A stretch of DNA of 64,000 bases, taken from the NCBI GenBank assembly GCA_947479535.1, contig CANJZQ010000002.1, positions 1 through 64,000 on the forward strand, written 5' to 3'. A program made the position numbers and the translations under genes. The notes beneath the pieces were generated by a model. That model did no database searches. It saw nothing but the letters and a program-made list of their open reading frames with translations, and was not told the DNA's origin. The stretch comes from Oligoflexales bacterium (GTDB lineage: Bacteria; Bdellovibrionota_B; Oligoflexia; Oligoflexales; RGVZ01). Numbering within the stretch: position 1 is the stretch's first letter; each line of letters starts with the position of its first letter. This document shows, one piece after another, positions 1 through 64,000 of the stretch.

Positions 1-689
1 AAGACCCCATTCGGCGTTTGAACGGGCTCCATGGCAATTTGGACGACCAAAGAGTCACGCAAAAGTCGAAATTCAATCAGGTCGGCAATCGACACGAGCG
101 GCATATTATGGCGTTTTGAAAAATGCTCCAGGTCGGGCATCCGGGCCATGGTGCCATCGTCTTTCATAATTTCACAGATGACGGCGGCCGGTTTCATTCC
201 AGCCAAGCGGATCAAGTCGACCGATCCTTCGGTGTGGCCAGACCGTTCAAGCACGCCGCCATGCTTTGCCTTCAACGGAAAAACGTGACCAGGCACCACG
301 ATGTCGTCAGGCGTCGATTTGTCATCAATGGCGACGCGGATCGTCTCCGCGCGATCCGCAGCACTGATCCCCGTTGAGACGCCGTGACGTGCCTCGATGG
401 AAACCGTGAATGCTGTCGATCTGGAGCTACCCTGTTTGGCGTTGTCGCCCATCATTGGCAACTGAAGGCGGTCAATCAATGCCGGAGCGACGGACAGGCA
501 AACAAGACCACGTGCCTCGCGCACCATGAAGTTGATCTTGTCTGCTGCAACGTGTTCTGCCGCAAAAACAAGGTCGCCCTCGTTCTCGCGGTCCTCGTCG
601 TCGACCATGATGACCATTTGTCCCGCACGGATCGCATCGATCGCGTGCAGGACTCTGGTGATGGCTTTTTCTTGAGATTCACTTGTCAT
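1..689 (-). CDS. ribBA: 3,4-dihydroxy-2-butanone 4-phosphate synthase (RibB domain, probably RibBA), C-terminus outside window
   Basis: Manual reverse translation from 689: [67 protein letters not shown]...; the [11 protein letters not shown] motif is diagnostic. ORF is open at the left window edge, so it is absent from the ORF track. Confidence 0.93.
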
Positions 690-716
690 AGAGGGAGCTT
701 CTACAGGTCCGGATGA

Positions 717-1604
717 TTATTCGTAAAGGAAGAACTTTTCGCCCAGAATTTGAGCCGACGGAAACGCGCTCCAAACCGGGGTATGGCCACCGACGTCTTC
801 CGTATCCCGGCGAGTTCTTTGAGCAATTTCGAGGATCGTCGCATCACGGTCGGATGCGCTGGATTCATTGATGACGCCCCGTAAGGACCAGGTAAAGGCC
901 CCGCCACGGGTCCGGCCCAGATCTGCCGAGGTCTCGTTCTTGGTCGAAGAGGTCAAAACGAAGGCCTGGTTGAAGAGGGTCCCCTGAAATTTCCCAATCT
1001 CTGCCATTGCATCTTCAGAGCTGCTCAAAGCACCAGCCATAGGAATACACTTGCTGCGAATGCCATTTCCCTCACTCGACGGAATGATCGGCGTGCGGCC
1101 GTCGACAAAGGATCCGCTGTAGCAAGAGTCGATCATGACGACCAGGCGTGCGAGAGGACGGTTGTTGCGAGCCGTCATGACGGCTGTGGCAACTTCGGAA
1201 AACGTGAAGGACCGGTCTTCAGCCAACATGATGCCAGTATTGCCGTGGCCGGAAAAATACCAGAACAAGGTATCGGCATCAGAGGCTGCATCTGCGGTGG
1301 CAGAAAAAATATCGTCGGTGGTCGCCTCGTTGTCCTTCACCACTTCGTCAAATCCAAGATCGACCTGCGTGTTGCGAAACAACAAATCCAACTCTTGGAT
1401 GTCCGTGGGAACGCCCGGCAATCCATTCGGAGAGCCCATCAACACGGCAACGTTTTTTCCAGCGTCGCTGTGGGCAAGCCCCTTGAGCGATGTGCCAATG
1501 TGATTGGACGATCCGCCGCAGCCTGCGACCGAGCCAAAAACAAACAGCGAGACCAGCGAAAGACGACGACGAACACCATCAAGTAAAAACATGAGTTCCC
1601 CCAT
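717..1604 (-). CDS. caspase-like (peptidase C14) lipoprotein
   Basis: Lipobox-like VAGCGG near the N-terminus; catalytic dyad motifs FWYFSGHG and VVMIDSCYSGSF. Confidence 0.85.
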   Translation of the reverse strand: MGELMFLLDGVRRRLSLVSLFVFGSVAGCGGSSNHIGTSLKGLAHSDAGKNVAVLMGSPNGLPGVPTDIQELDLLFRNTQVDLGFDEVVKDNEATTDDIFSATADAASDADTLFWYFSGHGNTGIMLAEDRSFTFSEVATAVMTARNNRPLARLVVMIDSCYSGSFVDGRTPIIPSSEGNGIRSKCIPMAGALSSSEDAMAEIGKFQGTLFNQAFVLTSSTKNETSADLGRTRGGAFTWSLRGVINESSASDRDATILEIAQRTRRDTEDVGGHTPVWSAFPSAQILGEKFFLYE

Positions 1605-1743
1605 CCACGTCTTGAGAAACGAAAAAAGAATCAGCGGGAATATTTCTCCGCAGCTTCAAGCGTACCAACGGGGAAACCGACGTTGCGATGGGTACGAATT
1701 GCCCAGTGTGCAGGTCATCTGAATCACGCGATATTTCGGACAT

Positions 1744-1788
1744 TTTTCAAATTGATCGCGGGCATCTGATGGGATCAGGTGACAGTGC
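1744..1788. repeat. copy 1 of a ~45-bp direct repeat flanking a two-gene cassette; contains REP-like hairpin CATCTGAT-GGG-ATCAGGTG
   Basis: TTTTCAAATTGATCGCGGGCATCTGATGGGATCAGGTGACAGTGC versus 2822-2866, 42/45 identical by eye. Confidence 0.85.
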
Positions 1789-1808
1789 ATTGGGAGGGCT
1801 TTCTTAGA

Positions 1809-2345
1809 TCACGCCGCATTGCGCGCGAAACGATGCCCGTGACGAATCATGAAATTACGGTAATTACGATCCGCAGCAATAGGATCACTACCGTCCCAAG
1901 ATGAATGTTCGCACGACAGCTCGAGTTGCTGAAGTTTTAGATGATAGGGACCTCGGTAGCTTAAAAATTCAAATTTGGACCGTGTCGCAAGATTGACTTG
2001 GGCCCACGAAATATAATTTGAAATTGGATCACCAGCACCCAAAGGAACGTTGATCTGGAGAAGCCAGTTTTTATGGGACCAAAAATCTACCCAGGAAATC
2101 TCACCCCATTCAAACGCCTCCCTCATGGGACAGCCCCCAGGAGCCTCGATTCCGTAAAGCGTAAATTCCCCATGTTCCTCATCTAAACCGCCAACGGCGA
2201 CTAGAAAAACAGACGATTTGTCGGGGGAATCAATTTCATGAAGTACGGCTTGGTGGTTTCGGTCGTAGGGTTCTGGACGCCGCGTACAACCAATTTGATC
2301 ACTCGTCCATCTTGGCGCAACATCATTTCTTGATTTGAAGTCCAT
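1809..2345 (-). CDS. hypothetical protein (cassette gene)
   Basis: ORF 1809..2405; GGGAGAG Shine-Dalgarno-like sequence precedes the internal ATG at 2345 (MDFKSRNDVAPRW). No family recognised. Confidence 0.55.
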   Translation of the reverse strand: MDFKSRNDVAPRWTSDQIGCTRRPEPYDRNHQAVLHEIDSPDKSSVFLVAVGGLDEEHGEFTLYGIEAPGGCPMREAFEWGEISWVDFWSHKNWLLQINVPLGAGDPISNYISWAQVNLATRSKFEFLSYRGPYHLKLQQLELSCEHSSWDGSDPIAADRNYRNFMIRHGHRFARNAA

Positions 2346-2424
2346 GCTTGCTCTCCCTAAATCTCCATCGGACCTTGGGGACAGGCAGTTAGTGGCACAA
2401 ATCATTTGCGTTTCATATCAATCA

Positions 2425-2781
2425 TTATTTAGTTCTAAAATTCCCATAGAAACAGCTGCCTAGGAACTGACGGTTCCGAACTAGAAGAGAATCAGGCAAG
2501 CGATACTTGATCACCGCCACGCCACATTTCGCGGTCACTGATCCAACAAATTCAATTTTCTCATTCCAATTAAGCGGATCCTCTAACCCCCAACCAATGA
2601 CTTCCAACACCTCTTTCACGCCCCGAATCAACTCATGCATACTCACATGATCCATCGTCATCTTGTAGGTTGTTTTTCCTGTCGGGGTGATTTCTAGAAC
2701 TACCTTGTGATGGTAGATCGTCTGACCTGACTTCAGAATAAAGTCCGGTGCCCGTCCGATAATAATTTGTTGCAAATTCAT
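2425..2781 (-). CDS. hypothetical protein (cassette gene)
   Basis: 118-aa ORF MNLQQIIIGRAPDFILKSGQTIYHHKV...; tandem with the previous ORF. No family recognised. Confidence 0.55.
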   Translation of the reverse strand: MNLQQIIIGRAPDFILKSGQTIYHHKVVLEITPTGKTTYKMTMDHVSMHELIRGVKEVLEVIGWGLEDPLNWNEKIEFVGSVTAKCGVAVIKYRLPDSLLVRNRQFLGSCFYGNFRTK

Positions 2782-2821
2782 ATCGCCTACTCCGCTGATC
2801 CAACGGAACCTTACAACAAGA

Positions 2822-2866
2822 TTTTCAATTTGAACGCGGACATCTGATGGGATCAGGTGACAGTGC
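2822..2866. repeat. copy 2 of the ~45-bp direct repeat
   Basis: TTTTCAATTTGAACGCGGACATCTGATGGGATCAGGTGACAGTGC; same orientation as copy 1, 1078 bp away. Confidence 0.85.
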
Positions 2867-2907
2867 GGGGATCGTTGAAATTTAAGAAAAGGATCCTTAG
2901 CTGGAGT

Positions 2908-4470
2908 TTACTGGGTCACCTTGCTGATGAACGCGTCGGCAGAAGCCAAAAGCGCCTTCTGCTGTGCGGGAGTCTTCTTGTTCCACATCGCGACCATCAT
3001 CGACAGGCGTGGGTTTTTTTGCAGGTACTGGAACTTTTCGGAAACGAATTTCCAGTACAGCCCATCCCACACCTCGCACCAAGGGCCCTTTTTCCAGTCG
3101 CTCATTTTCAGGATGTAATTTGACCCGCAAATATACGGTTTTGTCGCAAAAATGCCGCCATCGCTGAACTGGCCCATCCCATACACGTTGGGGCCCATGA
3201 CCCAATCAGACGAATCGACATACATCTCCATGAACCAACGGTGGACATCCTGTGGATGAACTTCGCACAGGAGCATGAGGCCGTTGATCACCATGAGGCG
3301 CTCGATGTGGTGGGCCCATCCGTACTTGATGGATTTGGCGAGCGCGTCATCTAGGGGCGGGATTCCGGTTGAGGCTTCGTACCACTGGGGGCCCAGGCGG
3401 CGCGTGTGCTTGAAAAAATTGGTCGTATCCTCTTTCTCGCTGAAGTTCTGGTAGATCCCCCGGATGAATTCGCGCCAGCCGATCACTTGGCGGATGAAGC
3501 CCTCAAGGCTGTTCATGGGGGTCTTGTAGGCTTCCGCGTGCTCCAGCGTCTTTTTTACGATGCCTTCCGGGGTCAACAACCCGAGGTTCATCGCCGGCGA
3601 AAGGACCGAGTGGAACAAGCTGAAGTGGTGTGGGGTGATGGCGTCCTCAAAACGTCCGAAGTTCGCGAGGCGTTTTTCGAGGAAATCGTCGAGCCACACA
3701 TCGGCTTGATCGAGCGTCACAGGCAACCAGAAGTCAGCAGATGATCCAGGATGGTCCGGAAACAACTCGTCCACGGCGGCACTGACTTCACGGACATGGG
3801 AGTTGGCTTTTATCTTTGGCAGGGACGGAATTTTCACATCGGGATCCAGGCGCTCACGGTTTTCCGTGTCAAAACTCCACTTGCCGCCGACAGGCTCGCC
3901 GGTCTTTGTAACGAGGATCCCCGATTCCTTGCGGCGCTGTTCGTAGAAGGTCTTCATGAAGGGCTTTTTCGTGCGCTTCAAATAGGCCTGGAACTCGTCG
4001 CGCCCCGTGAGGAACATGGGACTCTTCATGGTGAATTGAGGCAGGTTCATGCGCGCGGCGAGTTCATGGATCCTTTGCTCCATAAACTTGTCCTCGATCT
4101 CGAAGTGGACAAGGCCCTTGCCTGGATGTGCCTTTAAAAACGCGCCCAGTTTTTCTTCGAAGGTCTTTCTGCGCGCGGTGGCGTCCGTGATCTTGACGTA
4201 ATGGACCTGGTAGCCTGCGTCGCGCGCTGCATCGGCCCAGCTCCTCATCGCGGCGAGGAACAGGATGATCTTGTGTTTATGGAACTTGTAATAGGTACAA
4301 AGTTCTGGGTCCTCGGCCATGAAGATCGTGACACTTTGCCGAGGAGGCAGGTGCTTCACGGGGAACAGCTGGTTGCCAAAAACAAGAAGGACGCCTGAAG
4401 CGTCCTTCGGGAGGACGGTGTTCGCCGCGTTTGCTTTCACAGGAGCCTCGTCACACGTTTGGGTCAACAT
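2908..4470 (-). CDS. cryptochrome/deoxyribodipyrimidine photolyase-related protein (PhrB-like family)
   Basis: LLVFGNQLFP..., GFIRQVIGWREFIRGIYQ, WMEMYVDSSDWVMGPNVYGMGQFSDGG-type motifs characteristic of the photolyase-related family. Confidence 0.88.
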   Translation of the reverse strand: MLTQTCDEAPVKANAANTVLPKDASGVLLVFGNQLFPVKHLPPRQSVTIFMAEDPELCTYYKFHKHKIILFLAAMRSWADAARDAGYQVHYVKITDATARRKTFEEKLGAFLKAHPGKGLVHFEIEDKFMEQRIHELAARMNLPQFTMKSPMFLTGRDEFQAYLKRTKKPFMKTFYEQRRKESGILVTKTGEPVGGKWSFDTENRERLDPDVKIPSLPKIKANSHVREVSAAVDELFPDHPGSSADFWLPVTLDQADVWLDDFLEKRLANFGRFEDAITPHHFSLFHSVLSPAMNLGLLTPEGIVKKTLEHAEAYKTPMNSLEGFIRQVIGWREFIRGIYQNFSEKEDTTNFFKHTRRLGPQWYEASTGIPPLDDALAKSIKYGWAHHIERLMVINGLMLLCEVHPQDVHRWFMEMYVDSSDWVMGPNVYGMGQFSDGGIFATKPYICGSNYILKMSDWKKGPWCEVWDGLYWKFVSEKFQYLQKNPRLSMMVAMWNKKTPAQQKALLASADAFISKVTQ

Positions 4471-4595
4471 TTTGCAAAGTTATCCCATGCCAACGCCTCG
4501 AATTCAACTGCATGATCGGCGGCAAGCGACACGTCCTTGATCCTTTCCAACTTTGTCTTGATACCAGACACTGGCCGTCTCTCACTGGATGACCA

Positions 4596-4832
4596 ATGAT
4601 GTCACTTCACACCATGGGCCTTGATGGATTTCTTCGCATGACGTGTGAGGGTTGTGATCAAGAAAAAGTTGTAGCGTTTAGTTGTAAGAAACGAGGCTGG
4701 TGTCCATCGTGTTGCGCCAAACGCAAAACTGAAGCCGCTGATCATCTGGTGGACGACGTGCTGCCGCTGGTCCCCTACCGCCAGGCCTTCCCAGATTTTC
4801 CCGTTGCAAAATCGGTGGTTCTTATGCCTTAA
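4596..4832 (+). pseudogene. IS91-type transposase remnant (N-terminal zinc-binding region only)
   Basis: GFLRMTCEGCDQEKVVAFSCKKRGWCPSCCAKRKTEAADHLVDDVLPLVPYRQ matches the typical CxxC...FSCKxRGxCPSCxxxR signature; ORF ends after about 78 aa with no catalytic domain downstream. Confidence 0.75.
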
Positions 4833-4918
4833 GGACATTAAACGAATTGTCTGGAATAGATACCATCAGGTTGGTATCGAATGGCACTGATAATCAGTTA
4901 CTTAGAAGGGATCAGCTC

Positions 4919-5536
4919 ATGTGGCAAAAACGGTTAATTTTTCTTACGGGCATCTTGTTGTTCGCCTCGCAGCGCTCAATTGCGCAAATCGTAGCGGAGC
5001 CAACATCGTCTCCAAGTGAAGCGCCCTATTCGAGTTTCGCAGTGACCGTCAAAGGGGGAGCTACCGTTTTTAGTGGCGACCTTACAGCAAATAAAAAAGC
5101 ATATTACGATGGCTTCGCGTTGGTCAGCTTTTTCCAACGCACGAACTCTCCCCTAATGGCATACATTGGCATGGACGTTAGTGATATCAGCGGTGCTACT
5201 AGCAAGGCTGATGGATTTCCATTTAGTGACGACCGCTCGCTAACGGTGGCTTCAGTGATTTTTCCCGCGGTTGGTGTGTGCTTTCCGTTGCTGAGTCGCT
5301 CTCTAAAACCTTGCTTTGGCGGCGGAGTAGGTGCCATCGCAATACGAGATAAAGACGGAAATGATCAGACATATGGAAGCACTATTCTCAATTTGTCGAC
5401 CGCATATACTCTCGATAGTGGTCTCCAACTTGGTATTGAAAGTCGTTACTTCAACGTTTCTGAGCGAAGAAACAATATAAATTCGGAATTTGCAGCGCTG
5501 TCCTATGGAATAACAGTAGGGTGGGAGATGCGGTAG
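4919..5536 (+). CDS. probable outer-membrane/beta-barrel protein
   Basis: Signal-peptide-like MWQKRLIFLTGILLFASQRSIAQ at an internal start; alternating-hydrophobicity C-terminal strands (LSYGITVGWEMR). Confidence 0.5.
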   Translation: MWQKRLIFLTGILLFASQRSIAQIVAEPTSSPSEAPYSSFAVTVKGGATVFSGDLTANKKAYYDGFALVSFFQRTNSPLMAYIGMDVSDISGATSKADGFPFSDDRSLTVASVIFPAVGVCFPLLSRSLKPCFGGGVGAIAIRDKDGNDQTYGSTILNLSTAYTLDSGLQLGIESRYFNVSERRNNINSEFAALSYGITVGWEMR

Positions 5537-6080
5537 AGAGGTTACAAGAAACAGGTATCGCGGGTTCGTGATTGAAATGGCCCCCGTTTGAACCGGACAT
5601 TCGAGTTGGGCGTGGCTTCTTTCTCGTGCTCCGCCCAGGTGCGAATCCGTGATGCTGGAGTTTGACACGGCATATCCTGCGGTGGATCCGGTCTCGGACG
5701 TAACACCCACCTGACGACGGACTTAACGATGCAGGCGACGGACCCCAGCTCGGACTAAATCAAGCATAGATGTGTTGCAGGCGGCGCCATGAAAATGGAC
5801 GCGGTGGTGAGGTGTACTCAAAAAACGGGGTGGGGAAGGAAAACGCAAGGAAGGTGGGGCGGAAGGTGAGATATTGGTCGGTCTTACCGGCCAGATTTCA
5901 CGCAGCTAGAGGTTTGTGGTGCGAAAACGGTTGCGGGAACGGCGGCGGGATAGATCGTGAAGTGTGCTTAAGTTTCCTACAATCTGATGGATGTTTGCTA
6001 ACGGCTTCCAAAAAAGGGCAGGTATGCTTACCTTAGGGCTTCAAAAAATATCCGTTTTTTTTCGGGCAAGGAGTCGTCGG

Positions 6081-6639
6081 ATGCGTATTTTTGTCGCTGC
6101 TTTGATTTTTCTTTATCCGCATATAATGCTCGCGAACGACTGGCGTGGAGTTTATCAATCTTCCGTGGAATCTATCCCTTTTATCTACTCCGCCGGTGCG
6201 ACCTGTTCTGGTGTGCTGGTCTAAGAGGATCGGATTTTAACCGCGTGGCATTGTGTTGACTTGATACGACCCATTAAAGTGAAGTGGAAAGCTACGGACA
6301 AAGCCGATGAGAGGGATGCTGTCACGATTTACAAAGACGAAGACCATGACATCGTCCATTTGTACTATCGGTCACCCGATGTCGCGCGATGAAAAAGCAA
6401 ACTTAGCCTTTTCTATATCGGCTGGACTAATCTCGAAAATAAACAAAGACAATATGGTCACAGACATGTCTATAAGTCCCGGCAATTCTGGCGGACCGGT
6501 GTTGACATCAGAGGGAAAAATTCTTGCTGTCGTTTCACAAAAATATATAGGTGCGCGAATCGGAAACGTAGCGATTCTGTCGCAGCCAGACTCAGTGGCA
6601 AATGCTGTAGCAGTATCAAAAAAAAACAAACACCAATAA
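6081..6639 (+). pseudogene. disrupted trypsin-like serine protease
   Basis: Triad motifs are spread over two frames: AWHCVD (about 6243), DEDHDIVHL, and SPGNSGGPVLTSEGK. In-frame TAA at 6222-6224 and a frame change around 6370-6395. Confidence 0.75.
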
Positions 6640-6644
6640 CCTGG

Positions 6645-7067
6645 ATGGACGCCAAAAACACATGGTATCTGTACATTCCGGCAGCCGGTACTATGTCGAT
6701 CGGAAAAATAAACGATTTAAAAGAGTCATCAGCAAAAAAGGATATCCAAGAATATCACCTTGAGTGGCGCGCTCATGACAGGATATCTATTGGTGCATCG
6801 TGGGGTTGCAATAATAGCGTCAGCACTGGCTCTTTCACAGTCGGATTTAATCTGCCTCTGCCGGAGTTTAATTTCTCGGTAGGAGCTTTTGTCGGTCCAC
6901 GCATGGTGGAAAGAAGCGAAGAAAAAAAGCAAAAATATTCAACAATGGCTGGAATGGAGCTATCTGCCTTTAGATCAATCTTTCGCTTGCGTGGTGAACA
7001 CTCGATTGCCGCCGAAAGACCTTTGTCAATAGTTACAGCTTCGGTAGACTTGCTATCACTTTTTTAG
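6645..7067 (+). CDS. hypothetical protein (possible outer-membrane/beta-barrel fragment)
   Basis: ORF of 140 aa in tandem with the broken protease; no family recognised. Confidence 0.35.
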   Translation: MDAKNTWYLYIPAAGTMSIGKINDLKESSAKKDIQEYHLEWRAHDRISIGASWGCNNSVSTGSFTVGFNLPLPEFNFSVGAFVGPRMVERSEEKKQKYSTMAGMELSAFRSIFRLRGEHSIAAERPLSIVTASVDLLSLF

Positions 7068-7107
7068 TGACGCCCTCGACTAACCGACGGCTCGAATACA
7101 GAATAAT

Positions 7108-7144
7108 GTGGCGTCCGTGATCTTGACGTAATGGACCTGATAGC
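7108..7144. repeat. 37-bp duplicated fragment of the photolyase gene
   Basis: GTGGCGTCCGTGATCTTGACGTAATGGACCTGATAGC versus 4178-4214 inside the phr-like gene; 36/37 identical. Antisense encodes YQVHYVKITDAT in both. Confidence 0.85.
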
Positions 7145-7224
7145 AGGGTGCGGAAGATCTGGCCGCTTGGTGTGCTGGCGGTAGCCCCGCCAGGCGCAGC
7201 CATGTAGAGCAGTTTATAATTGTC

Positions 7225-7842
7225 TCACGACCAGACGGAAGTCTCCATCTGCCGGGCCGAAAACTTGGCAATCATGTCGAGTTCGATGTTCACATGATCT
7301 CCGGCTTTGCGCTCAGACAGGTTGGTAATCTGAATGGTGGCAGGAATCAGCATGACTTCGACTGTCGTCCCGTCCGGTTGATCGGTTACCGAATTGACCG
7401 TCAGGCTGACGCCGTCAATGCAGATCGATCCCTTGGAAATCACAAAGCGACCCATGGGTTTTTCCAAATGGATTTTAAAGACCCACCCCAAGTTGTTTTT
7501 CTCAACCAGCAGAACACGTCCCTTGCCATCCACATGACCGGATACGAGATGGCCACCGAGGCGGTCGCCAACCTTGAGGGCGCGTTCGAGATTGACCGTT
7601 GACCCTTGCGCACCATGACGGCCAAAGGAAGTGCACGCCATGGTCTCGCTGGTCACATCAAACGCAAATTGGTGATTCCTGCGCCCGACAACCGTCAAGC
7701 AGCAACCATTAACAGCAATGCTATCGCCATCTGCAGCTTCGAAATCCGGACCAACATCTATCCAAAATCGATAGGGTGCCACGCCCTTTGGCTGAACCAC
7801 CTCCACCAACGTTCCTGTTCTTTCCACCAGTCCAGTAAACAT
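7225..7842 (-). CDS. ribE: riboflavin synthase subunit alpha
   Basis: MFTGLVERTGTLVEV...; internal lumazine-binding repeats, VNLERALKVGDRLGGHLVSGHVDG. Confidence 0.95.
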   Translation of the reverse strand: MFTGLVERTGTLVEVVQPKGVAPYRFWIDVGPDFEAADGDSIAVNGCCLTVVGRRNHQFAFDVTSETMACTSFGRHGAQGSTVNLERALKVGDRLGGHLVSGHVDGKGRVLLVEKNNLGWVFKIHLEKPMGRFVISKGSICIDGVSLTVNSVTDQPDGTTVEVMLIPATIQITNLSERKAGDHVNIELDMIAKFSARQMETSVWS

Positions 7843-8289
7843 TCAGCTCAGGCCCTTAAGTTCTGCGAGAAATTCGTCGGGATCCTTGAAATCCTTATAA
7901 ACAGAGGCGAACCGCACGTAGGCCACTTTGTCCATCTCGTGCAGTTTTTCCATGATCATGTCGCCCAACTTCTGACTGGGAACCGTCCGTTCGCCGAGTT
8001 CCTGAATGGCGCGCTCCAGGCGGTCGAGCATCTCCTCGATTTGAACCATGGATATTGGACGCTTGCTGCAGGCAATCTGCAACGACATGGTGGCCTTTGC
8101 CCTAAGGTAGGGCTCGACCCGCCCATCTTTTTTGATGATCTGAAAGCTGAATTCTTCTTCCTTCTCATAGGTCGTAAACCTGTGATTGCACTGGACGCAA
8201 GAGCGCCGCCTGCGAACGCTTCGGCCCTCGTGTGACAGCCGGCTTTCCAGAACCTTGGTATCTTCAAACGCGCACTGCGGACATTTCAC
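7843..8289 (-). CDS. nrdR: transcriptional repressor NrdR
   Basis: GTG start at 8289: (M)KCPQCAFEDTKVLESRLSHEGRSVRRRRSCVQCNHRFTTYE. Confidence 0.95.
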   Translation of the reverse strand: MKCPQCAFEDTKVLESRLSHEGRSVRRRRSCVQCNHRFTTYEKEEEFSFQIIKKDGRVEPYLRAKATMSLQIACSKRPISMVQIEEMLDRLERAIQELGERTVPSQKLGDMIMEKLHEMDKVAYVRFASVYKDFKDPDEFLAELKGLS

Positions 8290-8299
8290 AGAAACCCCA

Positions 8300-9568
8300 T
8301 CAAGTCCAAATCTTGTAAAGCGGATAACGACCCGCAAGATCCATCACATCACGGCGCAAGATGGCCAGCTTTTCATCGTTCTTCACATGTTCAAATGCCG
8401 TTCGCGTGAACCGCGCAATCAACACCATCTCATCAGGGCCCATGCCACGAGTGGTCAGGGCTGGAGTCCCCATGCGAATTCCACTGGTCACAAATGGTGA
8501 ACGCTTCTCATTCGGAACCGTGTTTTTATTGACCGTGATGGCGGCCTTGCCCAAGGCTTCTTCCAGTTGTTTGCCGCTCACCGATACCGGAGAAAGATCG
8601 ATCAGCAAAAGGTGATTATCCGTCCCGCCGGACACGATTTTGAAATCCACATCCATCAAAGCTTTTGCCAAGACCGCGGCATTTGTGACGACCTGCTGCT
8701 GATAGGTGCGGAATTCAGGGCGCAGCGCCTCACGAAAACAAACGGCCTTCGCCGCAATGATGTGCTCCAAAGGTCCACCCTGGATGCCCGGAAACATTGC
8801 CTTGTTGAGTTTGATCGCAAGGTCGTCGTCATTCGTAAGGATCAAACCACCGCGCGGCCCGCGCAGGGTCTTGTGCGTTGTGGTCGTTACAACATGCGCA
8901 TGGGGAACGGGACTTGGATGAACCCCGGCAGCAACCAGGCCTGCAATGTGCGCCATGTCGACCAATAGATACGCCCCGACTTCGTCGGCAATGGCGCGGA
9001 ATTTTGCAAAATCAATGACTCGTGAATAGGCGCTGGCGCCAGCCAAAATCATCCGGGGACGGACCTCAAGGGCTTTTTCACGAACGGCATCGTAGTTGAT
9101 GGTTTCTGTGACGGGATCGACACCGTAGAAATGCGATTCGTAAAGAATCCCGGAGAAATTGACTTTGGAACCATGGGTCAAATGCCCACCGTGTGCGAGG
9201 TCTAGACCAAGGATTTTGTCGCCAGGCTTTAACAAGCCAAGGTAAACGGCGGCGTTGGCTTGGGCGCCAGAGTGGGGCTGGACGTTGGCGTGACGGGCTT
9301 CAAACAGAGTGCAAGCGCGGCTGATGGCCAGGGCTTCGACTTGATCCACAACCTCACAGCCGCCGTAATAGCGTTTCCCGGGAAGTCCTTCCGCGTACTT
9401 GTTGGTCAGCGGATTTGCGGCGGCAGACAAAACTGCGGGGGACGCAAAATTTTCCGAAGCAATGAGTTCGAGCCCGTGTCGCTGGCGCCCTAACTCTTCT
9501 TGAATCAAATTAAAAATATCCGGGTCAGACTGTTGCAGGATTGCCCAAGGCGATTCGCGGTGGCTCAT
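8300..9568 (-). CDS. glyA: serine hydroxymethyltransferase
   Basis: [42 protein letters not shown]. Confidence 0.97.
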
Positions 9569-9589
9569 CAGTACTTCCCTTCCGTGGCA

Positions 9590-10087
9590 TCAAGGCTCGA
9601 GGCGAACCTTGAAATTCTTTTTTTCAATTTCGCGAATCTTGTCGCGGCGCATTTTGTGCCGCCCACCCTCGAACGCGGTCTCAAGCCAAATTTTCAAGAA
9701 ATCCGCAGCCCGGTGCAAGTTCGTGGTTCTGGCGCCAAGGCAGATCATGTTGGCATCATTGTGGGCGCGGGACATCCGTGCGCTATATTCATCCCAGACG
9801 ACGGCGGCGCGGACACCGGAAAACTTGTTGCCGGTGATCGCCATACCAGTGCCGGTGCCACAGATGGCAACCCCTGCCTCGATCTTTCCGCTAGAAATAT
9901 CCTGGGCTAGCAGCGCGGCGTAGTCGGGGTAATCAACAGATTGCTCATTGGCAACCGCAACACCGTAGTCGACAGCCTCATGGCCGAGGGCCTTCACGAG
10001 GTCGAGCATCGCATCCTTGAGTTCTTTGCCGGCATGGTCTGCCGCAAGTCCGATGATCATAAACGTCTTGTCCTCCGGATCAGGCAT
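9590..10087 (-). CDS. rpiB: ribose-5-phosphate isomerase B
   Basis: IGLAADHAGKELK, VAICGTGTGMAITGNK, SRAHNDANMICLGAR. Confidence 0.94.
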   Translation of the reverse strand: MPDPEDKTFMIIGLAADHAGKELKDAMLDLVKALGHEAVDYGVAVANEQSVDYPDYAALLAQDISSGKIEAGVAICGTGTGMAITGNKFSGVRAAVVWDEYSARMSRAHNDANMICLGARTTNLHRAADFLKIWLETAFEGGRHKMRRDKIREIEKKNFKVRLEP

Positions 10088-10137
10088 GGAAAAAAAACAG
10101 GGGCATCAGGCAAGTTGCCACTTGATACCCCTGTGAA
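10087..10137 (-). terminator. rho-independent terminator downstream of acpP
   Basis: Minus strand ACAGGGGTATCA...TGATGCCCCTGT followed by a T tract. Confidence 0.7.
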
Positions 10138-10158
10138 TCCACTTGCCGGTAGCGGCAA

Positions 10159-10401
10159 TCAGGCTTCTTCAGTCTTCTTGATAAATGCAATCGCATCGTT
10201 CACGGTGCGAATGTTTTCGGCTTCTTCATCGGGGATATCAACGCCGAAAGCCTCTTCCATTGCCATGACGAGTTCCACGATGTCCAAGGAATCGGCACCA
10301 AGGTCTTCGATGAACTTTGCATTGGTGGTCACTGCGGACTCTTCCACACCAAGTTGGCTCACCACGATTTGTTTTACTTTTTCCTCAACGGAAGCGGACA
10401 T
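10159..10401 (-). CDS. acpP: acyl carrier protein
   Basis: [19 protein letters not shown] phosphopantetheine-attachment motif. Confidence 0.97.
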
Positions 10402-10507
10402 TCTTGCAACTCCTCAAAATGATCTTCAGGCGGTCATGCCCGACACTCGATGCCGGAAATGGAATCAAAATCAGGAGTTTTTAGCAAGGCGCTTTGCTAG
10501 GAGGGAT

Positions 10508-11839
10508 TCAGAAAAAAATGCGGGAGGACAATAAAAGATTCTCCAAGGCACCGGTCACGGACTGGGTTGCATACGAATCAGCCACCAACTGGGCCCGCCC
10601 TGAGCCCTTCTGCGACACATAACTAACTGAAATCTCACGTGATTTTTGAATCAACCCGACGCCCCACGTCAGGCCCGAGTAATCGATGGCTGTTGGCTGA
10701 TTGGCCAGTCCTGATCTGGGTGCGGGAAACAAGCTGGCATTGGAAAAGGCACCCCCGCGCAGGACAAGTCCCCCGAAAGTGGCTTCGACTCCAACCGAGT
10801 AGTTGTAGGTCGTTTGCAAGCCGCGGGCTTCTTCGGCAGGTCCGGTCGCATGCTTGACCAGATCCGCAGCCACCAGCAAGCGTCCAGGCTCGCGCCATGC
10901 CAAGCCAAACTGGTAGGTTCGAATTCCAGGTTCATCCATTTCGCTGGATTTGCCTTCGGTGGACGAAATCTGATTCTCGCTGCCAGGTAATGCAGCTGTA
11001 CCAGGGCTTTCAGCCTGATAGTCTGAGACAGACGTGTTGTTGCTCAGAGGAAACGGATACCGCAGACTGAAACCAAGGCGCATACGCCCTGCCACGACCA
11101 AGACGCCTGCGGTTCCAAGCAGTCCCTCATTCAAAGTTTCATACTTGAGGTTTCGCGTGGTGAATGCGCCGCCTGTCCCCGACATGATTTGAAAATTTGA
11201 AACTGCCGACTGGCGACGGTAATAGGCTCCGGAGACACCGAGAGACATCCAGTCGGTCATCAAATAGGACACGCCGGCACCAGCAGATGAAAGCGTCGAT
11301 GCCTCCTGATAGGTCCGGTAGTAATCCACCGACTCACCAGAGACCAATTCCACGTCCAGAAAGGAATCATTCTGGTTGACGTTCCGTTCATCCAAGGACG
11401 CAAAACCATAGCCCACGCCGAACCGCCCCTCGCGCAAACTTGCTCCGAAAAATCCCGGCGACAATGACTGTGCCCGTTCGACAAAAGGTTCGTCACCGAT
11501 GGTCTGATCAAAGGAAGTTGACGACTGGATCAGGCCGATCCCTGAGACGGAAACTTCCGGACGATCGATCAGGCTGTAGCCCGCAGGATTCCAGTAGACC
11601 GCAGACGGGTCATCGGCAACAGCAACAAAGGCCCCTCCCATCGCTGCGGCTCGTGGACCAGGCAGCAAGTTGCGTTGATGCGAGAACGTCCCGGCAGATG
11701 CAGGAGTGACGCCGGTGACAAGGAAAGCCATGGCAAGCACCATGATCCAGTGCATTGCCCGTCCAAGGCTCCGTCGTGGTCCCGGCGAAATTTTTCTGAT
11801 AGGGAACATGATAGAGTCTTCGGCATCCTTGGGCCGCAC
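10508..11839 (-). CDS. FadL/PorV-like outer-membrane transport family protein
   Basis: RAAAMGGAFVAVADDPSAVYWNPAG motif and long beta-barrel-like sequence ending in F. Confidence 0.65.
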   Translation of the reverse strand: MRPKDAEDSIMFPIRKISPGPRRSLGRAMHWIMVLAMAFLVTGVTPASAGTFSHQRNLLPGPRAAAMGGAFVAVADDPSAVYWNPAGYSLIDRPEVSVSGIGLIQSSTSFDQTIGDEPFVERAQSLSPGFFGASLREGRFGVGYGFASLDERNVNQNDSFLDVELVSGESVDYYRTYQEASTLSSAGAGVSYLMTDWMSLGVSGAYYRRQSAVSNFQIMSGTGGAFTTRNLKYETLNEGLLGTAGVLVVAGRMRLGFSLRYPFPLSNNTSVSDYQAESPGTAALPGSENQISSTEGKSSEMDEPGIRTYQFGLAWREPGRLLVAADLVKHATGPAEEARGLQTTYNYSVGVEATFGGLVLRGGAFSNASLFPAPRSGLANQPTAIDYSGLTWGVGLIQKSREISVSYVSQKGSGRAQLVADSYATQSVTGALENLLLSSRIFF

Positions 11840-11941
11840 TGGAGCCCGGACGGGTGGCGAAGGAAAGACGAAGGAAAAAGCCGAATTGCACGCGGTTCGG
11901 GCAGGTTTCAGTAAACAGTGGGCTAATTTTGGGGTCTTTGC

Positions 11942-12742
11942 ATGTTTGCCAATGCCGAATTTGTGGCGGTCTCAGACATCCACCTGGAACATCCCGGCGA
12001 CGACCGGGGTCAGGTTCTTTTGGAGGTCATCGATGCCTGTATTACGGCCAACGTGCAGTGCTTTGCCCTCCTCGGTGATATTTTTGACTTTTGCCTTGGC
12101 GGGACAGGTTACTTCTCAAAAAAATTTGCTGCCGTCGGCGAACGACTGGAGGCACTGGCCGCAAGCGGCACTCGCGTCGTGTTCATTGAGGGCAATCACG
12201 AATTCGACATGATAAAAATGGGTTGGCGCGGTGTCGAGGTTGTCAGCGAATCCGAGCGCGAACGCGGGATGACCTGGCGAAGCGCTTCGGGAAAAAAAAT
12301 CCTCATGACCCATGGCGATCTTTTTTATGCACCGGACAGCTACCTGGTATTTCGAAAACTGATCAAATCACGGCCAAGTTTATTTGCGGTGTCGATGATC
12401 CCAGGACCATTGATGGATGCATACGCGTTGCGCCATGCCCGCGCATCTCGTTCCCGCGATCCTTACCGTGTCATAAATGAAGGTGCGATCCTTGATGACG
12501 CACGGAAATTTGCAGTGGAAAAAGAAGCCGATCACTTGCTGTTCGGACACTTTCATATACCTTGGGCCGAACCGTTGCGCGATAAAACCAGCGAAGGCTC
12601 TACAGAGAGCCTCATGCTATGCATGAACTCCTGGGATAAGCCGAACGTCTTGATGTTTGACGGCAAGACCTTTCACCGGGGATTCGCCACCGGAACCGGA
12701 AATCCAATGACTTTTTCGCCTGCGCTTATAGCTCAGACCTGA
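11942..12742 (+). CDS. metallophosphoesterase, LpxH-like (UDP-2,3-diacylglucosamine diphosphatase family)
   Basis: VSDIHLE, LLGDIFDF, EGNHEFD, THGDLF, LLFGHFHIP metallophosphatase motifs. Confidence 0.8.
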   Translation: MFANAEFVAVSDIHLEHPGDDRGQVLLEVIDACITANVQCFALLGDIFDFCLGGTGYFSKKFAAVGERLEALAASGTRVVFIEGNHEFDMIKMGWRGVEVVSESERERGMTWRSASGKKILMTHGDLFYAPDSYLVFRKLIKSRPSLFAVSMIPGPLMDAYALRHARASRSRDPYRVINEGAILDDARKFAVEKEADHLLFGHFHIPWAEPLRDKTSEGSTESLMLCMNSWDKPNVLMFDGKTFHRGFATGTGNPMTFSPALIAQT

Positions 12743-14525
12743 TCCCAAGGTAAAACTTCGAAGAATCGTAGACTGCAGTTTTGCTGTTTCCAAGTTGAAA
12801 CGAATGCGATTCATATTGCCAGGTCAGGCCATATTCTGCAGCGCCCTTTGCATCTGCGGGACGAAACAGTTTGACCTCGATCCCGGTACCAAGGGCCGAG
12901 TCGATCGATTGCTTGACTCCCTTGTACCCATAACTGCCGACCGTCAACGGATACAGAAAAACGTCACCTTGGATTCCCAGTTTCCGGTTTTTATCACCAA
13001 CATTTAAATCCCCACGACCGCCGACGAATCCACCAAAGAAAAAGGCGTCGAGGCCTCCAAACTTTTCGCCCGACACGCTGAGCCCGACCAAACGGCCGAC
13101 GCCACCATAACGCCAGCGATGAAACTGGATCCCTGCGCCTTGCGATTCGCGTTCCACGGGATACTCCAAGTAGCCATTTCCCCGCAGATCGTATCCAGTG
13201 AAACTTCCGTTCAAGCTTGAGCCAAACGAAAAATCAGCTTCCATGTCTGCAAAGGCCTCGCGACTGAGGCGACGGGTCCCACGCAGCCCAATGTTGTTCA
13301 CCAACGTATAAGGCGCCGCCGTCGATGCCGACACGGGTCCAGTCACAGACCAAGACCGCAGTCCCAGTCCAAGCTCTCCTTCAGAGAAAATTCCGGCTGC
13401 GACAGAACCAAACCAGGATTCCTTGCGTCCTCCACCAACACCACCCTCTTCTTCGGCAACGGAAGCCGCGGGCGTCACTTGCTCTTCCGTGGCCACAGGA
13501 GGGTCTAACGGAGAAACCGCCGCGGGAGCTGCTGGAACGGGATTCACGACCGCCGGCTTTTCGTTTGTCTGAACAACTTTTTCCGGATTCCCGGCCGTCA
13601 ACTGCGGTGTCAACGGTTCCACTGGAATTGGGCGCGTGCCCGAGCCAAGGACCTCGGGACCATAGGACGGCACCGCGGCCTCGCGGGCAAACCGTGCACG
13701 GGAAGCGATTCGCAGCAATTTCACGCCATCGCCAACCCGGACTGCGCCAGGCTTGATTTGCCCTGTCATGCGCGCAATCGAAGTCCTGTCCTTCACTTCG
13801 GCCACCTGCGCACTGCCGAGGGCCTCTACGGAAAATTTATTCCATGCGCCGGTTGCCGGATGACGAGACGTGACGGCAACACGGCTGATTTTGATTTCAT
13901 CCCCGACTTGAACCCCCTGCTCAAGACCACCGGAAACCACGAGGAAACGCCCCTGCATTGACAGGATCTTGGCATCATATGGAACACGGTTAAAGAGGCG
14001 GTAGACCAAGCCCTCAATGCTGTTTTTAATGCCTGCCTCGCCGGCAGAATCGATCCTTGCAACATCCACAGAATCTGACTCTTGCAGCAAAGGCTCTAGT
14101 TTCCGGTCAAAAAGACGAACCACAAAGTCAACCGTATCGGTCCGGTCCAGAATGTCCAACGAGACAAACCCATCAACCTCGAACTGTTCAATCAAGTCGG
14201 CGCGGATTTTTTCGTCGGTCCGGGCATTTCTGGTCAATTCAGCATCAATCACCCTGAACCGGCCCGAGGACTTTACCGCCTCGGGAAAAATACGTTGAAC
14301 CCCCGAGCGAAAATCCGCCATGCGCGGGTTCGAAAGGATGGATTGTGAAAAAACAGGGGGGAAAACGACGGCGCGCTCCAGCCGAGGCATATCTGCCGCG
14401 GCGAGAACATTACCCTCAGCAAACGCCGCACATGCAGCCAGCATTGCCAGTTGAAGAGAAAGAACCCTGATCAATTTCCTGGACATAATGCGCTCCCCTG
14501 CTTGCGACATGCACGCCGGCATCAA
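12726..14525 (-). CDS. hypothetical exported protein with C-terminal outer-membrane-like region
   Basis: Signal-peptide-like N-terminus; Pro/Ala-rich linker; C-terminal beta-strand-rich part. Annotation otherwise unknown. Confidence 0.5.
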   Translation of the reverse strand: MMPACMSQAGERIMSRKLIRVLSLQLAMLAACAAFAEGNVLAAADMPRLERAVVFPPVFSQSILSNPRMADFRSGVQRIFPEAVKSSGRFRVIDAELTRNARTDEKIRADLIEQFEVDGFVSLDILDRTDTVDFVVRLFDRKLEPLLQESDSVDVARIDSAGEAGIKNSIEGLVYRLFNRVPYDAKILSMQGRFLVVSGGLEQGVQVGDEIKISRVAVTSRHPATGAWNKFSVEALGSAQVAEVKDRTSIARMTGQIKPGAVRVGDGVKLLRIASRARFAREAAVPSYGPEVLGSGTRPIPVEPLTPQLTAGNPEKVVQTNEKPAVVNPVPAAPAAVSPLDPPVATEEQVTPAASVAEEEGGVGGGRKESWFGSVAAGIFSEGELGLGLRSWSVTGPVSASTAAPYTLVNNIGLRGTRRLSREAFADMEADFSFGSSLNGSFTGYDLRGNGYLEYPVERESQGAGIQFHRWRYGGVGRLVGLSVSGEKFGGLDAFFFGGFVGGRGDLNVGDKNRKLGIQGDVFLYPLTVGSYGYKGVKQSIDSALGTGIEVKLFRPADAKGAAEYGLTWQYESHSFQLGNSKTAVYDSSKFYLGIRSEL

Positions 14526-14530
14526 TTAAC

Positions 14531-16021
14531 CTAGATCTTTTCCACCTGGTGGTTCGATCCATCAAAGGTAACCCGACGCCTTGAATCTTCGACCATCGTC
14601 TCAATATGCACTGGCCTGCGCCATATTTTAAAAATATTCTTGAGTGTTTCCAGTGCGAAATCATGTTTCAGGTCGACGCCCTCGTGCTGATGAAGTAGCA
14701 GGAGTTCTCCGCGATTCTTGAAATTGCCGTCTTTTACCGCGATGACAGGCTGCCCGAAGTTGGTCAGCTGCTGAAGGAGACGCTGTTTGATCTCAGAAAA
14801 GTCCCGTCCCGAAATGACATGCTGACCGCTGCGGCGGTCAAAATCATAAATAAACATTTTGCTTTCATGACAGAAATCCTCATCCAGAAATTCATCAATG
14901 AAGGTAATGTCATTGTGAATCCTACGGATTTCAAAAAGCTTGGCGCGCCCTTGATTGGCCCTGGTGTCCCATTCAGAACGCTTTTTCGGATCATCGCAGT
15001 CTGTGTAATCCTTGCCAAATCGCCCTTTGTCCCAGCGGCGCTCCACGTGTCGCAGGAGCTCAACGCCCAGTTTGTACGGGTTTAATTGACCTGGCTGGGC
15101 AGCCACGATTCCCGCATACTGTTCGCAATAATCAACAATCTCGCTTTCCGTCAGCGGGGCAAGTTTGGTCATCATCTCGCTGTGCCAGTATGTGGCCCAG
15201 CCTTCGTTCATGATTTTTGTCTGACCTTGCGGAGCAAAATAGTAGGATTCATCGCGAATGATCTCGAGAATCCGCTTCTGCCAATGATCGAATGGCGCAT
15301 GATCGATCAGGAATTTCAGGACATCCCGCTCTGGATTCTCGGGAAACCCACGCTGTTTTTCCGCAGCCTGCACCTGCTTTTGAGCCTGGGCATCAAGGAA
15401 TTCCTTTGGATTGACATAGCGGTCCATGTAGGACTTTGCCCTGATCTTGGGCACGCCTTTTGGCCGGGCAGCCTCGTCGCCAACTTCAGATTTTTTAAGT
15501 GCGGGGCGGAAAGGCGCGTGAATATCAATCAGGTTTTCGATCGATAAACAGACATCGATGAAGGATTCCACTTCATCGTGGCCGACATCATTGATCACAG
15601 ACCTGATGTACGCCGCATGATTCGCCATTTGATCCAGCATTTTTCGGTTTGTCTTGCTGAACCAGTAATTATTCTTGAAAAAATCGCAGTGGGCATAGAC
15701 GTGCGCCATCACCGTTTTTTGAAACGCGAGGCTATTTGCACGCAGCAGATAAGCGTAGCAAGGGTTGGTGTTGATCACCATTTCATAAATCGTTGACAGG
15801 CCATACGTGTAGCTTTTCGAAAGCCGGTCGTATTCCATGCCAAAACGCCAGTGGGGATATCTTGTCGGAAAACCGCCATAAGCCGCGATTTCGTTGAGTT
15901 GCTGATAGTCGATCAGTTCGAAAATGGTTGGAAAAAAATCAAGTCCAGCAGTCCTCGCCACATCGGCAAGCTTTCCGGCCACATCCCGCAGTTCAGGGGT
16001 TAATTGAGTTTTAAACTCCAT
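14531..16021 (-). CDS. SpoVR/YcgB family protein
   Basis: MNEGWATYWHSEMMTKL, RVFEIRR/DFCHESKMFIYDFD typical SpoVR motifs; ATG at 16021. Confidence 0.92.
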   Translation of the reverse strand: MEFKTQLTPELRDVAGKLADVARTAGLDFFPTIFELIDYQQLNEIAAYGGFPTRYPHWRFGMEYDRLSKSYTYGLSTIYEMVINTNPCYAYLLRANSLAFQKTVMAHVYAHCDFFKNNYWFSKTNRKMLDQMANHAAYIRSVINDVGHDEVESFIDVCLSIENLIDIHAPFRPALKKSEVGDEAARPKGVPKIRAKSYMDRYVNPKEFLDAQAQKQVQAAEKQRGFPENPERDVLKFLIDHAPFDHWQKRILEIIRDESYYFAPQGQTKIMNEGWATYWHSEMMTKLAPLTESEIVDYCEQYAGIVAAQPGQLNPYKLGVELLRHVERRWDKGRFGKDYTDCDDPKKRSEWDTRANQGRAKLFEIRRIHNDITFIDEFLDEDFCHESKMFIYDFDRRSGQHVISGRDFSEIKQRLLQQLTNFGQPVIAVKDGNFKNRGELLLLHQHEGVDLKHDFALETLKNIFKIWRRPVHIETMVEDSRRRVTFDGSNHQVEKI

Positions 16022-16022
16022 G

Positions 16023-17126
16023 TCATTTCCCCTTGCCCAGAAAAACCTTGATGGCATCAATGATGGCATCACGGTCCTTGATCTGTGCGATCGTCACCCG
16101 ATCACTCTTCTCTCCAAAATGCTTCTGCAGGTCCCTGAGAAACTGACCCGAACCATAACGGGACTCAACCTGCCCATAGCAAAACAGATTTGAGACGTTG
16201 AGCAGGTTCCCCTCCAGGATCTTCATACATTCCGCAGTGTCATTCCCTGACCAGTTGTCACCATCAGAGAAATGAAACAGATAAATATTCCATTCTGCCG
16301 GGGGAAAATGGTCTTCGATCAATTTCGCAGCGAGCCTGTATGCTGAGCTGATCAGCGTACCCCCGGATTCCTTCGTACGGTAAAACGTATCCTGATCGAC
16401 TTCCCGGGCCGTCGCGTCATGGATGATATAGCGCCGCTCAAGGCCTTCGTATTGCGTCTGCAGCCACGTATCGAGCCAGAAACTGGTCAACCGGACGATT
16501 TCTTTTTGCTCATCACCCATCGATCCCGAGACGTCCATCATGTAAAGGATCACGGCGTTGGCAACTGGCAGGTTGACGACTTTGTACGACCGGTATCGCT
16601 TGTCATCCTTGACCGGGATAATGATCGGATTTTCCGGATTATAGGTCCCCGAAGAAATCGAACGCTTCAATGCCTCGCGGTATGTTTTCTTGAAGTGCCG
16701 CAGCGATTCAGGGCCTTGGCGTAAAATGCCGGTGTACTTGTACTGCCGGTCTTTGATGTTCTTCTTGCCCTTGTTCTCGATATTTGGAAGGGCAAGTTCC
16801 TCACCCAGAATTTGTGCCAGCTCCTGAAGGGGAACATCCACCTCAAGGCTATGTTGCCCCTCCTGGTTTCCGGCTTCCCCCTCACCTGGCTCGCCTTGAC
16901 CTGGCTGCACCGAGTCACCGACCTCGCCCTTGCCCTGGCCAACGCCGCCTTGCTCCTGACCGCCAAATTGAAAATGAGGAATCTCAATCCGCGGCAAGGG
17001 GATGGTAACAACCTTCTTCCCCTGTCTGCCAAGCAAGTCTCCGTTCGCGATGAAACGACGGAGTTCTTGCTTGATCTTGCCGCGAACGATTTTGCGGAAT
17101 CGGTTCAGGTCCGATTCCATCTTCAT
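16023..17126 (-). CDS. YeaH/YhbH (DUF444) family protein
   Basis: [44 protein letters not shown]. Confidence 0.93.
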
Positions 17127-19195
17127 TAGTGCTTCTCCTTGTCACTCTTCACAATGTCTCCTCGCGCAAAGATGCTTGCAACAAAACCAAGGGCGTCATT
17201 TGCGCAGATTTCACAGTATCCGTAATTCTTGATCAGACGATTCTTTACGATATCGATCTTGGCCTGGGTCTCACGGTCCACAACATTCGACACCAGGGTG
17301 GTCAACTTGATGGTGTCCTTCTGATCTTCAAACAGCTTGAGCTCGAGGGCTTTATGCAGCCTCTCGTTGGTTCTGAAATCAAACGACTTGCCTTCGATGG
17401 CCAGCGCCCCGATGTAATTCATCAACTCCCTGCGGAAGTCATCCTTGCGGCTCTCGGCAATATCAATTTTTTCCTCGATCGAACGAAGCAGACGCTCATC
17501 TGGCTCCTCGTCCGCACCAGTAAATGGATTGCGGACCTTTTCGCGCTGAACGTATGCTTTCAAACTATCAATGTAGTTTCCACACAGCTTTTGAATGGCC
17601 CCTTCATCTGCAGACACGGCTCGCTGAACTTCGTGTTTCACGATGTCTTCGTATTCGCGACGGACCTCGGCAAGGATCTCCCGGTAGCGCTTCCGCAATT
17701 CCTCATCATTAATGAGCGAGTGCGTCTTGAGCCCAGAATCCAGCTCGTTGAGGACGATGAAGGGATTGATGCAACCTTCGCCCTTGTCCAAAACGAGTGA
17801 TTGGGAAATCTTGTCTTGAATGTAACGGGGGCTGATCCCGTCCATCCCTTCACGGACCGCCTCTTTGCGCAGCTCTTTGATGTTGTCCTCAGTAAACTGG
17901 GCCATGGTCTTGCCGTTGTAGAGTTTCATCTTCTGCATCAGCGTCAGATTGGCCTTCTTGGGCTCTTCAAGGCGCGTCATGATACCCCACATTGCAGCCA
18001 TCTCAAGGGTATGGGGAGCGATGTGAATGTGCGGAACGGAATGGGCGTTAAAGTCCTTCTCGTAAATCTTGATCTCCTCGCCCAACTTGGTGATGTAAGG
18101 AATATCAATTTTCACGGTCCGGTCGCGCAACGCCTCCATAAACTCGTTGCTTTGGAGCTTGCGGTATTCCGGCTCGTTCGTGTGGCCGAGGATGACCTCA
18201 TCGATGTCGGTCTGGGCAAACTTCTTTGGTTTGATCTTGTGCTCTTGGCTGGCCGTCAGCAAATCGTAAAGGAACGCAACGTCGAGTTTCAAGACTTCGA
18301 TGAATTCAATCATGCCGCGGTTTGCGACGTTAAACTCGCCATCAAAGTTGAAGGCCCGCGGGTCTGAATCGGATCCGTACTCGGCAATCTTCCGGTAGTT
18401 GATGTCACCGGTAAGTTCGGTTGAGTCCTGATTCTTCTCGTCCTTTGGCTGAAAGGTTCCGATACCGATCCGGTCCCGCTCTGACAAGATCAGGCGCCTG
18501 GTTTGAATGTGATTCTTGACCATCATTTCCCAGTTTCCCCGGTAATGGTGCATCAATTCGCGAAACACATAACGACATGCCGGACAAACATCACCTTCGA
18601 TATGGACCGCCTCCGAATGGTCACGGCCATCATTGATGGTTTTTAACAACGCCTCACGGCGCTCCGGTGGAACGAGATGCAACGGCTCTTCGTGGATTGG
18701 ACACGGCATGGTGTCGTCCATACGAAGGATTTCGCGCAGGTTGGTCCAAGTGTATGTGTAGAGCGGACCTTGCGGCGTTTTGGAATAGGCTTCGACGCCC
18801 TTTTTCAACAAGCGTGCAATGGTGGATTTCGAAGACCCTACGGGACCATGCAGCAAAAGCACGCGTTTTTCCGGCCCGTAACGGTAGGCCGCTGCCTTCA
18901 GAACGTTGACTAGTTTCATCAACTGGACGTCCAGACCAAAGATCGCATCGCGACCATTGTCGATTGGATCGTCAAAAAATTTGAAGTGAGTGATCTGCTT
19001 TTTGTATTCGGTGTAATTGTACGAACCGTAGCTTGCAATCATGTCGTAGATTCGCTGAAAGGCGGTGCGTGCGATGGCCGGGCGTTCCACGACCATGTCG
19101 AGGTAATCTTCGAATGTTCCGGACCAGTTCAGTTCTGCATACTGGCGGTCGAAGTCTGCATTGTTGATGACATCCATCAGTCGCTTGCCGTTCAT
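17126..19195 (-). CDS. prkA: PrkA-type AAA+ serine protein kinase (YeaG)
   Basis: [21 protein letters not shown] Walker [16 protein letters not shown] at 19195. Confidence 0.93.
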
Positions 19196-19381
19196 AATAA
19201 CCCCTTCAATGCGGCGATTGGACCTGTGTGCGTGAGCCTCCGGCAAAACCCGGCGCCTCGCTTTTGATTTTAAGGCATTCCGGGCATAAATGCCCGTATT
19301 TGAGTGGGCGCAACTCTAAAACCGGAACTCGTGGATGTTGGCAGGGTTTGCGAAAAGATAAAATGCGGGTTGGAAAATCTG

Positions 19382-20504
19382 CTATTTAACTGGCTCTTGC
19401 CCTTGCTTAAAGGACTCTTCCAGATAGCGATTAATGAAAGAATCGAGGTCACCATCAAGAACTTCAGACGGGGTATGGGACTCAAAGTCTGTCCGGTGGT
19501 CCTTTACCAGCTGGTAGGGGTGCAGGACGTAACTGCGGATCTGATGGCCAAATGAGATGTCACTTTTAGCTGCCTCTTGCGCATCTTGGATCTTACGCCG
19601 TTCGGCTAGTTCACGTTCGTAAAGTGCACTGCGCAACAGTTTCATGGCCTGGTCACGGTTTTGGTGCTGCGACCGTTGGGTCTGGCAGGCCACCACGACA
19701 CCGGTGGGGATGTGGGTGATCCGGATGGCAGAGTCTGTCTTGTTGACGTGCTGGCCACCGGCACCGCTGGACCGGTAGGTGTCCACCCGCAGATCCGCTG
19801 GATTGATCTCGATGACAATGGAGTCATCCACCACAGGGGTTACGGATACCGAAGCAAAACTGGTATGACGCCGGGCATTGGAATCATAAGGACTGATCCG
19901 CACAAGGCGGTGCACGCCACTTTCACACTTTAAAAGTCCGAAGGCGAAGTCACCTTGAACCTCAAAGGTCGCATTGCGAATCCCGGCCGTGTCACCGCTC
20001 AGGATGTCATATAATTCTGTCTTCCAACCCTTGCGTTCTGCATAGCGCAAGTACATCCGCAGGAGCATTTGAGCCCAATCACAGGACTCCGTCCCGCCGG
20101 CCCCGGCGTTGATGGAAACAATGGCCGCGTTGTTATCCAGCTCGCCACTAAGCAGGCTCTGGGCCTCGACGGCAGTGAGTTCCTTCTTGAGCCCGGTCAG
20201 CAAGGTTTCCGCCTCGACGCGGTAGTCGTCATCACCGTCCCCAGCAAGCTCAATGGCGGCATCGAGATCATCGATGGCCCGCTTCAGCCGGTCTGCCGTT
20301 GCAAGGCTGATTTCGAGAAGCCGCTTTTCTTTAATGATCGGTGTCGCTAAATCGGGGCGAGCCCAGAAGTCAGGGGTGACTTCAATTTGGATTTCAAGGT
20401 CTTCGAGGCGTCGCTTTTTGTTGGCGACGTCAAAGAAACCCCCATACGCGTTCAAATTTGACGCGCTGATCTTTAGCTTCGCTGGAGATAGAGTGCAAAT
20501 CCAT
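19382..20504 (-). CDS. prfB: peptide chain release factor 2, expressed via programmed +1 frameshift
   Basis: GAGGQHVNKTDSAIRITHIPTG motif. ATG at 20504 opens a 5' frame (MDLHSISSEAKDQRVKFERVWGFL*) that ends in CTT TGA C and continues in +1 as DVANKKRRLEDLEIQ. Confidence 0.95.
20429..20446 (-). promoter_or_regulatory. prfB programmed +1 frameshift site
   Basis: Minus strand GTA TGG GGG TTT CTT TGA C: internal SD-like GGGGG, slippery CTT, in-frame UGA followed by C. Confidence 0.93.
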
Positions 20505-20545
20505 GGTTCAATTGGTCTAACAGAATTCAGCGGGGAGGTAAACCG

Positions 20546-20734
20546 ATGATCAAGCTGACGAAACTTGATAACAGCTCAATCCTGATCAACCTGGAAACGA
20601 TCAAGTATGCAGAGTCCGTACCCGATACGGTCCTGCGTTTTCTCAACGGGGACAGCGTGATTGTCCGCGAGTCTCTGGAGCAGATTGAATCCAGCGTGCT
20701 AGAATTAAAGAGAAAAATCTTTAAAACCCCCTAA
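20546..20734 (+). CDS. flbD: FlbD family flagellar protein
   Basis: MIKLTKLDNSSILINLETIKYAESVPDTVLRFLNGDSVIVRES. Confidence 0.85.
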   Translation: MIKLTKLDNSSILINLETIKYAESVPDTVLRFLNGDSVIVRESLEQIESSVLELKRKIFKTP

Positions 20735-20764
20735 GACCCCCGCGAGGGAGCAGGAGCGGCCATC

Positions 20765-23140
20765 GTGACTCGCAGCCGGCAATTAGTCTTTTCACGGCGT
20801 GGCGTGCCACTCTTGGGGGCACTTGCAGTTGTCCTTGTCACCGCGTTAGCCATCACCTTGCCGTCCCTGGCCGCCACCAAGACCTCTTTAAAATCCAAAA
20901 CCAAGGCCAAACCAGCCGAACCGAAAAGCGTCGAGCAGTCCATCCGGGAATTCCGCTTCGTTGCGGATTTCAGTCCGAAGGAACCTGAGCGCGAAATATC
21001 GAATGAACTCTTCTGGCGCTATCCATTGGAATTGCCAAAGGTTGAATTCCCAATTGAGCCGGATTTCACTGACCTTGAGGCAGAGATGCCGCGCACCATC
21101 GGAGAGGGTCGGGCGGTCCAGCACCTCAATAACGCCCGCCAGGAGTTTATCGACGGCGACTTTGAATCGGCCCGCAAAAGCCTGCTCTCGGCGAAGGCCC
21201 GCTATGGCAAGGAATATCCATTTCACCGCCGGACGGACTATTTTCTAGCCTATGTGTTCATGAAAGAGGGCTTTGCCGGAATGGCAAAAAGGCGCGTCTC
21301 ACTTGACGATCCCAAGACGAAAGGAAATTTCAGCAATGCTGCAACCTTTCTCAGTTGGGCCTTCAACTTGAAAAAAGACATCCCTGATCCTCTCGTGGAC
21401 CGGGCGACTCCGAAGGGGCTCTACAACCTGGCCGCAATTTATTTCCGTTATGACCGGTTCGCAGCATCATTTGCCGCCGCAGAACTTGGCTTGGATTTTC
21501 TGCGAGCAAACGGCCGGGCGGACTTTCGCATGTCATTCCGCCGGATCAATGCAGAAAACTACATCAAAAACGGAACTTTTCTGGAGGCCATCCAGGAACT
21601 GGATCAAGCCCTGCGCCAAGACTACAACAAGGTGGAAGCGGCAGCGATCATGCACCGCGCCGGGGACATCTATTTCAACTTGAACAATTATGAGCTGGCA
21701 GAGGAGGCCTATGAGCTGGGGGCCAGGGCAGATGAATCACTGCGGCAAATCAGCCCAGCCCAACTGATGCTGCGCGCAGAATCCCTGTTCTGGCTGAAAC
21801 GTTACCGCGAAGCCCAATTGTTCCTGAACAATGCGATCGAAGGCGTTTCCTTCCGGAAGGAAAAAAATCCACCGTCACCGGCCACCGCATCATGGGCAAG
21901 CCTTCGATTTGCCGACATTCACCTTGCACTCAATGACCCGGCGAAAGCCAAACTGGCGTATTTCAAAATGGATCGTGAATTCCGGGGATTCCCTGCGGCA
22001 AAGGTCGCCAAGATCAGATTGGCCTGTCTGGAATTGCCGTATTACGAGGGCAACAATATCAACCACGCCAGAGCTGAACTTGAACAGCTGCGAGTGGATC
22101 CAGACCTGCCGCCGCAGGCAAAAGAGCTGGCCTGGGCGTGCCACACGGCATCCTTTGCGACCAGGGAACGGACACCTCAGATGCTGGACAAGGTTCGGGC
22201 ATTTGCGAAGGCGTACCCGGAATCACGGTTTCTCAAAGCCATGGTCGAACCGGTGCGTCAAACCCAAGCCATGTCGATTGAAAAATTCTTTACCAATGAC
22301 GACGACTACGGAGCTGTCGCCTTTTTTGAGGAAAACCGCAAACGGCTGTTCACAAAAGGCGTCCCGCCCAAGATTGCCACCGAACTATTTCGCTCGTACA
22401 GCGACATTGGAAAATCGGCGAAGGCCAAGGAATTTCTTTCCTCAATCCTTGCTGAAAAGAACGAAACGGCATCTGTTAGAGCGACGAGCGACCTCGACGT
22501 GCTCCGCATCGCGACCGTCTTGGCCGAGACAAAAGACGCCAAGAGAATGTCGCGCTTCAATGCGCAATTGATCAAACGTGCCTGGAAGATCGAACGCACA
22601 CCTGCAGCAGACCAACTGGCGACCCGGATCATCGAATCCAACATGGAACGCACTGCCTTGCCTTGGCTCCTGCCGCTTTATGAACACTGGGCAACGGCAG
22701 ACGAGTCGCTCATCTGCGATATGCAGCTTTCCCTGCTGACCAAAGCCGCGGCGCTGTCTGAAAAAGCAAAAAAAGCCATGAAGCTGGATGAGCGGATCAC
22801 GTTGGCCATCGACGACTATATGCCTGACCTGCAGGATGACGATCCATCTTGCGCCGCCACCCTGCTCGACATGGAATACAATCTGATGGCGCGCAAACCC
22901 GAGACCCTTGCAAAACGTTACCTGGAGAGAAAAGAGTGGAAGGCAACGCCGGAAACCGTAACCCACGCATGGTCGGTCTCGGAGAACCTTTCCCACAAAA
23001 CCCCGTCGGCTGCTCCCGCTGCCGCAAAGGAACTATGGAAATTTATCGTCGCCAAGGGAGACTCGCGCAGTCCCGAAGTGACATTCGCAAAATCCAGACT
23101 GGATCCAAATGCAACCGAATTTGAAAAGATCTGGAAATAA
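20765..23140 (+). CDS. TPR-containing exported/membrane protein
   Basis: N-terminal hydrophobic segment, then TPR-like helical repeats (AGDIYFNLNNYELAEEAYELGARAD). Confidence 0.6.
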   Translation: MTRSRQLVFSRRGVPLLGALAVVLVTALAITLPSLAATKTSLKSKTKAKPAEPKSVEQSIREFRFVADFSPKEPEREISNELFWRYPLELPKVEFPIEPDFTDLEAEMPRTIGEGRAVQHLNNARQEFIDGDFESARKSLLSAKARYGKEYPFHRRTDYFLAYVFMKEGFAGMAKRRVSLDDPKTKGNFSNAATFLSWAFNLKKDIPDPLVDRATPKGLYNLAAIYFRYDRFAASFAAAELGLDFLRANGRADFRMSFRRINAENYIKNGTFLEAIQELDQALRQDYNKVEAAAIMHRAGDIYFNLNNYELAEEAYELGARADESLRQISPAQLMLRAESLFWLKRYREAQLFLNNAIEGVSFRKEKNPPSPATASWASLRFADIHLALNDPAKAKLAYFKMDREFRGFPAAKVAKIRLACLELPYYEGNNINHARAELEQLRVDPDLPPQAKELAWACHTASFATRERTPQMLDKVRAFAKAYPESRFLKAMVEPVRQTQAMSIEKFFTNDDDYGAVAFFEENRKRLFTKGVPPKIATELFRSYSDIGKSAKAKEFLSSILAEKNETASVRATSDLDVLRIATVLAETKDAKRMSRFNAQLIKRAWKIERTPAADQLATRIIESNMERTALPWLLPLYEHWATADESLICDMQLSLLTKAAALSEKAKKAMKLDERITLAIDDYMPDLQDDDPSCAATLLDMEYNLMARKPETLAKRYLERKEWKATPETVTHAWSVSENLSHKTPSAAPAAAKELWKFIVAKGDSRSPEVTFAKSRLDPNATEFEKIWK

Positions 23141-23164
23141 GACTGCCAAAACGGAGATGATCCA

Positions 23165-24415
23165 TTGCCTAGCCTCATCATTTTTTTAGCCGCCGCCGTC
23201 GCCGCAACCGTTGGACCATGGGTTGATGCTCCGGCATTACTGAGCACATTATCTGGATGCATCGCGATCGCCGTTGCGTGGATTTCAATGGCGTCACTTC
23301 GCCGGAGCCTGCACGAGGCACAAAACAAGATCCCGCCAAGTCCGCCTGAAGTCGATCCAGCCCAAAGTGCTGATAGCTCGATGCTGCAAAGTCGCCTCCA
23401 AGTGGAATCCATGCGCGTACAAGCCCTCGAAAGTGAGCTCCGTGAAACCAAAAAGAAACACGGAGAACTCCTGGCGGACAGGATTGAATTGCTGCGACGA
23501 ACCACGCCAATCGAACCCAATCATTCCAGCAAAGGCCCGCCAAATCTGTTGCAAGGCGGACGCGAGGCAGCCCAAAGCATCCGGCAGCGCGACCTTTGGA
23601 TTCAAGCCCAGCAGGCTTCGCTTGGGGAGTTCAGGTCTGGCTTAAATCAGGTCACACACAGCCTGCAACGCTGCCTTAACCTGTTTCATTCGATCTCCCT
23701 CACCAGCCTTAACGAGGGTGCCATCGGAAACAAATCCGTCCTTCAGCTGAAAGAACTTCTTGCGCAATGCACGGACACCTTCGAAAGGGCGGCCAAGGAC
23801 AGCCAGCCTCCTTTGGGCATGCTGGATATCAGTCCGCCGGATTCAATTGACGGAATTTGCACCGGATTTCTCTCGCTGAAAAACCGCCTTGAAGAGATCG
23901 CGGATCAGGCCAGGGTCGCATCCATGAATGCGCGCTTGTTGAAGGATCGCCCCGCAGACACCGACGCGTTGGACAGCCTTGACGAAGAGATGGCGAATGT
24001 CTCTGCCGGATTGAAAAAGCTGCTGAATTTTTCCGGACCGTTTGCACCGGATCTCGAAAAGACGCGCCGCCAAATCGAGGATAATACAAACGCCCTTGCA
24101 GGTCTGGTCAACGGTTTGAAGGCACAGGAAACCAGATTAGAACAGCGTCTTGCCCGAACATCAGAGGAATTATCCGAGGGAATGAACCGGCTCAAACACA
24201 TCACCGAAACCGGCGCCGATTCAGAAGAAAAAAGAAGGATTGAACTGGAGCAAATTGAGGTTGCAGTCCAAGACACGACTGAAGCCCTTACCAATGCCTG
24301 CAACATTGCACATTCGCTGGACTTGATTATTGAGCGGATGGTTGAGGTTTCAAAAATAGCAACTGGCCTCGCAGAACCCGTCAGGATGCCGCTGGAAACT
24401 TCTGCGAACGATTGA
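23165..24415 (+). CDS. membrane-anchored coiled-coil protein, MCP-like signalling-domain resemblance
   Basis: Two N-terminal hydrophobic segments, then long helical region with ADQARVASMNARLLK resembling chemotaxis-receptor helices. Confidence 0.45.
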   Translation: MPSLIIFLAAAVAATVGPWVDAPALLSTLSGCIAIAVAWISMASLRRSLHEAQNKIPPSPPEVDPAQSADSSMLQSRLQVESMRVQALESELRETKKKHGELLADRIELLRRTTPIEPNHSSKGPPNLLQGGREAAQSIRQRDLWIQAQQASLGEFRSGLNQVTHSLQRCLNLFHSISLTSLNEGAIGNKSVLQLKELLAQCTDTFERAAKDSQPPLGMLDISPPDSIDGICTGFLSLKNRLEEIADQARVASMNARLLKDRPADTDALDSLDEEMANVSAGLKKLLNFSGPFAPDLEKTRRQIEDNTNALAGLVNGLKAQETRLEQRLARTSEELSEGMNRLKHITETGADSEEKRRIELEQIEVAVQDTTEALTNACNIAHSLDLIIERMVEVSKIATGLAEPVRMPLETSAND

Positions 24416-26153
24416 TTTCACGCGATTCGCGAGCATCCTTGTGTCCGGCAAGAAGCAAGGTGTTCACAACCCTGACAAAATCACAAAGAAACGCTGTTGT
24501 TGGCAGCGTTTCAGAAAAACCCCAAAGAAAAAGCCTCTTGATCCAATCTGCAGGAATCCGGTTGCGCATGACGCCCGCGTACAGCCCAGCGCCCAACAAT
24601 CGACCAAAGTCAGCACTGACTTCACCCCGGGACATGTTTTCCGTTTTCACCAGAGACGATACCTCGCGGGACGGACGACCTGACTCCCAGACACCCAACA
24701 GGGATTCAAACGAAGAGAGGGCGTTCAAGACCTCGCGACTGACCAGCCGCCGGATGCGTGCGTATCCAAGAAGGCGGCGTCGAACCGTTTGTTCAATGTA
24801 ATTGACGTGAAACGCATGGTCCTTTGTTTTGCGTCGGGGGTTCAGGATTTTTGACCCGATGATACCTGCCGCATGTTTCATGGCATTACGCGCAAATTGC
24901 TCTGCGGCAGACCCTCGCCATTCAACAAAACCACAACTCCTGGCAAGCAAATACTGACCAGCTGCTTCAGCCAGATTGTTGATCGACACAGTCGTGATTA
25001 GCAGCGTCTTGGTTTTGCAATCAAAGTAGTATCCCTCGAGGGCTGCGTGTTCCACCATCAGATCAATATCACTTTTCGAATAGCCGGCAGAGCGCAAGCC
25101 CCCCGTTGCAAATTCGGCCGTGGGCGAAAACTGGGAGTGAAATTTCGCGAGTTCCTTTTTCGAAATATCCAGCCCCAAAAAGGAAGACAAGGTTTGCGTT
25201 AAACCGAGAAACTGAAAATCAAGATCGAAAGTATCGTCATCGGCGTGATCATCATCACCCTCCAGACCAGTTTCCGCATGCTCCAAAGAGCCGGGGAACC
25301 CCGTGCGCATTTCTTCCCATAGCGCAAACGACTGCCATTTCATCCATGGCGGAGAATTCAGGATGCAATAAAAGTCACGCTTCAGACGCAGAACTTCGGT
25401 GGACGCCAGGGATTTCCCAACGGATTCGAGATCGAAGTAGTAGCGGTCGACGTTGCAAAGGATTCGCATCAACGGGGTTGCAGCATCAGAGTCACGACGG
25501 GCCAACTCATTCCACAGGGTGGCGGGCAAGTGGTTGTCGGCCAGATGGTATTCTCCGATCAGACAAAAGACGATGTGATCGGGATGTTCTTCGCTGGCAT
25601 TGGCAAGTAACTTGGCACACGTCTGGTCACGCAACTCCAGGCTCCTGGGACCAGGGTGGTCGCTATTGACGCAAACAACAGGAATCATATGATCCCGGGC
25701 CAGTTCAATCAAAGGCTTGTAATGGGCCCAAGGAAAGCCCCACTCGCGACTGTAATTAACGGACTGGAGGAACTGCTCCTCCGAGGTCTCGCCCGCCATG
25801 TATGATTCCAGCTGCTTCTGGTAACGGTTCTTCAGCAATTCAAGAGCCAAGACAATCTTCGGGCGCGGGGTCAAGGAAAGGATGTCGCGTAAAAGACGAA
25901 GGAGCGCGCGTTGCGTTTGCTTGAAGGTATGGAAGTCACCAAAAAGGACAATGCGTCGCCGCAGTATTGTTTCAATCAGATGAAAGTTGTCGACACGGGC
26001 AAAGGATGATGGAAGGCTGCGATCGAAATCCTGGGCATAACGGAGAAGCTTTCCGCTTGGACCAGCACCCAATGCATTCGCATCGGCGTGGGCACGCCGG
26101 TACAAGGACTCATGAAGCTTCTGCAGCTGGCGGGCCGCAGTGACCTTCCTCAT
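24381..26153 (-). CDS. ChaN-like/haem-binding uptake (Tiki-like) family protein
   Basis: RRRIVLFGDFHTFKQTQRALLRLLRD ... ALELLKNRYQKQLESYMAG ... YSREWGFPWAHYKPLIELARDHMIPVVCVN ... LIGEYHLADNHLP. Confidence 0.75.
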   Translation of the reverse strand: MRKVTAARQLQKLHESLYRRAHADANALGAGPSGKLLRYAQDFDRSLPSSFARVDNFHLIETILRRRIVLFGDFHTFKQTQRALLRLLRDILSLTPRPKIVLALELLKNRYQKQLESYMAGETSEEQFLQSVNYSREWGFPWAHYKPLIELARDHMIPVVCVNSDHPGPRSLELRDQTCAKLLANASEEHPDHIVFCLIGEYHLADNHLPATLWNELARRDSDAATPLMRILCNVDRYYFDLESVGKSLASTEVLRLKRDFYCILNSPPWMKWQSFALWEEMRTGFPGSLEHAETGLEGDDDHADDDTFDLDFQFLGLTQTLSSFLGLDISKKELAKFHSQFSPTAEFATGGLRSAGYSKSDIDLMVEHAALEGYYFDCKTKTLLITTVSINNLAEAAGQYLLARSCGFVEWRGSAAEQFARNAMKHAAGIIGSKILNPRRKTKDHAFHVNYIEQTVRRRLLGYARIRRLVSREVLNALSSFESLLGVWESGRPSREVSSLVKTENMSRGEVSADFGRLLGAGLYAGVMRNRIPADWIKRLFLWGFSETLPTTAFLCDFVRVVNTLLLAGHKDARESREINRSQKFPAAS

Positions 26154-26269
26154 TGCCGCCCTCTTCTGGGTTATGGCGTTTAAGCCATTTTAACCTGAAA
26201 AACGGCTGCCTAGCTCGCTTTCGCCAGTCAGATTTACAACAGAAATATCGGAATGAAATTGGCAGGAAA

Positions 26270-27406
26270 TTAAAAAGGGACGAATAGACCGCCGGTGACG
26301 CTATCTTTGGCAAGAGTCTCACCAGGCCGGTAGTATGAACACCGGATTCCTGAAAGGCCTTCTGACAACTTGGACTGTGTCAAAACTTTGGCGATGCCTT
26401 TGCAGTGGCTCTGGATTTCCACCGTCGATAATTCCTTCATCAGGCGAAGTTTAAACAGAACTCCGGCACCCCGCGGGACCAGCAAGGAGACCGCATCTTC
26501 CAGTCGCAGGCCTTCAGAATATTTTCCAGTCTCTGCAAGCCATTCCTTTGCACTCATGATGCTGTCTCGTTCGGCAATCACGGCTTCATGTGCGGCATAT
26601 GATGCAAAACCGTTGCTGCGTAAAAGTTTTTCAGCAACATCAAATTGAACCCAAGACGCGTAAGGATGTTTCTGATTGAGCGCGGTGCGGGCACTTTGAA
26701 TCCAGGCCAAAGGATCCTTTCCGGCGTGAGTCCACTGCTGAGAATGAAAGTATCCGATCTTCCATACTGCACTGACTTTGTTGTCACGATCCGGCATCGG
26801 CACCAGCCCAATCATGATTCGGGCAATATCGAGTTGCCCCGATGCCTGAAACAAAAAAGTGGCCTGATTCTTATAACCATAGAGCGGGTTCACCATCGCT
26901 CCATCAAAATTACATGGGATCGCCGCCGGATCCCCATCCACCGTGTCGAGCCACAGAAGTTTCAGGGGCGAAATATCCACCGGCTCAACATAACGGGCAC
27001 GCAACTCGGCCAACTGATTTGCCACGACGGATGCCGTCATCTTCAAGCGAGGATGGAACATGGTGGCTAAGGCCTGGCTGTCGCCCTTGCGCATGGCAAT
27101 GACAAGGGACTCCACCGCCTTTTCAAAACTTTTCGAATCATCAACTTTTGAATCATCTTGGACTGGCAAGCGATCGACCAGCTTTCCAGCGGGAGAAACC
27201 GTCAGTACTTGACAGGACTTCTTTGGAGATGACTTTTCAATTCTGTCGGGTGTGGCGGCAAGAACGACCGAAGGAGTGCGACCACTGGACAGCATGACTA
27301 CCAATGACGCGCATTGAACCAGGCGGCTGACAGGGGCAACCCAGCGCGGCTCAGTTGCCCTTGGCCACACAGCTGCCACAACCTTGTTTGGCGGAAAGAT
27401 CGACAA
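26270..27406 (-). CDS. hypothetical exported protein
   Basis: 378-aa ORF with N-terminal hydrophobic segment; no family recognised. Confidence 0.5.
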   Translation of the reverse strand: MSIFPPNKVVAAVWPRATEPRWVAPVSRLVQCASLVVMLSSGRTPSVVLAATPDRIEKSSPKKSCQVLTVSPAGKLVDRLPVQDDSKVDDSKSFEKAVESLVIAMRKGDSQALATMFHPRLKMTASVVANQLAELRARYVEPVDISPLKLLWLDTVDGDPAAIPCNFDGAMVNPLYGYKNQATFLFQASGQLDIARIMIGLVPMPDRDNKVSAVWKIGYFHSQQWTHAGKDPLAWIQSARTALNQKHPYASWVQFDVAEKLLRSNGFASYAAHEAVIAERDSIMSAKEWLAETGKYSEGLRLEDAVSLLVPRGAGVLFKLRLMKELSTVEIQSHCKGIAKVLTQSKLSEGLSGIRCSYYRPGETLAKDSVTGGLFVPF

Positions 27407-27695
27407 GTTCCCACGCCCCGAATTCGCTGTTGATCACTTCCAATGCGTCATCAAGAAATTCATACTCGCACGAGAACAGCTCGGTGAGAAGCTTCGTCTC
27501 GATGCAATAGGCATTGTAACTGTAGGTATTTGATTCGGGATCGAACACGAGACCAATTCCAGCCTGGCGTTCGCGGAATTGAAGGATCTTGTACTCAAAA
27601 TTTTCACCGGTGATCTTCCAACCATTTTCCGGCGTTGGCGCAGCAGAACTCATACTAAAATTTCCTCCGGCACAGGGCCGCGGCGAACTCTTCAA
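27351..27695 (-). CDS. hypothetical protein
   Basis: Short ORF overlapping its neighbours; C-terminal CGSCVAKGN. Confidence 0.45.
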   Translation of the reverse strand: MKSSPRPCAGGNFSMSSAAPTPENGWKITGENFEYKILQFRERQAGIGLVFDPESNTYSYNAYCIETKLLTELFSCEYEFLDDALEVINSEFGAWELVDLSAKQGCGSCVAKGN

Positions 27696-28581
27696 AAGCG
27701 GGTGTCAGAATCCCCACCTCCTTCAAACCCTGCAATGCCCCGGCGGTCAAGCCCTGAACGAGTTCAAGGCCGGCGGGCCGACCCAGCAGACTAAGGTACG
27801 TCTGCTTTCCGTCCACCGCATCTTTTCCCTTTGTTTTCCCGGTGTTAGAGGAATCATCAAGAAGGTCATCCATCACCTGGAAGGCGACCCCGATCTGCGC
27901 CCCGGCAAACCGAAAGGCGTCGATTGCCTTCTTGGAGCCACCAGCCGCCGCGGCCCCCAAGGCACAAGCTGCGCCGAGCAATGCCCCGGTTTTGTGGCGG
28001 TGGATCTGTTCAAGGGTTTTTAGGGCTGATCCACTGGCTTGCAGCCTTCCCGCAGCATTGGCCAAGTCCAGCGCCTGACCAAAAACCATGCCCTGGCTGC
28101 CAGCGGCGGCGGCGAGTTCCAGAATGCAAGCCATTGCATCCGCCGAATGCTCGGGCGGAACAGGTACGGCTGCGATGAGAGCAAAGGAATCGGTGAGCAA
28201 CGCATCACCAGCAAGCAAAGCCGTCGCTTCGCCATAAACTTTATGCAGGGTCGGCCGGCCTCGCCGAAAATCGTCGTTGTCCATGCATGGCAAATCGTCG
28301 TGAATGAGGCTGTAGTTATGAACCATTTCCACCGCATTGGCCGCGGCAATCAACAGCTCCCTCCTCCACGGTGAAACGGCGGAATGATCTGAAGACCAGT
28401 CCGGTAAAACCGCTGAGGCAGAAATCAAACAAATCCTTGGCCGGACCATCTTACCGGCACCATCCATAGCGTACGGAAGCGCCTCACCAAGAACTCCCCC
28501 CATGCCGGCATAGCGGTCACGGATTGCACGCCATTTGGCGAGGGCCGCAATAAAACCATCTGGATCCATGACGTTGTTCAA
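27655..28581 (-). CDS. ispA: polyprenyl (farnesyl/geranylgeranyl) diphosphate synthase
   Basis: YSLIHDDLPCMDNDDFRRGRPTLHK (FARM/DDxxxxD) and QVMDDLLDDSSNTGKTKGKDAVDGKQTYLSLLG. Confidence 0.92.
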   Translation of the reverse strand: MNNVMDPDGFIAALAKWRAIRDRYAGMGGVLGEALPYAMDGAGKMVRPRICLISASAVLPDWSSDHSAVSPWRRELLIAAANAVEMVHNYSLIHDDLPCMDNDDFRRGRPTLHKVYGEATALLAGDALLTDSFALIAAVPVPPEHSADAMACILELAAAAGSQGMVFGQALDLANAAGRLQASGSALKTLEQIHRHKTGALLGAACALGAAAAGGSKKAIDAFRFAGAQIGVAFQVMDDLLDDSSNTGKTKGKDAVDGKQTYLSLLGRPAGLELVQGLTAGALQGLKEVGILTPAFEEFAAALCRRKF

Positions 28582-29559
28582 TTATCCTCCGGCCGCAAAA
28601 CGACAATCAGAGCGGTCCTTGATCCCATTCCAAAAAGCCGCAGCATCCACTGGCTTGCCACCTTCGCTTTGCAGTTTTGTCACCGCGAGAAAGCCGTCGC
28701 TGCAGCGGACCAGAATCGCCTTGGCGGGTTTCGAAAAAACAAACGCGCCAGCCAAAAGTGACTGGCCGCCAGAACCAGCACCATTCGCGAGATCGGTCGC
28801 TGACGCTTGACGAACCTCCAGCAAGCCGACGCGCTTGCCATTAAAAAAAGTAAACAAACCCGGCCAGGGCTGAAAGGCGCGGTAGCGATTCAAGTTGACG
28901 TCAGCCGGCAAAGCCCAGTCCACCGCACCATCTGATTTTTCAATCTTGCTGCAATACGTTGCGGCGCGATCGTCTTGCGGCTGTCCCACAAAATTTGGGT
29001 CGCGAAGCCTTTCAAGGGCCTGAATTAAAAGCGGACCACTAAAATCGAACATTCGTTGCGTTAAGGTGCCGGCGGTTTCATCGGGGGCGATGGGAGACTC
29101 CCCGGCACAAATGATGGCACCGGCATCCAAGGCCTTCACCGTAAAGAGGACTGACACACCTGTTGTTGATTCTCCCCCGAGAAGGGCCGCTGGCACAGGC
29201 GTCGCGCCCCTGTATTTGGGCAGCAACGAGGGATGAATGTTGATCGTCGCACGTTTGGGGATGGCGAGAAATTTTTTTGACAGGATTTGCCCATATGCAG
29301 CCGTCACAATGACATCGACATTGAGACCGTCAAGTTGGTCAAGGAATTCAGGATCACGTGCCGACTCAGGCTGCAGGGTCAAAAGCCCCTTGGCCTTGGC
29401 AAATTCTGCCAGCGGCGGGTCCTGCAACTTTCCCGATCGCCCCACGGGACGAGCCGGCTGGCTAACCACGGCAATCACGTTAAAATCACCGTCGGCGGCC
29501 AGCAGTTGCTGCAACGGCGCGACGACTTCCTGCGGCGATCCCATGAACACAATGCGCAA
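28582..29559 (-). CDS. fmt: methionyl-tRNA formyltransferase
   Basis: RIVFMGSPQEVVAPL, AAYGQILSKKFLAIPKRATINIHPSLLPKYRGATPVPAALLGGESTTGVS; probable TTG start at 29559. Confidence 0.93.
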   Translation of the reverse strand: MRIVFMGSPQEVVAPLQQLLAADGDFNVIAVVSQPARPVGRSGKLQDPPLAEFAKAKGLLTLQPESARDPEFLDQLDGLNVDVIVTAAYGQILSKKFLAIPKRATINIHPSLLPKYRGATPVPAALLGGESTTGVSVLFTVKALDAGAIICAGESPIAPDETAGTLTQRMFDFSGPLLIQALERLRDPNFVGQPQDDRAATYCSKIEKSDGAVDWALPADVNLNRYRAFQPWPGLFTFFNGKRVGLLEVRQASATDLANGAGSGGQSLLAGAFVFSKPAKAILVRCSDGFLAVTKLQSEGGKPVDAAAFWNGIKDRSDCRFAAGG

Positions 29560-29677
29560 GATCAAAACCCTCAAATAGACGACATGAACCGATTCTTGGT
29601 TGTCGCAAAACCGAAGCCCAATTGCTAGGCTTGTTGTGCCGCTGGAGCAACAACACTTCAACAGAGGCGTGACCGCC

Positions 29678-31204
29678 ATGACAGCATACATACTGGGGTT
29701 GGATCAGGGAACCACAGGCTCAACCGTTCTGGTCATCAGTGTTGGCAACCCAGCCAACCCCACGTTGATCGGCAGATCAACAGTGGATTTCCCCCAACAT
29801 TATCCGAAGGAAGGCTGGGTCGAGCACGACGCTGCGGAGATTTGGACCTCCATGCGCGAGGCCTGTCAGAACGCCCTTCGCGCCGCTGCCGGCAACGACC
29901 GGGATTTTGATGCGTCGAAAATAAAAGCCATCGGAATCAGCAACCAGCGTGAAACTGTTGTGGCCTTTGACCGGAAATCCGGCAAACCGCTGGCCAACGC
30001 GATCGTCTGGCAATGCCGGCGCACCGCCGCTGCCTGTGACGCGCGCCGCAAGCGAGGCTTGGAAAGCGAAATTCGCAAGAAAACCGGCCTGGTGCTGGAC
30101 CCATATTTCTCGGCGTCAAAAATGGAATGGTTGTTGGAAAATAGCACTTCCGTTAAATCTGCCGCGAATTCCGGGAGCCTTGCCTTTGGGACGATTGACA
30201 CTTATTTGCTGCACCGCCTGACCAATGGTGTTGCCTATGCGACGGAACCCAGCAACGCGTCTCGCACCATGCTTTTTAATCTGGTCACGCGTTCGTGGGA
30301 CGAGGCACTGCTTGAAGAATTTAAGATCCCGTCGAGAGCATGCCTGCCAGAAATAAAAGATAGTGCCGGAGTTTTTGGCAAGACACGCGGCCTTGATTTT
30401 CTGCCGGATGGAATTCCCATCTCCGGTATTTTAGGGGACCAACAGGCAGCCCTCGCGGGACAAGCCTGCTTCAGTCCAGGGCAAGCAAAATGCACTTATG
30501 GGACGGGGGCATTTCTTTTATTGAACACAGGCGACCAACCAAAATCGTCGTCTGCCGGAATGCTGACGACGGTGGCATGGTCGCTGAACGGAAAACTGAC
30601 GTACGCCCTTGAGGGCTCGGCCTTCGTCGCCGGGGCTGCCGTTCAGTTTTTGCGTGATCAATTAAAATTCGTCCCGAGCGCTGCGGCATCGGAGGCCTTC
30701 TCGCAAAACGCAACCGCCGCGCCCAGTGTTTACTTTGTTCCCGCCATGGTTGGACTTGGGGCACCCTGGTGGGACGCCCAGGCGCGCGGCGCATTCTTTG
30801 GATTGACGCGGGGTACGACGACGGCCCAACTCGTGCGCGCAGCCCTTGAGAGCATCGCCTTTCAAGTCACCGACTTGCTAACCGCCATGGCCCAAGACCT
30901 CGGGATGCCAGTTGGAATTGTTCGCGCCGATGGTGGCGCCGCCGCCAACAACTTGCTCATGCAGATGCAAGCCGACTATACGGACACGCGGGTAGACCGC
31001 CCCAGGAATCTGGAAACCACGGCCTTTGGTGCCGCAATGTTTGCCGCCCTCGGGGCAGGGATCTACGACAACATCACTCAACTGGAACAAGCTCGTGTTT
31101 CAGACCGGATTTTTGAACCGAAGCATTCCGCGGACCGCGAACTTCATCTTGCCGGATGGCACCGCGCCGTTCTTGCAACGCAAGTTTTCGCAGGTACAAA
31201 ATGA
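29678..31204 (+). CDS. glpK: glycerol kinase
   Basis: MTAYILGLDQGTTGSTVLVI, GWVEHDAAEIW, GISNQRETVVAFD, QSKCTYGTGAFLLLNTG-type FGGY motifs. Confidence 0.93.
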   Translation: MTAYILGLDQGTTGSTVLVISVGNPANPTLIGRSTVDFPQHYPKEGWVEHDAAEIWTSMREACQNALRAAAGNDRDFDASKIKAIGISNQRETVVAFDRKSGKPLANAIVWQCRRTAAACDARRKRGLESEIRKKTGLVLDPYFSASKMEWLLENSTSVKSAANSGSLAFGTIDTYLLHRLTNGVAYATEPSNASRTMLFNLVTRSWDEALLEEFKIPSRACLPEIKDSAGVFGKTRGLDFLPDGIPISGILGDQQAALAGQACFSPGQAKCTYGTGAFLLLNTGDQPKSSSAGMLTTVAWSLNGKLTYALEGSAFVAGAAVQFLRDQLKFVPSAAASEAFSQNATAAPSVYFVPAMVGLGAPWWDAQARGAFFGLTRGTTTAQLVRAALESIAFQVTDLLTAMAQDLGMPVGIVRADGGAAANNLLMQMQADYTDTRVDRPRNLETTAFGAAMFAALGAGIYDNITQLEQARVSDRIFEPKHSADRELHLAGWHRAVLATQVFAGTK

Positions 31205-31902
31205 TCGAAAGTGCCTTCAATCTGGACGGTGCGCTGACGACGGCATTAATTTTGGGCTGGCTTGGTGTTTTTACTTTGGCGGCGACTTTGGCTGGGATTT
31301 TCATTCACTGTCAGAGCGATGGCAGTCACGCCGAAAAAACCATGCCACAAGTCAAACGTGAGGCAACTGCCATTCCCTTCATTGTTCCCGCCTTGGCCCT
31401 TGCACCCATCACGATTTTTTCAGCGTGGACTGCGGCCCGGATCAATTTGATTTTCCCAGTCTTTGAATTCACGGGAATTGCGGAAATTGCGCTTGCGAGC
31501 ATCGCACCGGCACTTCTCCTTTTTATCGGCAGCGGACTTTTAGGACGGATCATCACAGTCAGCCGCAGCGAATGGTCTTTTTGGTCGGAAAAACCGTTTG
31601 TCCGGGTTGACCGGGCCTTTGGAAAAAACACCCGGAGCCGCTTGGCACCAATGATTGGCAGTAGAATTCTGCTGCAGTCGGCTTCGGATTGCTTGCCGCT
31701 TGTTTTTTCGGAACTGATCATCATTGAATCCTTGTTCAATGCTCCGGGACTTGGCTTCTGGTCGTGGGAGTATGCTAAAACGCGCGACATGGAATCGGCT
31801 GCAAAATCCATCGCTGCAATTTTTTTCGTTTATGGCGCGATCAATCTTACGATTTATTTCGCCAATAAAAGCCTCGGGAAAAAACTCACGGGGTACGTCT
31901 GA
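31201..31902 (+). CDS. ABC transporter permease, DppB-like (divergent)
   Basis: SELIIIESLFNAPGLGFWSWEYAKTRDMESAAKSIA resembles the DppB C-terminal EAA region; ATGA overlap with glpK. Confidence 0.65.
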   Translation: MIESAFNLDGALTTALILGWLGVFTLAATLAGIFIHCQSDGSHAEKTMPQVKREATAIPFIVPALALAPITIFSAWTAARINLIFPVFEFTGIAEIALASIAPALLLFIGSGLLGRIITVSRSEWSFWSEKPFVRVDRAFGKNTRSRLAPMIGSRILLQSASDCLPLVFSELIIIESLFNAPGLGFWSWEYAKTRDMESAAKSIAAIFFVYGAINLTIYFANKSLGKKLTGYV

Positions 31903-32661
31903 ATGGATTCTGCCATTTCCCAAATTGATCTTGGCCAGGCCTACCTCGCGCCCAGTTGGGTGCATTGGCTGGGAACCGACTACCTTGGACGCGATTTGTT
32001 TGCGCGCATAGGCGCAGCCATCATTCAAGCAAGCCTGCCAGTGATGGCAACGGTCACCGTTGGATTTTTGATCGCAGGCATTGTCTTTTTATCCTGGTTG
32101 CCGCGGGGATTTCCATTTCCCCTGATGACAGGGACTGCTGTGATCCGCAGTCTTCCGGCAGGACTTCTCGCTTTTGGTGTTCTGGTGCTTGCGGGCGGTC
32201 AGCAGCGATTTGAATTTGTCCTTCTCGTGATCGGAATCGCAGCAACAGCAGGGGCCTTGGACCATCTGATCCATTGCTGGGAACGAGATCGCCATCTTGG
32301 ATACTGGGACGCCCACCATGCGATGGGAGGTTCCGCACGACGGCGTGCCATTCAGTTTGGAATGCAGCAGGGTTGGCGCCAGTCGATCCTGCAGCTCTTT
32401 GGCCTGACCATCCAGACCAGCCTGGCGATCGAAGCGACGCTTGGATACTTGGGGATGGGAATTCAAGAACCGCGGGCATCGCTGGGGAACATCATCGCGG
32501 CGCACTATGACCGTGCGCTAAAAGGATATCCCATCCCCGCACTATCGGCCGTTGCGGCCCTGTTGGCCATCAGCATGCTGCCGCGTTTTTTGACCGTTGG
32601 ACCTATTGGCCGAAGGAAGCCCGCATGGCTACCACGGCCAGCATCAACCAGCCAAAAATGA
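31903..32661 (+). CDS. ABC transporter permease, DppC-like
   Basis: HWLGTDYLGRDLFARIGAA and SLAIEATLGYLGMGIQEPRASLGNII motifs. Confidence 0.8.
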   Translation: MDSAISQIDLGQAYLAPSWVHWLGTDYLGRDLFARIGAAIIQASLPVMATVTVGFLIAGIVFLSWLPRGFPFPLMTGTAVIRSLPAGLLAFGVLVLAGGQQRFEFVLLVIGIAATAGALDHLIHCWERDRHLGYWDAHHAMGGSARRRAIQFGMQQGWRQSILQLFGLTIQTSLAIEATLGYLGMGIQEPRASLGNIIAAHYDRALKGYPIPALSAVAALLAISMLPRFLTVGPIGRRKPAWLPRPASTSQK

Positions 32662-32986
32662 GCAGTGCGCCCCCAATCGGAGTGATCGCTCCCAAACTGC
32701 GGTTGCCGGTCAACACAAGCGCGTAGAGGCTGCCGGAAAAAATCATGGTCCCGGCAAGAAATGAAAAGCCAGAAACTTGGATCATTGACTGATCGATCCG
32801 GCTCGCCAGCAAACCAAGACAAACGAGAGCCATGGCGTGATACATCTGATATCGCGCCGCCGTTTCAAACACTGCCAACAAATCAGCATCCACACGGGCC
32901 TTGAGTGCATGGGCGCCAAAAGCACCCGCAGCAACACCGGTCATTCCAAGTAGACCGCCTAAAGAGATCCAAGTCGTCCAAAGCAT
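32603..32986 (-). CDS. DUF423 family membrane protein
   Basis: GMTGVAAGAFGAHALKARVDADLLAVFETAARYQMYHAMAL. Confidence 0.9.
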   Translation of the reverse strand: MLWTTWISLGGLLGMTGVAAGAFGAHALKARVDADLLAVFETAARYQMYHAMALVCLGLLASRIDQSMIQVSGFSFLAGTMIFSGSLYALVLTGNRSLGAITPIGGALLIFGWLMLAVVAMRASFGQ

Positions 32987-32991
32987 GTGAA

Positions 32992-33873
32992 TCAGCCCTC
33001 AAATGGTTCCATGTGAATCAGCACGTTTGCAACCCGTGGAACTTTCGAGCGAATTGCACCCTTTACCTTGCCGCTCAGAATGTGTGCATCATGCAGGGTG
33101 AGCAATGGATTTGCCTGGACATGAAGATCAACGTAGTAATCTGCACCGTGACGCCGGATTGCCATTTTTTCGGTGTGATGAACTCCCTCGACCGATCGCG
33201 CCGCCGCATCCACATCAGCAACAAGTTCAGAGGAAGGCATGCGGTCCATTAAATCGTTGACCACACCCCGTAACAATATCGATCCATTCATGGCGATGAT
33301 CCCGGCCGCGAGCAGCGCCGCCCAGTCGTCTGCAGACTCCCACCCCGGACCGCCAACAAGCGCGATACCAATACCCACAAACGCAGCCGCGGAAGTGATG
33401 GCATCGCTGCGGTGGTGCCAGGCATCGGCATTGACTGCACCACTGCCTGTTTGTTCGCCCACTTGAAGGACCCGCCTGAACAATAATTCTTTGACCAGAA
33501 TCACGCCCGGGATGACGGCCAGAGTAAATGACGAAGGAAGTTGATGGGGGGTCAAAATTTCGTGAACGGCAGCAATCGCAATGCCAACACCGGCACCAAG
33601 CAACATGAATGAAACCACGGCCGCCGCAAGGGCATCGGCCTTGCCAAACCCGTAGGGAAAATCTTCACTTGCAGGACGGTTTGAAATTCTTACCCCGGCC
33701 CAAACCACAACCGACGAAAAGACGTCCAAGGACGATTCAACAGCATCGGCCACCAGGGCATAAGAATGCCCCACAATTCCGGCAGCCAGTTTCACCAGAA
33801 CCAGCACCAGGTTCACCACCAGGCCGGTTTTCACTGCTTTAATGGCAAGGCCTTGACGGTCCAAAAGCTGCAA
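32992..33873 (-). CDS. cation diffusion facilitator (CDF) transporter
   Basis: LVADAVESSLDVFSSVVVWAGVRISNRPASEDFPYGFGKADALAA; NADAWHHRSDAITSAAAFVGI. Confidence 0.92.
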   Translation of the reverse strand: MQLLDRQGLAIKAVKTGLVVNLVLVLVKLAAGIVGHSYALVADAVESSLDVFSSVVVWAGVRISNRPASEDFPYGFGKADALAAAVVSFMLLGAGVGIAIAAVHEILTPHQLPSSFTLAVIPGVILVKELLFRRVLQVGEQTGSGAVNADAWHHRSDAITSAAAFVGIGIALVGGPGWESADDWAALLAAGIIAMNGSILLRGVVNDLMDRMPSSELVADVDAAARSVEGVHHTEKMAIRRHGADYYVDLHVQANPLLTLHDAHILSGKVKGAIRSKVPRVANVLIHMEPFEG

Positions 33874-33979
33874 TCCTCGCGTTCCTCAGTTGAGTCCAGA
33901 CCACATCCTACGGTATTCTCGGCCTCGTTTCCACGAACTCTGACGATCCCGGTACCCGATGCCACCTGCAGGAGATTCC

Positions 33980-34807
33980 ATGCCCAATCAATCTAAACTA
34001 TTTTCTGGAAAAAAAGGCGTCATCATGGGCGTCGCCAACGAGCGCTCTTTGGCCTCCGGTGTCGCCTCATTCCTGAGTGCGCAGGGTGCCGAACTAGCCT
34101 TCTCCCATTTGCCGGACAAGGACGGTCGCGATCGCAACGAAAAACGTGTGCGGCAAGTGACCGACGTCCTAAACACCAAACTCGTCGCCCCCTGCGACGT
34201 TTCTTCCAACGACGACATTCTCGCCTTCTTCAATAAAGTTGGCGAGGCCTTTGGTTCCATTGATTTTTTTGTTCACTCGGTGGCCTTCGCACCGGTCGAG
34301 GACATCCGTTGCCCAACGGTGGCGGCATCTCGTGCCGGTTTTCTGACAGCGATGGACATCAGCGTCTACAGCTTCATTGCAACGGCTCGTGCGGCCAGCG
34401 AACTGATGACCAACGGCGGCAGCATGGTGACCATGACTTACTTTGGAGCTGAAAAGGTTTTGGCCGGATACAACATGATGGGTGTCTGCAAGGCGGCCCT
34501 TGAAGCCTCGGTGCGATACATCGCCAACGACCTGGGGCCAAAAAATATTCGGGTCAATGCCCTGAGCGCCGGTCCCGTAAAAACCCTCGCTGCATCAGCC
34601 GTCGGTGATTTTTCTTCGATGCTTGGAATGAACGCAGCGATCGCGCCACTTGGTCGCAATGTTACGAATGATGACGTTGGCCGCAGCACGGCAATGCTCT
34701 TGAGTGATTGGGCTTCATCGGTGACAGGAGAAACACTTCATGTCGACTGCGGCTACAACATCATGGGCAGCCCCGGACACGCGCTCGAACGGCTGGGAAA
34801 AAAATAA
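33980..34807 (+). CDS. fabI: enoyl-[acyl-carrier-protein] reductase
   Basis: GKKGVIMGVANERSLASGVASFL; GPKNIRVNALSAGPVKTLAASAVGDFSSML; GYNIMG end. Confidence 0.93.
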   Translation: MPNQSKLFSGKKGVIMGVANERSLASGVASFLSAQGAELAFSHLPDKDGRDRNEKRVRQVTDVLNTKLVAPCDVSSNDDILAFFNKVGEAFGSIDFFVHSVAFAPVEDIRCPTVAASRAGFLTAMDISVYSFIATARAASELMTNGGSMVTMTYFGAEKVLAGYNMMGVCKAALEASVRYIANDLGPKNIRVNALSAGPVKTLAASAVGDFSSMLGMNAAIAPLGRNVTNDDVGRSTAMLLSDWASSVTGETLHVDCGYNIMGSPGHALERLGKK

Positions 34808-34848
34808 GACCGCCATCCTGAGGTAACTTCCTCTGGATGGCGGCCTTG
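34808..34848. terminator. hairpin between convergent fabI and the Tyr-rich lipoprotein gene
   Basis: GACCGCCATCC-tgaggtaacttcctct-GGATGGCGGCC; minus-strand side is followed by a T-rich tract. Confidence 0.6.
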
Positions 34849-34857
34849 CAATGCAGA

Positions 34858-35403
34858 CTAGTAAATGTAGGTAACCGTGCCAGCCATGCGCGGGTAGTAG
34901 TAGTAGGTGTAGCCCACAACTACCGTTGCATAAATCGGCTGAACCACGACCGGGGTGTAGTAGTAAACTGGCGCTGCGTAAGTGTAGGCAACAGGACCGA
35001 CGTAGTAGGTCGGGCTGTAAACAACACCGCAACCAACCGAACAACGGTAGGCCCGGCGACGCCAGCCCCATGATTCCGTCGCTGTGTCGCGGTCGAGTTC
35101 GTCAACAACAACATTTTCAACGACATTCTTGGGTGCCACAGCGCTCTCGAACACTTGAGCTGCCGCAGTGCCATCCTTCACTTCGACCGATGCGTTCGCA
35201 TCAACAACGCGAAGCTCGGCCTGGTCAGCGATCTGATTGCCGCCAGCGTCAACCGGCACGCGCACGATGGCGGCCGATGGGAGTTTGGAAGCATCGAAAG
35301 ACCCGGCACCAGCAAGTTTGGAAACCGTCAGCGCGTCCTGGTTGCCACAGGCGGAAACAGCCAAGAGAGCGGCAGCCATGAAGCCTGCTTTAATCATTTT
35401 CAT
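34858..35403 (-). CDS. lipoprotein with Tyr/Val-rich C-terminus
   Basis: VSACG lipobox; C-terminus PTYYVGPVAYTYAAPVYYYTPVVVQPIYATVVVGYTYYYYPRMAGTVTYIY. Confidence 0.55.
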   Translation of the reverse strand: MKMIKAGFMAAALLAVSACGNQDALTVSKLAGAGSFDASKLPSAAIVRVPVDAGGNQIADQAELRVVDANASVEVKDGTAAAQVFESAVAPKNVVENVVVDELDRDTATESWGWRRRAYRCSVGCGVVYSPTYYVGPVAYTYAAPVYYYTPVVVQPIYATVVVGYTYYYYPRMAGTVTYIY

Positions 35404-35518
35404 CAGGGATTCTCCTCAAACGGGGTTGATACGGTCCATCAAGACCCTAAGCCCTATGCAAGGAGCGGGAGAAAATCAATGCAAACATTCTAATGAATCG
35501 GTTGAAAAATTCTGTTTC

Positions 35519-36391
35519 TTACGGAATTCGCTCGGTTTTTTGGCACACGGCCAAAAATCCGGAACAAATTCCATACTCCGCCGGTGGGGTCACGCCCTGA
35601 CCAACCCCGCAATCGGGGATGACGCCAACCGCAGCCCACTTGAAGGCACCGGCCGGATCGCTGGCTGGACAGCGCTGGGCCTCAGGAGGCGGCGTTTTCA
35701 GCCGCTGGCCTGGGGTCATGAACTTGATATCGGTCACGAGGTAATCGCCAGACTTCACTTGCGCCGCTGGCTTTGTCCGTTTGCATAGCCTGACCGTTGA
35801 GAACGTCGTATTCGAATTGTCAGCGCTCAGCCTCGCCAATCCGAGGACATGGTAATTGCCGCCTACCGGACCGGCAGGGACGAATCCTGGGGTTGGGCAC
35901 GCCGCATCGAACGTCAAGTGCAGCTGCAAGGTCACATCTTTGGCGGTCTGACTGACGTCGGTGCAGACCGCCCTGTTTCCGTTGCAACGGTGATCCCTGC
36001 TCCAGTTAGGGCATTTGCCGGGAAACGATGCGCATGCAAAGCAGTCGCCTTGCATGGCAGCCGACTCAAGTTTAACGGCCGGTGCAATGCAGGCAGGGGC
36101 CTCCGGGACGCAATTGTCAACGCCACCGCACGAGCCTGGACCGTTACCACTAAAATAAATGCTCTTGATGTTCCGCTTCCTGATTCCTCCCTCCGTCATG
36201 TCAATAATTGGATTGGGAGAGTTTGAAGGGACCGAGCCAGGGACAGGCAAAGGCAAAACGTCGCCACTCCGGGCCGGGTTCTGTTTCGAGCCCGCCTTGA
36301 AGGAACTGTCCGAGCAAGCGGCGCTCAGGGCCATCACAGCCAACAGCGCAGCACCGATAGAAAAAGACTTTTTCTTAGCGAGCGAAAACAT
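35519..36391 (-). CDS. hypothetical Cys-containing lipoprotein
   Basis: LSAACSDS lipobox; no family recognised. Confidence 0.5.
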   Translation of the reverse strand: MFSLAKKKSFSIGAALLAVMALSAACSDSSFKAGSKQNPARSGDVLPLPVPGSVPSNSPNPIIDMTEGGIRKRNIKSIYFSGNGPGSCGGVDNCVPEAPACIAPAVKLESAAMQGDCFACASFPGKCPNWSRDHRCNGNRAVCTDVSQTAKDVTLQLHLTFDAACPTPGFVPAGPVGGNYHVLGLARLSADNSNTTFSTVRLCKRTKPAAQVKSGDYLVTDIKFMTPGQRLKTPPPEAQRCPASDPAGAFKWAAVGVIPDCGVGQGVTPPAEYGICSGFLAVCQKTERIP

Positions 36392-36459
36392 CCCGGCCTC
36401 CTAAGAGCCCCTTATCGGACTCAAACAGAATGGACTTGATGATAGGGATAATAATTCAA

Positions 36460-37245
36460 TTAGATCGGGCAGTTAGAATCGCGACGTCGCTCCAGGTCGG
36501 CCACCACACGTTTTTTGAACGAACGATATTCGTCCTCGCTCAAATTTGCCGGAGCGCCCCCGGAAAGCCCCATCGCCTTCCGATAATCCTGCAAATTCAT
36601 CAATTCAAAATTTGCCCTGGCCGTTTGAAAGAGCGTTGGAAAGCGCTGCCCCGGCGAATGAATGTGATGAAGGCCCCCGCTGTACACGAACATGACCAAT
36701 CCATCCCATGTCATCCCGGCCAAAATATCTGCCACGCCGCCGCGCACGGTCATCGGCTGCCCGTGCTTGTCCAGCCCATCGGGACGCTTCATACGACCCT
36801 CTGGCGCGATCAAGATCACGGACTCGGGATTGCACGTCTTCAAAAAATCGGTCCACGTGCCGTCGCGACTGCGTGTGATGGAAACAACACTAGGGGCAAG
36901 GAAGCGAAAAAAATTGCCCAAAAGGGGGCGATTAAAGGTGATATCGGCGGCGGGAAAAGTCGCACCCTTGGCGAGAGCCCAGACAAAGGCCCACGGCAGA
37001 CCACCCATGTAAATCGGTTCAAACAAGCTCGTGTGATTCAAGACAATGACAAGCCTGACATCCCGGACCTGACTGGATGTGATCTTGTTTCCAATCCACC
37101 GGACTTCGAAACGATAAAACAAACCGGCCATGATTTTGACCGAAGACAGCAACCATGCAGAAATCAAAGTCCGCAATCTCGAATCCCCTTGCCCATCCGT
37201 AGAACTGGAACAAGAATACCATGAATGAACTTTCAGGAGACGCAA
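36460..37245 (-). CDS. 1-acyl-sn-glycerol-3-phosphate acyltransferase (PlsC-like)
   Basis: VIVLNHTSLFEPIYMGGLPWAF (HX4-type NHTSLFEP) and VILIAPEGRMKRPDG. Confidence 0.8.
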   Translation of the reverse strand: MRLLKVHSWYSCSSSTDGQGDSRLRTLISAWLLSSVKIMAGLFYRFEVRWIGNKITSSQVRDVRLVIVLNHTSLFEPIYMGGLPWAFVWALAKGATFPAADITFNRPLLGNFFRFLAPSVVSITRSRDGTWTDFLKTCNPESVILIAPEGRMKRPDGLDKHGQPMTVRGGVADILAGMTWDGLVMFVYSGGLHHIHSPGQRFPTLFQTARANFELMNLQDYRKAMGLSGGAPANLSEDEYRSFKKRVVADLERRRDSNCPI

Positions 37246-37755
37246 GCCATGTCAAAATCCGGCCATGAATCAACTCAGGAATCAATTTACAACATTCCCG
37301 TTAAAACCATCGACGGCAAGGAAATCACCCTCGCCCAATTCAAAGGCAAGGTCCTGCTCATCGTCAACGTGGCGAGCAAGTGCGGCTTTACGCCTCAATA
37401 CAAGGGACTTGAAGAACTCTATGAGCATTTCAACAAAAAGGGCCTCGAAGTGCTCGGCTTTCCATGCAATCAATTCGGTTCACAGGAGCCTGGTACTGAA
37501 AAAGAAATTAAGGAATTCTGTTCACTGACCTACAACGTCACGTTTCCCGTTTTTGCAAAAGTTGATGTCAACGGACCTGCAACCCATCCGCTTTATGCCT
37601 ATTTGAAAAAAGCAGAGCCTGGAATCCTTGGCACTGAGGGCATCAAGTGGAACTTCACCAAGTTTTTGGTCAATAAAGAGGGCGAGGTCGTGAAGCGTTA
37701 TGCATCCGCCACGACCCCGGAAGCTTTGAAATCAGAGATTGCGGCGCTGCTTTAA
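37225..37755 (+). CDS. glutathione peroxidase family protein (Cys type)
   Basis: VNVASKCGFTPQYKGLEELYEHF, LGFPCNQFGSQEPG; TGC codon at the active-site position. Confidence 0.93.
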   Translation: MNFQETQAMSKSGHESTQESIYNIPVKTIDGKEITLAQFKGKVLLIVNVASKCGFTPQYKGLEELYEHFNKKGLEVLGFPCNQFGSQEPGTEKEIKEFCSLTYNVTFPVFAKVDVNGPATHPLYAYLKKAEPGILGTEGIKWNFTKFLVNKEGEVVKRYASATTPEALKSEIAALL

Positions 37756-40251
37756 GTGGATCTTGGCCTCGGCCGTCAATGGATCCTCGGGCCAGAAATG
37801 ACGCGGATAGTCCCGTGACAACTCCCGGCGCAATGCCGGGTAGTGGTTTTTCCAGAATCCGGCCAAGTCGCCTGTGACTTGCACAGGCCGGTTGTTTGGT
37901 GCCAGCAAATGAACCACCATCGCCACGCGATCTTGCACCAGGCGGGGTAATTTTTGAGTGCCAAAAAATTCCTGCATTTTGCCCTCGACCCATGGCGGCT
38001 GGCCGGCACGGTAATGAATCGGAGTGATGCGCCCCGAGGCCAACTTCATCTGATCGGGACAGGCAGCGTTGATTTTTGCCGCGTCTGCATAGCCAAGAAG
38101 GTCTTCGATGTAAGCCCGCAGGGGCCGAGCCGCAATTTCGGCAAACGAGACTTTCCCTTCAGCCATCGCATCCAGCAAAAAATCAAAGTCCGCCCCACAC
38201 AAGTCAACGATTGGTTCCTCGTTCATTGCACCGGCGAAAACAAGAAGGCGCTGCTGCCAGCCGTGCAGATCAGCGTCATCATCAAACGGCTTGGGCCAAG
38301 CCTTGCGCAGCTCTTCGCGCAAGCGAACCCCCGCCAATTCCGGGTCGACCGGAGCCGGAGTTTCTTTAAGGATCAAGGCTCCAAAACGAACACGAATGAA
38401 GCCACGTACCCGGCCACCAGAGCCACTTTGACCAGTGTCCCATTCAACTTCAGGACCTTCTCTCCACATGGAATCCACAGCCCTCAATGCCGCAAAATCT
38501 GGAGTCAACTCCAGCGCCATCCAATTTCTTGCCATGATCCGCGAGGGATCAGCGGCGTTGACATCGGCATCGATCAAACAAATCCACTCCGGTAATGCGG
38601 AATCTGATTTCCGCAAAGCAACGGTCCGGCCATCAACCAGGCGATACGATCCTGCTGCCTCCATGCGCGCAACGCGGTCGGCGTAACCAGCAAGCATCAA
38701 TGCCGTCATTTGGGTGGACGATTTTCCTGCCGCCGTCAAGTCTGCCGGCTCAAGGTTTTTCTCGCCGGCAATTCGGGAAATCTGGGAAAACGTCTGATTA
38801 AAGCCAAACCCGGTCGTCTTACCTGACTGGGCCTCTTCACTGACGCGAGCCGCAAAGGTCACAGCATGACCCAGGGCGTTTAAGCGTTTGCCCTCTTGGA
38901 CAATCCTGGCCAGCCGGGGATGCAAGGGATAGCGGGCCATTTCGCGACCAATTCCGGTCACGTGACCCACCGCGTCCACAGCGCCCAAAGAACGCAACAG
39001 GGCCGCACTGCCAGCAAAGCGCACGGGTTCTGGAGGATCCACCCACGGAAGTTCACGCACAACATCGAGGGCCGGCTTGGTGTCAGGAGTGTCGACAACG
39101 CAGGCCACTTCCAAAAGGGTCTGACTTAAATCAAGGCGCAAGATTTCAGGGATTTCAAAACTGGCACGGCTGCGAAAATCTGATTCCGAAAACAAGCGCA
39201 CGACAGCCCCCGGCCCGCGCCGGGCCGCGCGTCCGGCCCGTTGGATGCATGACGCCTGACTAACCCGCTGTAACTTCAAGGTTGGCAATCCCGCCCAACT
39301 GGAAAAGGAGGGAACCTTGGCCAGACCAGCATCGACGACGAGGTTCACCCCCTCAATCGTCAGCGAGCTTTCAGCAATGTTGGTGGCCAGGATTATTTTT
39401 GGACGCGTCGATGGTTCAAAAACCGTGCGTTGCTCCTGCGGCGAGAGAGAGCCGTGCAGTTTGCAAATCAGTTCATCTTGAAATTGACCAGTCCGTGCCA
39501 GGTGATCGGCGCAACGGTCGATCTCCGGAGCGCCCGGCAAAAAAATCAGTGCATGACCAGGAATAATGCCAGATTGCGCCAGGGATTTTTTGCCAGATAA
39601 AAGCGCGGCCGCGACACGCTCATTGATGCGCGCCGCGAACATTTCCACTGATTCGGACTGCGTCGCACTAACATCATGGATGACGCTCATTGAATGATTC
39701 ACTGCCGACGTCGAAACCACAGGCGGCGCGCCGAGTTTCTCCGAAAGGCCGGCCGTGTCGAGTGTGGCCGACATAACAATCAGCTTCAAGTCCGGGCGCG
39801 AAGTCGCCTGCAACCTGCGGATGGTCGCCAGGGCAACATCTGTGTGCATGTGGCGTTCATGGAATTCATCAAGGATCACGGCCCCGGCCTTTTTAAGATC
39901 CGGATCCGCGATCAAGTATCGGAGCAACATTCCCTCGGTCATAAACAGGACGCGCGTTTCCGGGCCAAATTCCTGTTCAAATCGGATGTGATACCCGATC
40001 GTTTTGCCGCAAGGCTCACCGCACTCAAACGCAACCCGTTGGGCTGCGAGCCTGGCCGCAAGGCGCCTGGGTTCAAGAACAATAATTTGAGATCTTGGAG
40101 GTACAACCTCCAACAGGGCCGGTGGCACACGCGTTGTTTTTCCGCTGCCAGGCGTCGCCTGAACGATGAGTGTGTTGGACTCCAACAGAGCCTGCTTGAT
40201 CTCGGGCAAGCAAGCATCCACGGGCAGGGAAATGCGGCCTTGCGGGCTCAT
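37732..40251 (-). CDS. hrpB: ATP-dependent helicase HrpB
   Basis: QATPGSGKTTRVPPALLE, ILDEFHERH, VMSATLDT, IQRAGRAARRGPG; ATGA overlap with upstream tdk. Confidence 0.92.
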   Translation of the reverse strand: MSPQGRISLPVDACLPEIKQALLESNTLIVQATPGSGKTTRVPPALLEVVPPRSQIIVLEPRRLAARLAAQRVAFECGEPCGKTIGYHIRFEQEFGPETRVLFMTEGMLLRYLIADPDLKKAGAVILDEFHERHMHTDVALATIRRLQATSRPDLKLIVMSATLDTAGLSEKLGAPPVVSTSAVNHSMSVIHDVSATQSESVEMFAARINERVAAALLSGKKSLAQSGIIPGHALIFLPGAPEIDRCADHLARTGQFQDELICKLHGSLSPQEQRTVFEPSTRPKIILATNIAESSLTIEGVNLVVDAGLAKVPSFSSWAGLPTLKLQRVSQASCIQRAGRAARRGPGAVVRLFSESDFRSRASFEIPEILRLDLSQTLLEVACVVDTPDTKPALDVVRELPWVDPPEPVRFAGSAALLRSLGAVDAVGHVTGIGREMARYPLHPRLARIVQEGKRLNALGHAVTFAARVSEEAQSGKTTGFGFNQTFSQISRIAGEKNLEPADLTAAGKSSTQMTALMLAGYADRVARMEAAGSYRLVDGRTVALRKSDSALPEWICLIDADVNAADPSRIMARNWMALELTPDFAALRAVDSMWREGPEVEWDTGQSGSGGRVRGFIRVRFGALILKETPAPVDPELAGVRLREELRKAWPKPFDDDADLHGWQQRLLVFAGAMNEEPIVDLCGADFDFLLDAMAEGKVSFAEIAARPLRAYIEDLLGYADAAKINAACPDQMKLASGRITPIHYRAGQPPWVEGKMQEFFGTQKLPRLVQDRVAMVVHLLAPNNRPVQVTGDLAGFWKNHYPALRRELSRDYPRHFWPEDPLTAEAKIHLKQRRNL

Positions 40252-40835
40252 CTGGAAGCGGATTCTAAAATTTTCGCGTCGTAACAACCGGCACAGGAAG
40301 GAAGGTACTTTTCTTCACAGCCAAGTTCCACGACCGGCCCCTGGGAATCCGGACCGACCGCAAAACCATCCACCATTTTTAAATTGTAGACGGCCTTTTT
40401 GTTGCAGAAGGCACAAGTTGTTTTGACTTCTTCGATTGCGTCAGCCAGCTCAAGAAGCCTTTGGCTGCCAGAAAAAAGCCGCCTTTTAAAATCGGTACGC
40501 AGGCCATAGCAGATCACCGGGACGCGATATTCCGTCGTGATGAAACGCAACTGATCAATCACCCTGGATTCCAAAAACTGGCACTCGTCGACGAGCAGGC
40601 AGTCAACCCCGGCGAGTGTTGTTTCGTCGATCATGTCGTTGGCACCGAGCACAATATCGGCTTCTTGCTCCAAACCAGCACGCGACCGGACTTGATTGGC
40701 GCCAAACCTGGTATCCAAAGCAGGCTTCAGGATTAAAATCCGTTTGTTTTGCTGGCGGTAATTGTGGGCCACAGCGAGCAGGTTGAGGGTCTTAGCACTG
40801 CCGACTGCGCCATAGCGGAAATATAGTTTCGCCAT
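40248..40835 (-). CDS. tdk: thymidine kinase
   Basis: MAKLYFRYGAVGSAKTLNLLAVAHNY, CLLVDECQFLE, CAFCNKKAVYNLKM. Confidence 0.93.
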   Translation of the reverse strand: MAKLYFRYGAVGSAKTLNLLAVAHNYRQQNKRILILKPALDTRFGANQVRSRAGLEQEADIVLGANDMIDETTLAGVDCLLVDECQFLESRVIDQLRFITTEYRVPVICYGLRTDFKRRLFSGSQRLLELADAIEEVKTTCAFCNKKAVYNLKMVDGFAVGPDSQGPVVELGCEEKYLPSCAGCYDAKILESASR

Positions 40836-40849
40836 AATACCCTGTTCGT

Positions 40850-42187
40850 TCATGATTCAACAATGAACGGCGCAAGCCCGCCGCCCGCACCGATATTGAC
40901 CACAGGACCAGATGCAAAGCGCGAGACGCCGCCCCCACAAAGAGGCTCCGTTCCTGTGTTCAAGAAAACCGATGCATCCGCATATCCGTCCACTTCCAAA
41001 AAATCCCGGCCATCGACCGTGACCTTGCTTTTATGCCGTCGTCCGGACATCCGCTTTTGGATCACCCACGTGTCCTCGGATTCAGTCATCACCCAGCACC
41101 AAAAAACTTCGGGGCTGACTTGGTGATTCATTTTCAAAAGTCTCTTAAGCCGGTCTTGCGTGGCGCCCTGATGCCACTCGCTGCCAACGAAGACAAGATG
41201 ACCACCATAACCCAATGAGTTTTTGATCACATAATTTTCGCAGTGTTTCGCAAAGTCAGAGCCACTATCAAAATCAATGTGAAAGTCGATGTCAATTTTA
41301 GCATCGAATGCCTTGCGCACCACGTCAACTTGATGTTTTTGTGACGGGATAATCCGTGTCCACGGCAGGCGCTTCATGGTTGCCTCGCGCTGATCACGAG
41401 AAATGCCGACACTGGATGCAAGCCTGTCGTCGCTGGCGACCACGGATACCATGGCGAGAAACGCCTTCACTTCATAATGCGCGCTGACTGGATTATAGAT
41501 CCTTGAACGCCGGGAATCATGAAGAGCCATCTGCAATTTTGGTTGCTGCGATAATCGCGTTGCAAAAATATGGCGGTAAACAAGATCAAAGGCCTGTTCC
41601 GTCCATTGGGACGGGGTGACTCGAACGGCATCAACACGGTCCTGCCAATGCTGCGCCAAATATTCCAGTTCAGCGAGTTGGGCATCACCTTCACGGTGCA
41701 GAATCGCAAGGCGCGGGCGCTGCGCTTGGCCACCATCACGGCGATAAAGCGCCAGAAGGCTGTCCAGCAAATCGTCACTGTTGCCGCGCGGAGGAACGGC
41801 AAGCCCGCGAGACTCAGACCATGCAGCAAGCACCATGTCGCTGTATGCCTGCATCGCTGGAATGGTGCAGTTGGCTTCAATCAATTTCAATCCATCGTTG
41901 TGCCAGAACAAGTCAAAGCGGATTGTGGCATGCCCCCAAGTCTCGGCTGGATCACGATGCGCTGCGTCGGCCTCGATGCCTGTCATTCCACCAAAGAGAA
42001 TCTGCCAGAGGCTTTGATTTTCTTTGCGCTGAATCCAACCCAAGACGAGTGGAAAACAAGACAAGACCAATCGAGCGTCTTGCACCATCGGATCCCATTC
42101 CGATCGTTTTACGATGACTGGATTCTGCGCCATGGGAATGGCCTGCCATGTTCCCGGAGATTTCTGCCAGATCGAAAGGTTGCGCAT
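40850..42187 (-). CDS. ATP-grasp-like protein
   Basis: FDLFWHNDGLKLIEANCTIPAMQAYSDMVL; VIKNSLGYGGHLVFVG. Confidence 0.6.
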   Translation of the reverse strand: MRNLSIWQKSPGTWQAIPMAQNPVIVKRSEWDPMVQDARLVLSCFPLVLGWIQRKENQSLWQILFGGMTGIEADAAHRDPAETWGHATIRFDLFWHNDGLKLIEANCTIPAMQAYSDMVLAAWSESRGLAVPPRGNSDDLLDSLLALYRRDGGQAQRPRLAILHREGDAQLAELEYLAQHWQDRVDAVRVTPSQWTEQAFDLVYRHIFATRLSQQPKLQMALHDSRRSRIYNPVSAHYEVKAFLAMVSVVASDDRLASSVGISRDQREATMKRLPWTRIIPSQKHQVDVVRKAFDAKIDIDFHIDFDSGSDFAKHCENYVIKNSLGYGGHLVFVGSEWHQGATQDRLKRLLKMNHQVSPEVFWCWVMTESEDTWVIQKRMSGRRHKSKVTVDGRDFLEVDGYADASVFLNTGTEPLCGGGVSRFASGPVVNIGAGGGLAPFIVES

Positions 42188-42190
42188 CGT

Positions 42191-42937
42191 TCAGCCCGGT
42201 GAATTATGGATTTTCCGTCCTTCGAGAAACAATTTAAACACGATATCCAATCGCAGAGAGGGAAAAAGCGCCGGATGAAGGCCGAGGGCTTTTGAGTCAA
42301 GATACTCTGCCAACATCCCGTCTGCAGTTTCCGAGCCCTCTCGAGGCAAAACAAGGGCGAAGGCACCGACTTTGGACAGGGTCTCTGGACGCAGCACGAG
42401 TGACTCAAATAGGGCGTGACCAAAAACCGTCAATTGAGCCCCAGTGATCGCCATGAGATGCCGGATTTCCTCCGGGTAGTCGGCGGGATCGCCCTGACGA
42501 ACCCTGCGGATTTCGGCTGCCATGTGCTCTGCGGATTTTTGATCCTGCACTAAAACAACAACGCCGGCCTCATCAACAAGCGTGAGAAAATCCCGGCAGC
42601 GGCCACGTTTTCCCGGCAGTTCCGTGGCCATGGCATCCTTGTGGATGCGGTTGATTGCCGCCTTGGCGCGGGGAAAGGTGCGCCAGGCCAAAACATTGAA
42701 AAGGTCATGAAGGGATTTTTTGCGTACTGGAAGGACGCCTTCGTCGAAAATCCGCGCCTCGTAGTTGCCGCGGGTTTGAGCAAAATCAACCTGCAGGGAT
42801 TTAAGGGCCGGGTCCGGGTTGCGCAAAAAATCATTCAAAGCGCTTGCATCCCCCGATTCGAAAGCAGGCCAAAGGGAGGAGGGGGCGGCGGCCAAGCCGT
42901 CAAACTCGCGTCGATGTGCCAACAAATTAAGCATCAA
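42191..42937 (-). CDS. DUF3025 family protein
   Basis: HDLFNVLAWRTFPRAKAAINRIHK motif typical of DUF3025. Confidence 0.7.
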   Translation of the reverse strand: MMLNLLAHRREFDGLAAAPSSLWPAFESGDASALNDFLRNPDPALKSLQVDFAQTRGNYEARIFDEGVLPVRKKSLHDLFNVLAWRTFPRAKAAINRIHKDAMATELPGKRGRCRDFLTLVDEAGVVVLVQDQKSAEHMAAEIRRVRQGDPADYPEEIRHLMAITGAQLTVFGHALFESLVLRPETLSKVGAFALVLPREGSETADGMLAEYLDSKALGLHPALFPSLRLDIVFKLFLEGRKIHNSPG

Positions 42938-42975
42938 TAAAAAAGAATTTTTTCCAACAATTTCAGTAGGCAGCA

Positions 42976-43245
42976 GTGAATCGATCAGATAGTTTCACAT
43001 TTCACTTTTTGCAGGAGAACAGGGTCATGGATCAACCGGAACTTTGGTGGAGCAAGGTTTTTGGACCTGCTGATCCCGACACCATCTTAAACCGCGTCGA
43101 TGAATCCATCGAACTGGAAGATTACTGCGACCGCGCAGAAGGCTTCATGGATCTCGTCGAAGAAGCCCTCGGCAAAGGCGTCCCGGCCACTCAGGTCAAG
43201 GACATCGCCCTCGGCCTTCTGGCGTGGGCTGAAACCCAAGAATAA
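42976..43245 (+). CDS. hypothetical small acidic protein
   Basis: ORF with a probable in-frame start at 43027 (MDQPELWWSK) preceded by GCAGGAGAA. Confidence 0.45.
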   Translation: MNRSDSFTFHFLQENRVMDQPELWWSKVFGPADPDTILNRVDESIELEDYCDRAEGFMDLVEEALGKGVPATQVKDIALGLLAWAETQE

Positions 43246-43260
43246 TTTTTAAAGACGATA

Positions 43261-44175
43261 TCAGCACGCATTTGGATCCCGCGGTCGGCAAGACCACCCT
43301 CTCCAATAGCGACTGTCGGGGCAGCCAACGATGCCGCCCCCGCGCGTCCATTGGCAATTACCAAAGAAAAACACTCCCGGCCGGGCAGTGGGAACTCTGA
43401 AGTAAACCGTGCACACGTCGGCAAGCGCGCCTGCGCCATTGTTAACGTTGCAGCATCGGCCTCCGATTCCAAACTGAACACAAAATTGAAATGGCTGAGC
43501 TGGATTTCCGCCTGCGCCTATATCACCACCATTGATTACTATTGGGGGTCTTGCCGCAGGGACTGCGGGCTGCGCAGGTGCAGGGACACCTGGTACTGGA
43601 GGCGCAACGGGATCGACCACAGGGTCCAGTTTGTCTTTGTTCAATTCTTCGACCAGTTTGGACCACCAGTCAACAACGACGCCCGCCCATGCCGGGGGCC
43701 GCTGGGTTGCTTCGCAATCAATGCATGGTGGTGCCTCAATTGTGGCAGTGTCCAAGCGTTTCGAGACAACCGGTCCATCATCAATGAGAGAGACAACCTG
43801 GGCATTTTCATCGGGCGATGCCAGACCAAACGTCTCGGGTAAACCGGCAAGGCGATCACGAATCTCCTTCGGGGAGAGCTTTCCCGTAGGCTTTTCTTGG
43901 CTCAACTTGGAGACCGAGGCCTCCAGATCTTTCTGGTACTGAGCCATCACTTGGACGTTGTTTTCACCAATGGTCACCACATTTCGTCCCGCCATCGGCG
44001 AGTCAACCACCTGAACAGGATTTGCGTCGGCCTGCCCTGTCGATTTTTCTTTTGACTTGCCGGCAGAGCAACCTGCCAAGGCTGCAACCGTGATGGAAAG
44101 CATCATCAAGCATTTAGTATTGAAGCCCATCGGGCTGCCCAATCGATCACGAACCTTTTGAGCATGATTTTCCAA
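43261..44175 (-). CDS. hypothetical lipoprotein
   Basis: LAGCSAGKSKEKS lipobox; Pro-rich linker; Cys-containing C-terminus. Confidence 0.55.
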   Translation of the reverse strand: MENHAQKVRDRLGSPMGFNTKCLMMLSITVAALAGCSAGKSKEKSTGQADANPVQVVDSPMAGRNVVTIGENNVQVMAQYQKDLEASVSKLSQEKPTGKLSPKEIRDRLAGLPETFGLASPDENAQVVSLIDDGPVVSKRLDTATIEAPPCIDCEATQRPPAWAGVVVDWWSKLVEELNKDKLDPVVDPVAPPVPGVPAPAQPAVPAARPPIVINGGDIGAGGNPAQPFQFCVQFGIGGRCCNVNNGAGALADVCTVYFRVPTARPGVFFFGNCQWTRGGGIVGCPDSRYWRGWSCRPRDPNAC

Positions 44176-44260
44176 TTATCGAGCCCTCCAGCTTAAAAAC
44201 CCCCTACGTTTCGGAAATTGAGCCCAGAATCTTGAGCAGGGAGGATCCTTCGCATTCGCT

Positions 44261-44350
44261 CAGGATGACGGTTTTACCCACGATGACGGTTATGCCCAGG
44301 ATGACGGTTATGCCCAGGATGACGGTTTTACCCAGGATGACGGGGTTGCG
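44261..44350. repeat. 18-bp tandem repeat array, about 5 units (CAGGATGACGGTTWTRCC)
   Basis: Units start at 44261, 44279, 44297, 44315, 44333; preceded by GGATCCTTCGCATTCGCT. Confidence 0.9.
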
Positions 44351-44435
44351 AAGGATAGCGGACGGGTGCATTGACCGTATAATTCACTGATTTTATTTCG
44401 TTTTTTTATATTTGTTAATGGTTTTTAAAAAACCA

Positions 44436-44504
44436 CCGAACAGCTCTATATCGAGGTTCGGTCCGTCCCGGTCGGGCAGGTTTTTGCACCTGCCACAATC
44501 GGAC
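44436..44504 (+). other. potential structured 5' leader of the zinc-ribbon ORF
   Basis: CCGAAC/GTTCGG hairpin (44436-44461) then GTCCG/CGGAC enclosing GGCAGGT/ACCTGCC (44461-44504). Confidence 0.4.
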
Positions 44505-44544
44505 AAAGGCTTCCGGGTCCTCTTTAAAGGAGGCATCGCACAGT

Positions 44545-44850
44545 ATGAAGAAACCGCTGACGTATAACGAGAATGTGTACTTCTTTCAGCGCGACCGCGA
44601 GCTCATCCACGAGATGGATGAAAAACGGCGCCAGGTGGAGCACAGGCGTGAAATGCACAATCACGTCGGTCATTGCACTGCCTGCGGAGAAGACACCATC
44701 GAGGTAACATTGGAGGCGGCCCACATGCACGTCTGCCCATGCTGCCACGGTGTGTTTCTGGAGGGAGAGGCAGTGTCGGATCTGCTCCGGCGCGACGCCG
44801 TAAACATGGTGACCGGAGGAAAGCGAAGGAGACGAAACAATGCCGCATAA
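44545..44850 (+). CDS. small zinc-ribbon (TFIIB-type) protein
   Basis: CTACGEDTIEV...HVCPCCHGVFLEGEAVSDLLR. Confidence 0.7.
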   Translation: MKKPLTYNENVYFFQRDRELIHEMDEKRRQVEHRREMHNHVGHCTACGEDTIEVTLEAAHMHVCPCCHGVFLEGEAVSDLLRRDAVNMVTGGKRRRRNNAA

Positions 44851-44891
44851 GGTTTTTGTATCGAGAATCTTTTAGAATCGGTCAGAATCGG

Positions 44892-45938
44892 TCAAAATCC
44901 ATGGTCAACGAGCGTCTGGTGCAGGCAATGCGCCAGACGCTCGTCGGCGTTTGGAACACCGACGCGATGCCAACCCGAAAAGCCAGCCTTTGCGGCATCA
45001 GCTTTGTAGGTCACATCCATTTCGTAGAGGGTTTCAATGTGATCTGAAACAAAACTCACCGGCACCATGACCAGCTGTCCGCCGCGCTCGCGACCAAGGC
45101 GGGCAATCATTTCTTCCGTATAAGGCTTCAACCATTCCACCGGACCGACGCGCGACTGAAAAGAAAGTTCAAAGGCCACGTCAACATCGCGAGGGACCCA
45201 CTTCAAGGCTCGCGCACGCAGTTCAGCAAAGTGGGCGCGGATTTCGTGAGGATAAGGATCGGCACGGCGGATGTATTTTGCTGGCAATCCGTGGGCGGAA
45301 AAAAGAACAGTAATGCGCTTGTTGTCAGATTTTTTGGCCGCCGCCAAAGCTGGCTCCATTGAGGCCTTCAAAAGGTCCCAGGAATAATCCAGGTAATCAC
45401 GCTGAAACCACCAGGACGCAATGCGGGTCATCGCCATCCGTCCCTCATGTTCGTCCCCGTGACAAAGGCGCCATGCCTTATCAAAATCGAACATGGAACT
45501 GCCAGCCGTTGCATGGGAAAAATGCGGATAAAGAGTCAACAGAAACACCCGCCGCGATTCCCGCGGATCGAAATGACGAACGACTTCCCCGGCACGCGGT
45601 GCCGTATAGCGGTTGATCACGTGAACTCGCGTCTTGGGGCGAACTTCGCGTAATTTTTTTTCCAGCAGTCGCGCCTGGATTTCCGTGTATCGATTGATCG
45701 GAGAATAGCCAATGGCGCGGTACTGGGCGTCAGACTTGGGCACGCGGCGGCGCGCAATAAATCGGCCAAGCATTTTGCGCAAAAACTCTGGAAGTAAAAC
45801 GCGCAGGATAAAGGGATCTTCAAAAAGCTCAGTCAAAAAAGGTTCGACTTCCGCACTCGATGTTGGTCCACCAAAATGCAGCAGAAACACATCGTTCTGA
45901 ATCTCGTCCCAATGAGCGCCAGGAAGATCACCGGCCAT
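44892..45938 (-). CDS. hemH: ferrochelatase
   Basis: VFLLHFGGPTSSAEVEPFLTELFED, LTLYPHFSHATAGS, FSAHGLPAKYI, PVSFVSDHIETLYEMD. Confidence 0.93.
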   Translation of the reverse strand: MAGDLPGAHWDEIQNDVFLLHFGGPTSSAEVEPFLTELFEDPFILRVLLPEFLRKMLGRFIARRRVPKSDAQYRAIGYSPINRYTEIQARLLEKKLREVRPKTRVHVINRYTAPRAGEVVRHFDPRESRRVFLLTLYPHFSHATAGSSMFDFDKAWRLCHGDEHEGRMAMTRIASWWFQRDYLDYSWDLLKASMEPALAAAKKSDNKRITVLFSAHGLPAKYIRRADPYPHEIRAHFAELRARALKWVPRDVDVAFELSFQSRVGPVEWLKPYTEEMIARLGRERGGQLVMVPVSFVSDHIETLYEMDVTYKADAAKAGFSGWHRVGVPNADERLAHCLHQTLVDHGF

Positions 45939-46239
45939 CAGGAAGCGCCTCCACAGCATCGGTCAGTGCTTGTGCCAGCAGTGCGTGGTCGTCCTGCTTG
46001 AGTTGTGTGAACCAGCGACCTTCCGGGTAAAGAACTGCCGTGATCCCGCGCTTGCAATGGCCCAGGCAACCAGACGAATTGACGCGGACGCGCCCCTTCC
46101 ATTCCGGGTGAGTTTCCTTGGACCAATTTTTCAAGCCGTCGCGCAGCTTTTGAGAATCCTTGCTGCCACAATTCTCGCCGGCGCCCTTTTGATTGGTGCA
46201 GATGAACAAGTGGGCTTCGAGTTTATTTTCAGAATTCAC
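45928..46239 (-). CDS. thioredoxin-like [2Fe-2S] ferredoxin
   Basis: HLFICTNQKGAGENCGSKDSQKL ... RVNSSGCLGHCKRGITAVLYPEGRW. Confidence 0.85.
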   Translation of the reverse strand: MNSENKLEAHLFICTNQKGAGENCGSKDSQKLRDGLKNWSKETHPEWKGRVRVNSSGCLGHCKRGITAVLYPEGRWFTQLKQDDHALLAQALTDAVEALPDGR

Positions 46240-46241
46240 GC

Positions 46242-47262
46242 CTACTCCGCGAGTCTGTCTGTGTTTGCCTGCGTGCGATTGCCGAGCTTCTGCAGGTGGC
46301 TGTCGAGATCATGCAAGCTCCGGATATACCTTATCGTCCTGGCTCCGTCATCTGCTGCCACCTGATTGAGGTCGCATTCCAGAGCGCCGCCAACCCAAAG
46401 CTCGATTCCAGCCGGCATTAAACGGTCAAGTTCACGCAAGTAGTCCGCCTGTTCCGAGCCTTGCATCTTGCGGCTCAGCACGGCCGTGCGCCCGACAAGA
46501 ACTGCCGAACTCCGCAGGATCCCAGCGGCTTCGGCCAAGGGTTTCGCGGGCAAGTTGGGTCCCAGATACTGACATCGAATTCCATAGGCAGAGCACAGGA
46601 CCGCACTCATGAGGATGCCAAACTCGTGCAGGTCACCGTCTTGGGTTGCCAGAGTCACGCTATAATCACCACCGGTTGACTCATCCGAAAGACCGCCCCC
46701 GTTTCGCAGGGAAAAAATAATTTCACCCAGCTGCAACTTCAAAATCGCTGAAAATGCATGTTCCTGGGCAATCGAGAGCTTTCCGGCCAACACGCGCTCT
46801 CCGATCATCACAACCAGAGGCAAGGCCACATCGAGGACAAACGAACGCGCGCTGTGCTGCACCTTGGCCCGGAGGAGCTCAGCGTGAAGCTTTTCCAACT
46901 CAAAGTTAGACAAGACATCAAGGACGCGACCGCAGCTTTCGGAAATGGCTTCTGGCGTCGTCACCAGCTTTCGAATTTTACCGGCCACGGGCTTTTGATC
47001 GTCTGATGCCTCTTTGCTGACTCGCCAGAGCAGAGAGCGAAGGTCTTCCTCGCTCATGCGCGCCAAGTTACTGATCGTGTGGCCATGGGTGACAAGTTGG
47101 CCGAGGATCCTGAGGCGTTCTGCCTCCCGAACGCTGTACATCCGGCGCCCGCTGGTCCCACGGACGGGCTTGATGACGCCGTAACGCCTCTCCCAGGCAC
47201 GCAGGGTGTGGGCATTGATGCCCGAAAATTTGACGACGGCTTTGATATTGAACTGTTCCAAG
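46242..47262 (-). CDS. MerR-family regulator with C-terminal B12-binding-like domain (CarH/LitR-like)
   Basis: FNIKAVVKFSGINAHTLRAWERRYGVIKPVRGTSGRRMYSVREAERLRIL helix-turn-helix; LSIAQEH and QDGDLHEFGILMSAVLCSAYGIRCQYLGPNLP. N-terminus approximate; non-ATG start likely. Confidence 0.82.
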
Positions 47263-47277
47263 TCGAGATTCCCCCGA

Positions 47278-47348
47278 TTGTCTAATATTTCATGTTTTTT
47301 CTTAGACAATTCGGAATGTTTATAGACAAACCGGCAGAATCTGTCTAA
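47278..47348. promoter_or_regulatory. cluster of four TAGACA/TGTCTA boxes between divergent genes (putative operator)
   Basis: TTGTCTA 47278-47284; TAGACAA 47303-47309; TAGACAA 47323-47329; TGTCTA 47342-47347. Confidence 0.65.
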
Positions 47349-47372
47349 CTCTGTTTCAAAGGAGGATTCTTC

Positions 47373-47912
47373 ATGAAGACCAGAATTTTCAAAAGTTTTG
47401 CAATTGCGGTGATCGCTTTTTTTGCGGTTGCAGGATCTCAGGCCATGGCCACCCCACCGGCTGAAGGCAGTGTCGTTGCCCAAGGCGGCGTATTCTACAA
47501 GATGCCGTCTGGCGAGATGGTCTTGCGGGATGCAACATTAGAAGTACCAGCGCGCGGCGAAGGCAAGGTTGTCCTGCGCAGCGGCCTGATTGAAATGACG
47601 GCCCACGGCTTCAAAACGGTGCACAGCCACGGCCGTGCGATTTTCTACGTCGTGTTCCTCGATCCTCCGGGAGCTCCAGAAAACACAGCCGTTGTGTACC
47701 GCGGTTCGTACCTTCGCGGCAGCAACGCAGCGAACTTCTGGGGTGATGTTTTCATCCAGACCTTCAGCAACCGCGCGGAGCTTTCTGACTTGACCAAAAA
47801 TCCCGGCGTTGACGCCCTCGTTTCTGACCTTGAAAACAGCAACGACGACGGCAAGGAATGGAAACACGGCGGCGGATTCTGGTTTAATACCAAAATCGGC
47901 GAAGCCAACTGA
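47373..47912 (+). CDS. hypothetical secreted protein
   Basis: Signal peptide MKTRIFKSFAIAVIAFFAVAGSQAMA; GGAGG Shine-Dalgarno. No family recognised. Confidence 0.65.
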   Translation: MKTRIFKSFAIAVIAFFAVAGSQAMATPPAEGSVVAQGGVFYKMPSGEMVLRDATLEVPARGEGKVVLRSGLIEMTAHGFKTVHSHGRAIFYVVFLDPPGAPENTAVVYRGSYLRGSNAANFWGDVFIQTFSNRAELSDLTKNPGVDALVSDLENSNDDGKEWKHGGGFWFNTKIGEAN

Positions 47913-47948
47913 TAATTACGTAAGTAATTGAAATAGAAGTAATTTTTA

Positions 47949-47978
47949 GCGGGAGGCTTCGGCCTCCCGTTTTTTTTC
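47949..47978 (+). terminator. rho-independent terminator
   Basis: GCGGGAGGCTTCGGCCTCCCGTTTTTTTT. Confidence 0.92.
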
Positions 47979-48038
47979 TCCAGTGTAATCCCCACGTACC
48001 GATGTCCAACCATAATGGTTGAAAGCGGGAGCTAAATC

Positions 48039-50213
48039 GTGGCCTCATCGTCCGCCCAGTCCCAGCAGCAAAATCCCTGGCCACTGACCCTCTCCGGGAC
48101 AGCCCACGTTCGACCGTGCGTCGTCATAGCCCGCGACCCGCAGGCTGACACGTTCGCCGTGAGGGCAGTTGCAGGCGGCCCGGTCACTGACTTAACCAAA
48201 TCGGAAGCCTTCTTGTTTGAACAGATACGGACCAATGGAGTTCAAGTTGTCCTGCAGTCAAAATTTGGATCCGCCAGCGGAACACAAAGCATTGAGACAG
48301 CAATGGCTCTCACCCTTCGCCTTCATGAGAATGGACTACTGGAACCCCTCAGCAATCAAGACCTGATGAAAAGCCTTGAGGTGCTCGCCTCCCGGCATCA
48401 ACACCGCGCTCCATCCATCTCACAAGAGAGCGCCGTCAATCATCCCACGGGCCTCGCCAGAATTGCCGGGCATCCCGCTGTTTCCTGGGTCATCTTGTTT
48501 TCATTTTTTGCGGTATTCCAGAGTCCAGTCACCCGCTCTAAATTGAGCCTCGATCCTGTCCTCCGCTTTTTAGAAACGCCGGCTATTGCACTTGCCGGCC
48601 TCTGGTTCTGCCTGCTCGTGGCGTCGACGCTCTATGGCCTTTGCGCCCACGCCATCACCCAAGGGGCCTTGCCATCTTCCCTCCAAAGTCAGAGCTCCCT
48701 GAAGTTTCAGTGGCGCGGCGTCTTCTTCCTGATGGCCGAATTTGAAACAACGCCAATCGACATGCTGACGCGCATGGAAGAAATCCGCGTGCGGGCCACC
48801 CTCCTCATCCTGCCGTGGGTCGCCGCTGGGCTTCTGGTTCTGCTTTCCAATTCAACTTTTGACGCAGGCACCGGAGGAACGATTTCAGCGCTGGCCATTG
48901 CATTCGCACTGGTGGGACTTCGCGAGACCTCGCCGCTAGAACACAGGCAGCTCGTGTCGCTGATCGAAGCCTATTCCAATCGAACGGACTTGCTGAAAAG
49001 GACCAGCCAGTTTCTCCGAAAAGGATTGTTTCGATTTGATCAAAAATCCGTCGGGGGCGAGGGCATCCTTGCCAGCACGATGATCGCCTGGCTGGCCGGT
49101 TTGACCATCTATGGTTCAGAAATTTTAATCTCAAGTGTGTACGGATTGGGAAACCAGATTGGTGTGTTGGCAACAGAAAAGATTGCGGCAACAGATTTGG
49201 CCAATGCCATGGCTTCGGCTGCGTGGCTGCTGATGTTGGCCACCATCGCAATTGGAGGGGCCGCAAGGCTGATCTCCATTCCATTTGAGAATGCCTTTAG
49301 CCTGGCTGCAATTCCAATCAAAGCGCTACGTCCAAAGGCGCTTTTGGCCCTGGATAAAAACTTGACTCCGCAGGCGCTCCAGCAGGCTCTAAACAACCTG
49401 CCGATTTTTGCAGACGTGCCCGATACAGCGATTTTGCGGGCCATCCAAGTTTCGAAAATACAGCAGACGTCTTCGGGAGAAGTCATCATCCACCAAGGGG
49501 AAAGTGGACAAGAATTTTACGTGATTCTTGAGGGAAACTTCCTGGTCGAAGTATCGGACGACAGTAAAAAGGTAGAGGTTTCTGAAAAACTGATCGCCGG
49601 CGACACGTTTGGCGAAATGGCCTTGCTGCAAAACCAGCCCCGAACTGCATCCGTGAAATCTACCTCTCGCGGCCTCCTGATCAAGATCCCCCGGGAGGGT
49701 TTTGATTTGCTATTCCCGACCGGAACGGCGTCCAGAGAAAACCTTACGATGGTCATCCGGGCTGTCAAATTGCTTCAAGAAACTGAAGCCCTCTCTTATT
49801 TGACCCCGACGCAGACCCTCGGTATTGCGCGGGCGATGCAGCCACGCATGGCCAATGCAGGAGATGTACTCATCCACGAGGGCGACTCCAAAGCCGATTG
49901 CGCGCTGTTGATCGCGTCGGGATCGGTCAACGTCACGCTTCGAGGCCAGACCCTCGCTGAAAATCTGACCAGAGGAAACCTCTTGGGCACCACGGCCCTA
50001 ATGAATGAATCCGCCCGGACCGCAACCGTCGTTTGCGCATCAGATACGGTTTACCTTGAAATTTCGCGAGCCGACTTCTTGAACGCATGCAGCAGCAATG
50101 CCGTGATTGCGATCTTGTTGGGCACGATGATTCAGTCCCAAGTCAGGTCAAACTCCGTGGTTGCCACCGGACACGCAGAAATCCCTGCTCAAGGCAGGAG
50201 GATGGCGTCATGA
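48039..50213 (+). CDS. membrane protein resembling M50-type peptide maturation protease with degenerate zinc site, fused to two cNMP-binding domains
   Basis: N-terminal PqqD-like segment; multi-TM region; two cNMP-like modules (GEVIIHQGESGQEFYVILEGNFLVEV...GDTFGEMALLQNQPRTASV; GDVLIHEGDSKADCALLIASGSVNV). Confidence 0.65.
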   Translation: MASSSAQSQQQNPWPLTLSGTAHVRPCVVIARDPQADTFAVRAVAGGPVTDLTKSEAFLFEQIRTNGVQVVLQSKFGSASGTQSIETAMALTLRLHENGLLEPLSNQDLMKSLEVLASRHQHRAPSISQESAVNHPTGLARIAGHPAVSWVILFSFFAVFQSPVTRSKLSLDPVLRFLETPAIALAGLWFCLLVASTLYGLCAHAITQGALPSSLQSQSSLKFQWRGVFFLMAEFETTPIDMLTRMEEIRVRATLLILPWVAAGLLVLLSNSTFDAGTGGTISALAIAFALVGLRETSPLEHRQLVSLIEAYSNRTDLLKRTSQFLRKGLFRFDQKSVGGEGILASTMIAWLAGLTIYGSEILISSVYGLGNQIGVLATEKIAATDLANAMASAAWLLMLATIAIGGAARLISIPFENAFSLAAIPIKALRPKALLALDKNLTPQALQQALNNLPIFADVPDTAILRAIQVSKIQQTSSGEVIIHQGESGQEFYVILEGNFLVEVSDDSKKVEVSEKLIAGDTFGEMALLQNQPRTASVKSTSRGLLIKIPREGFDLLFPTGTASRENLTMVIRAVKLLQETEALSYLTPTQTLGIARAMQPRMANAGDVLIHEGDSKADCALLIASGSVNVTLRGQTLAENLTRGNLLGTTALMNESARTATVVCASDTVYLEISRADFLNACSSNAVIAILLGTMIQSQVRSNSVVATGHAEIPAQGRRMAS

Positions 50214-50605
50214 TCGAACGACTGCTGCCAATCGCCCTGATGGGATCGATGGGCTACAAAGGTGTCGAAAACAAGGAAGTTGTGACCGACAAAATCAAAA
50301 ATTTTGTTCAAAGCATCGAACGCGTTGTGAACTACCAACGCATTTCCACTGTCGCCCACGCCATAGAGTTGGCGATGATCGATGAGCATCCACCTAAAAT
50401 CGAAGACCCAAAAGTTTTCAAAGCCACCGTCAAACAACTTGTCGGCATTGGCAAGAAAGGCAAAGGCGACGCCTCAAAGGATTTTTGGGGGACTGAACTT
50501 CGCCTGACCGTGAAAGGGAACACTTTCGTGGTTTTTTCTGCCGGACCGGACATGAAATGGCGCACCAAGGATGACCAGTCCGTTCTTGCTGAAATCATCC
50601 GATGA
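50210..50605 (+). CDS. hypothetical protein with GspG-like C-terminal motif
   Basis: KDFWGTELRLTVKGNTFVVFSAGPDMKWRTKDDQSV; ATGA overlap with upstream gene. Confidence 0.55.
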   Translation: MIERLLPIALMGSMGYKGVENKEVVTDKIKNFVQSIERVVNYQRISTVAHAIELAMIDEHPPKIEDPKVFKATVKQLVGIGKKGKGDASKDFWGTELRLTVKGNTFVVFSAGPDMKWRTKDDQSVLAEIIR

Positions 50606-50619
50606 CCAATGGTTAAATT

Positions 50620-52035
50620 TTGATGACCAACAAGCATTTTGAAAAAGCCGGATACGGCATTGCTGAAACCGGACTCACTGCCAGTGAAGTCCTGATCCGA
50701 CTTTACCTCTTGATCTTCTATACGGATATCGTCGGTCTTGAACCCAAACTAGCAGGTTATGCGGCCGCGATTGCCATTGTCTGGGATGCGATCATCGATC
50801 CCCTCATGGGCAACGTGAGTGACCGCACGCGCAGCCGTTTTGGGCGTCGCCGCCCCTACATTGCCCTTGGGGCTTTTTTGCTGGCCGGATCCATCATCTA
50901 TTTGTTTTCACCGCCGGACCTTACAACTCAGTCCGGTAAATTCTGGTTTCTGTTATTTTCTTACATGCTCGTGAATACGGCAACGACGGTGATTGCTATC
51001 CCACATGCAGCCCTTGGCAGCGAACTCACTCCCGATCGCAGTGAAGTGACCGAAATTTACGCCTGGCGCCTCATCTCCGGAAACATGGGCGCTATCCTGG
51101 GCACGATTGTTCCCGGCATTATTTTAACCCGCATGGCTGCGGAGCCAGGAAGTCATGAAACCGCCGCCAAGGCTGGAGCCCACGCCACTGCGGCGGCTGT
51201 GGTCGCTGCCGTTATCTTGGTCACAGCCTGCATCACCTTCTTTGCCACACGGCGCGCAGACAAACCCACTGCAGGTATCGCCAGCCACAAAAAGGCAATT
51301 GCCGAAACGGTCCCTGCGTCCCATGCGCCTTTGGGGCACTTCCAAGGTTTGCGTTCGATGGTGCAGAACAAGCCTTTTGTGATTTTGTTCTTCGCTTATC
51401 TGATCGCGACGATTGGCGTGAATATCAATTCAAGCTTTGCTTTTTTTTACTACAAATACCGCCTTGAACTGACGGAAGCCGACACCCAGAAAGTGATCGC
51501 CTTCTTCATGGTGGTTTTCACTCTGGCCCTGATTGGCTGGATCGCCCTGGCCAATCGCTTTGGAAAAAAAATCCCACTCTTTGCTGGCACCATGCTGCTG
51601 GGAATCATGACCGCAATTGGCTACCCGCTATTTCCGGCAGGCAGCCTGGCAGGGCCGGCCGTTGCGGCGATTTTCGGCGGATTGTTCGTCGGATCGATCT
51701 TGCTCCTTGATGCCTGGCTCGTTGATGTCATTGATTACGACCAGGTGAAAACGGGTCAGAGCCGGCCCGGACTTTACTTTGGCATCTGGAAAATGGGTTC
51801 AAAGGCGGCCCGGGCAATCGCCGTCGCCCTGTCGGGGATCATCCTGTCGGCGATCGACTTCCAACCCAACGCCACGCAAACTCCCGAAGTTTCCTGGCGC
51901 CTGGCGCTGGTCTTCGGGCCTGGAGTTGCGGTTTTTTTCATCCTCGGCGCACTTCTCACACTCGCCATCAAACTAGACGAGCCCCGCATTGCGAAGGTCC
52001 GGCGGATTTTAGCCAAAAGAAATCGCCTACGGTAA
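50620..52035 (+). CDS. MFS transporter, glycoside-pentoside-hexuronide:cation symporter-like
   Basis: IVWDAIIDPLMGNVSDRTRSRFGRRRPYIALGAF; about 12 hydrophobic segments. Confidence 0.85.
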   Translation: MMTNKHFEKAGYGIAETGLTASEVLIRLYLLIFYTDIVGLEPKLAGYAAAIAIVWDAIIDPLMGNVSDRTRSRFGRRRPYIALGAFLLAGSIIYLFSPPDLTTQSGKFWFLLFSYMLVNTATTVIAIPHAALGSELTPDRSEVTEIYAWRLISGNMGAILGTIVPGIILTRMAAEPGSHETAAKAGAHATAAAVVAAVILVTACITFFATRRADKPTAGIASHKKAIAETVPASHAPLGHFQGLRSMVQNKPFVILFFAYLIATIGVNINSSFAFFYYKYRLELTEADTQKVIAFFMVVFTLALIGWIALANRFGKKIPLFAGTMLLGIMTAIGYPLFPAGSLAGPAVAAIFGGLFVGSILLLDAWLVDVIDYDQVKTGQSRPGLYFGIWKMGSKAARAIAVALSGIILSAIDFQPNATQTPEVSWRLALVFGPGVAVFFILGALLTLAIKLDEPRIAKVRRILAKRNRLR

Positions 52036-53175
52036 ATTCAGCTCGTTGCAAAACTGTGTAAATGGCATGACAGAGATATTGCCACGACCGTAGTTCGCCT
52101 CACCCCTGTGGACCTGATAAAACTTTGGAATTTTGGTTCTTTCGGAAAAGTAGGAAAGATGCGGGCTCATTTGTTTTTCGCCCGACTTGCATTCGACAGC
52201 GAACAACGGCTTAGAGTCTTTCAGGACCACAAAATCCACTTCACGTTTATCCGTGTCTCGTAAAAATCGTAACTCCATGGCGTATCCTTCCGTATCCTCA
52301 ATAAAATGGCAGTACTTCAGAAGCTGCGACGCGACGAGATTTTCAAAACGAGCTCCAGGATCGCTCACTTGAGACCAATCCCATAAAAACAACTTCTTTT
52401 CTTTTTTTACCGCGCGAATCTTGGGCGAACCAAATGGCAGTATCCGAAAGCAGTAATATAAATTCTCAAGGATCGTAATCCAACGCTCAACAGATTTATG
52501 ATCAACCTGCAGGTCCTCCCGCAAACTGTTGACTGACAGCACTGATCCGACGCGTCCAGGCAATAAATCCACCAATTGCTCAATCAAAGAAATTTCGCGA
52601 ACGTATTCCAAGTCGCGTAAATCTTCTTTCACCACGCGCGCGATACGATCGCGCTGCCAAATTCGATGCATTCGCTCATCTTGGGCAAAAAGAGGTTCCG
52701 GAAATCCTCCGAATTTCAAAAGTTGATCGACGTGCGCCGCCGTGGGACTTGAATTCAGCTCTCGGAGTGAGAACGGATGAAGGCGAAAGTACCGGTAACG
52801 ATTTGCCAGAGATTCTCCACCTTTCCGGTAATAGTCTAGTCGCGCGGATCCGGTAACCACGATACGACGGAACGACTTCTCGGTGTCGTAGAGGCCTTTG
52901 ACCAGCCCGCGCCATCGCGCGAACTTATGGATTTCGTCTAATATGATTATTGGTTGCTTTTGAGGAAGGATTCCCCGCCGCAGATTTGCGGCCATTTCGG
53001 GGCGATCCCAGTTCAAATATCCTGGATGAGTCTCGTTCGCCTCAGGCCCTAAAAGCTGAAGGGCTAGCGTTGTTTTACCCACCTGTCTGGGACCACCAAT
53101 GAATACCATTTTCTTCTGTAGAGCCTCGCAAATGGCTCCCATTAGGTAACGTTCTGATGTTTTTGGCCTATCCAT
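52027..53175 (-). CDS. AAA ATPase with DUF4143 domain
   Basis: KKMVFIGGPRQVGKTTLALQLL, IILDEIHKFARWRGLVKGLYD, VDFVVLKDSKPLFAVECKSGEK. Confidence 0.9.
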   Translation of the reverse strand: MDRPKTSERYLMGAICEALQKKMVFIGGPRQVGKTTLALQLLGPEANETHPGYLNWDRPEMAANLRRGILPQKQPIIILDEIHKFARWRGLVKGLYDTEKSFRRIVVTGSARLDYYRKGGESLANRYRYFRLHPFSLRELNSSPTAAHVDQLLKFGGFPEPLFAQDERMHRIWQRDRIARVVKEDLRDLEYVREISLIEQLVDLLPGRVGSVLSVNSLREDLQVDHKSVERWITILENLYYCFRILPFGSPKIRAVKKEKKLFLWDWSQVSDPGARFENLVASQLLKYCHFIEDTEGYAMELRFLRDTDKREVDFVVLKDSKPLFAVECKSGEKQMSPHLSYFSERTKIPKFYQVHRGEANYGRGNISVMPFTQFCNELNLP

Positions 53176-53198
53176 TCATTGCCCCCTCTTTTTTATTA

Positions 53199-53266
53199 TA
53201 TGAGTATTTTTGCCTTAAAGCAAAATAACTCATGAGTGTTTTGGCATGAAGGCATAAATACTCATA
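53199..53266. promoter_or_regulatory. nested/tandem imperfect palindromes in the DUF4143-kaiC divergent intergenic region
   Basis: Outer arms TATGAGTATTTTTGCCTT (53199-53216) and AAGGCATAAATACTCATA (53249-53266), 17/18 complementary; central ACTCATGAGT palindrome. Confidence 0.75.
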
Positions 53267-53349
53267 ATTGTTCAGAAAGGAACCAACGGCAGGCATCCGA
53301 ATTGCACCATCTCCCATCGGCTGCGCAAATTTTTCCCGATGGCGGACCC

Positions 53350-55113
53350 ATGACCAAGACCACAAAGAAAACGGCGAAAAACCTGACCGTGCCCATCCGA
53401 TCTATTCGTGGATCAGGCCTTGATAAGGCCCCGACTGGTATTGCTGGTTTTGACGAGATCACTTTCGGAGGTCTGCCCCGAAATCGTCCAACCCTCATTT
53501 GCGGCGGACCGGGATCTGGAAAAACCTTGTTCGGATTGGAATTCCTCGCGCGGGGCATTACAGAGCATGGCGAGCCGGGCGTGTTCGTGTCGTTTGAGGA
53601 AACGGAAGAAGAACTCGCAAAAAACGTCAAGTCTTTGGGTCTGGACCTGCCAGATCTGATCGCCAAAAAAAAACTTGTCATTGATACTTTGCGGGTCGAC
53701 CGTGAAGATTACCTGGAAACGGGTGACTACGATCTCGGCGGCCTGTTTATCCGCGTTGGCTGCGCCATTGATTCCATCGGCGCCAAACGGATCGTTTTGG
53801 ACTCGATGGAAGCGCTGTTTTCTGGCCTGACCGATCACATGCGGCTGCGCAGCGAAATCCACCGCCTGTTCCTTTGGCTGAAAGACAAAGGCGTCACAGC
53901 CATTGTCACCGGCGAAAGCATTGAACCATCCGGCAAAACCCGCGAGGGTCTGGAAGAATTTATTTCCGACTGCGTGGTTTATCTGGACCATCGCGTCAAC
54001 GACACCATCAGCACCCGCCGCCTCAGAATCACCAAGTACCGGGGTTCGTTTCACGGTACAAACGAATACCCTTTCATGATCGATGAAAGCGGAATCTGCG
54101 TCCTCCCTGTGACGTCGCTGAACCTGACTTACAAGGCATCCACGGAACGGGTGAGCACAGGCATAGCCAGCCTTGACGGGATGCTTGGTGGCAAAGGCTA
54201 TTACCGTGGATCCTCCGTTCTGGTAACCGGCACGGCAGGATCGGGTAAGACCAGCGTTGGCGCCCATTTCATCCATGCGGCATCCCGACGCGGGGAGAGG
54301 TGCCTGATGTGGTCCTTCGAAGAATCAGAATCCCAAATCGTGCGTAACATGCGTTCCATTGGGATCGACCTTGAGCCGTCAATCAAAGCTGGGTCGCTAA
54401 AGATCCTTACCAGTCGTCCCCAGATTTTCGGCCTCGAAATGCATCTAGGCATCATCCACAAAGAGATCAACGCCTTTGATCCAAAGTGCATTTGCATTGA
54501 CCCCGTAAGTAATTTCACCGGCGCTGGAACGATGAGCGAAACGAAGGTCATGCTGACGCGTCTAGTTGACCTGACGAAATCAAAAGGAATCACGACCATC
54601 ATGACGTATCTGATCCGCGGCGGGATGCCCGCGGAAACAACAGATGCGGGTGTCAGTTCACTGATGGACACTTGGATTGTGTTGAGTGACCCCGAATTTA
54701 ATGGCGAGCGGAACCGGATCCTTTCAGTCTTGAAATCCAGAGGCATGCCACACTCGAATCAAATGCGAGAGATGTTGTTGACATCCCACGGCGTGGAACT
54801 GATTTTCCCCTATTTGGGCCCATCTGGGGCCGTTACGGGTGCCGCACGAAAATCCCTAGAAGCCAGCGAAAAGGCACTCTCCGTTGCACAGCAAATCAAA
54901 ATCATGAAGAAGAAAAAAGACTTTGAGAGCAGCAGGGACCTGATTGAAGCCAAGATCAAAATGATGCGGTCACGCCTTCAATCCCAAGAGCAGGCCATCG
55001 CCCTTGAACTTTCACAGGCCAAAACGCGGGATGATGTGAAAACGGAAGAAAGGTCAAGGATGGGCGCAACCCGGGCGCCTGCACCGGATCAAAAGGCACA
55101 GGAGCTGCGATGA
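53350..55113 (+). CDS. kaiC: KaiC-family double-domain ATPase
   Basis: CI Walker A GGPGSGKT with FEETEEE; CII Walker A GTAGSGKT with [23 protein letters not shown] in the phosphosite region. Confidence 0.95.
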
Positions 55114-55424
55114 ATCCTGGTAGCGACAGATCAGAGATTTGGGAGCTTCGACTTTATGTCGCGGGGACGACTCCCAAAAGCATCGCCGCATTTCATAATC
55201 TACAAGAGATTTGTAAAACTCACCTTGCTGGTCAGTACACCATTGAAGTCATTGATCTGTTGGAAAACCCAAAACTTGCTGAGGGCGACCAAATCGTCGC
55301 CATCCCGACACTGGTGCGAAAACTGCCGGAACCCGTGCGGAAGATCATCGGTGACTTGTCGAACACGGAAAAAACCCTAATTGGCCTTCAAATTCGACGG
55401 GCTAAAGCTAGAAGCGCGTCATGA
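55110..55424 (+). CDS. kaiB: KaiB protein, canonical-like
   Basis: [23 protein letters not shown] ... [49 protein letters not shown]. Confidence 0.95.
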
Positions 55425-55792
55425 AAAAAAACACAGGTAAACCGATAACAGCAACCGATAAATTCGAGGCCTTCGATAAAGGCCCAGATAATCGCGTTTA
55501 CGTCCTTCGACTGTACGTCCATGGCATGGCTCAGCGGTCGACCGTTGCCATCGCAGCGATCGAAAAAGTCTGCAACCGACATCTGCACGGGCGCTTTACC
55601 CTTGAAGTTATTGACATCACCATGCACCCAAATATCGCCATGGATGACGATGTCGTTGCCATTCCCATGCTGGAGAAAATCCTTCCCTTGCCAAAGCGAC
55701 GCATGGTCGGTGACCTGTCAGACGAGGAAAAAGTCCTACGCCTGCTTGAATTGAAAAAGGCGTTAACATTATCCCCCGAGGCAAAATCATGA
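55421..55792 (+). CDS. KaiB-like protein, divergent paralogue
   Basis: [23 protein letters not shown] ... [51 protein letters not shown]. Confidence 0.9.
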
Positions 55793-58560
55793 CCTCTGAA
55801 GGATCGAGGCTGAGGCGCGAAATAAATCAACTCAAGGCAAAGGTTTGCGAGTTGACTGAGATCATCGACGCCATGACCACTGGATCTGCTGACGCGCTGG
55901 TGGTCAAACACCCCAGTGGCAGTCAAATCTATACCATCGAGGCGGCCAATGATGCCTACCGGATCATGATCGAAGAAATGAATGAAGGCGCCTTGTCCCT
56001 GAGCAAGGACGGCATCATTTTATACTGCAACCGCAGATTCACCGAAATTCTTCATATTCCACCGGGGCAATTGATCGGAAAAAACTTGATTGATCTGCTT
56101 GATCCTGCGACCGCCCCAATTTTCACTTCTCTTCTAGAGGACCGCGGAAACGAAGGCGGCCAGGGGCAGGTCGTCCTTCTTACGCTCGATGGCCGTAAAA
56201 TTCCTGCACTTCTTTCCTTGCGGCATGTTTTCCGCGAATCAAAAGAAATTATCTCTGTAATCATCACGGACCTGACCGCTCAAAAGCGAAACCGAGAGAT
56301 TGAAGCCGCGGCCTCCATGACCAATGTGATTTTGGATCAAGCTGGCGATGCCGTACTGGTGTGTGATCCGGAAGGCGTGATCATTCGGGCCAATCAAGCC
56401 GCGCAAAGCCTCGCCAAAAAAAACCCGCTTTTCAAAAAAATATCCGATGTGTTTGCGCTCGGAGTAAAACATACAGATTACGTGCGCGGTTTGGATGTCG
56501 AGCTTCCAACAAAAGCGGGCGAATCGAAGCATCATATGATGGTGTCGATCAGCCCGCTAACGAGCCCTGACAACCAATCCAAAAACATCGGAACAGTCGT
56601 GACAATGACAGACGTTAGTAAAATAAAGATCCATGAAGTCGAAGCGAAAAAAAGTCGTGATTTCTTGCGAACGACTCTTGGCAGTATTGGGGACGGCGTC
56701 GTCGCTACCAATGCCATGGGCATCATCACACTAATTAATCCTGTTGCTGCAAAAATTTGTCATTGTGCGCCTGAAGAAGCGCTTGGCATGCCGTTTAAGG
56801 AAGTCTTTAAAATCAGCTCCCATTCTGGCAATACCGATGTCAGAGACATTATCACCCAGGTTCTCGATGCTCGATCCGTTCTTACTTTGCCTGACAATTC
56901 TGAACTTCAGACAAAGAATGGCGCACTGATACCAATCGAGGATCACGCTGCACCAATTTTAGACGACTCTGGTAAAATCACCGGTGTCGTACTGACGTTC
57001 AGGGATGTGACCGAAAAGCGGAAGGCATTCTCGCGGCTTGCAAAAAGCGAGGAGCTTCTCAATCAAGCGCAACATATCGCCCAACTTGGAAGTTGGCACT
57101 GGGATGTAAAGACCGGGACGTTTACAGGATCCAGTGAATTCCAACGCCTATTTGGAGTTAACCCTGAGTTGCAGGAGCCACAGGGAATCTGGGCTCAACT
57201 GGAGGTGTTAAGAAAGAAGTCAATGGAGAGCGGAGAGGGCTACGCAACTGAATTGGAAGGCACGCTCCGCAACAACGCTGGATCCGGAACATCCACTTGG
57301 GTGAAGTGCCACGGGGAACTTGAAAGAGATGTTTCTGGTCAGATCATCGGCATGAGCGGAACGGTGCAGGACATTACTGAACTCAAAAAAATCGAGATTG
57401 AATTAAATTGCGCCAAAAAAGGGGCCGAGGAAGCCAACAAATTGAAAAGCGAATTTCTGGCTTTGATGAGCCATGAGATCAGAACTCCGGTAACTGCAAT
57501 TTTAGGGTTCTCGGAACTCGTGACCAATCCAGAAGAGACTTTAGAAGAAAGGAAATCCTACAGCGAACGGATTCGTCGCAATGGCGAGCACCTTTTGCGC
57601 CTTATCGACGATATCCTTGATCTTTCTAAAATAGAGGTCGGCAGGATGGAGATCGACAGCGTTCACGTCAACATCCATGAAACTGTTAGTGACGTTTTTA
57701 CGACGCTACTTCCATTGGCCAGTGCGAAGGGGCTCCAACTCAGCCTGACGATGGACCCGTCTTTGCCGGTATCCTTCATGACTGACCGGACACGACTCCG
57801 TCAGATTCTGAGTAACATCATCGGAAACGCGATTAAATTTACCCGCGATGGATCGGTGAGGGTGAGGGTATCTGCAAGCGATGTCGATAAAAAGCTGCAC
57901 ATAATCGTGACCGACACTGGAATTGGCCTTACGGACACGCAGGCACGGGGTATTTTTCAATTGTTTATTCAGGGCGATTCGTCAATCACACGGAAATACG
58001 GCGGCACAGGGCTCGGGCTGGCCCTCTCCAGAAAACTGGCCCAGGCACTTGGCGGTGACGTCATCCTGGCTGAATACCGCGGAGTTGCCGAACCAAATCA
58101 CGGATGTACCTTTGAGATCACGATTGCCATGACCGACGCAACGTACCAGGAGAAACCTGCCCCAGTGAGTGCACGCAAGCAGCCATCGTCAAACCTTGAC
58201 GGGATCAAAGTGCTCGTCGTCGAAAGTAATCCTGAACTGCAATACTTGATTAACAGGTATGTAACAACTTCGGGAGGAATTGTGGATCTCGCCTCCAGTG
58301 GCGAGGACGGCGTGGTCATGGCTTTATCCGGTAATTATGATGCCGTGCTGATGGATATGTGGTTGCCCGTCATGAATGGGCGCGAAGCGACTCGGACCCT
58401 TCGAGCAAAGGGCTATAAAACACCCATCGTGGCGTTGACCAACGATGCCACACGAGATGAGGTAAACCTCTGTGAGGATGCCGGGTGCACTGCGTCCCTG
58501 CCAAAACCAATAAATAGAACAGATCTGGTGAGCATGATCGCCAAGATCGTTCGCCATTAG
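55789..58560 (+). CDS. multi-PAS hybrid sensor histidine kinase with C-terminal receiver domain
   Basis: PAS regions; HisKA SEFLALMSHEIRTPVTAILGFSELV; HATPase GIGLTDTQARGIFQLFIQGDSSITRKYGGTGLGLALSRKLAQALGG; REC YDAVLMDMWLPVMNG. Confidence 0.95.
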   Translation: MTSEGSRLRREINQLKAKVCELTEIIDAMTTGSADALVVKHPSGSQIYTIEAANDAYRIMIEEMNEGALSLSKDGIILYCNRRFTEILHIPPGQLIGKNLIDLLDPATAPIFTSLLEDRGNEGGQGQVVLLTLDGRKIPALLSLRHVFRESKEIISVIITDLTAQKRNREIEAAASMTNVILDQAGDAVLVCDPEGVIIRANQAAQSLAKKNPLFKKISDVFALGVKHTDYVRGLDVELPTKAGESKHHMMVSISPLTSPDNQSKNIGTVVTMTDVSKIKIHEVEAKKSRDFLRTTLGSIGDGVVATNAMGIITLINPVAAKICHCAPEEALGMPFKEVFKISSHSGNTDVRDIITQVLDARSVLTLPDNSELQTKNGALIPIEDHAAPILDDSGKITGVVLTFRDVTEKRKAFSRLAKSEELLNQAQHIAQLGSWHWDVKTGTFTGSSEFQRLFGVNPELQEPQGIWAQLEVLRKKSMESGEGYATELEGTLRNNAGSGTSTWVKCHGELERDVSGQIIGMSGTVQDITELKKIEIELNCAKKGAEEANKLKSEFLALMSHEIRTPVTAILGFSELVTNPEETLEERKSYSERIRRNGEHLLRLIDDILDLSKIEVGRMEIDSVHVNIHETVSDVFTTLLPLASAKGLQLSLTMDPSLPVSFMTDRTRLRQILSNIIGNAIKFTRDGSVRVRVSASDVDKKLHIIVTDTGIGLTDTQARGIFQLFIQGDSSITRKYGGTGLGLALSRKLAQALGGDVILAEYRGVAEPNHGCTFEITIAMTDATYQEKPAPVSARKQPSSNLDGIKVLVVESNPELQYLINRYVTTSGGIVDLASSGEDGVVMALSGNYDAVLMDMWLPVMNGREATRTLRAKGYKTPIVALTNDATRDEVNLCEDAGCTASLPKPINRTDLVSMIAKIVRH

Positions 58561-58561
58561 G

Positions 58562-59167
58562 CTAGGGCGAAAGCAGGGTGGTTTTCCAAGAGGCGCTGGC
58601 ATCAGCCGATTCCGAAGTCAACGTGTAAACCAGTCGTTCGTGAAGACGACTTGGTTTGCCTGTCCAAAATTCGATGCGCGACGGCGCCACTCCAAAACCG
58701 CCCCAGTGTGGGGGGCAGGGGACCGGCGCATCTTTGAATTTGGCTTCGAATTCGGACACGCGTTTTTCCAAATCCAAATGGGACGAAATCTCGCGACTCT
58801 GGTTTGACGCCCATGCCCCGATTTGACTGCCGCGCGGGCGCGTTGCAAAGTAGGCTTCCGAACGATCACGGGAAAGTTTTTCCACTCGGCCTTCGATGCG
58901 AACCTGACGATTGAGGGTGGGCCACAAGAAAACAAGGGTGGCGAACGGATTGGCGGTGAGTTCGCGCGATTTGCGGCTTTCGTAGTTGGTAAAAAAGCAG
59001 AATCTTCCAGCTTCAACGGCTTTCAGCAGAACAATCCGGGCCGAAGGTTTGCCATCAAGGCCAATCGTGCACAGGGTCATTGCGTCGGCGTTATCCAGAC
59101 CTGTTTTGAGGCCGTCCTTGAACCAGGCCTCAAACCATTCAAATGGATTGCGGATTTCATGGGACAT
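58562..59167 (-). CDS. pdxH: pyridoxamine 5'-phosphate oxidase
   Basis: NAMTLCTIGLDGKPSARIVLLK-type start; FFTNYESRKSRELTANPFATLVFLW; RPRGSQIGAWASNQS; SRIEFWTGKPSRLHERLVY. Confidence 0.95.
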   Translation of the reverse strand: MSHEIRNPFEWFEAWFKDGLKTGLDNADAMTLCTIGLDGKPSARIVLLKAVEAGRFCFFTNYESRKSRELTANPFATLVFLWPTLNRQVRIEGRVEKLSRDRSEAYFATRPRGSQIGAWASNQSREISSHLDLEKRVSEFEAKFKDAPVPCPPHWGGFGVAPSRIEFWTGKPSRLHERLVYTLTSESADASASWKTTLLSP

Positions 59168-59204
59168 GGTGGAATTCCTTAAAGAAAAGATCCTTCGCTG
59201 CGCT

Positions 59205-59296
59205 CAGGATGACGACACACTCGTCAGGATGACGACACACTCGTCAGGATGACGATACACTCGTCAGGATGACGATACACTCGTCAGGATGACGAC
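59205..59296. repeat. 20-bp tandem repeat array, about 4.5 units (CAGGATGACGAYACACTCGT)
   Basis: Units start at 59205, 59225, 59245, 59265, 59285; preceded by GATCCTTCGCTGCGCT. Confidence 0.92.
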
Positions 59297-60963
59297 TAGT
59301 TGATCCACAGCGGCAAGGCAACCGAATCACGGGCGGAGTCGTCGAGGACTGCACGGCCAATGCGGACCCCGTCCAGTGCAGCACTCACGATGCCACCGGC
59401 AAAACCAGCGCCTTCACCGGCAGGAAAAATCCCGGGATGGCTGACCGATTGCAGGGCGCGGTCTCGAACCATGGAAACCGGAGCTGATGTTTTCGATTCA
59501 AGGCCGACGACAACGGCTTCGGGAGAAAGATATCCGCGCATCGTCTTATTGTAATCGTGCATCGCGCCGCGCAAGGCCTTGACGATGAAATCGGGAAGGA
59601 CTTGGTCCAAGCGGGCATTGGTGATGCCAGGCTTGTAGGTTGAGGTGATGGTGCCTTTGGAGTCACGGCCCTTCATGAAATCAAGGAGGCGCTGGGCAGG
59701 GGAGTTATAATTGCTGCCACCGGCCACAAATGCCTGCCGCTCCAAGGCGGCTTGATAGTGCATGCCGTCCAGAACGTGACCCTTGAAAAAGTCCTCGCGC
59801 AAGACATTCACCACAACTGCGGCATTGGCAAAACCACTTTTGCGGCCATGGTAACTCATTCCATTGATGGCAAGATGGCCGGGCTGGGCGCCGGTTGGCA
59901 TCAGATGGCCGCCGGGACACATGCAAAACGTCCAGATGCCGCGCGAGGCGGCTGTTGGATTAAGTCCGCCAGCGGAGTGTGGCGCGCTTTCCACCTGGGC
60001 GGCGAGCTTGTACTCGGCGGCTGCCGGCAGGGAACAGGAGCCAAACTGGATGCGGTTGATCTGATCTTGGGGATGTTCAATGCGGGCGCCCATCGCAAAC
60101 GGTTTGGGCACCATGGCAAGGCCCTTGTCAAAGAGCATCTGGTACGTGTCGCGCGCAGAATGACCAATGGCGATGATGAAGTGATCGGTTGGAAGTTCGC
60201 GGCCGTCGTCGAGTTTAACGATCCAACGCGCTGTGGGACCGCCATCAGAAAAATCAGTAAAGCGGTGTCCAAAAATAAATTCCGTGCCGAGGGACTTCAG
60301 GTACTGGCGCATGTTGTAGGCAATGCGCATCAGAAAATCGGTTCCGATGTGCGGCTTCGCATCGTAAAGGATGTCAGCCGGTGCACCGTGGCGGACAAAT
60401 TGTTCAAAAACGTGGCGGATCAAAGGATGATTTTTGCCGCAGGTTAGTTTTCCGTCCGAGAAAGTTCCGGCCCCACCTTCGCCGAAGCAGTAGTTGCTCT
60501 CGGCCTTGAAAGATCCAATCCGGCGAAGGTTATTGACCGTCCGCATCCGGCCTTCCACGGACTCGCCGCGTTCGACGATGATGCACGGCTGTCCGGCAAG
60601 AGCCATGGTCAGGGCCGCGAAAATTCCGGCCGGGCCAGAGCCAACGATGATGGGTTTGTGGCGCACGCGGATGGCGGCGGGATCAAGGCCGGCCAGAGGA
60701 TCGGCAATGTTGATGCCGGGAGATTTTTCCGCAATGGCCTGGTTGCGCGAGAGGACTTGATCCTCGTCCTCAAGGTCAACGTCGACTTGATATTTATAGA
60801 CGATGGCTGACTTGCGCCGGGCGTCGAGGGATTTTTTGAGGATCGTCATCGCCTTGAGGTTGGCCTGCGGCACACCCAGCATGCTGGTGACAGCCTGCTG
60901 CAGGGCATCCGATGGAACGTCGGTTCCGACAGGAATCACGACCTCTTTGAGGCGCAGGGTCAT
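59296..60963 (-). CDS. NAD(P)/FAD-dependent dehydrogenase-like protein
   Basis: HKPIIVGSGPAGIFAALTMALAGQPCIIVERGESVEGR; FGEGGAGTFSDGKLTCG; GIFPAGEGAGFAGGIVSAALDGVR. Confidence 0.9.
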   Translation of the reverse strand: MTLRLKEVVIPVGTDVPSDALQQAVTSMLGVPQANLKAMTILKKSLDARRKSAIVYKYQVDVDLEDEDQVLSRNQAIAEKSPGINIADPLAGLDPAAIRVRHKPIIVGSGPAGIFAALTMALAGQPCIIVERGESVEGRMRTVNNLRRIGSFKAESNYCFGEGGAGTFSDGKLTCGKNHPLIRHVFEQFVRHGAPADILYDAKPHIGTDFLMRIAYNMRQYLKSLGTEFIFGHRFTDFSDGGPTARWIVKLDDGRELPTDHFIIAIGHSARDTYQMLFDKGLAMVPKPFAMGARIEHPQDQINRIQFGSCSLPAAAEYKLAAQVESAPHSAGGLNPTAASRGIWTFCMCPGGHLMPTGAQPGHLAINGMSYHGRKSGFANAAVVVNVLREDFFKGHVLDGMHYQAALERQAFVAGGSNYNSPAQRLLDFMKGRDSKGTITSTYKPGITNARLDQVLPDFIVKALRGAMHDYNKTMRGYLSPEAVVVGLESKTSAPVSMVRDRALQSVSHPGIFPAGEGAGFAGGIVSAALDGVRIGRAVLDDSARDSVALPLWIN

Positions 60964-61047
60964 TGGCGAAGGATCCTTTTTATTGAAATCCGCGCCAATT
61001 ATTAGAATGATGCTTGAAACAGGTCAAGGTATTAATGAAGGCAGCCT

Positions 61048-62118
61048 CTAGAAGCAGGCTTTGGCTTCAAAATTGACGGCCGAGGGACGCAGGGCGTACG
61101 CCGCGCAGGCGCCCCCTGGGCCGTTAAAATTTACAGTTATATTGGCATCTTGCGATGAAAATTGGGTTGCCGCCGACCAGCCATTCATCTGGATGCTCAG
61201 GTTGCCGTTGTCGAACAAACTCCCGTTTTTCATCCGGGCAGAGGCGGTTGCCGTCAACAAGCGGCCTTTTTTTGAGTTGTCCACCAGATTGATCGATTCC
61301 GAACGTTCGAAAAGTCGGCAGGCACCGACAAGGTCACCCGCGGATTCCAAGTGAGATCCAGAACTGGAGCCTCGGCTGATCACACAGGGGGCTCCCGAGG
61401 AGCCGTCATCGTAACCACGCCAAAAACGCTGCTCGACCGGAACCTCACTGCGTGGGCCAACATAGCGCCCTTTCACCAACCCGGCAAAACGGTAGGCCCT
61501 GCCTGTGACCGACTTGCCTGCGCCGTTGGCGGGACAGGAGAATGCCGCTGTGGTCGCCATCACCGTGCTGGCCTTGCCATCAGAAATCAGGGTCGACAGA
61601 TCGCGGGAGCTACATTCAAAGGTCAGCGAGAATGCCGAGGTCTGCCGGTCGATGATCAAGGGATCCGCAACAAAATCTTCCTGTGCCAGGGCCTCAACCG
61701 AAGCAGGCTTCGTCACACAGGCGGTCACGTCCGCCTCGTAAGTCAATTTCACCCTGCCAGATTCAAAGCGCGCCGTGTCTATCACAGCCATTTCGCCATC
61801 GCAGAAAACGGATTTTTGAGGGGCCAGTGAAAGTTTTTTTCCAAAGTGGATAAAAGCGCCATCGTCGAAATCAAACATCCGGCCGAGGGATAAATCAGCA
61901 AGGGCCATTGAACTGGCCACCACAGCATCCAGCTCGCCCTTGGAGGCCACAGCAAAACCCGTCGCATCGAGGACATTGCGGCCGTCATTCAAGATACTTG
62001 GGGTGTCGTGTTCGCCACGACCCGAAGTGACATCTTTTCCACAAGAACTCACCATGGCGGCCTCGAAAGAAACCACCAATACCATCGCTAACCGCTGATA
62101 ATTTGCCATCATGATCAA
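61048..62118 (-). CDS. hypothetical lipoprotein
   Basis: Hydrophobic N-terminus with VSSCGKD; no family recognised. Confidence 0.5.
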   Translation of the reverse strand: MIMMANYQRLAMVLVVSFEAAMVSSCGKDVTSGRGEHDTPSILNDGRNVLDATGFAVASKGELDAVVASSMALADLSLGRMFDFDDGAFIHFGKKLSLAPQKSVFCDGEMAVIDTARFESGRVKLTYEADVTACVTKPASVEALAQEDFVADPLIIDRQTSAFSLTFECSSRDLSTLISDGKASTVMATTAAFSCPANGAGKSVTGRAYRFAGLVKGRYVGPRSEVPVEQRFWRGYDDGSSGAPCVISRGSSSGSHLESAGDLVGACRLFERSESINLVDNSKKGRLLTATASARMKNGSLFDNGNLSIQMNGWSAATQFSSQDANITVNFNGPGGACAAYALRPSAVNFEAKACF

Positions 62119-62642
62119 GCCACCTGGGAAAGTTCACCAAGAAATTTTCGATAATTGCGCTTGGTGACATCATCCCGGAAAACGGGCTCAGCTTCAATCG
62201 CGAACCAGGGCGGTTCGGCACTGATCTGACGAATTTCTTGGACGACCACCAGAACTCCGGGCGGGTTGATTTGAATGATGGACCCCAAATCCAACTTGAA
62301 TTTCGTGTAAAGCCGCATCGTGTGGGTCCCCAACGATGCCAGATAAGCTTGGGAGGGCTCCCCTGAACTGGCGCCCATTGAACTGAAGTTACGAAGGCCA
62401 TCATCCACAAATTCACCGGTATCCTGGATGTTGACCCTCATAAAAAGATTTTCTGCACGCTTTGGAAGGATTGCGGACAGCAAACGCCCGGCCACGGACC
62501 ATTGACGGGCAGAGAGAAAAATCACTCCAAAAATCGTGAGCATCAAAGCCACAATCGCCGCAATCAGGGCCCATGTTTCAGCAGCAAGCAAAAACCACGG
62601 ACCGCCGTCGCGTGCCTTCGCATATAGTTCAAGCGGATCCAC
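62115..62642 (-). CDS. hypothetical membrane protein
   Basis: TM segment ALIAAIVALMLTIFGVIFL; ATGA-type overlap with the downstream lipoprotein gene. Confidence 0.5.
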   Translation of the reverse strand: MDPLELYAKARDGGPWFLLAAETWALIAAIVALMLTIFGVIFLSARQWSVAGRLLSAILPKRAENLFMRVNIQDTGEFVDDGLRNFSSMGASSGEPSQAYLASLGTHTMRLYTKFKLDLGSIIQINPPGVLVVVQEIRQISAEPPWFAIEAEPVFRDDVTKRNYRKFLGELSQVA

Positions 62643-62660
62643 AGGCGCCTCCGAAGGCTG

Positions 62661-63221
62661 TCAAGGTGCGCCTTTTGGCAAACTCAAAATATCCAAAACA
62701 CTGTCAGCTCCGCCATTTTCCGAGGTGTCCTTTTGCATGACCCGCAGAAGATCTGTTGATGTAATGATGCCGAGCAAGTGGTTCTCATGGTCGGTAACCG
62801 GAAGAGAATCGATTTCCTTTGCCACCATCGTCTCTGCAACGGCAGAGAGCTTTGCGGATGGCCGGCAACTGATCACCTCGCGCTTCATGATTTCCCCGAC
62901 TTTAACATCAGGAAAAATCATCCCTCCTTCACCGAACGTGGAGCGCAAAAGGATATCGCGGTCGGAGATCATTCCGATCAGTTTGCCGTCCTGCACGACC
63001 GGAAGGTGACGGCAGTGGATATCCTTCATGAGGGCATAGGCGTCCTCGACAAGATCATCCACGAGGGCACAAAGAACATGCCTCGTCATCTCTTTATCTG
63101 AACGCGGCTTGCCCACGGGAGATTTGCTTTTTTTTGAACCGGACGACATTTCCAAATGACCCTCCAGCGAAAACTGCAACGGAACAACCGTGCGATGATT
63201 TGCCTGAGTGCCGTGAAGCAA
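62661..63221 (-). CDS. CBS-domain pair protein
   Basis: HCRHLPVVQDGKLIGMISDRDILLRS and IDSLPVTDHENHLLGIITSTDLLRVMQ. Confidence 0.88.
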   Translation of the reverse strand: MLHGTQANHRTVVPLQFSLEGHLEMSSGSKKSKSPVGKPRSDKEMTRHVLCALVDDLVEDAYALMKDIHCRHLPVVQDGKLIGMISDRDILLRSTFGEGGMIFPDVKVGEIMKREVISCRPSAKLSAVAETMVAKEIDSLPVTDHENHLLGIITSTDLLRVMQKDTSENGGADSVLDILSLPKGAP

Positions 63222-63277
63222 GAAATATTCCCATTCGGTGGCAGCATGACTTAATATGTCGGTTGAGGCGGGCAGAA

Positions 63278-64000
63278 ATGATGATCCATAAAAAAAAATC
63301 CGGACGTATCACCAGACGTACCACCAGACGCTGCAACAGAAATGGCAGGCGAAGCTTCAGCCTGAGCATGTTGTTCGGCCTCATGCTTGCGACGGGAACT
63401 CACGCGCACGCAATGCCGAATCCAGACGGGAAGTCGTCGACTGCGGAGACGCCGCCCCCGGTTTCATCGGGCGCGCTCGAAGTTCCCAAGGCCACACCAA
63501 ATACCGAGGCAGAATCAGATGACGGCCGCTTGATTCCAATCCGCAAAAAAACAGTCCGCAGGGGACGCGAGGCAAGAATCTGGAGTATCGGGGCCCGCGC
63601 TGGCAGCCTGGGCAACACGGGAGTTCTGGCCCAGTATGTCGGTGAGGGTGATGTGGCGTGGAACGTGGGCATCAACATGATGGACTATGCGGGAAAAAAC
63701 GGAGTGGGACTGACCATCGATCGCCTGAGCCTTCTGGACGATGGGTTTAATCCGTTGGCATGGCCAACCCTGCAAAAGTGGGACGCCAGCAGAGGCAAGA
63801 TCGTTTACTTGACTGGATTTGGGATTCAAATGGACAGCCAGGGGTTCTTTCCAAGGCTGCCCGTTGGCGCGCAGTACACGATGACGGGTGACCCGGTCAC
63901 GTGGTCGGCACAGGCCACTTTGTTCATTGGTCAAGTGCTCGGAACAAGCCCTGGAGTAGGGTTTGGATTGGCTCCGGAAATCGCGGTCCGGTATGTCATC
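63278..64000 (+). CDS. hypothetical exported protein, truncated by window end
   Basis: Manual translation MMIHKKKSGRITRRTTRRCNRNGRRSFSLSMLFGLMLATGTHAHAMPNPDGK... stays open to 64000; signal-peptide-like N-terminus and beta-rich body. Not in the supplied ORF track because no stop is reached. Confidence 0.6.
   Translation, partial: MMIHKKKSGRITRRTTRRCNRNGRRSFSLSMLFGLMLATGTHAHAMPNPDGKSSTAETPPPVSSGALEVPKATPNTEAESDDGRLIPIRKKTVRRGREARIWSIGARAGSLGNTGVLAQYVGEGDVAWNVGINMMDYAGKNGVGLTIDRLSLLDDGFNPLAWPTLQKWDASRGKIVYLTGFGIQMDSQGFFPRLPVGAQYTMTGDPVTWSAQATLFIGQVLGTSPGVGFGLAPEIAVRYVI

Follow-up and report, generated by a model that had tools for sequence, protein, structure and literature searches.

Variable segments flanked by direct repeats are a common type of bacterial indel, and small segments of this kind are known to arise by recombination or slippage at short repeats (PMC2884548). 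In these indels, one genome carries the segment and the empty allele of a relative keeps one repeat; most of the repeats are shorter than 30 bp, and generic recombination or slippage is enough to produce such indels (PMC2884548). Homology-facilitated illegitimate recombination, or Campbell-type insertion, is discussed in the same paper as a process in which short homology anchors foreign DNA (PMC2884548). Integron cassettes consist of one or more genes with an imperfect-hairpin site (attC) on the 3' side, lie in the same orientation, and leave one copy of the site at the empty position. Toxin-antitoxin islets such as VapBC and HicAB pair a small gene with a larger one and are patchy and multi-copy.

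The window, which is the whole 64,000-nucleotide stretch of DNA that was analysed, belongs to genome G000 (2.40 Mb, 72 contigs, 90.65% complete) and holds an instance of this known type of small variable segment, carrying a gene pair without prior description (Table 1). The first-pass annotation had reported two direct repeats of about 45 bp, 1078 bp apart and enclosing two ORFs, and this layout is borne out in full: the copies are identical at 42 of 45 positions (93%), start 1078 bp from each other, and share an exact 26-nt core (1763-1788 and 2841-2866). The segment is present here and absent from the sister species G001, whose empty allele carries one repeat, which places the locus among the direct-repeat-flanked variable segments. 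As in the described cases, generic recombination or slippage suffices. Unlike them, this segment carries two genes as a complete unit, about 1 kb in all, and its 45-bp repeat falls on the edge of a neighbouring mobile block. The locus also resembles homology-facilitated illegitimate recombination in that short homology would anchor foreign DNA; unlike in that process, both junctions lie in one short repeat, so a single-crossover insertion fits more closely.

Table 1. Features of the variable segment and its surroundings (positions in the window).
Feature	Position	Strand	Remark
Caspase-like (Peptidase C14) gene	717..1604	-	left flank of hotspot
Left repeat copy, 45 bp	1744..1788	+	5' half matches left flank of G001 empty site
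Inserted segment, 1033 bp	1789..2821		absent from orthologous locus of sister species G001
Gene A, 178 aa	1809..2345	-	downstream gene of pair; AlphaFold mean pLDDT 93, without PDB match
Gene B, 118 aa	2425..2781	-	upstream gene of pair; AlphaFold mean pLDDT 84
Right repeat copy, 45 bp	2822..2866	+	constant core from about 2833
DPRP-type photolyase-related gene	2908..4470	-	97-99% identical in G001 and (fragment) in G003 at another locus
IS91-family remnant	4573..5989	+	zinc-binding N-terminus 4596-4832, IS91 3' end about 5623-5989

The repeat pair is not a product of chance. Its BLAST E value is about 1e-13 in a search within 9 kb, the exact 26-nt core has an expectation of 0 from shuffles, and no exact repeat of at least 16 nt arose in 200 shuffles of 6 kb. 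A pattern search of the 2.40-Mb source genome at up to 3 mismatches returned these two copies only. A high-copy dispersed repeat was rejected on that count, and the hundreds of unrelated copies that the first-pass annotation had named as evidence against a cassette are absent from the genome at that threshold. Across genomes, the core at up to 3 mismatches occurs in 2 of 56 and adjoins no B-A unit (gene B followed by gene A) besides that of the window. Further near-matches are few and lie in G005 and G006; the best, in G005, sits inside an unrelated coding sequence, and the two in G006 carry 3 mismatches. A more diverged copy in G003 belongs to the photolyase-related gene. An Rfam search of the repeat matched no known RNA element, and no phage or plasmid carriers of the repeat were found. 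A tRNA/att-site genomic island was considered and rejected, the 64-kb window having no detectable tRNA at the repeat or elsewhere.

The sister species supplies the empty site, with one repeat, that had been proposed as a check. In G001 (loci L005/L038), a single repeat lies between the same flanks, with the junction sequence TTTTTCAAATTGATCGCGGACATCAGATGGGATCAGGTGACAGTGCGGGGATCG, and the cassette is absent. The neighbourhood otherwise matches that of the source genome, with ribB, the caspase-like gene, and the photolyase-related gene all present. The presence/absence unit is thus the 1033-bp segment plus one repeat, and in outcome this bears out the first-pass reading of the layout as a mobile or excisable cassette or a duplication footprint. 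To the left of the repeat, the two genomes are about 92% identical; to its right, identity rises to about 98% (97.7%, photolyase block). The single copy of G001 consists of the left half of the left copy joined to the right half of the right copy, and one crossover at repeat positions 13-19 (within CGCGG) explains all 3 differences between the copies with no extra mutation. One change private to G001 remains in the repeat (CATCAGATG). All of the compared genomes are MAGs, in which a misassembly at the repeat is possible, and the shortness of the identical core makes such an artefact unlikely.

The constant core of the right repeat is the 3' edge of a photolyase block common to G001 and G003. 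In G003, a fragment of this block is 97% identical and lies at another locus, whereas the backbone here is only about 79% identical; homology to the block begins at AACGCGGACATC / AACGCGGACATCTGATGGGATC, which is the repeat core. The core therefore marks the 3' limit of a photolyase block that moves horizontally and has entered a hotspot in the rib cluster. The gap between ribE and the caspase-like gene is read as an insertion hotspot because the two genes are adjacent in G002 and G003, with nothing between them. The core is missing from all other copies of the B-A pair, and on these comparisons the repeat was borrowed from the neighbouring mobile block. The suggestion that the cassette recombines at a site of its own, the repeat, therefore falls, since the repeat travels with the photolyase block in G003 and the other B-A pairs lack it.

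Four species of the genus have the caspase-like gene (717-1604) between ribE and ribB. A 37-nt direct repeat (36/37) at 4178-4214 and 7108-7144 places a fragment of the photolyase gene beside ribE, and it is another scar of the photolyase block. The gap between ribE and the caspase-like gene also contains IS91-family remnants. An ORF at 4847-5536 lies within the degenerate IS91-family element of the window; by eye it resembles an outer-membrane protein, and it has no Pfam match. In G001, the IS91/ORF module lies between two 163-bp direct copies of the photolyase 5' end (L038 13715-13877 / 14908-15070).

The preferred reading, with a probability of roughly 0.6, is that the segment is a small accessory B-A islet in the hypervariable rib-cluster gap, gained or lost by general recombination between the repeats. 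Such recombination, either RecA-dependent or by replication slippage, would yield the presence/absence pattern. In one version, a molecule carrying B-A beside photolyase-edge sequence would have entered by a single-crossover (Campbell-type) insertion, bringing the pair together with its own version of the repeat; the other version is the reversal, a deletion in G001. General recombination or slippage is favoured over a dedicated site-specific system because no integron integrase (IntI) over cut-off, tRNA, transposase, or Rfam family was found. Against this reading, the identical stretch of 26 nt is close to, or short of, the length that RecA usually requires. Also against a crossover in the core, the 13 bp to its left are alike between the copies (11/13), a likeness that such a crossover does not require. 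A search for a B-A donor locus with the photolyase-edge repeat found none.

Deletion in G001 would make the filled state ancestral in the G000/G001 lineage. This direction of change is possible and somewhat doubtful. Deletion occurs readily between short direct repeats at a distance of about 1 kb, and the G001 single copy has the combined halves that a deletion between the repeats would leave. Conversely, the photolyase 3' edge of G003 has no B-A beside it, and the composition of the cassette differs from that of its flanks as if it were recently acquired, neither point being decisive. Specifically, cassette G+C is 46.5% versus 53.3% for the window, and 1.1% of equal-sized stretches are as low.

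A dedicated site-specific cassette is unlikely. Here a trans-acting recombinase would use the hairpin-bearing core of about 30 bp (CATCTGATGGGATCAGGTG) as an att site in an integron- or Xer-like manner, and the photolyase block and the B-A unit would both be gene-plus-site cassettes. Some features agree with this and recall integron cassettes: in both modules the genes lie on the minus strand with the site on their 3' side, the core holds an 8-bp imperfect stem, the two copies differ as one crossover predicts, and one copy stays at the empty site. However, the arms of the stem are separated by a 3-bp spacer only, there is no clear GTTRRRY/RYYYAAC pair, and an attC-like site common to different cassettes was not found, the core standing beside no B-A unit other than that of the window. 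The few further near-matches, with the best of them in unrelated coding sequence, also weigh against a dispersed att site. The cassette itself contains no recombinase. The TIGR02249 (IntI) profile scored over cut-off in 0 of 10 family genomes (MAGs 66-97% complete), which gave weak tyrosine-recombinase matches only. An integron was rejected on the lack of IntI over cut-off and of attC boxes conserved by eye.

Less likely still is a target-site duplication, in which a transposed element would have duplicated 45 bp and the copies then diverged by 3 substitutions. This would account for the likeness of the full 45 bp in both copies and for an empty site with one copy. However, 45 bp is far above the ordinary length of transposase-made duplications, and the 3 additional mutations are an extra cost, which by itself is not decisive. 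The segment (1789-2821) holds no detectable transposase or recombinase gene and no reported end-to-end inverted repeats, so that neither mark of a transposon with target-site duplication, the transposase or the terminal inverted repeats, was found in it. The nearby IS91-family elements are of a type not known to duplicate its target, and this is counted here against the duplication. It is very improbable that metagenome assembly joined the cassette to the contig via the short repeat. The contigs are indeed MAG contigs, and of 23 A loci, 14 are no more than 2.6 kb from a contig end. Against an artefact, the identical stretch of 26 nt is shorter than the k-mers commonly used in assembly, the repeat does not occur in high copy number, and both flanks agree with G001.

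The islet gained or lost in the preferred reading consists of A and B only, which are two minus-strand ORFs (1809-2405 and 2425-2781 as called) and the only ORFs of the segment; the segment has no Pfam match. Gene A as called encodes 198 aa, and alignment of homologues puts its likely start at 2345. Compared with the second pair of the source genome (C61), which is itself conserved in G001, A differs at 53/26/100 sites and B at 33/28/47 sites at codon positions 1/2/3. The excess of differences at the third codon position marks both as real coding genes under selection. Pfam and NCBIfam searches of A and B gave no convincing family match, nor did a PHROGs search of A. Weak single-member Pfam/NCBIfam matches (OSCP/ATP synthase delta, BamD, Imm33-like) were dismissed, other members being without them. 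PDB fold searches of both AlphaFold models and a viral fold search of A returned nothing below E 0.04, with TM-scores of about 0.1-0.4. No carriers were found among phages and plasmids for A or among plasmids for B.

A and B belong to two lineage-restricted families without prior description. Of 58 genomes searched across the phylum, 5 carry A, and these all belong to one taxonomic family; B is confined to the same family save for one weak match elsewhere. Named records with the pair are freshwater-type MAGs labelled Pseudobacteriovorax, Bdellovibrio, and Oligoflexales, the freshwater label being taken from sample names. The gene order is B then A at nearly all loci with both genes resolved, with a spacing of 29-121 nt, and at one locus the two are fused in a single 326-aa ORF (G006 L047 2756-3733). 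A mirror-tree comparison of A and B distances gives r=0.80, and 0 of 5000 permutations are as high. G006 contains about 14 A matches, and tandem B-A arrays account for some of them. By these comparisons, the pair is conserved, near-obligate, co-evolving, multi-copy, and often tandem.

Direct repeats recur around B-A units, with sequences that differ from the window repeat. One B-A unit of G005 has on either side a 108-bp repeat (98%) that consists of the 3' end of A itself, and the G006 arrays carry 52-bp and 237-bp direct repeats. Two loci adjoin toxin-antitoxin-type islets. In G005, 46-bp direct repeats (L042 7698-7743 / 8904-8949) bracket a PIN-domain (VapC-like) gene and a small partner; this islet adjoins an A gene and has B fragments at its edges. 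In G006, 31-bp repeats of a tRNA-Leu-like end (L045 1166-1196 / 2353-2383) bracket a HicAB-like islet directly after a B-A pair, with the HicAB and tRNA-Leu readings made partly by eye.

An addiction- or defence-like role is plausible for the pair because two B-A loci adjoin such islets. Like VapBC and HicAB, the pair joins a small and a larger gene, is patchy and multi-copy, and occupies similar niches in G005 and G006; unlike them, its genes lie apart and do not overlap. The first-pass annotation had raised a toxin-immunity or defence-like function. The near-obligate, co-evolving, multi-copy nature of the pair and its two positions beside toxin-antitoxin-type islets agree with this suggestion. 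The searches lend it no support: A and B have no convincing similarity to the tested toxin and antitoxin families (Pfam, NCBIfam, PADLOC, PDB folds), and PADLOC models of known anti-phage defence gave no match below E 0.02 for either gene. At the level of a guess, the products of A and B may work jointly, possibly in a single complex, and serve an accessory function of the addiction or defence kind. That the pair is a new class of two-gene addiction/defence module of Oligoflexia-type bacteria, excisable via hairpin-bearing repeats and a trans-acting host recombinase, is improbable.

The filled and empty alleles form a natural pair that shows very small gene units entering or leaving a genome without a recognisable transposase, and they bring out a gene pair, restricted to one lineage, with copy numbers of up to about 14 per genome. 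Should the pair be an addiction or defence module, it would constitute a new family whose fold is unmatched in the PDB. AAA_14/DUF4143 ATPase genes adjoin two B-A units (L048 3139-3708, L049 5761-6834), and an ATPase gene of this type also occurs in the G001 version of the hotspot (L038 15133-16131).
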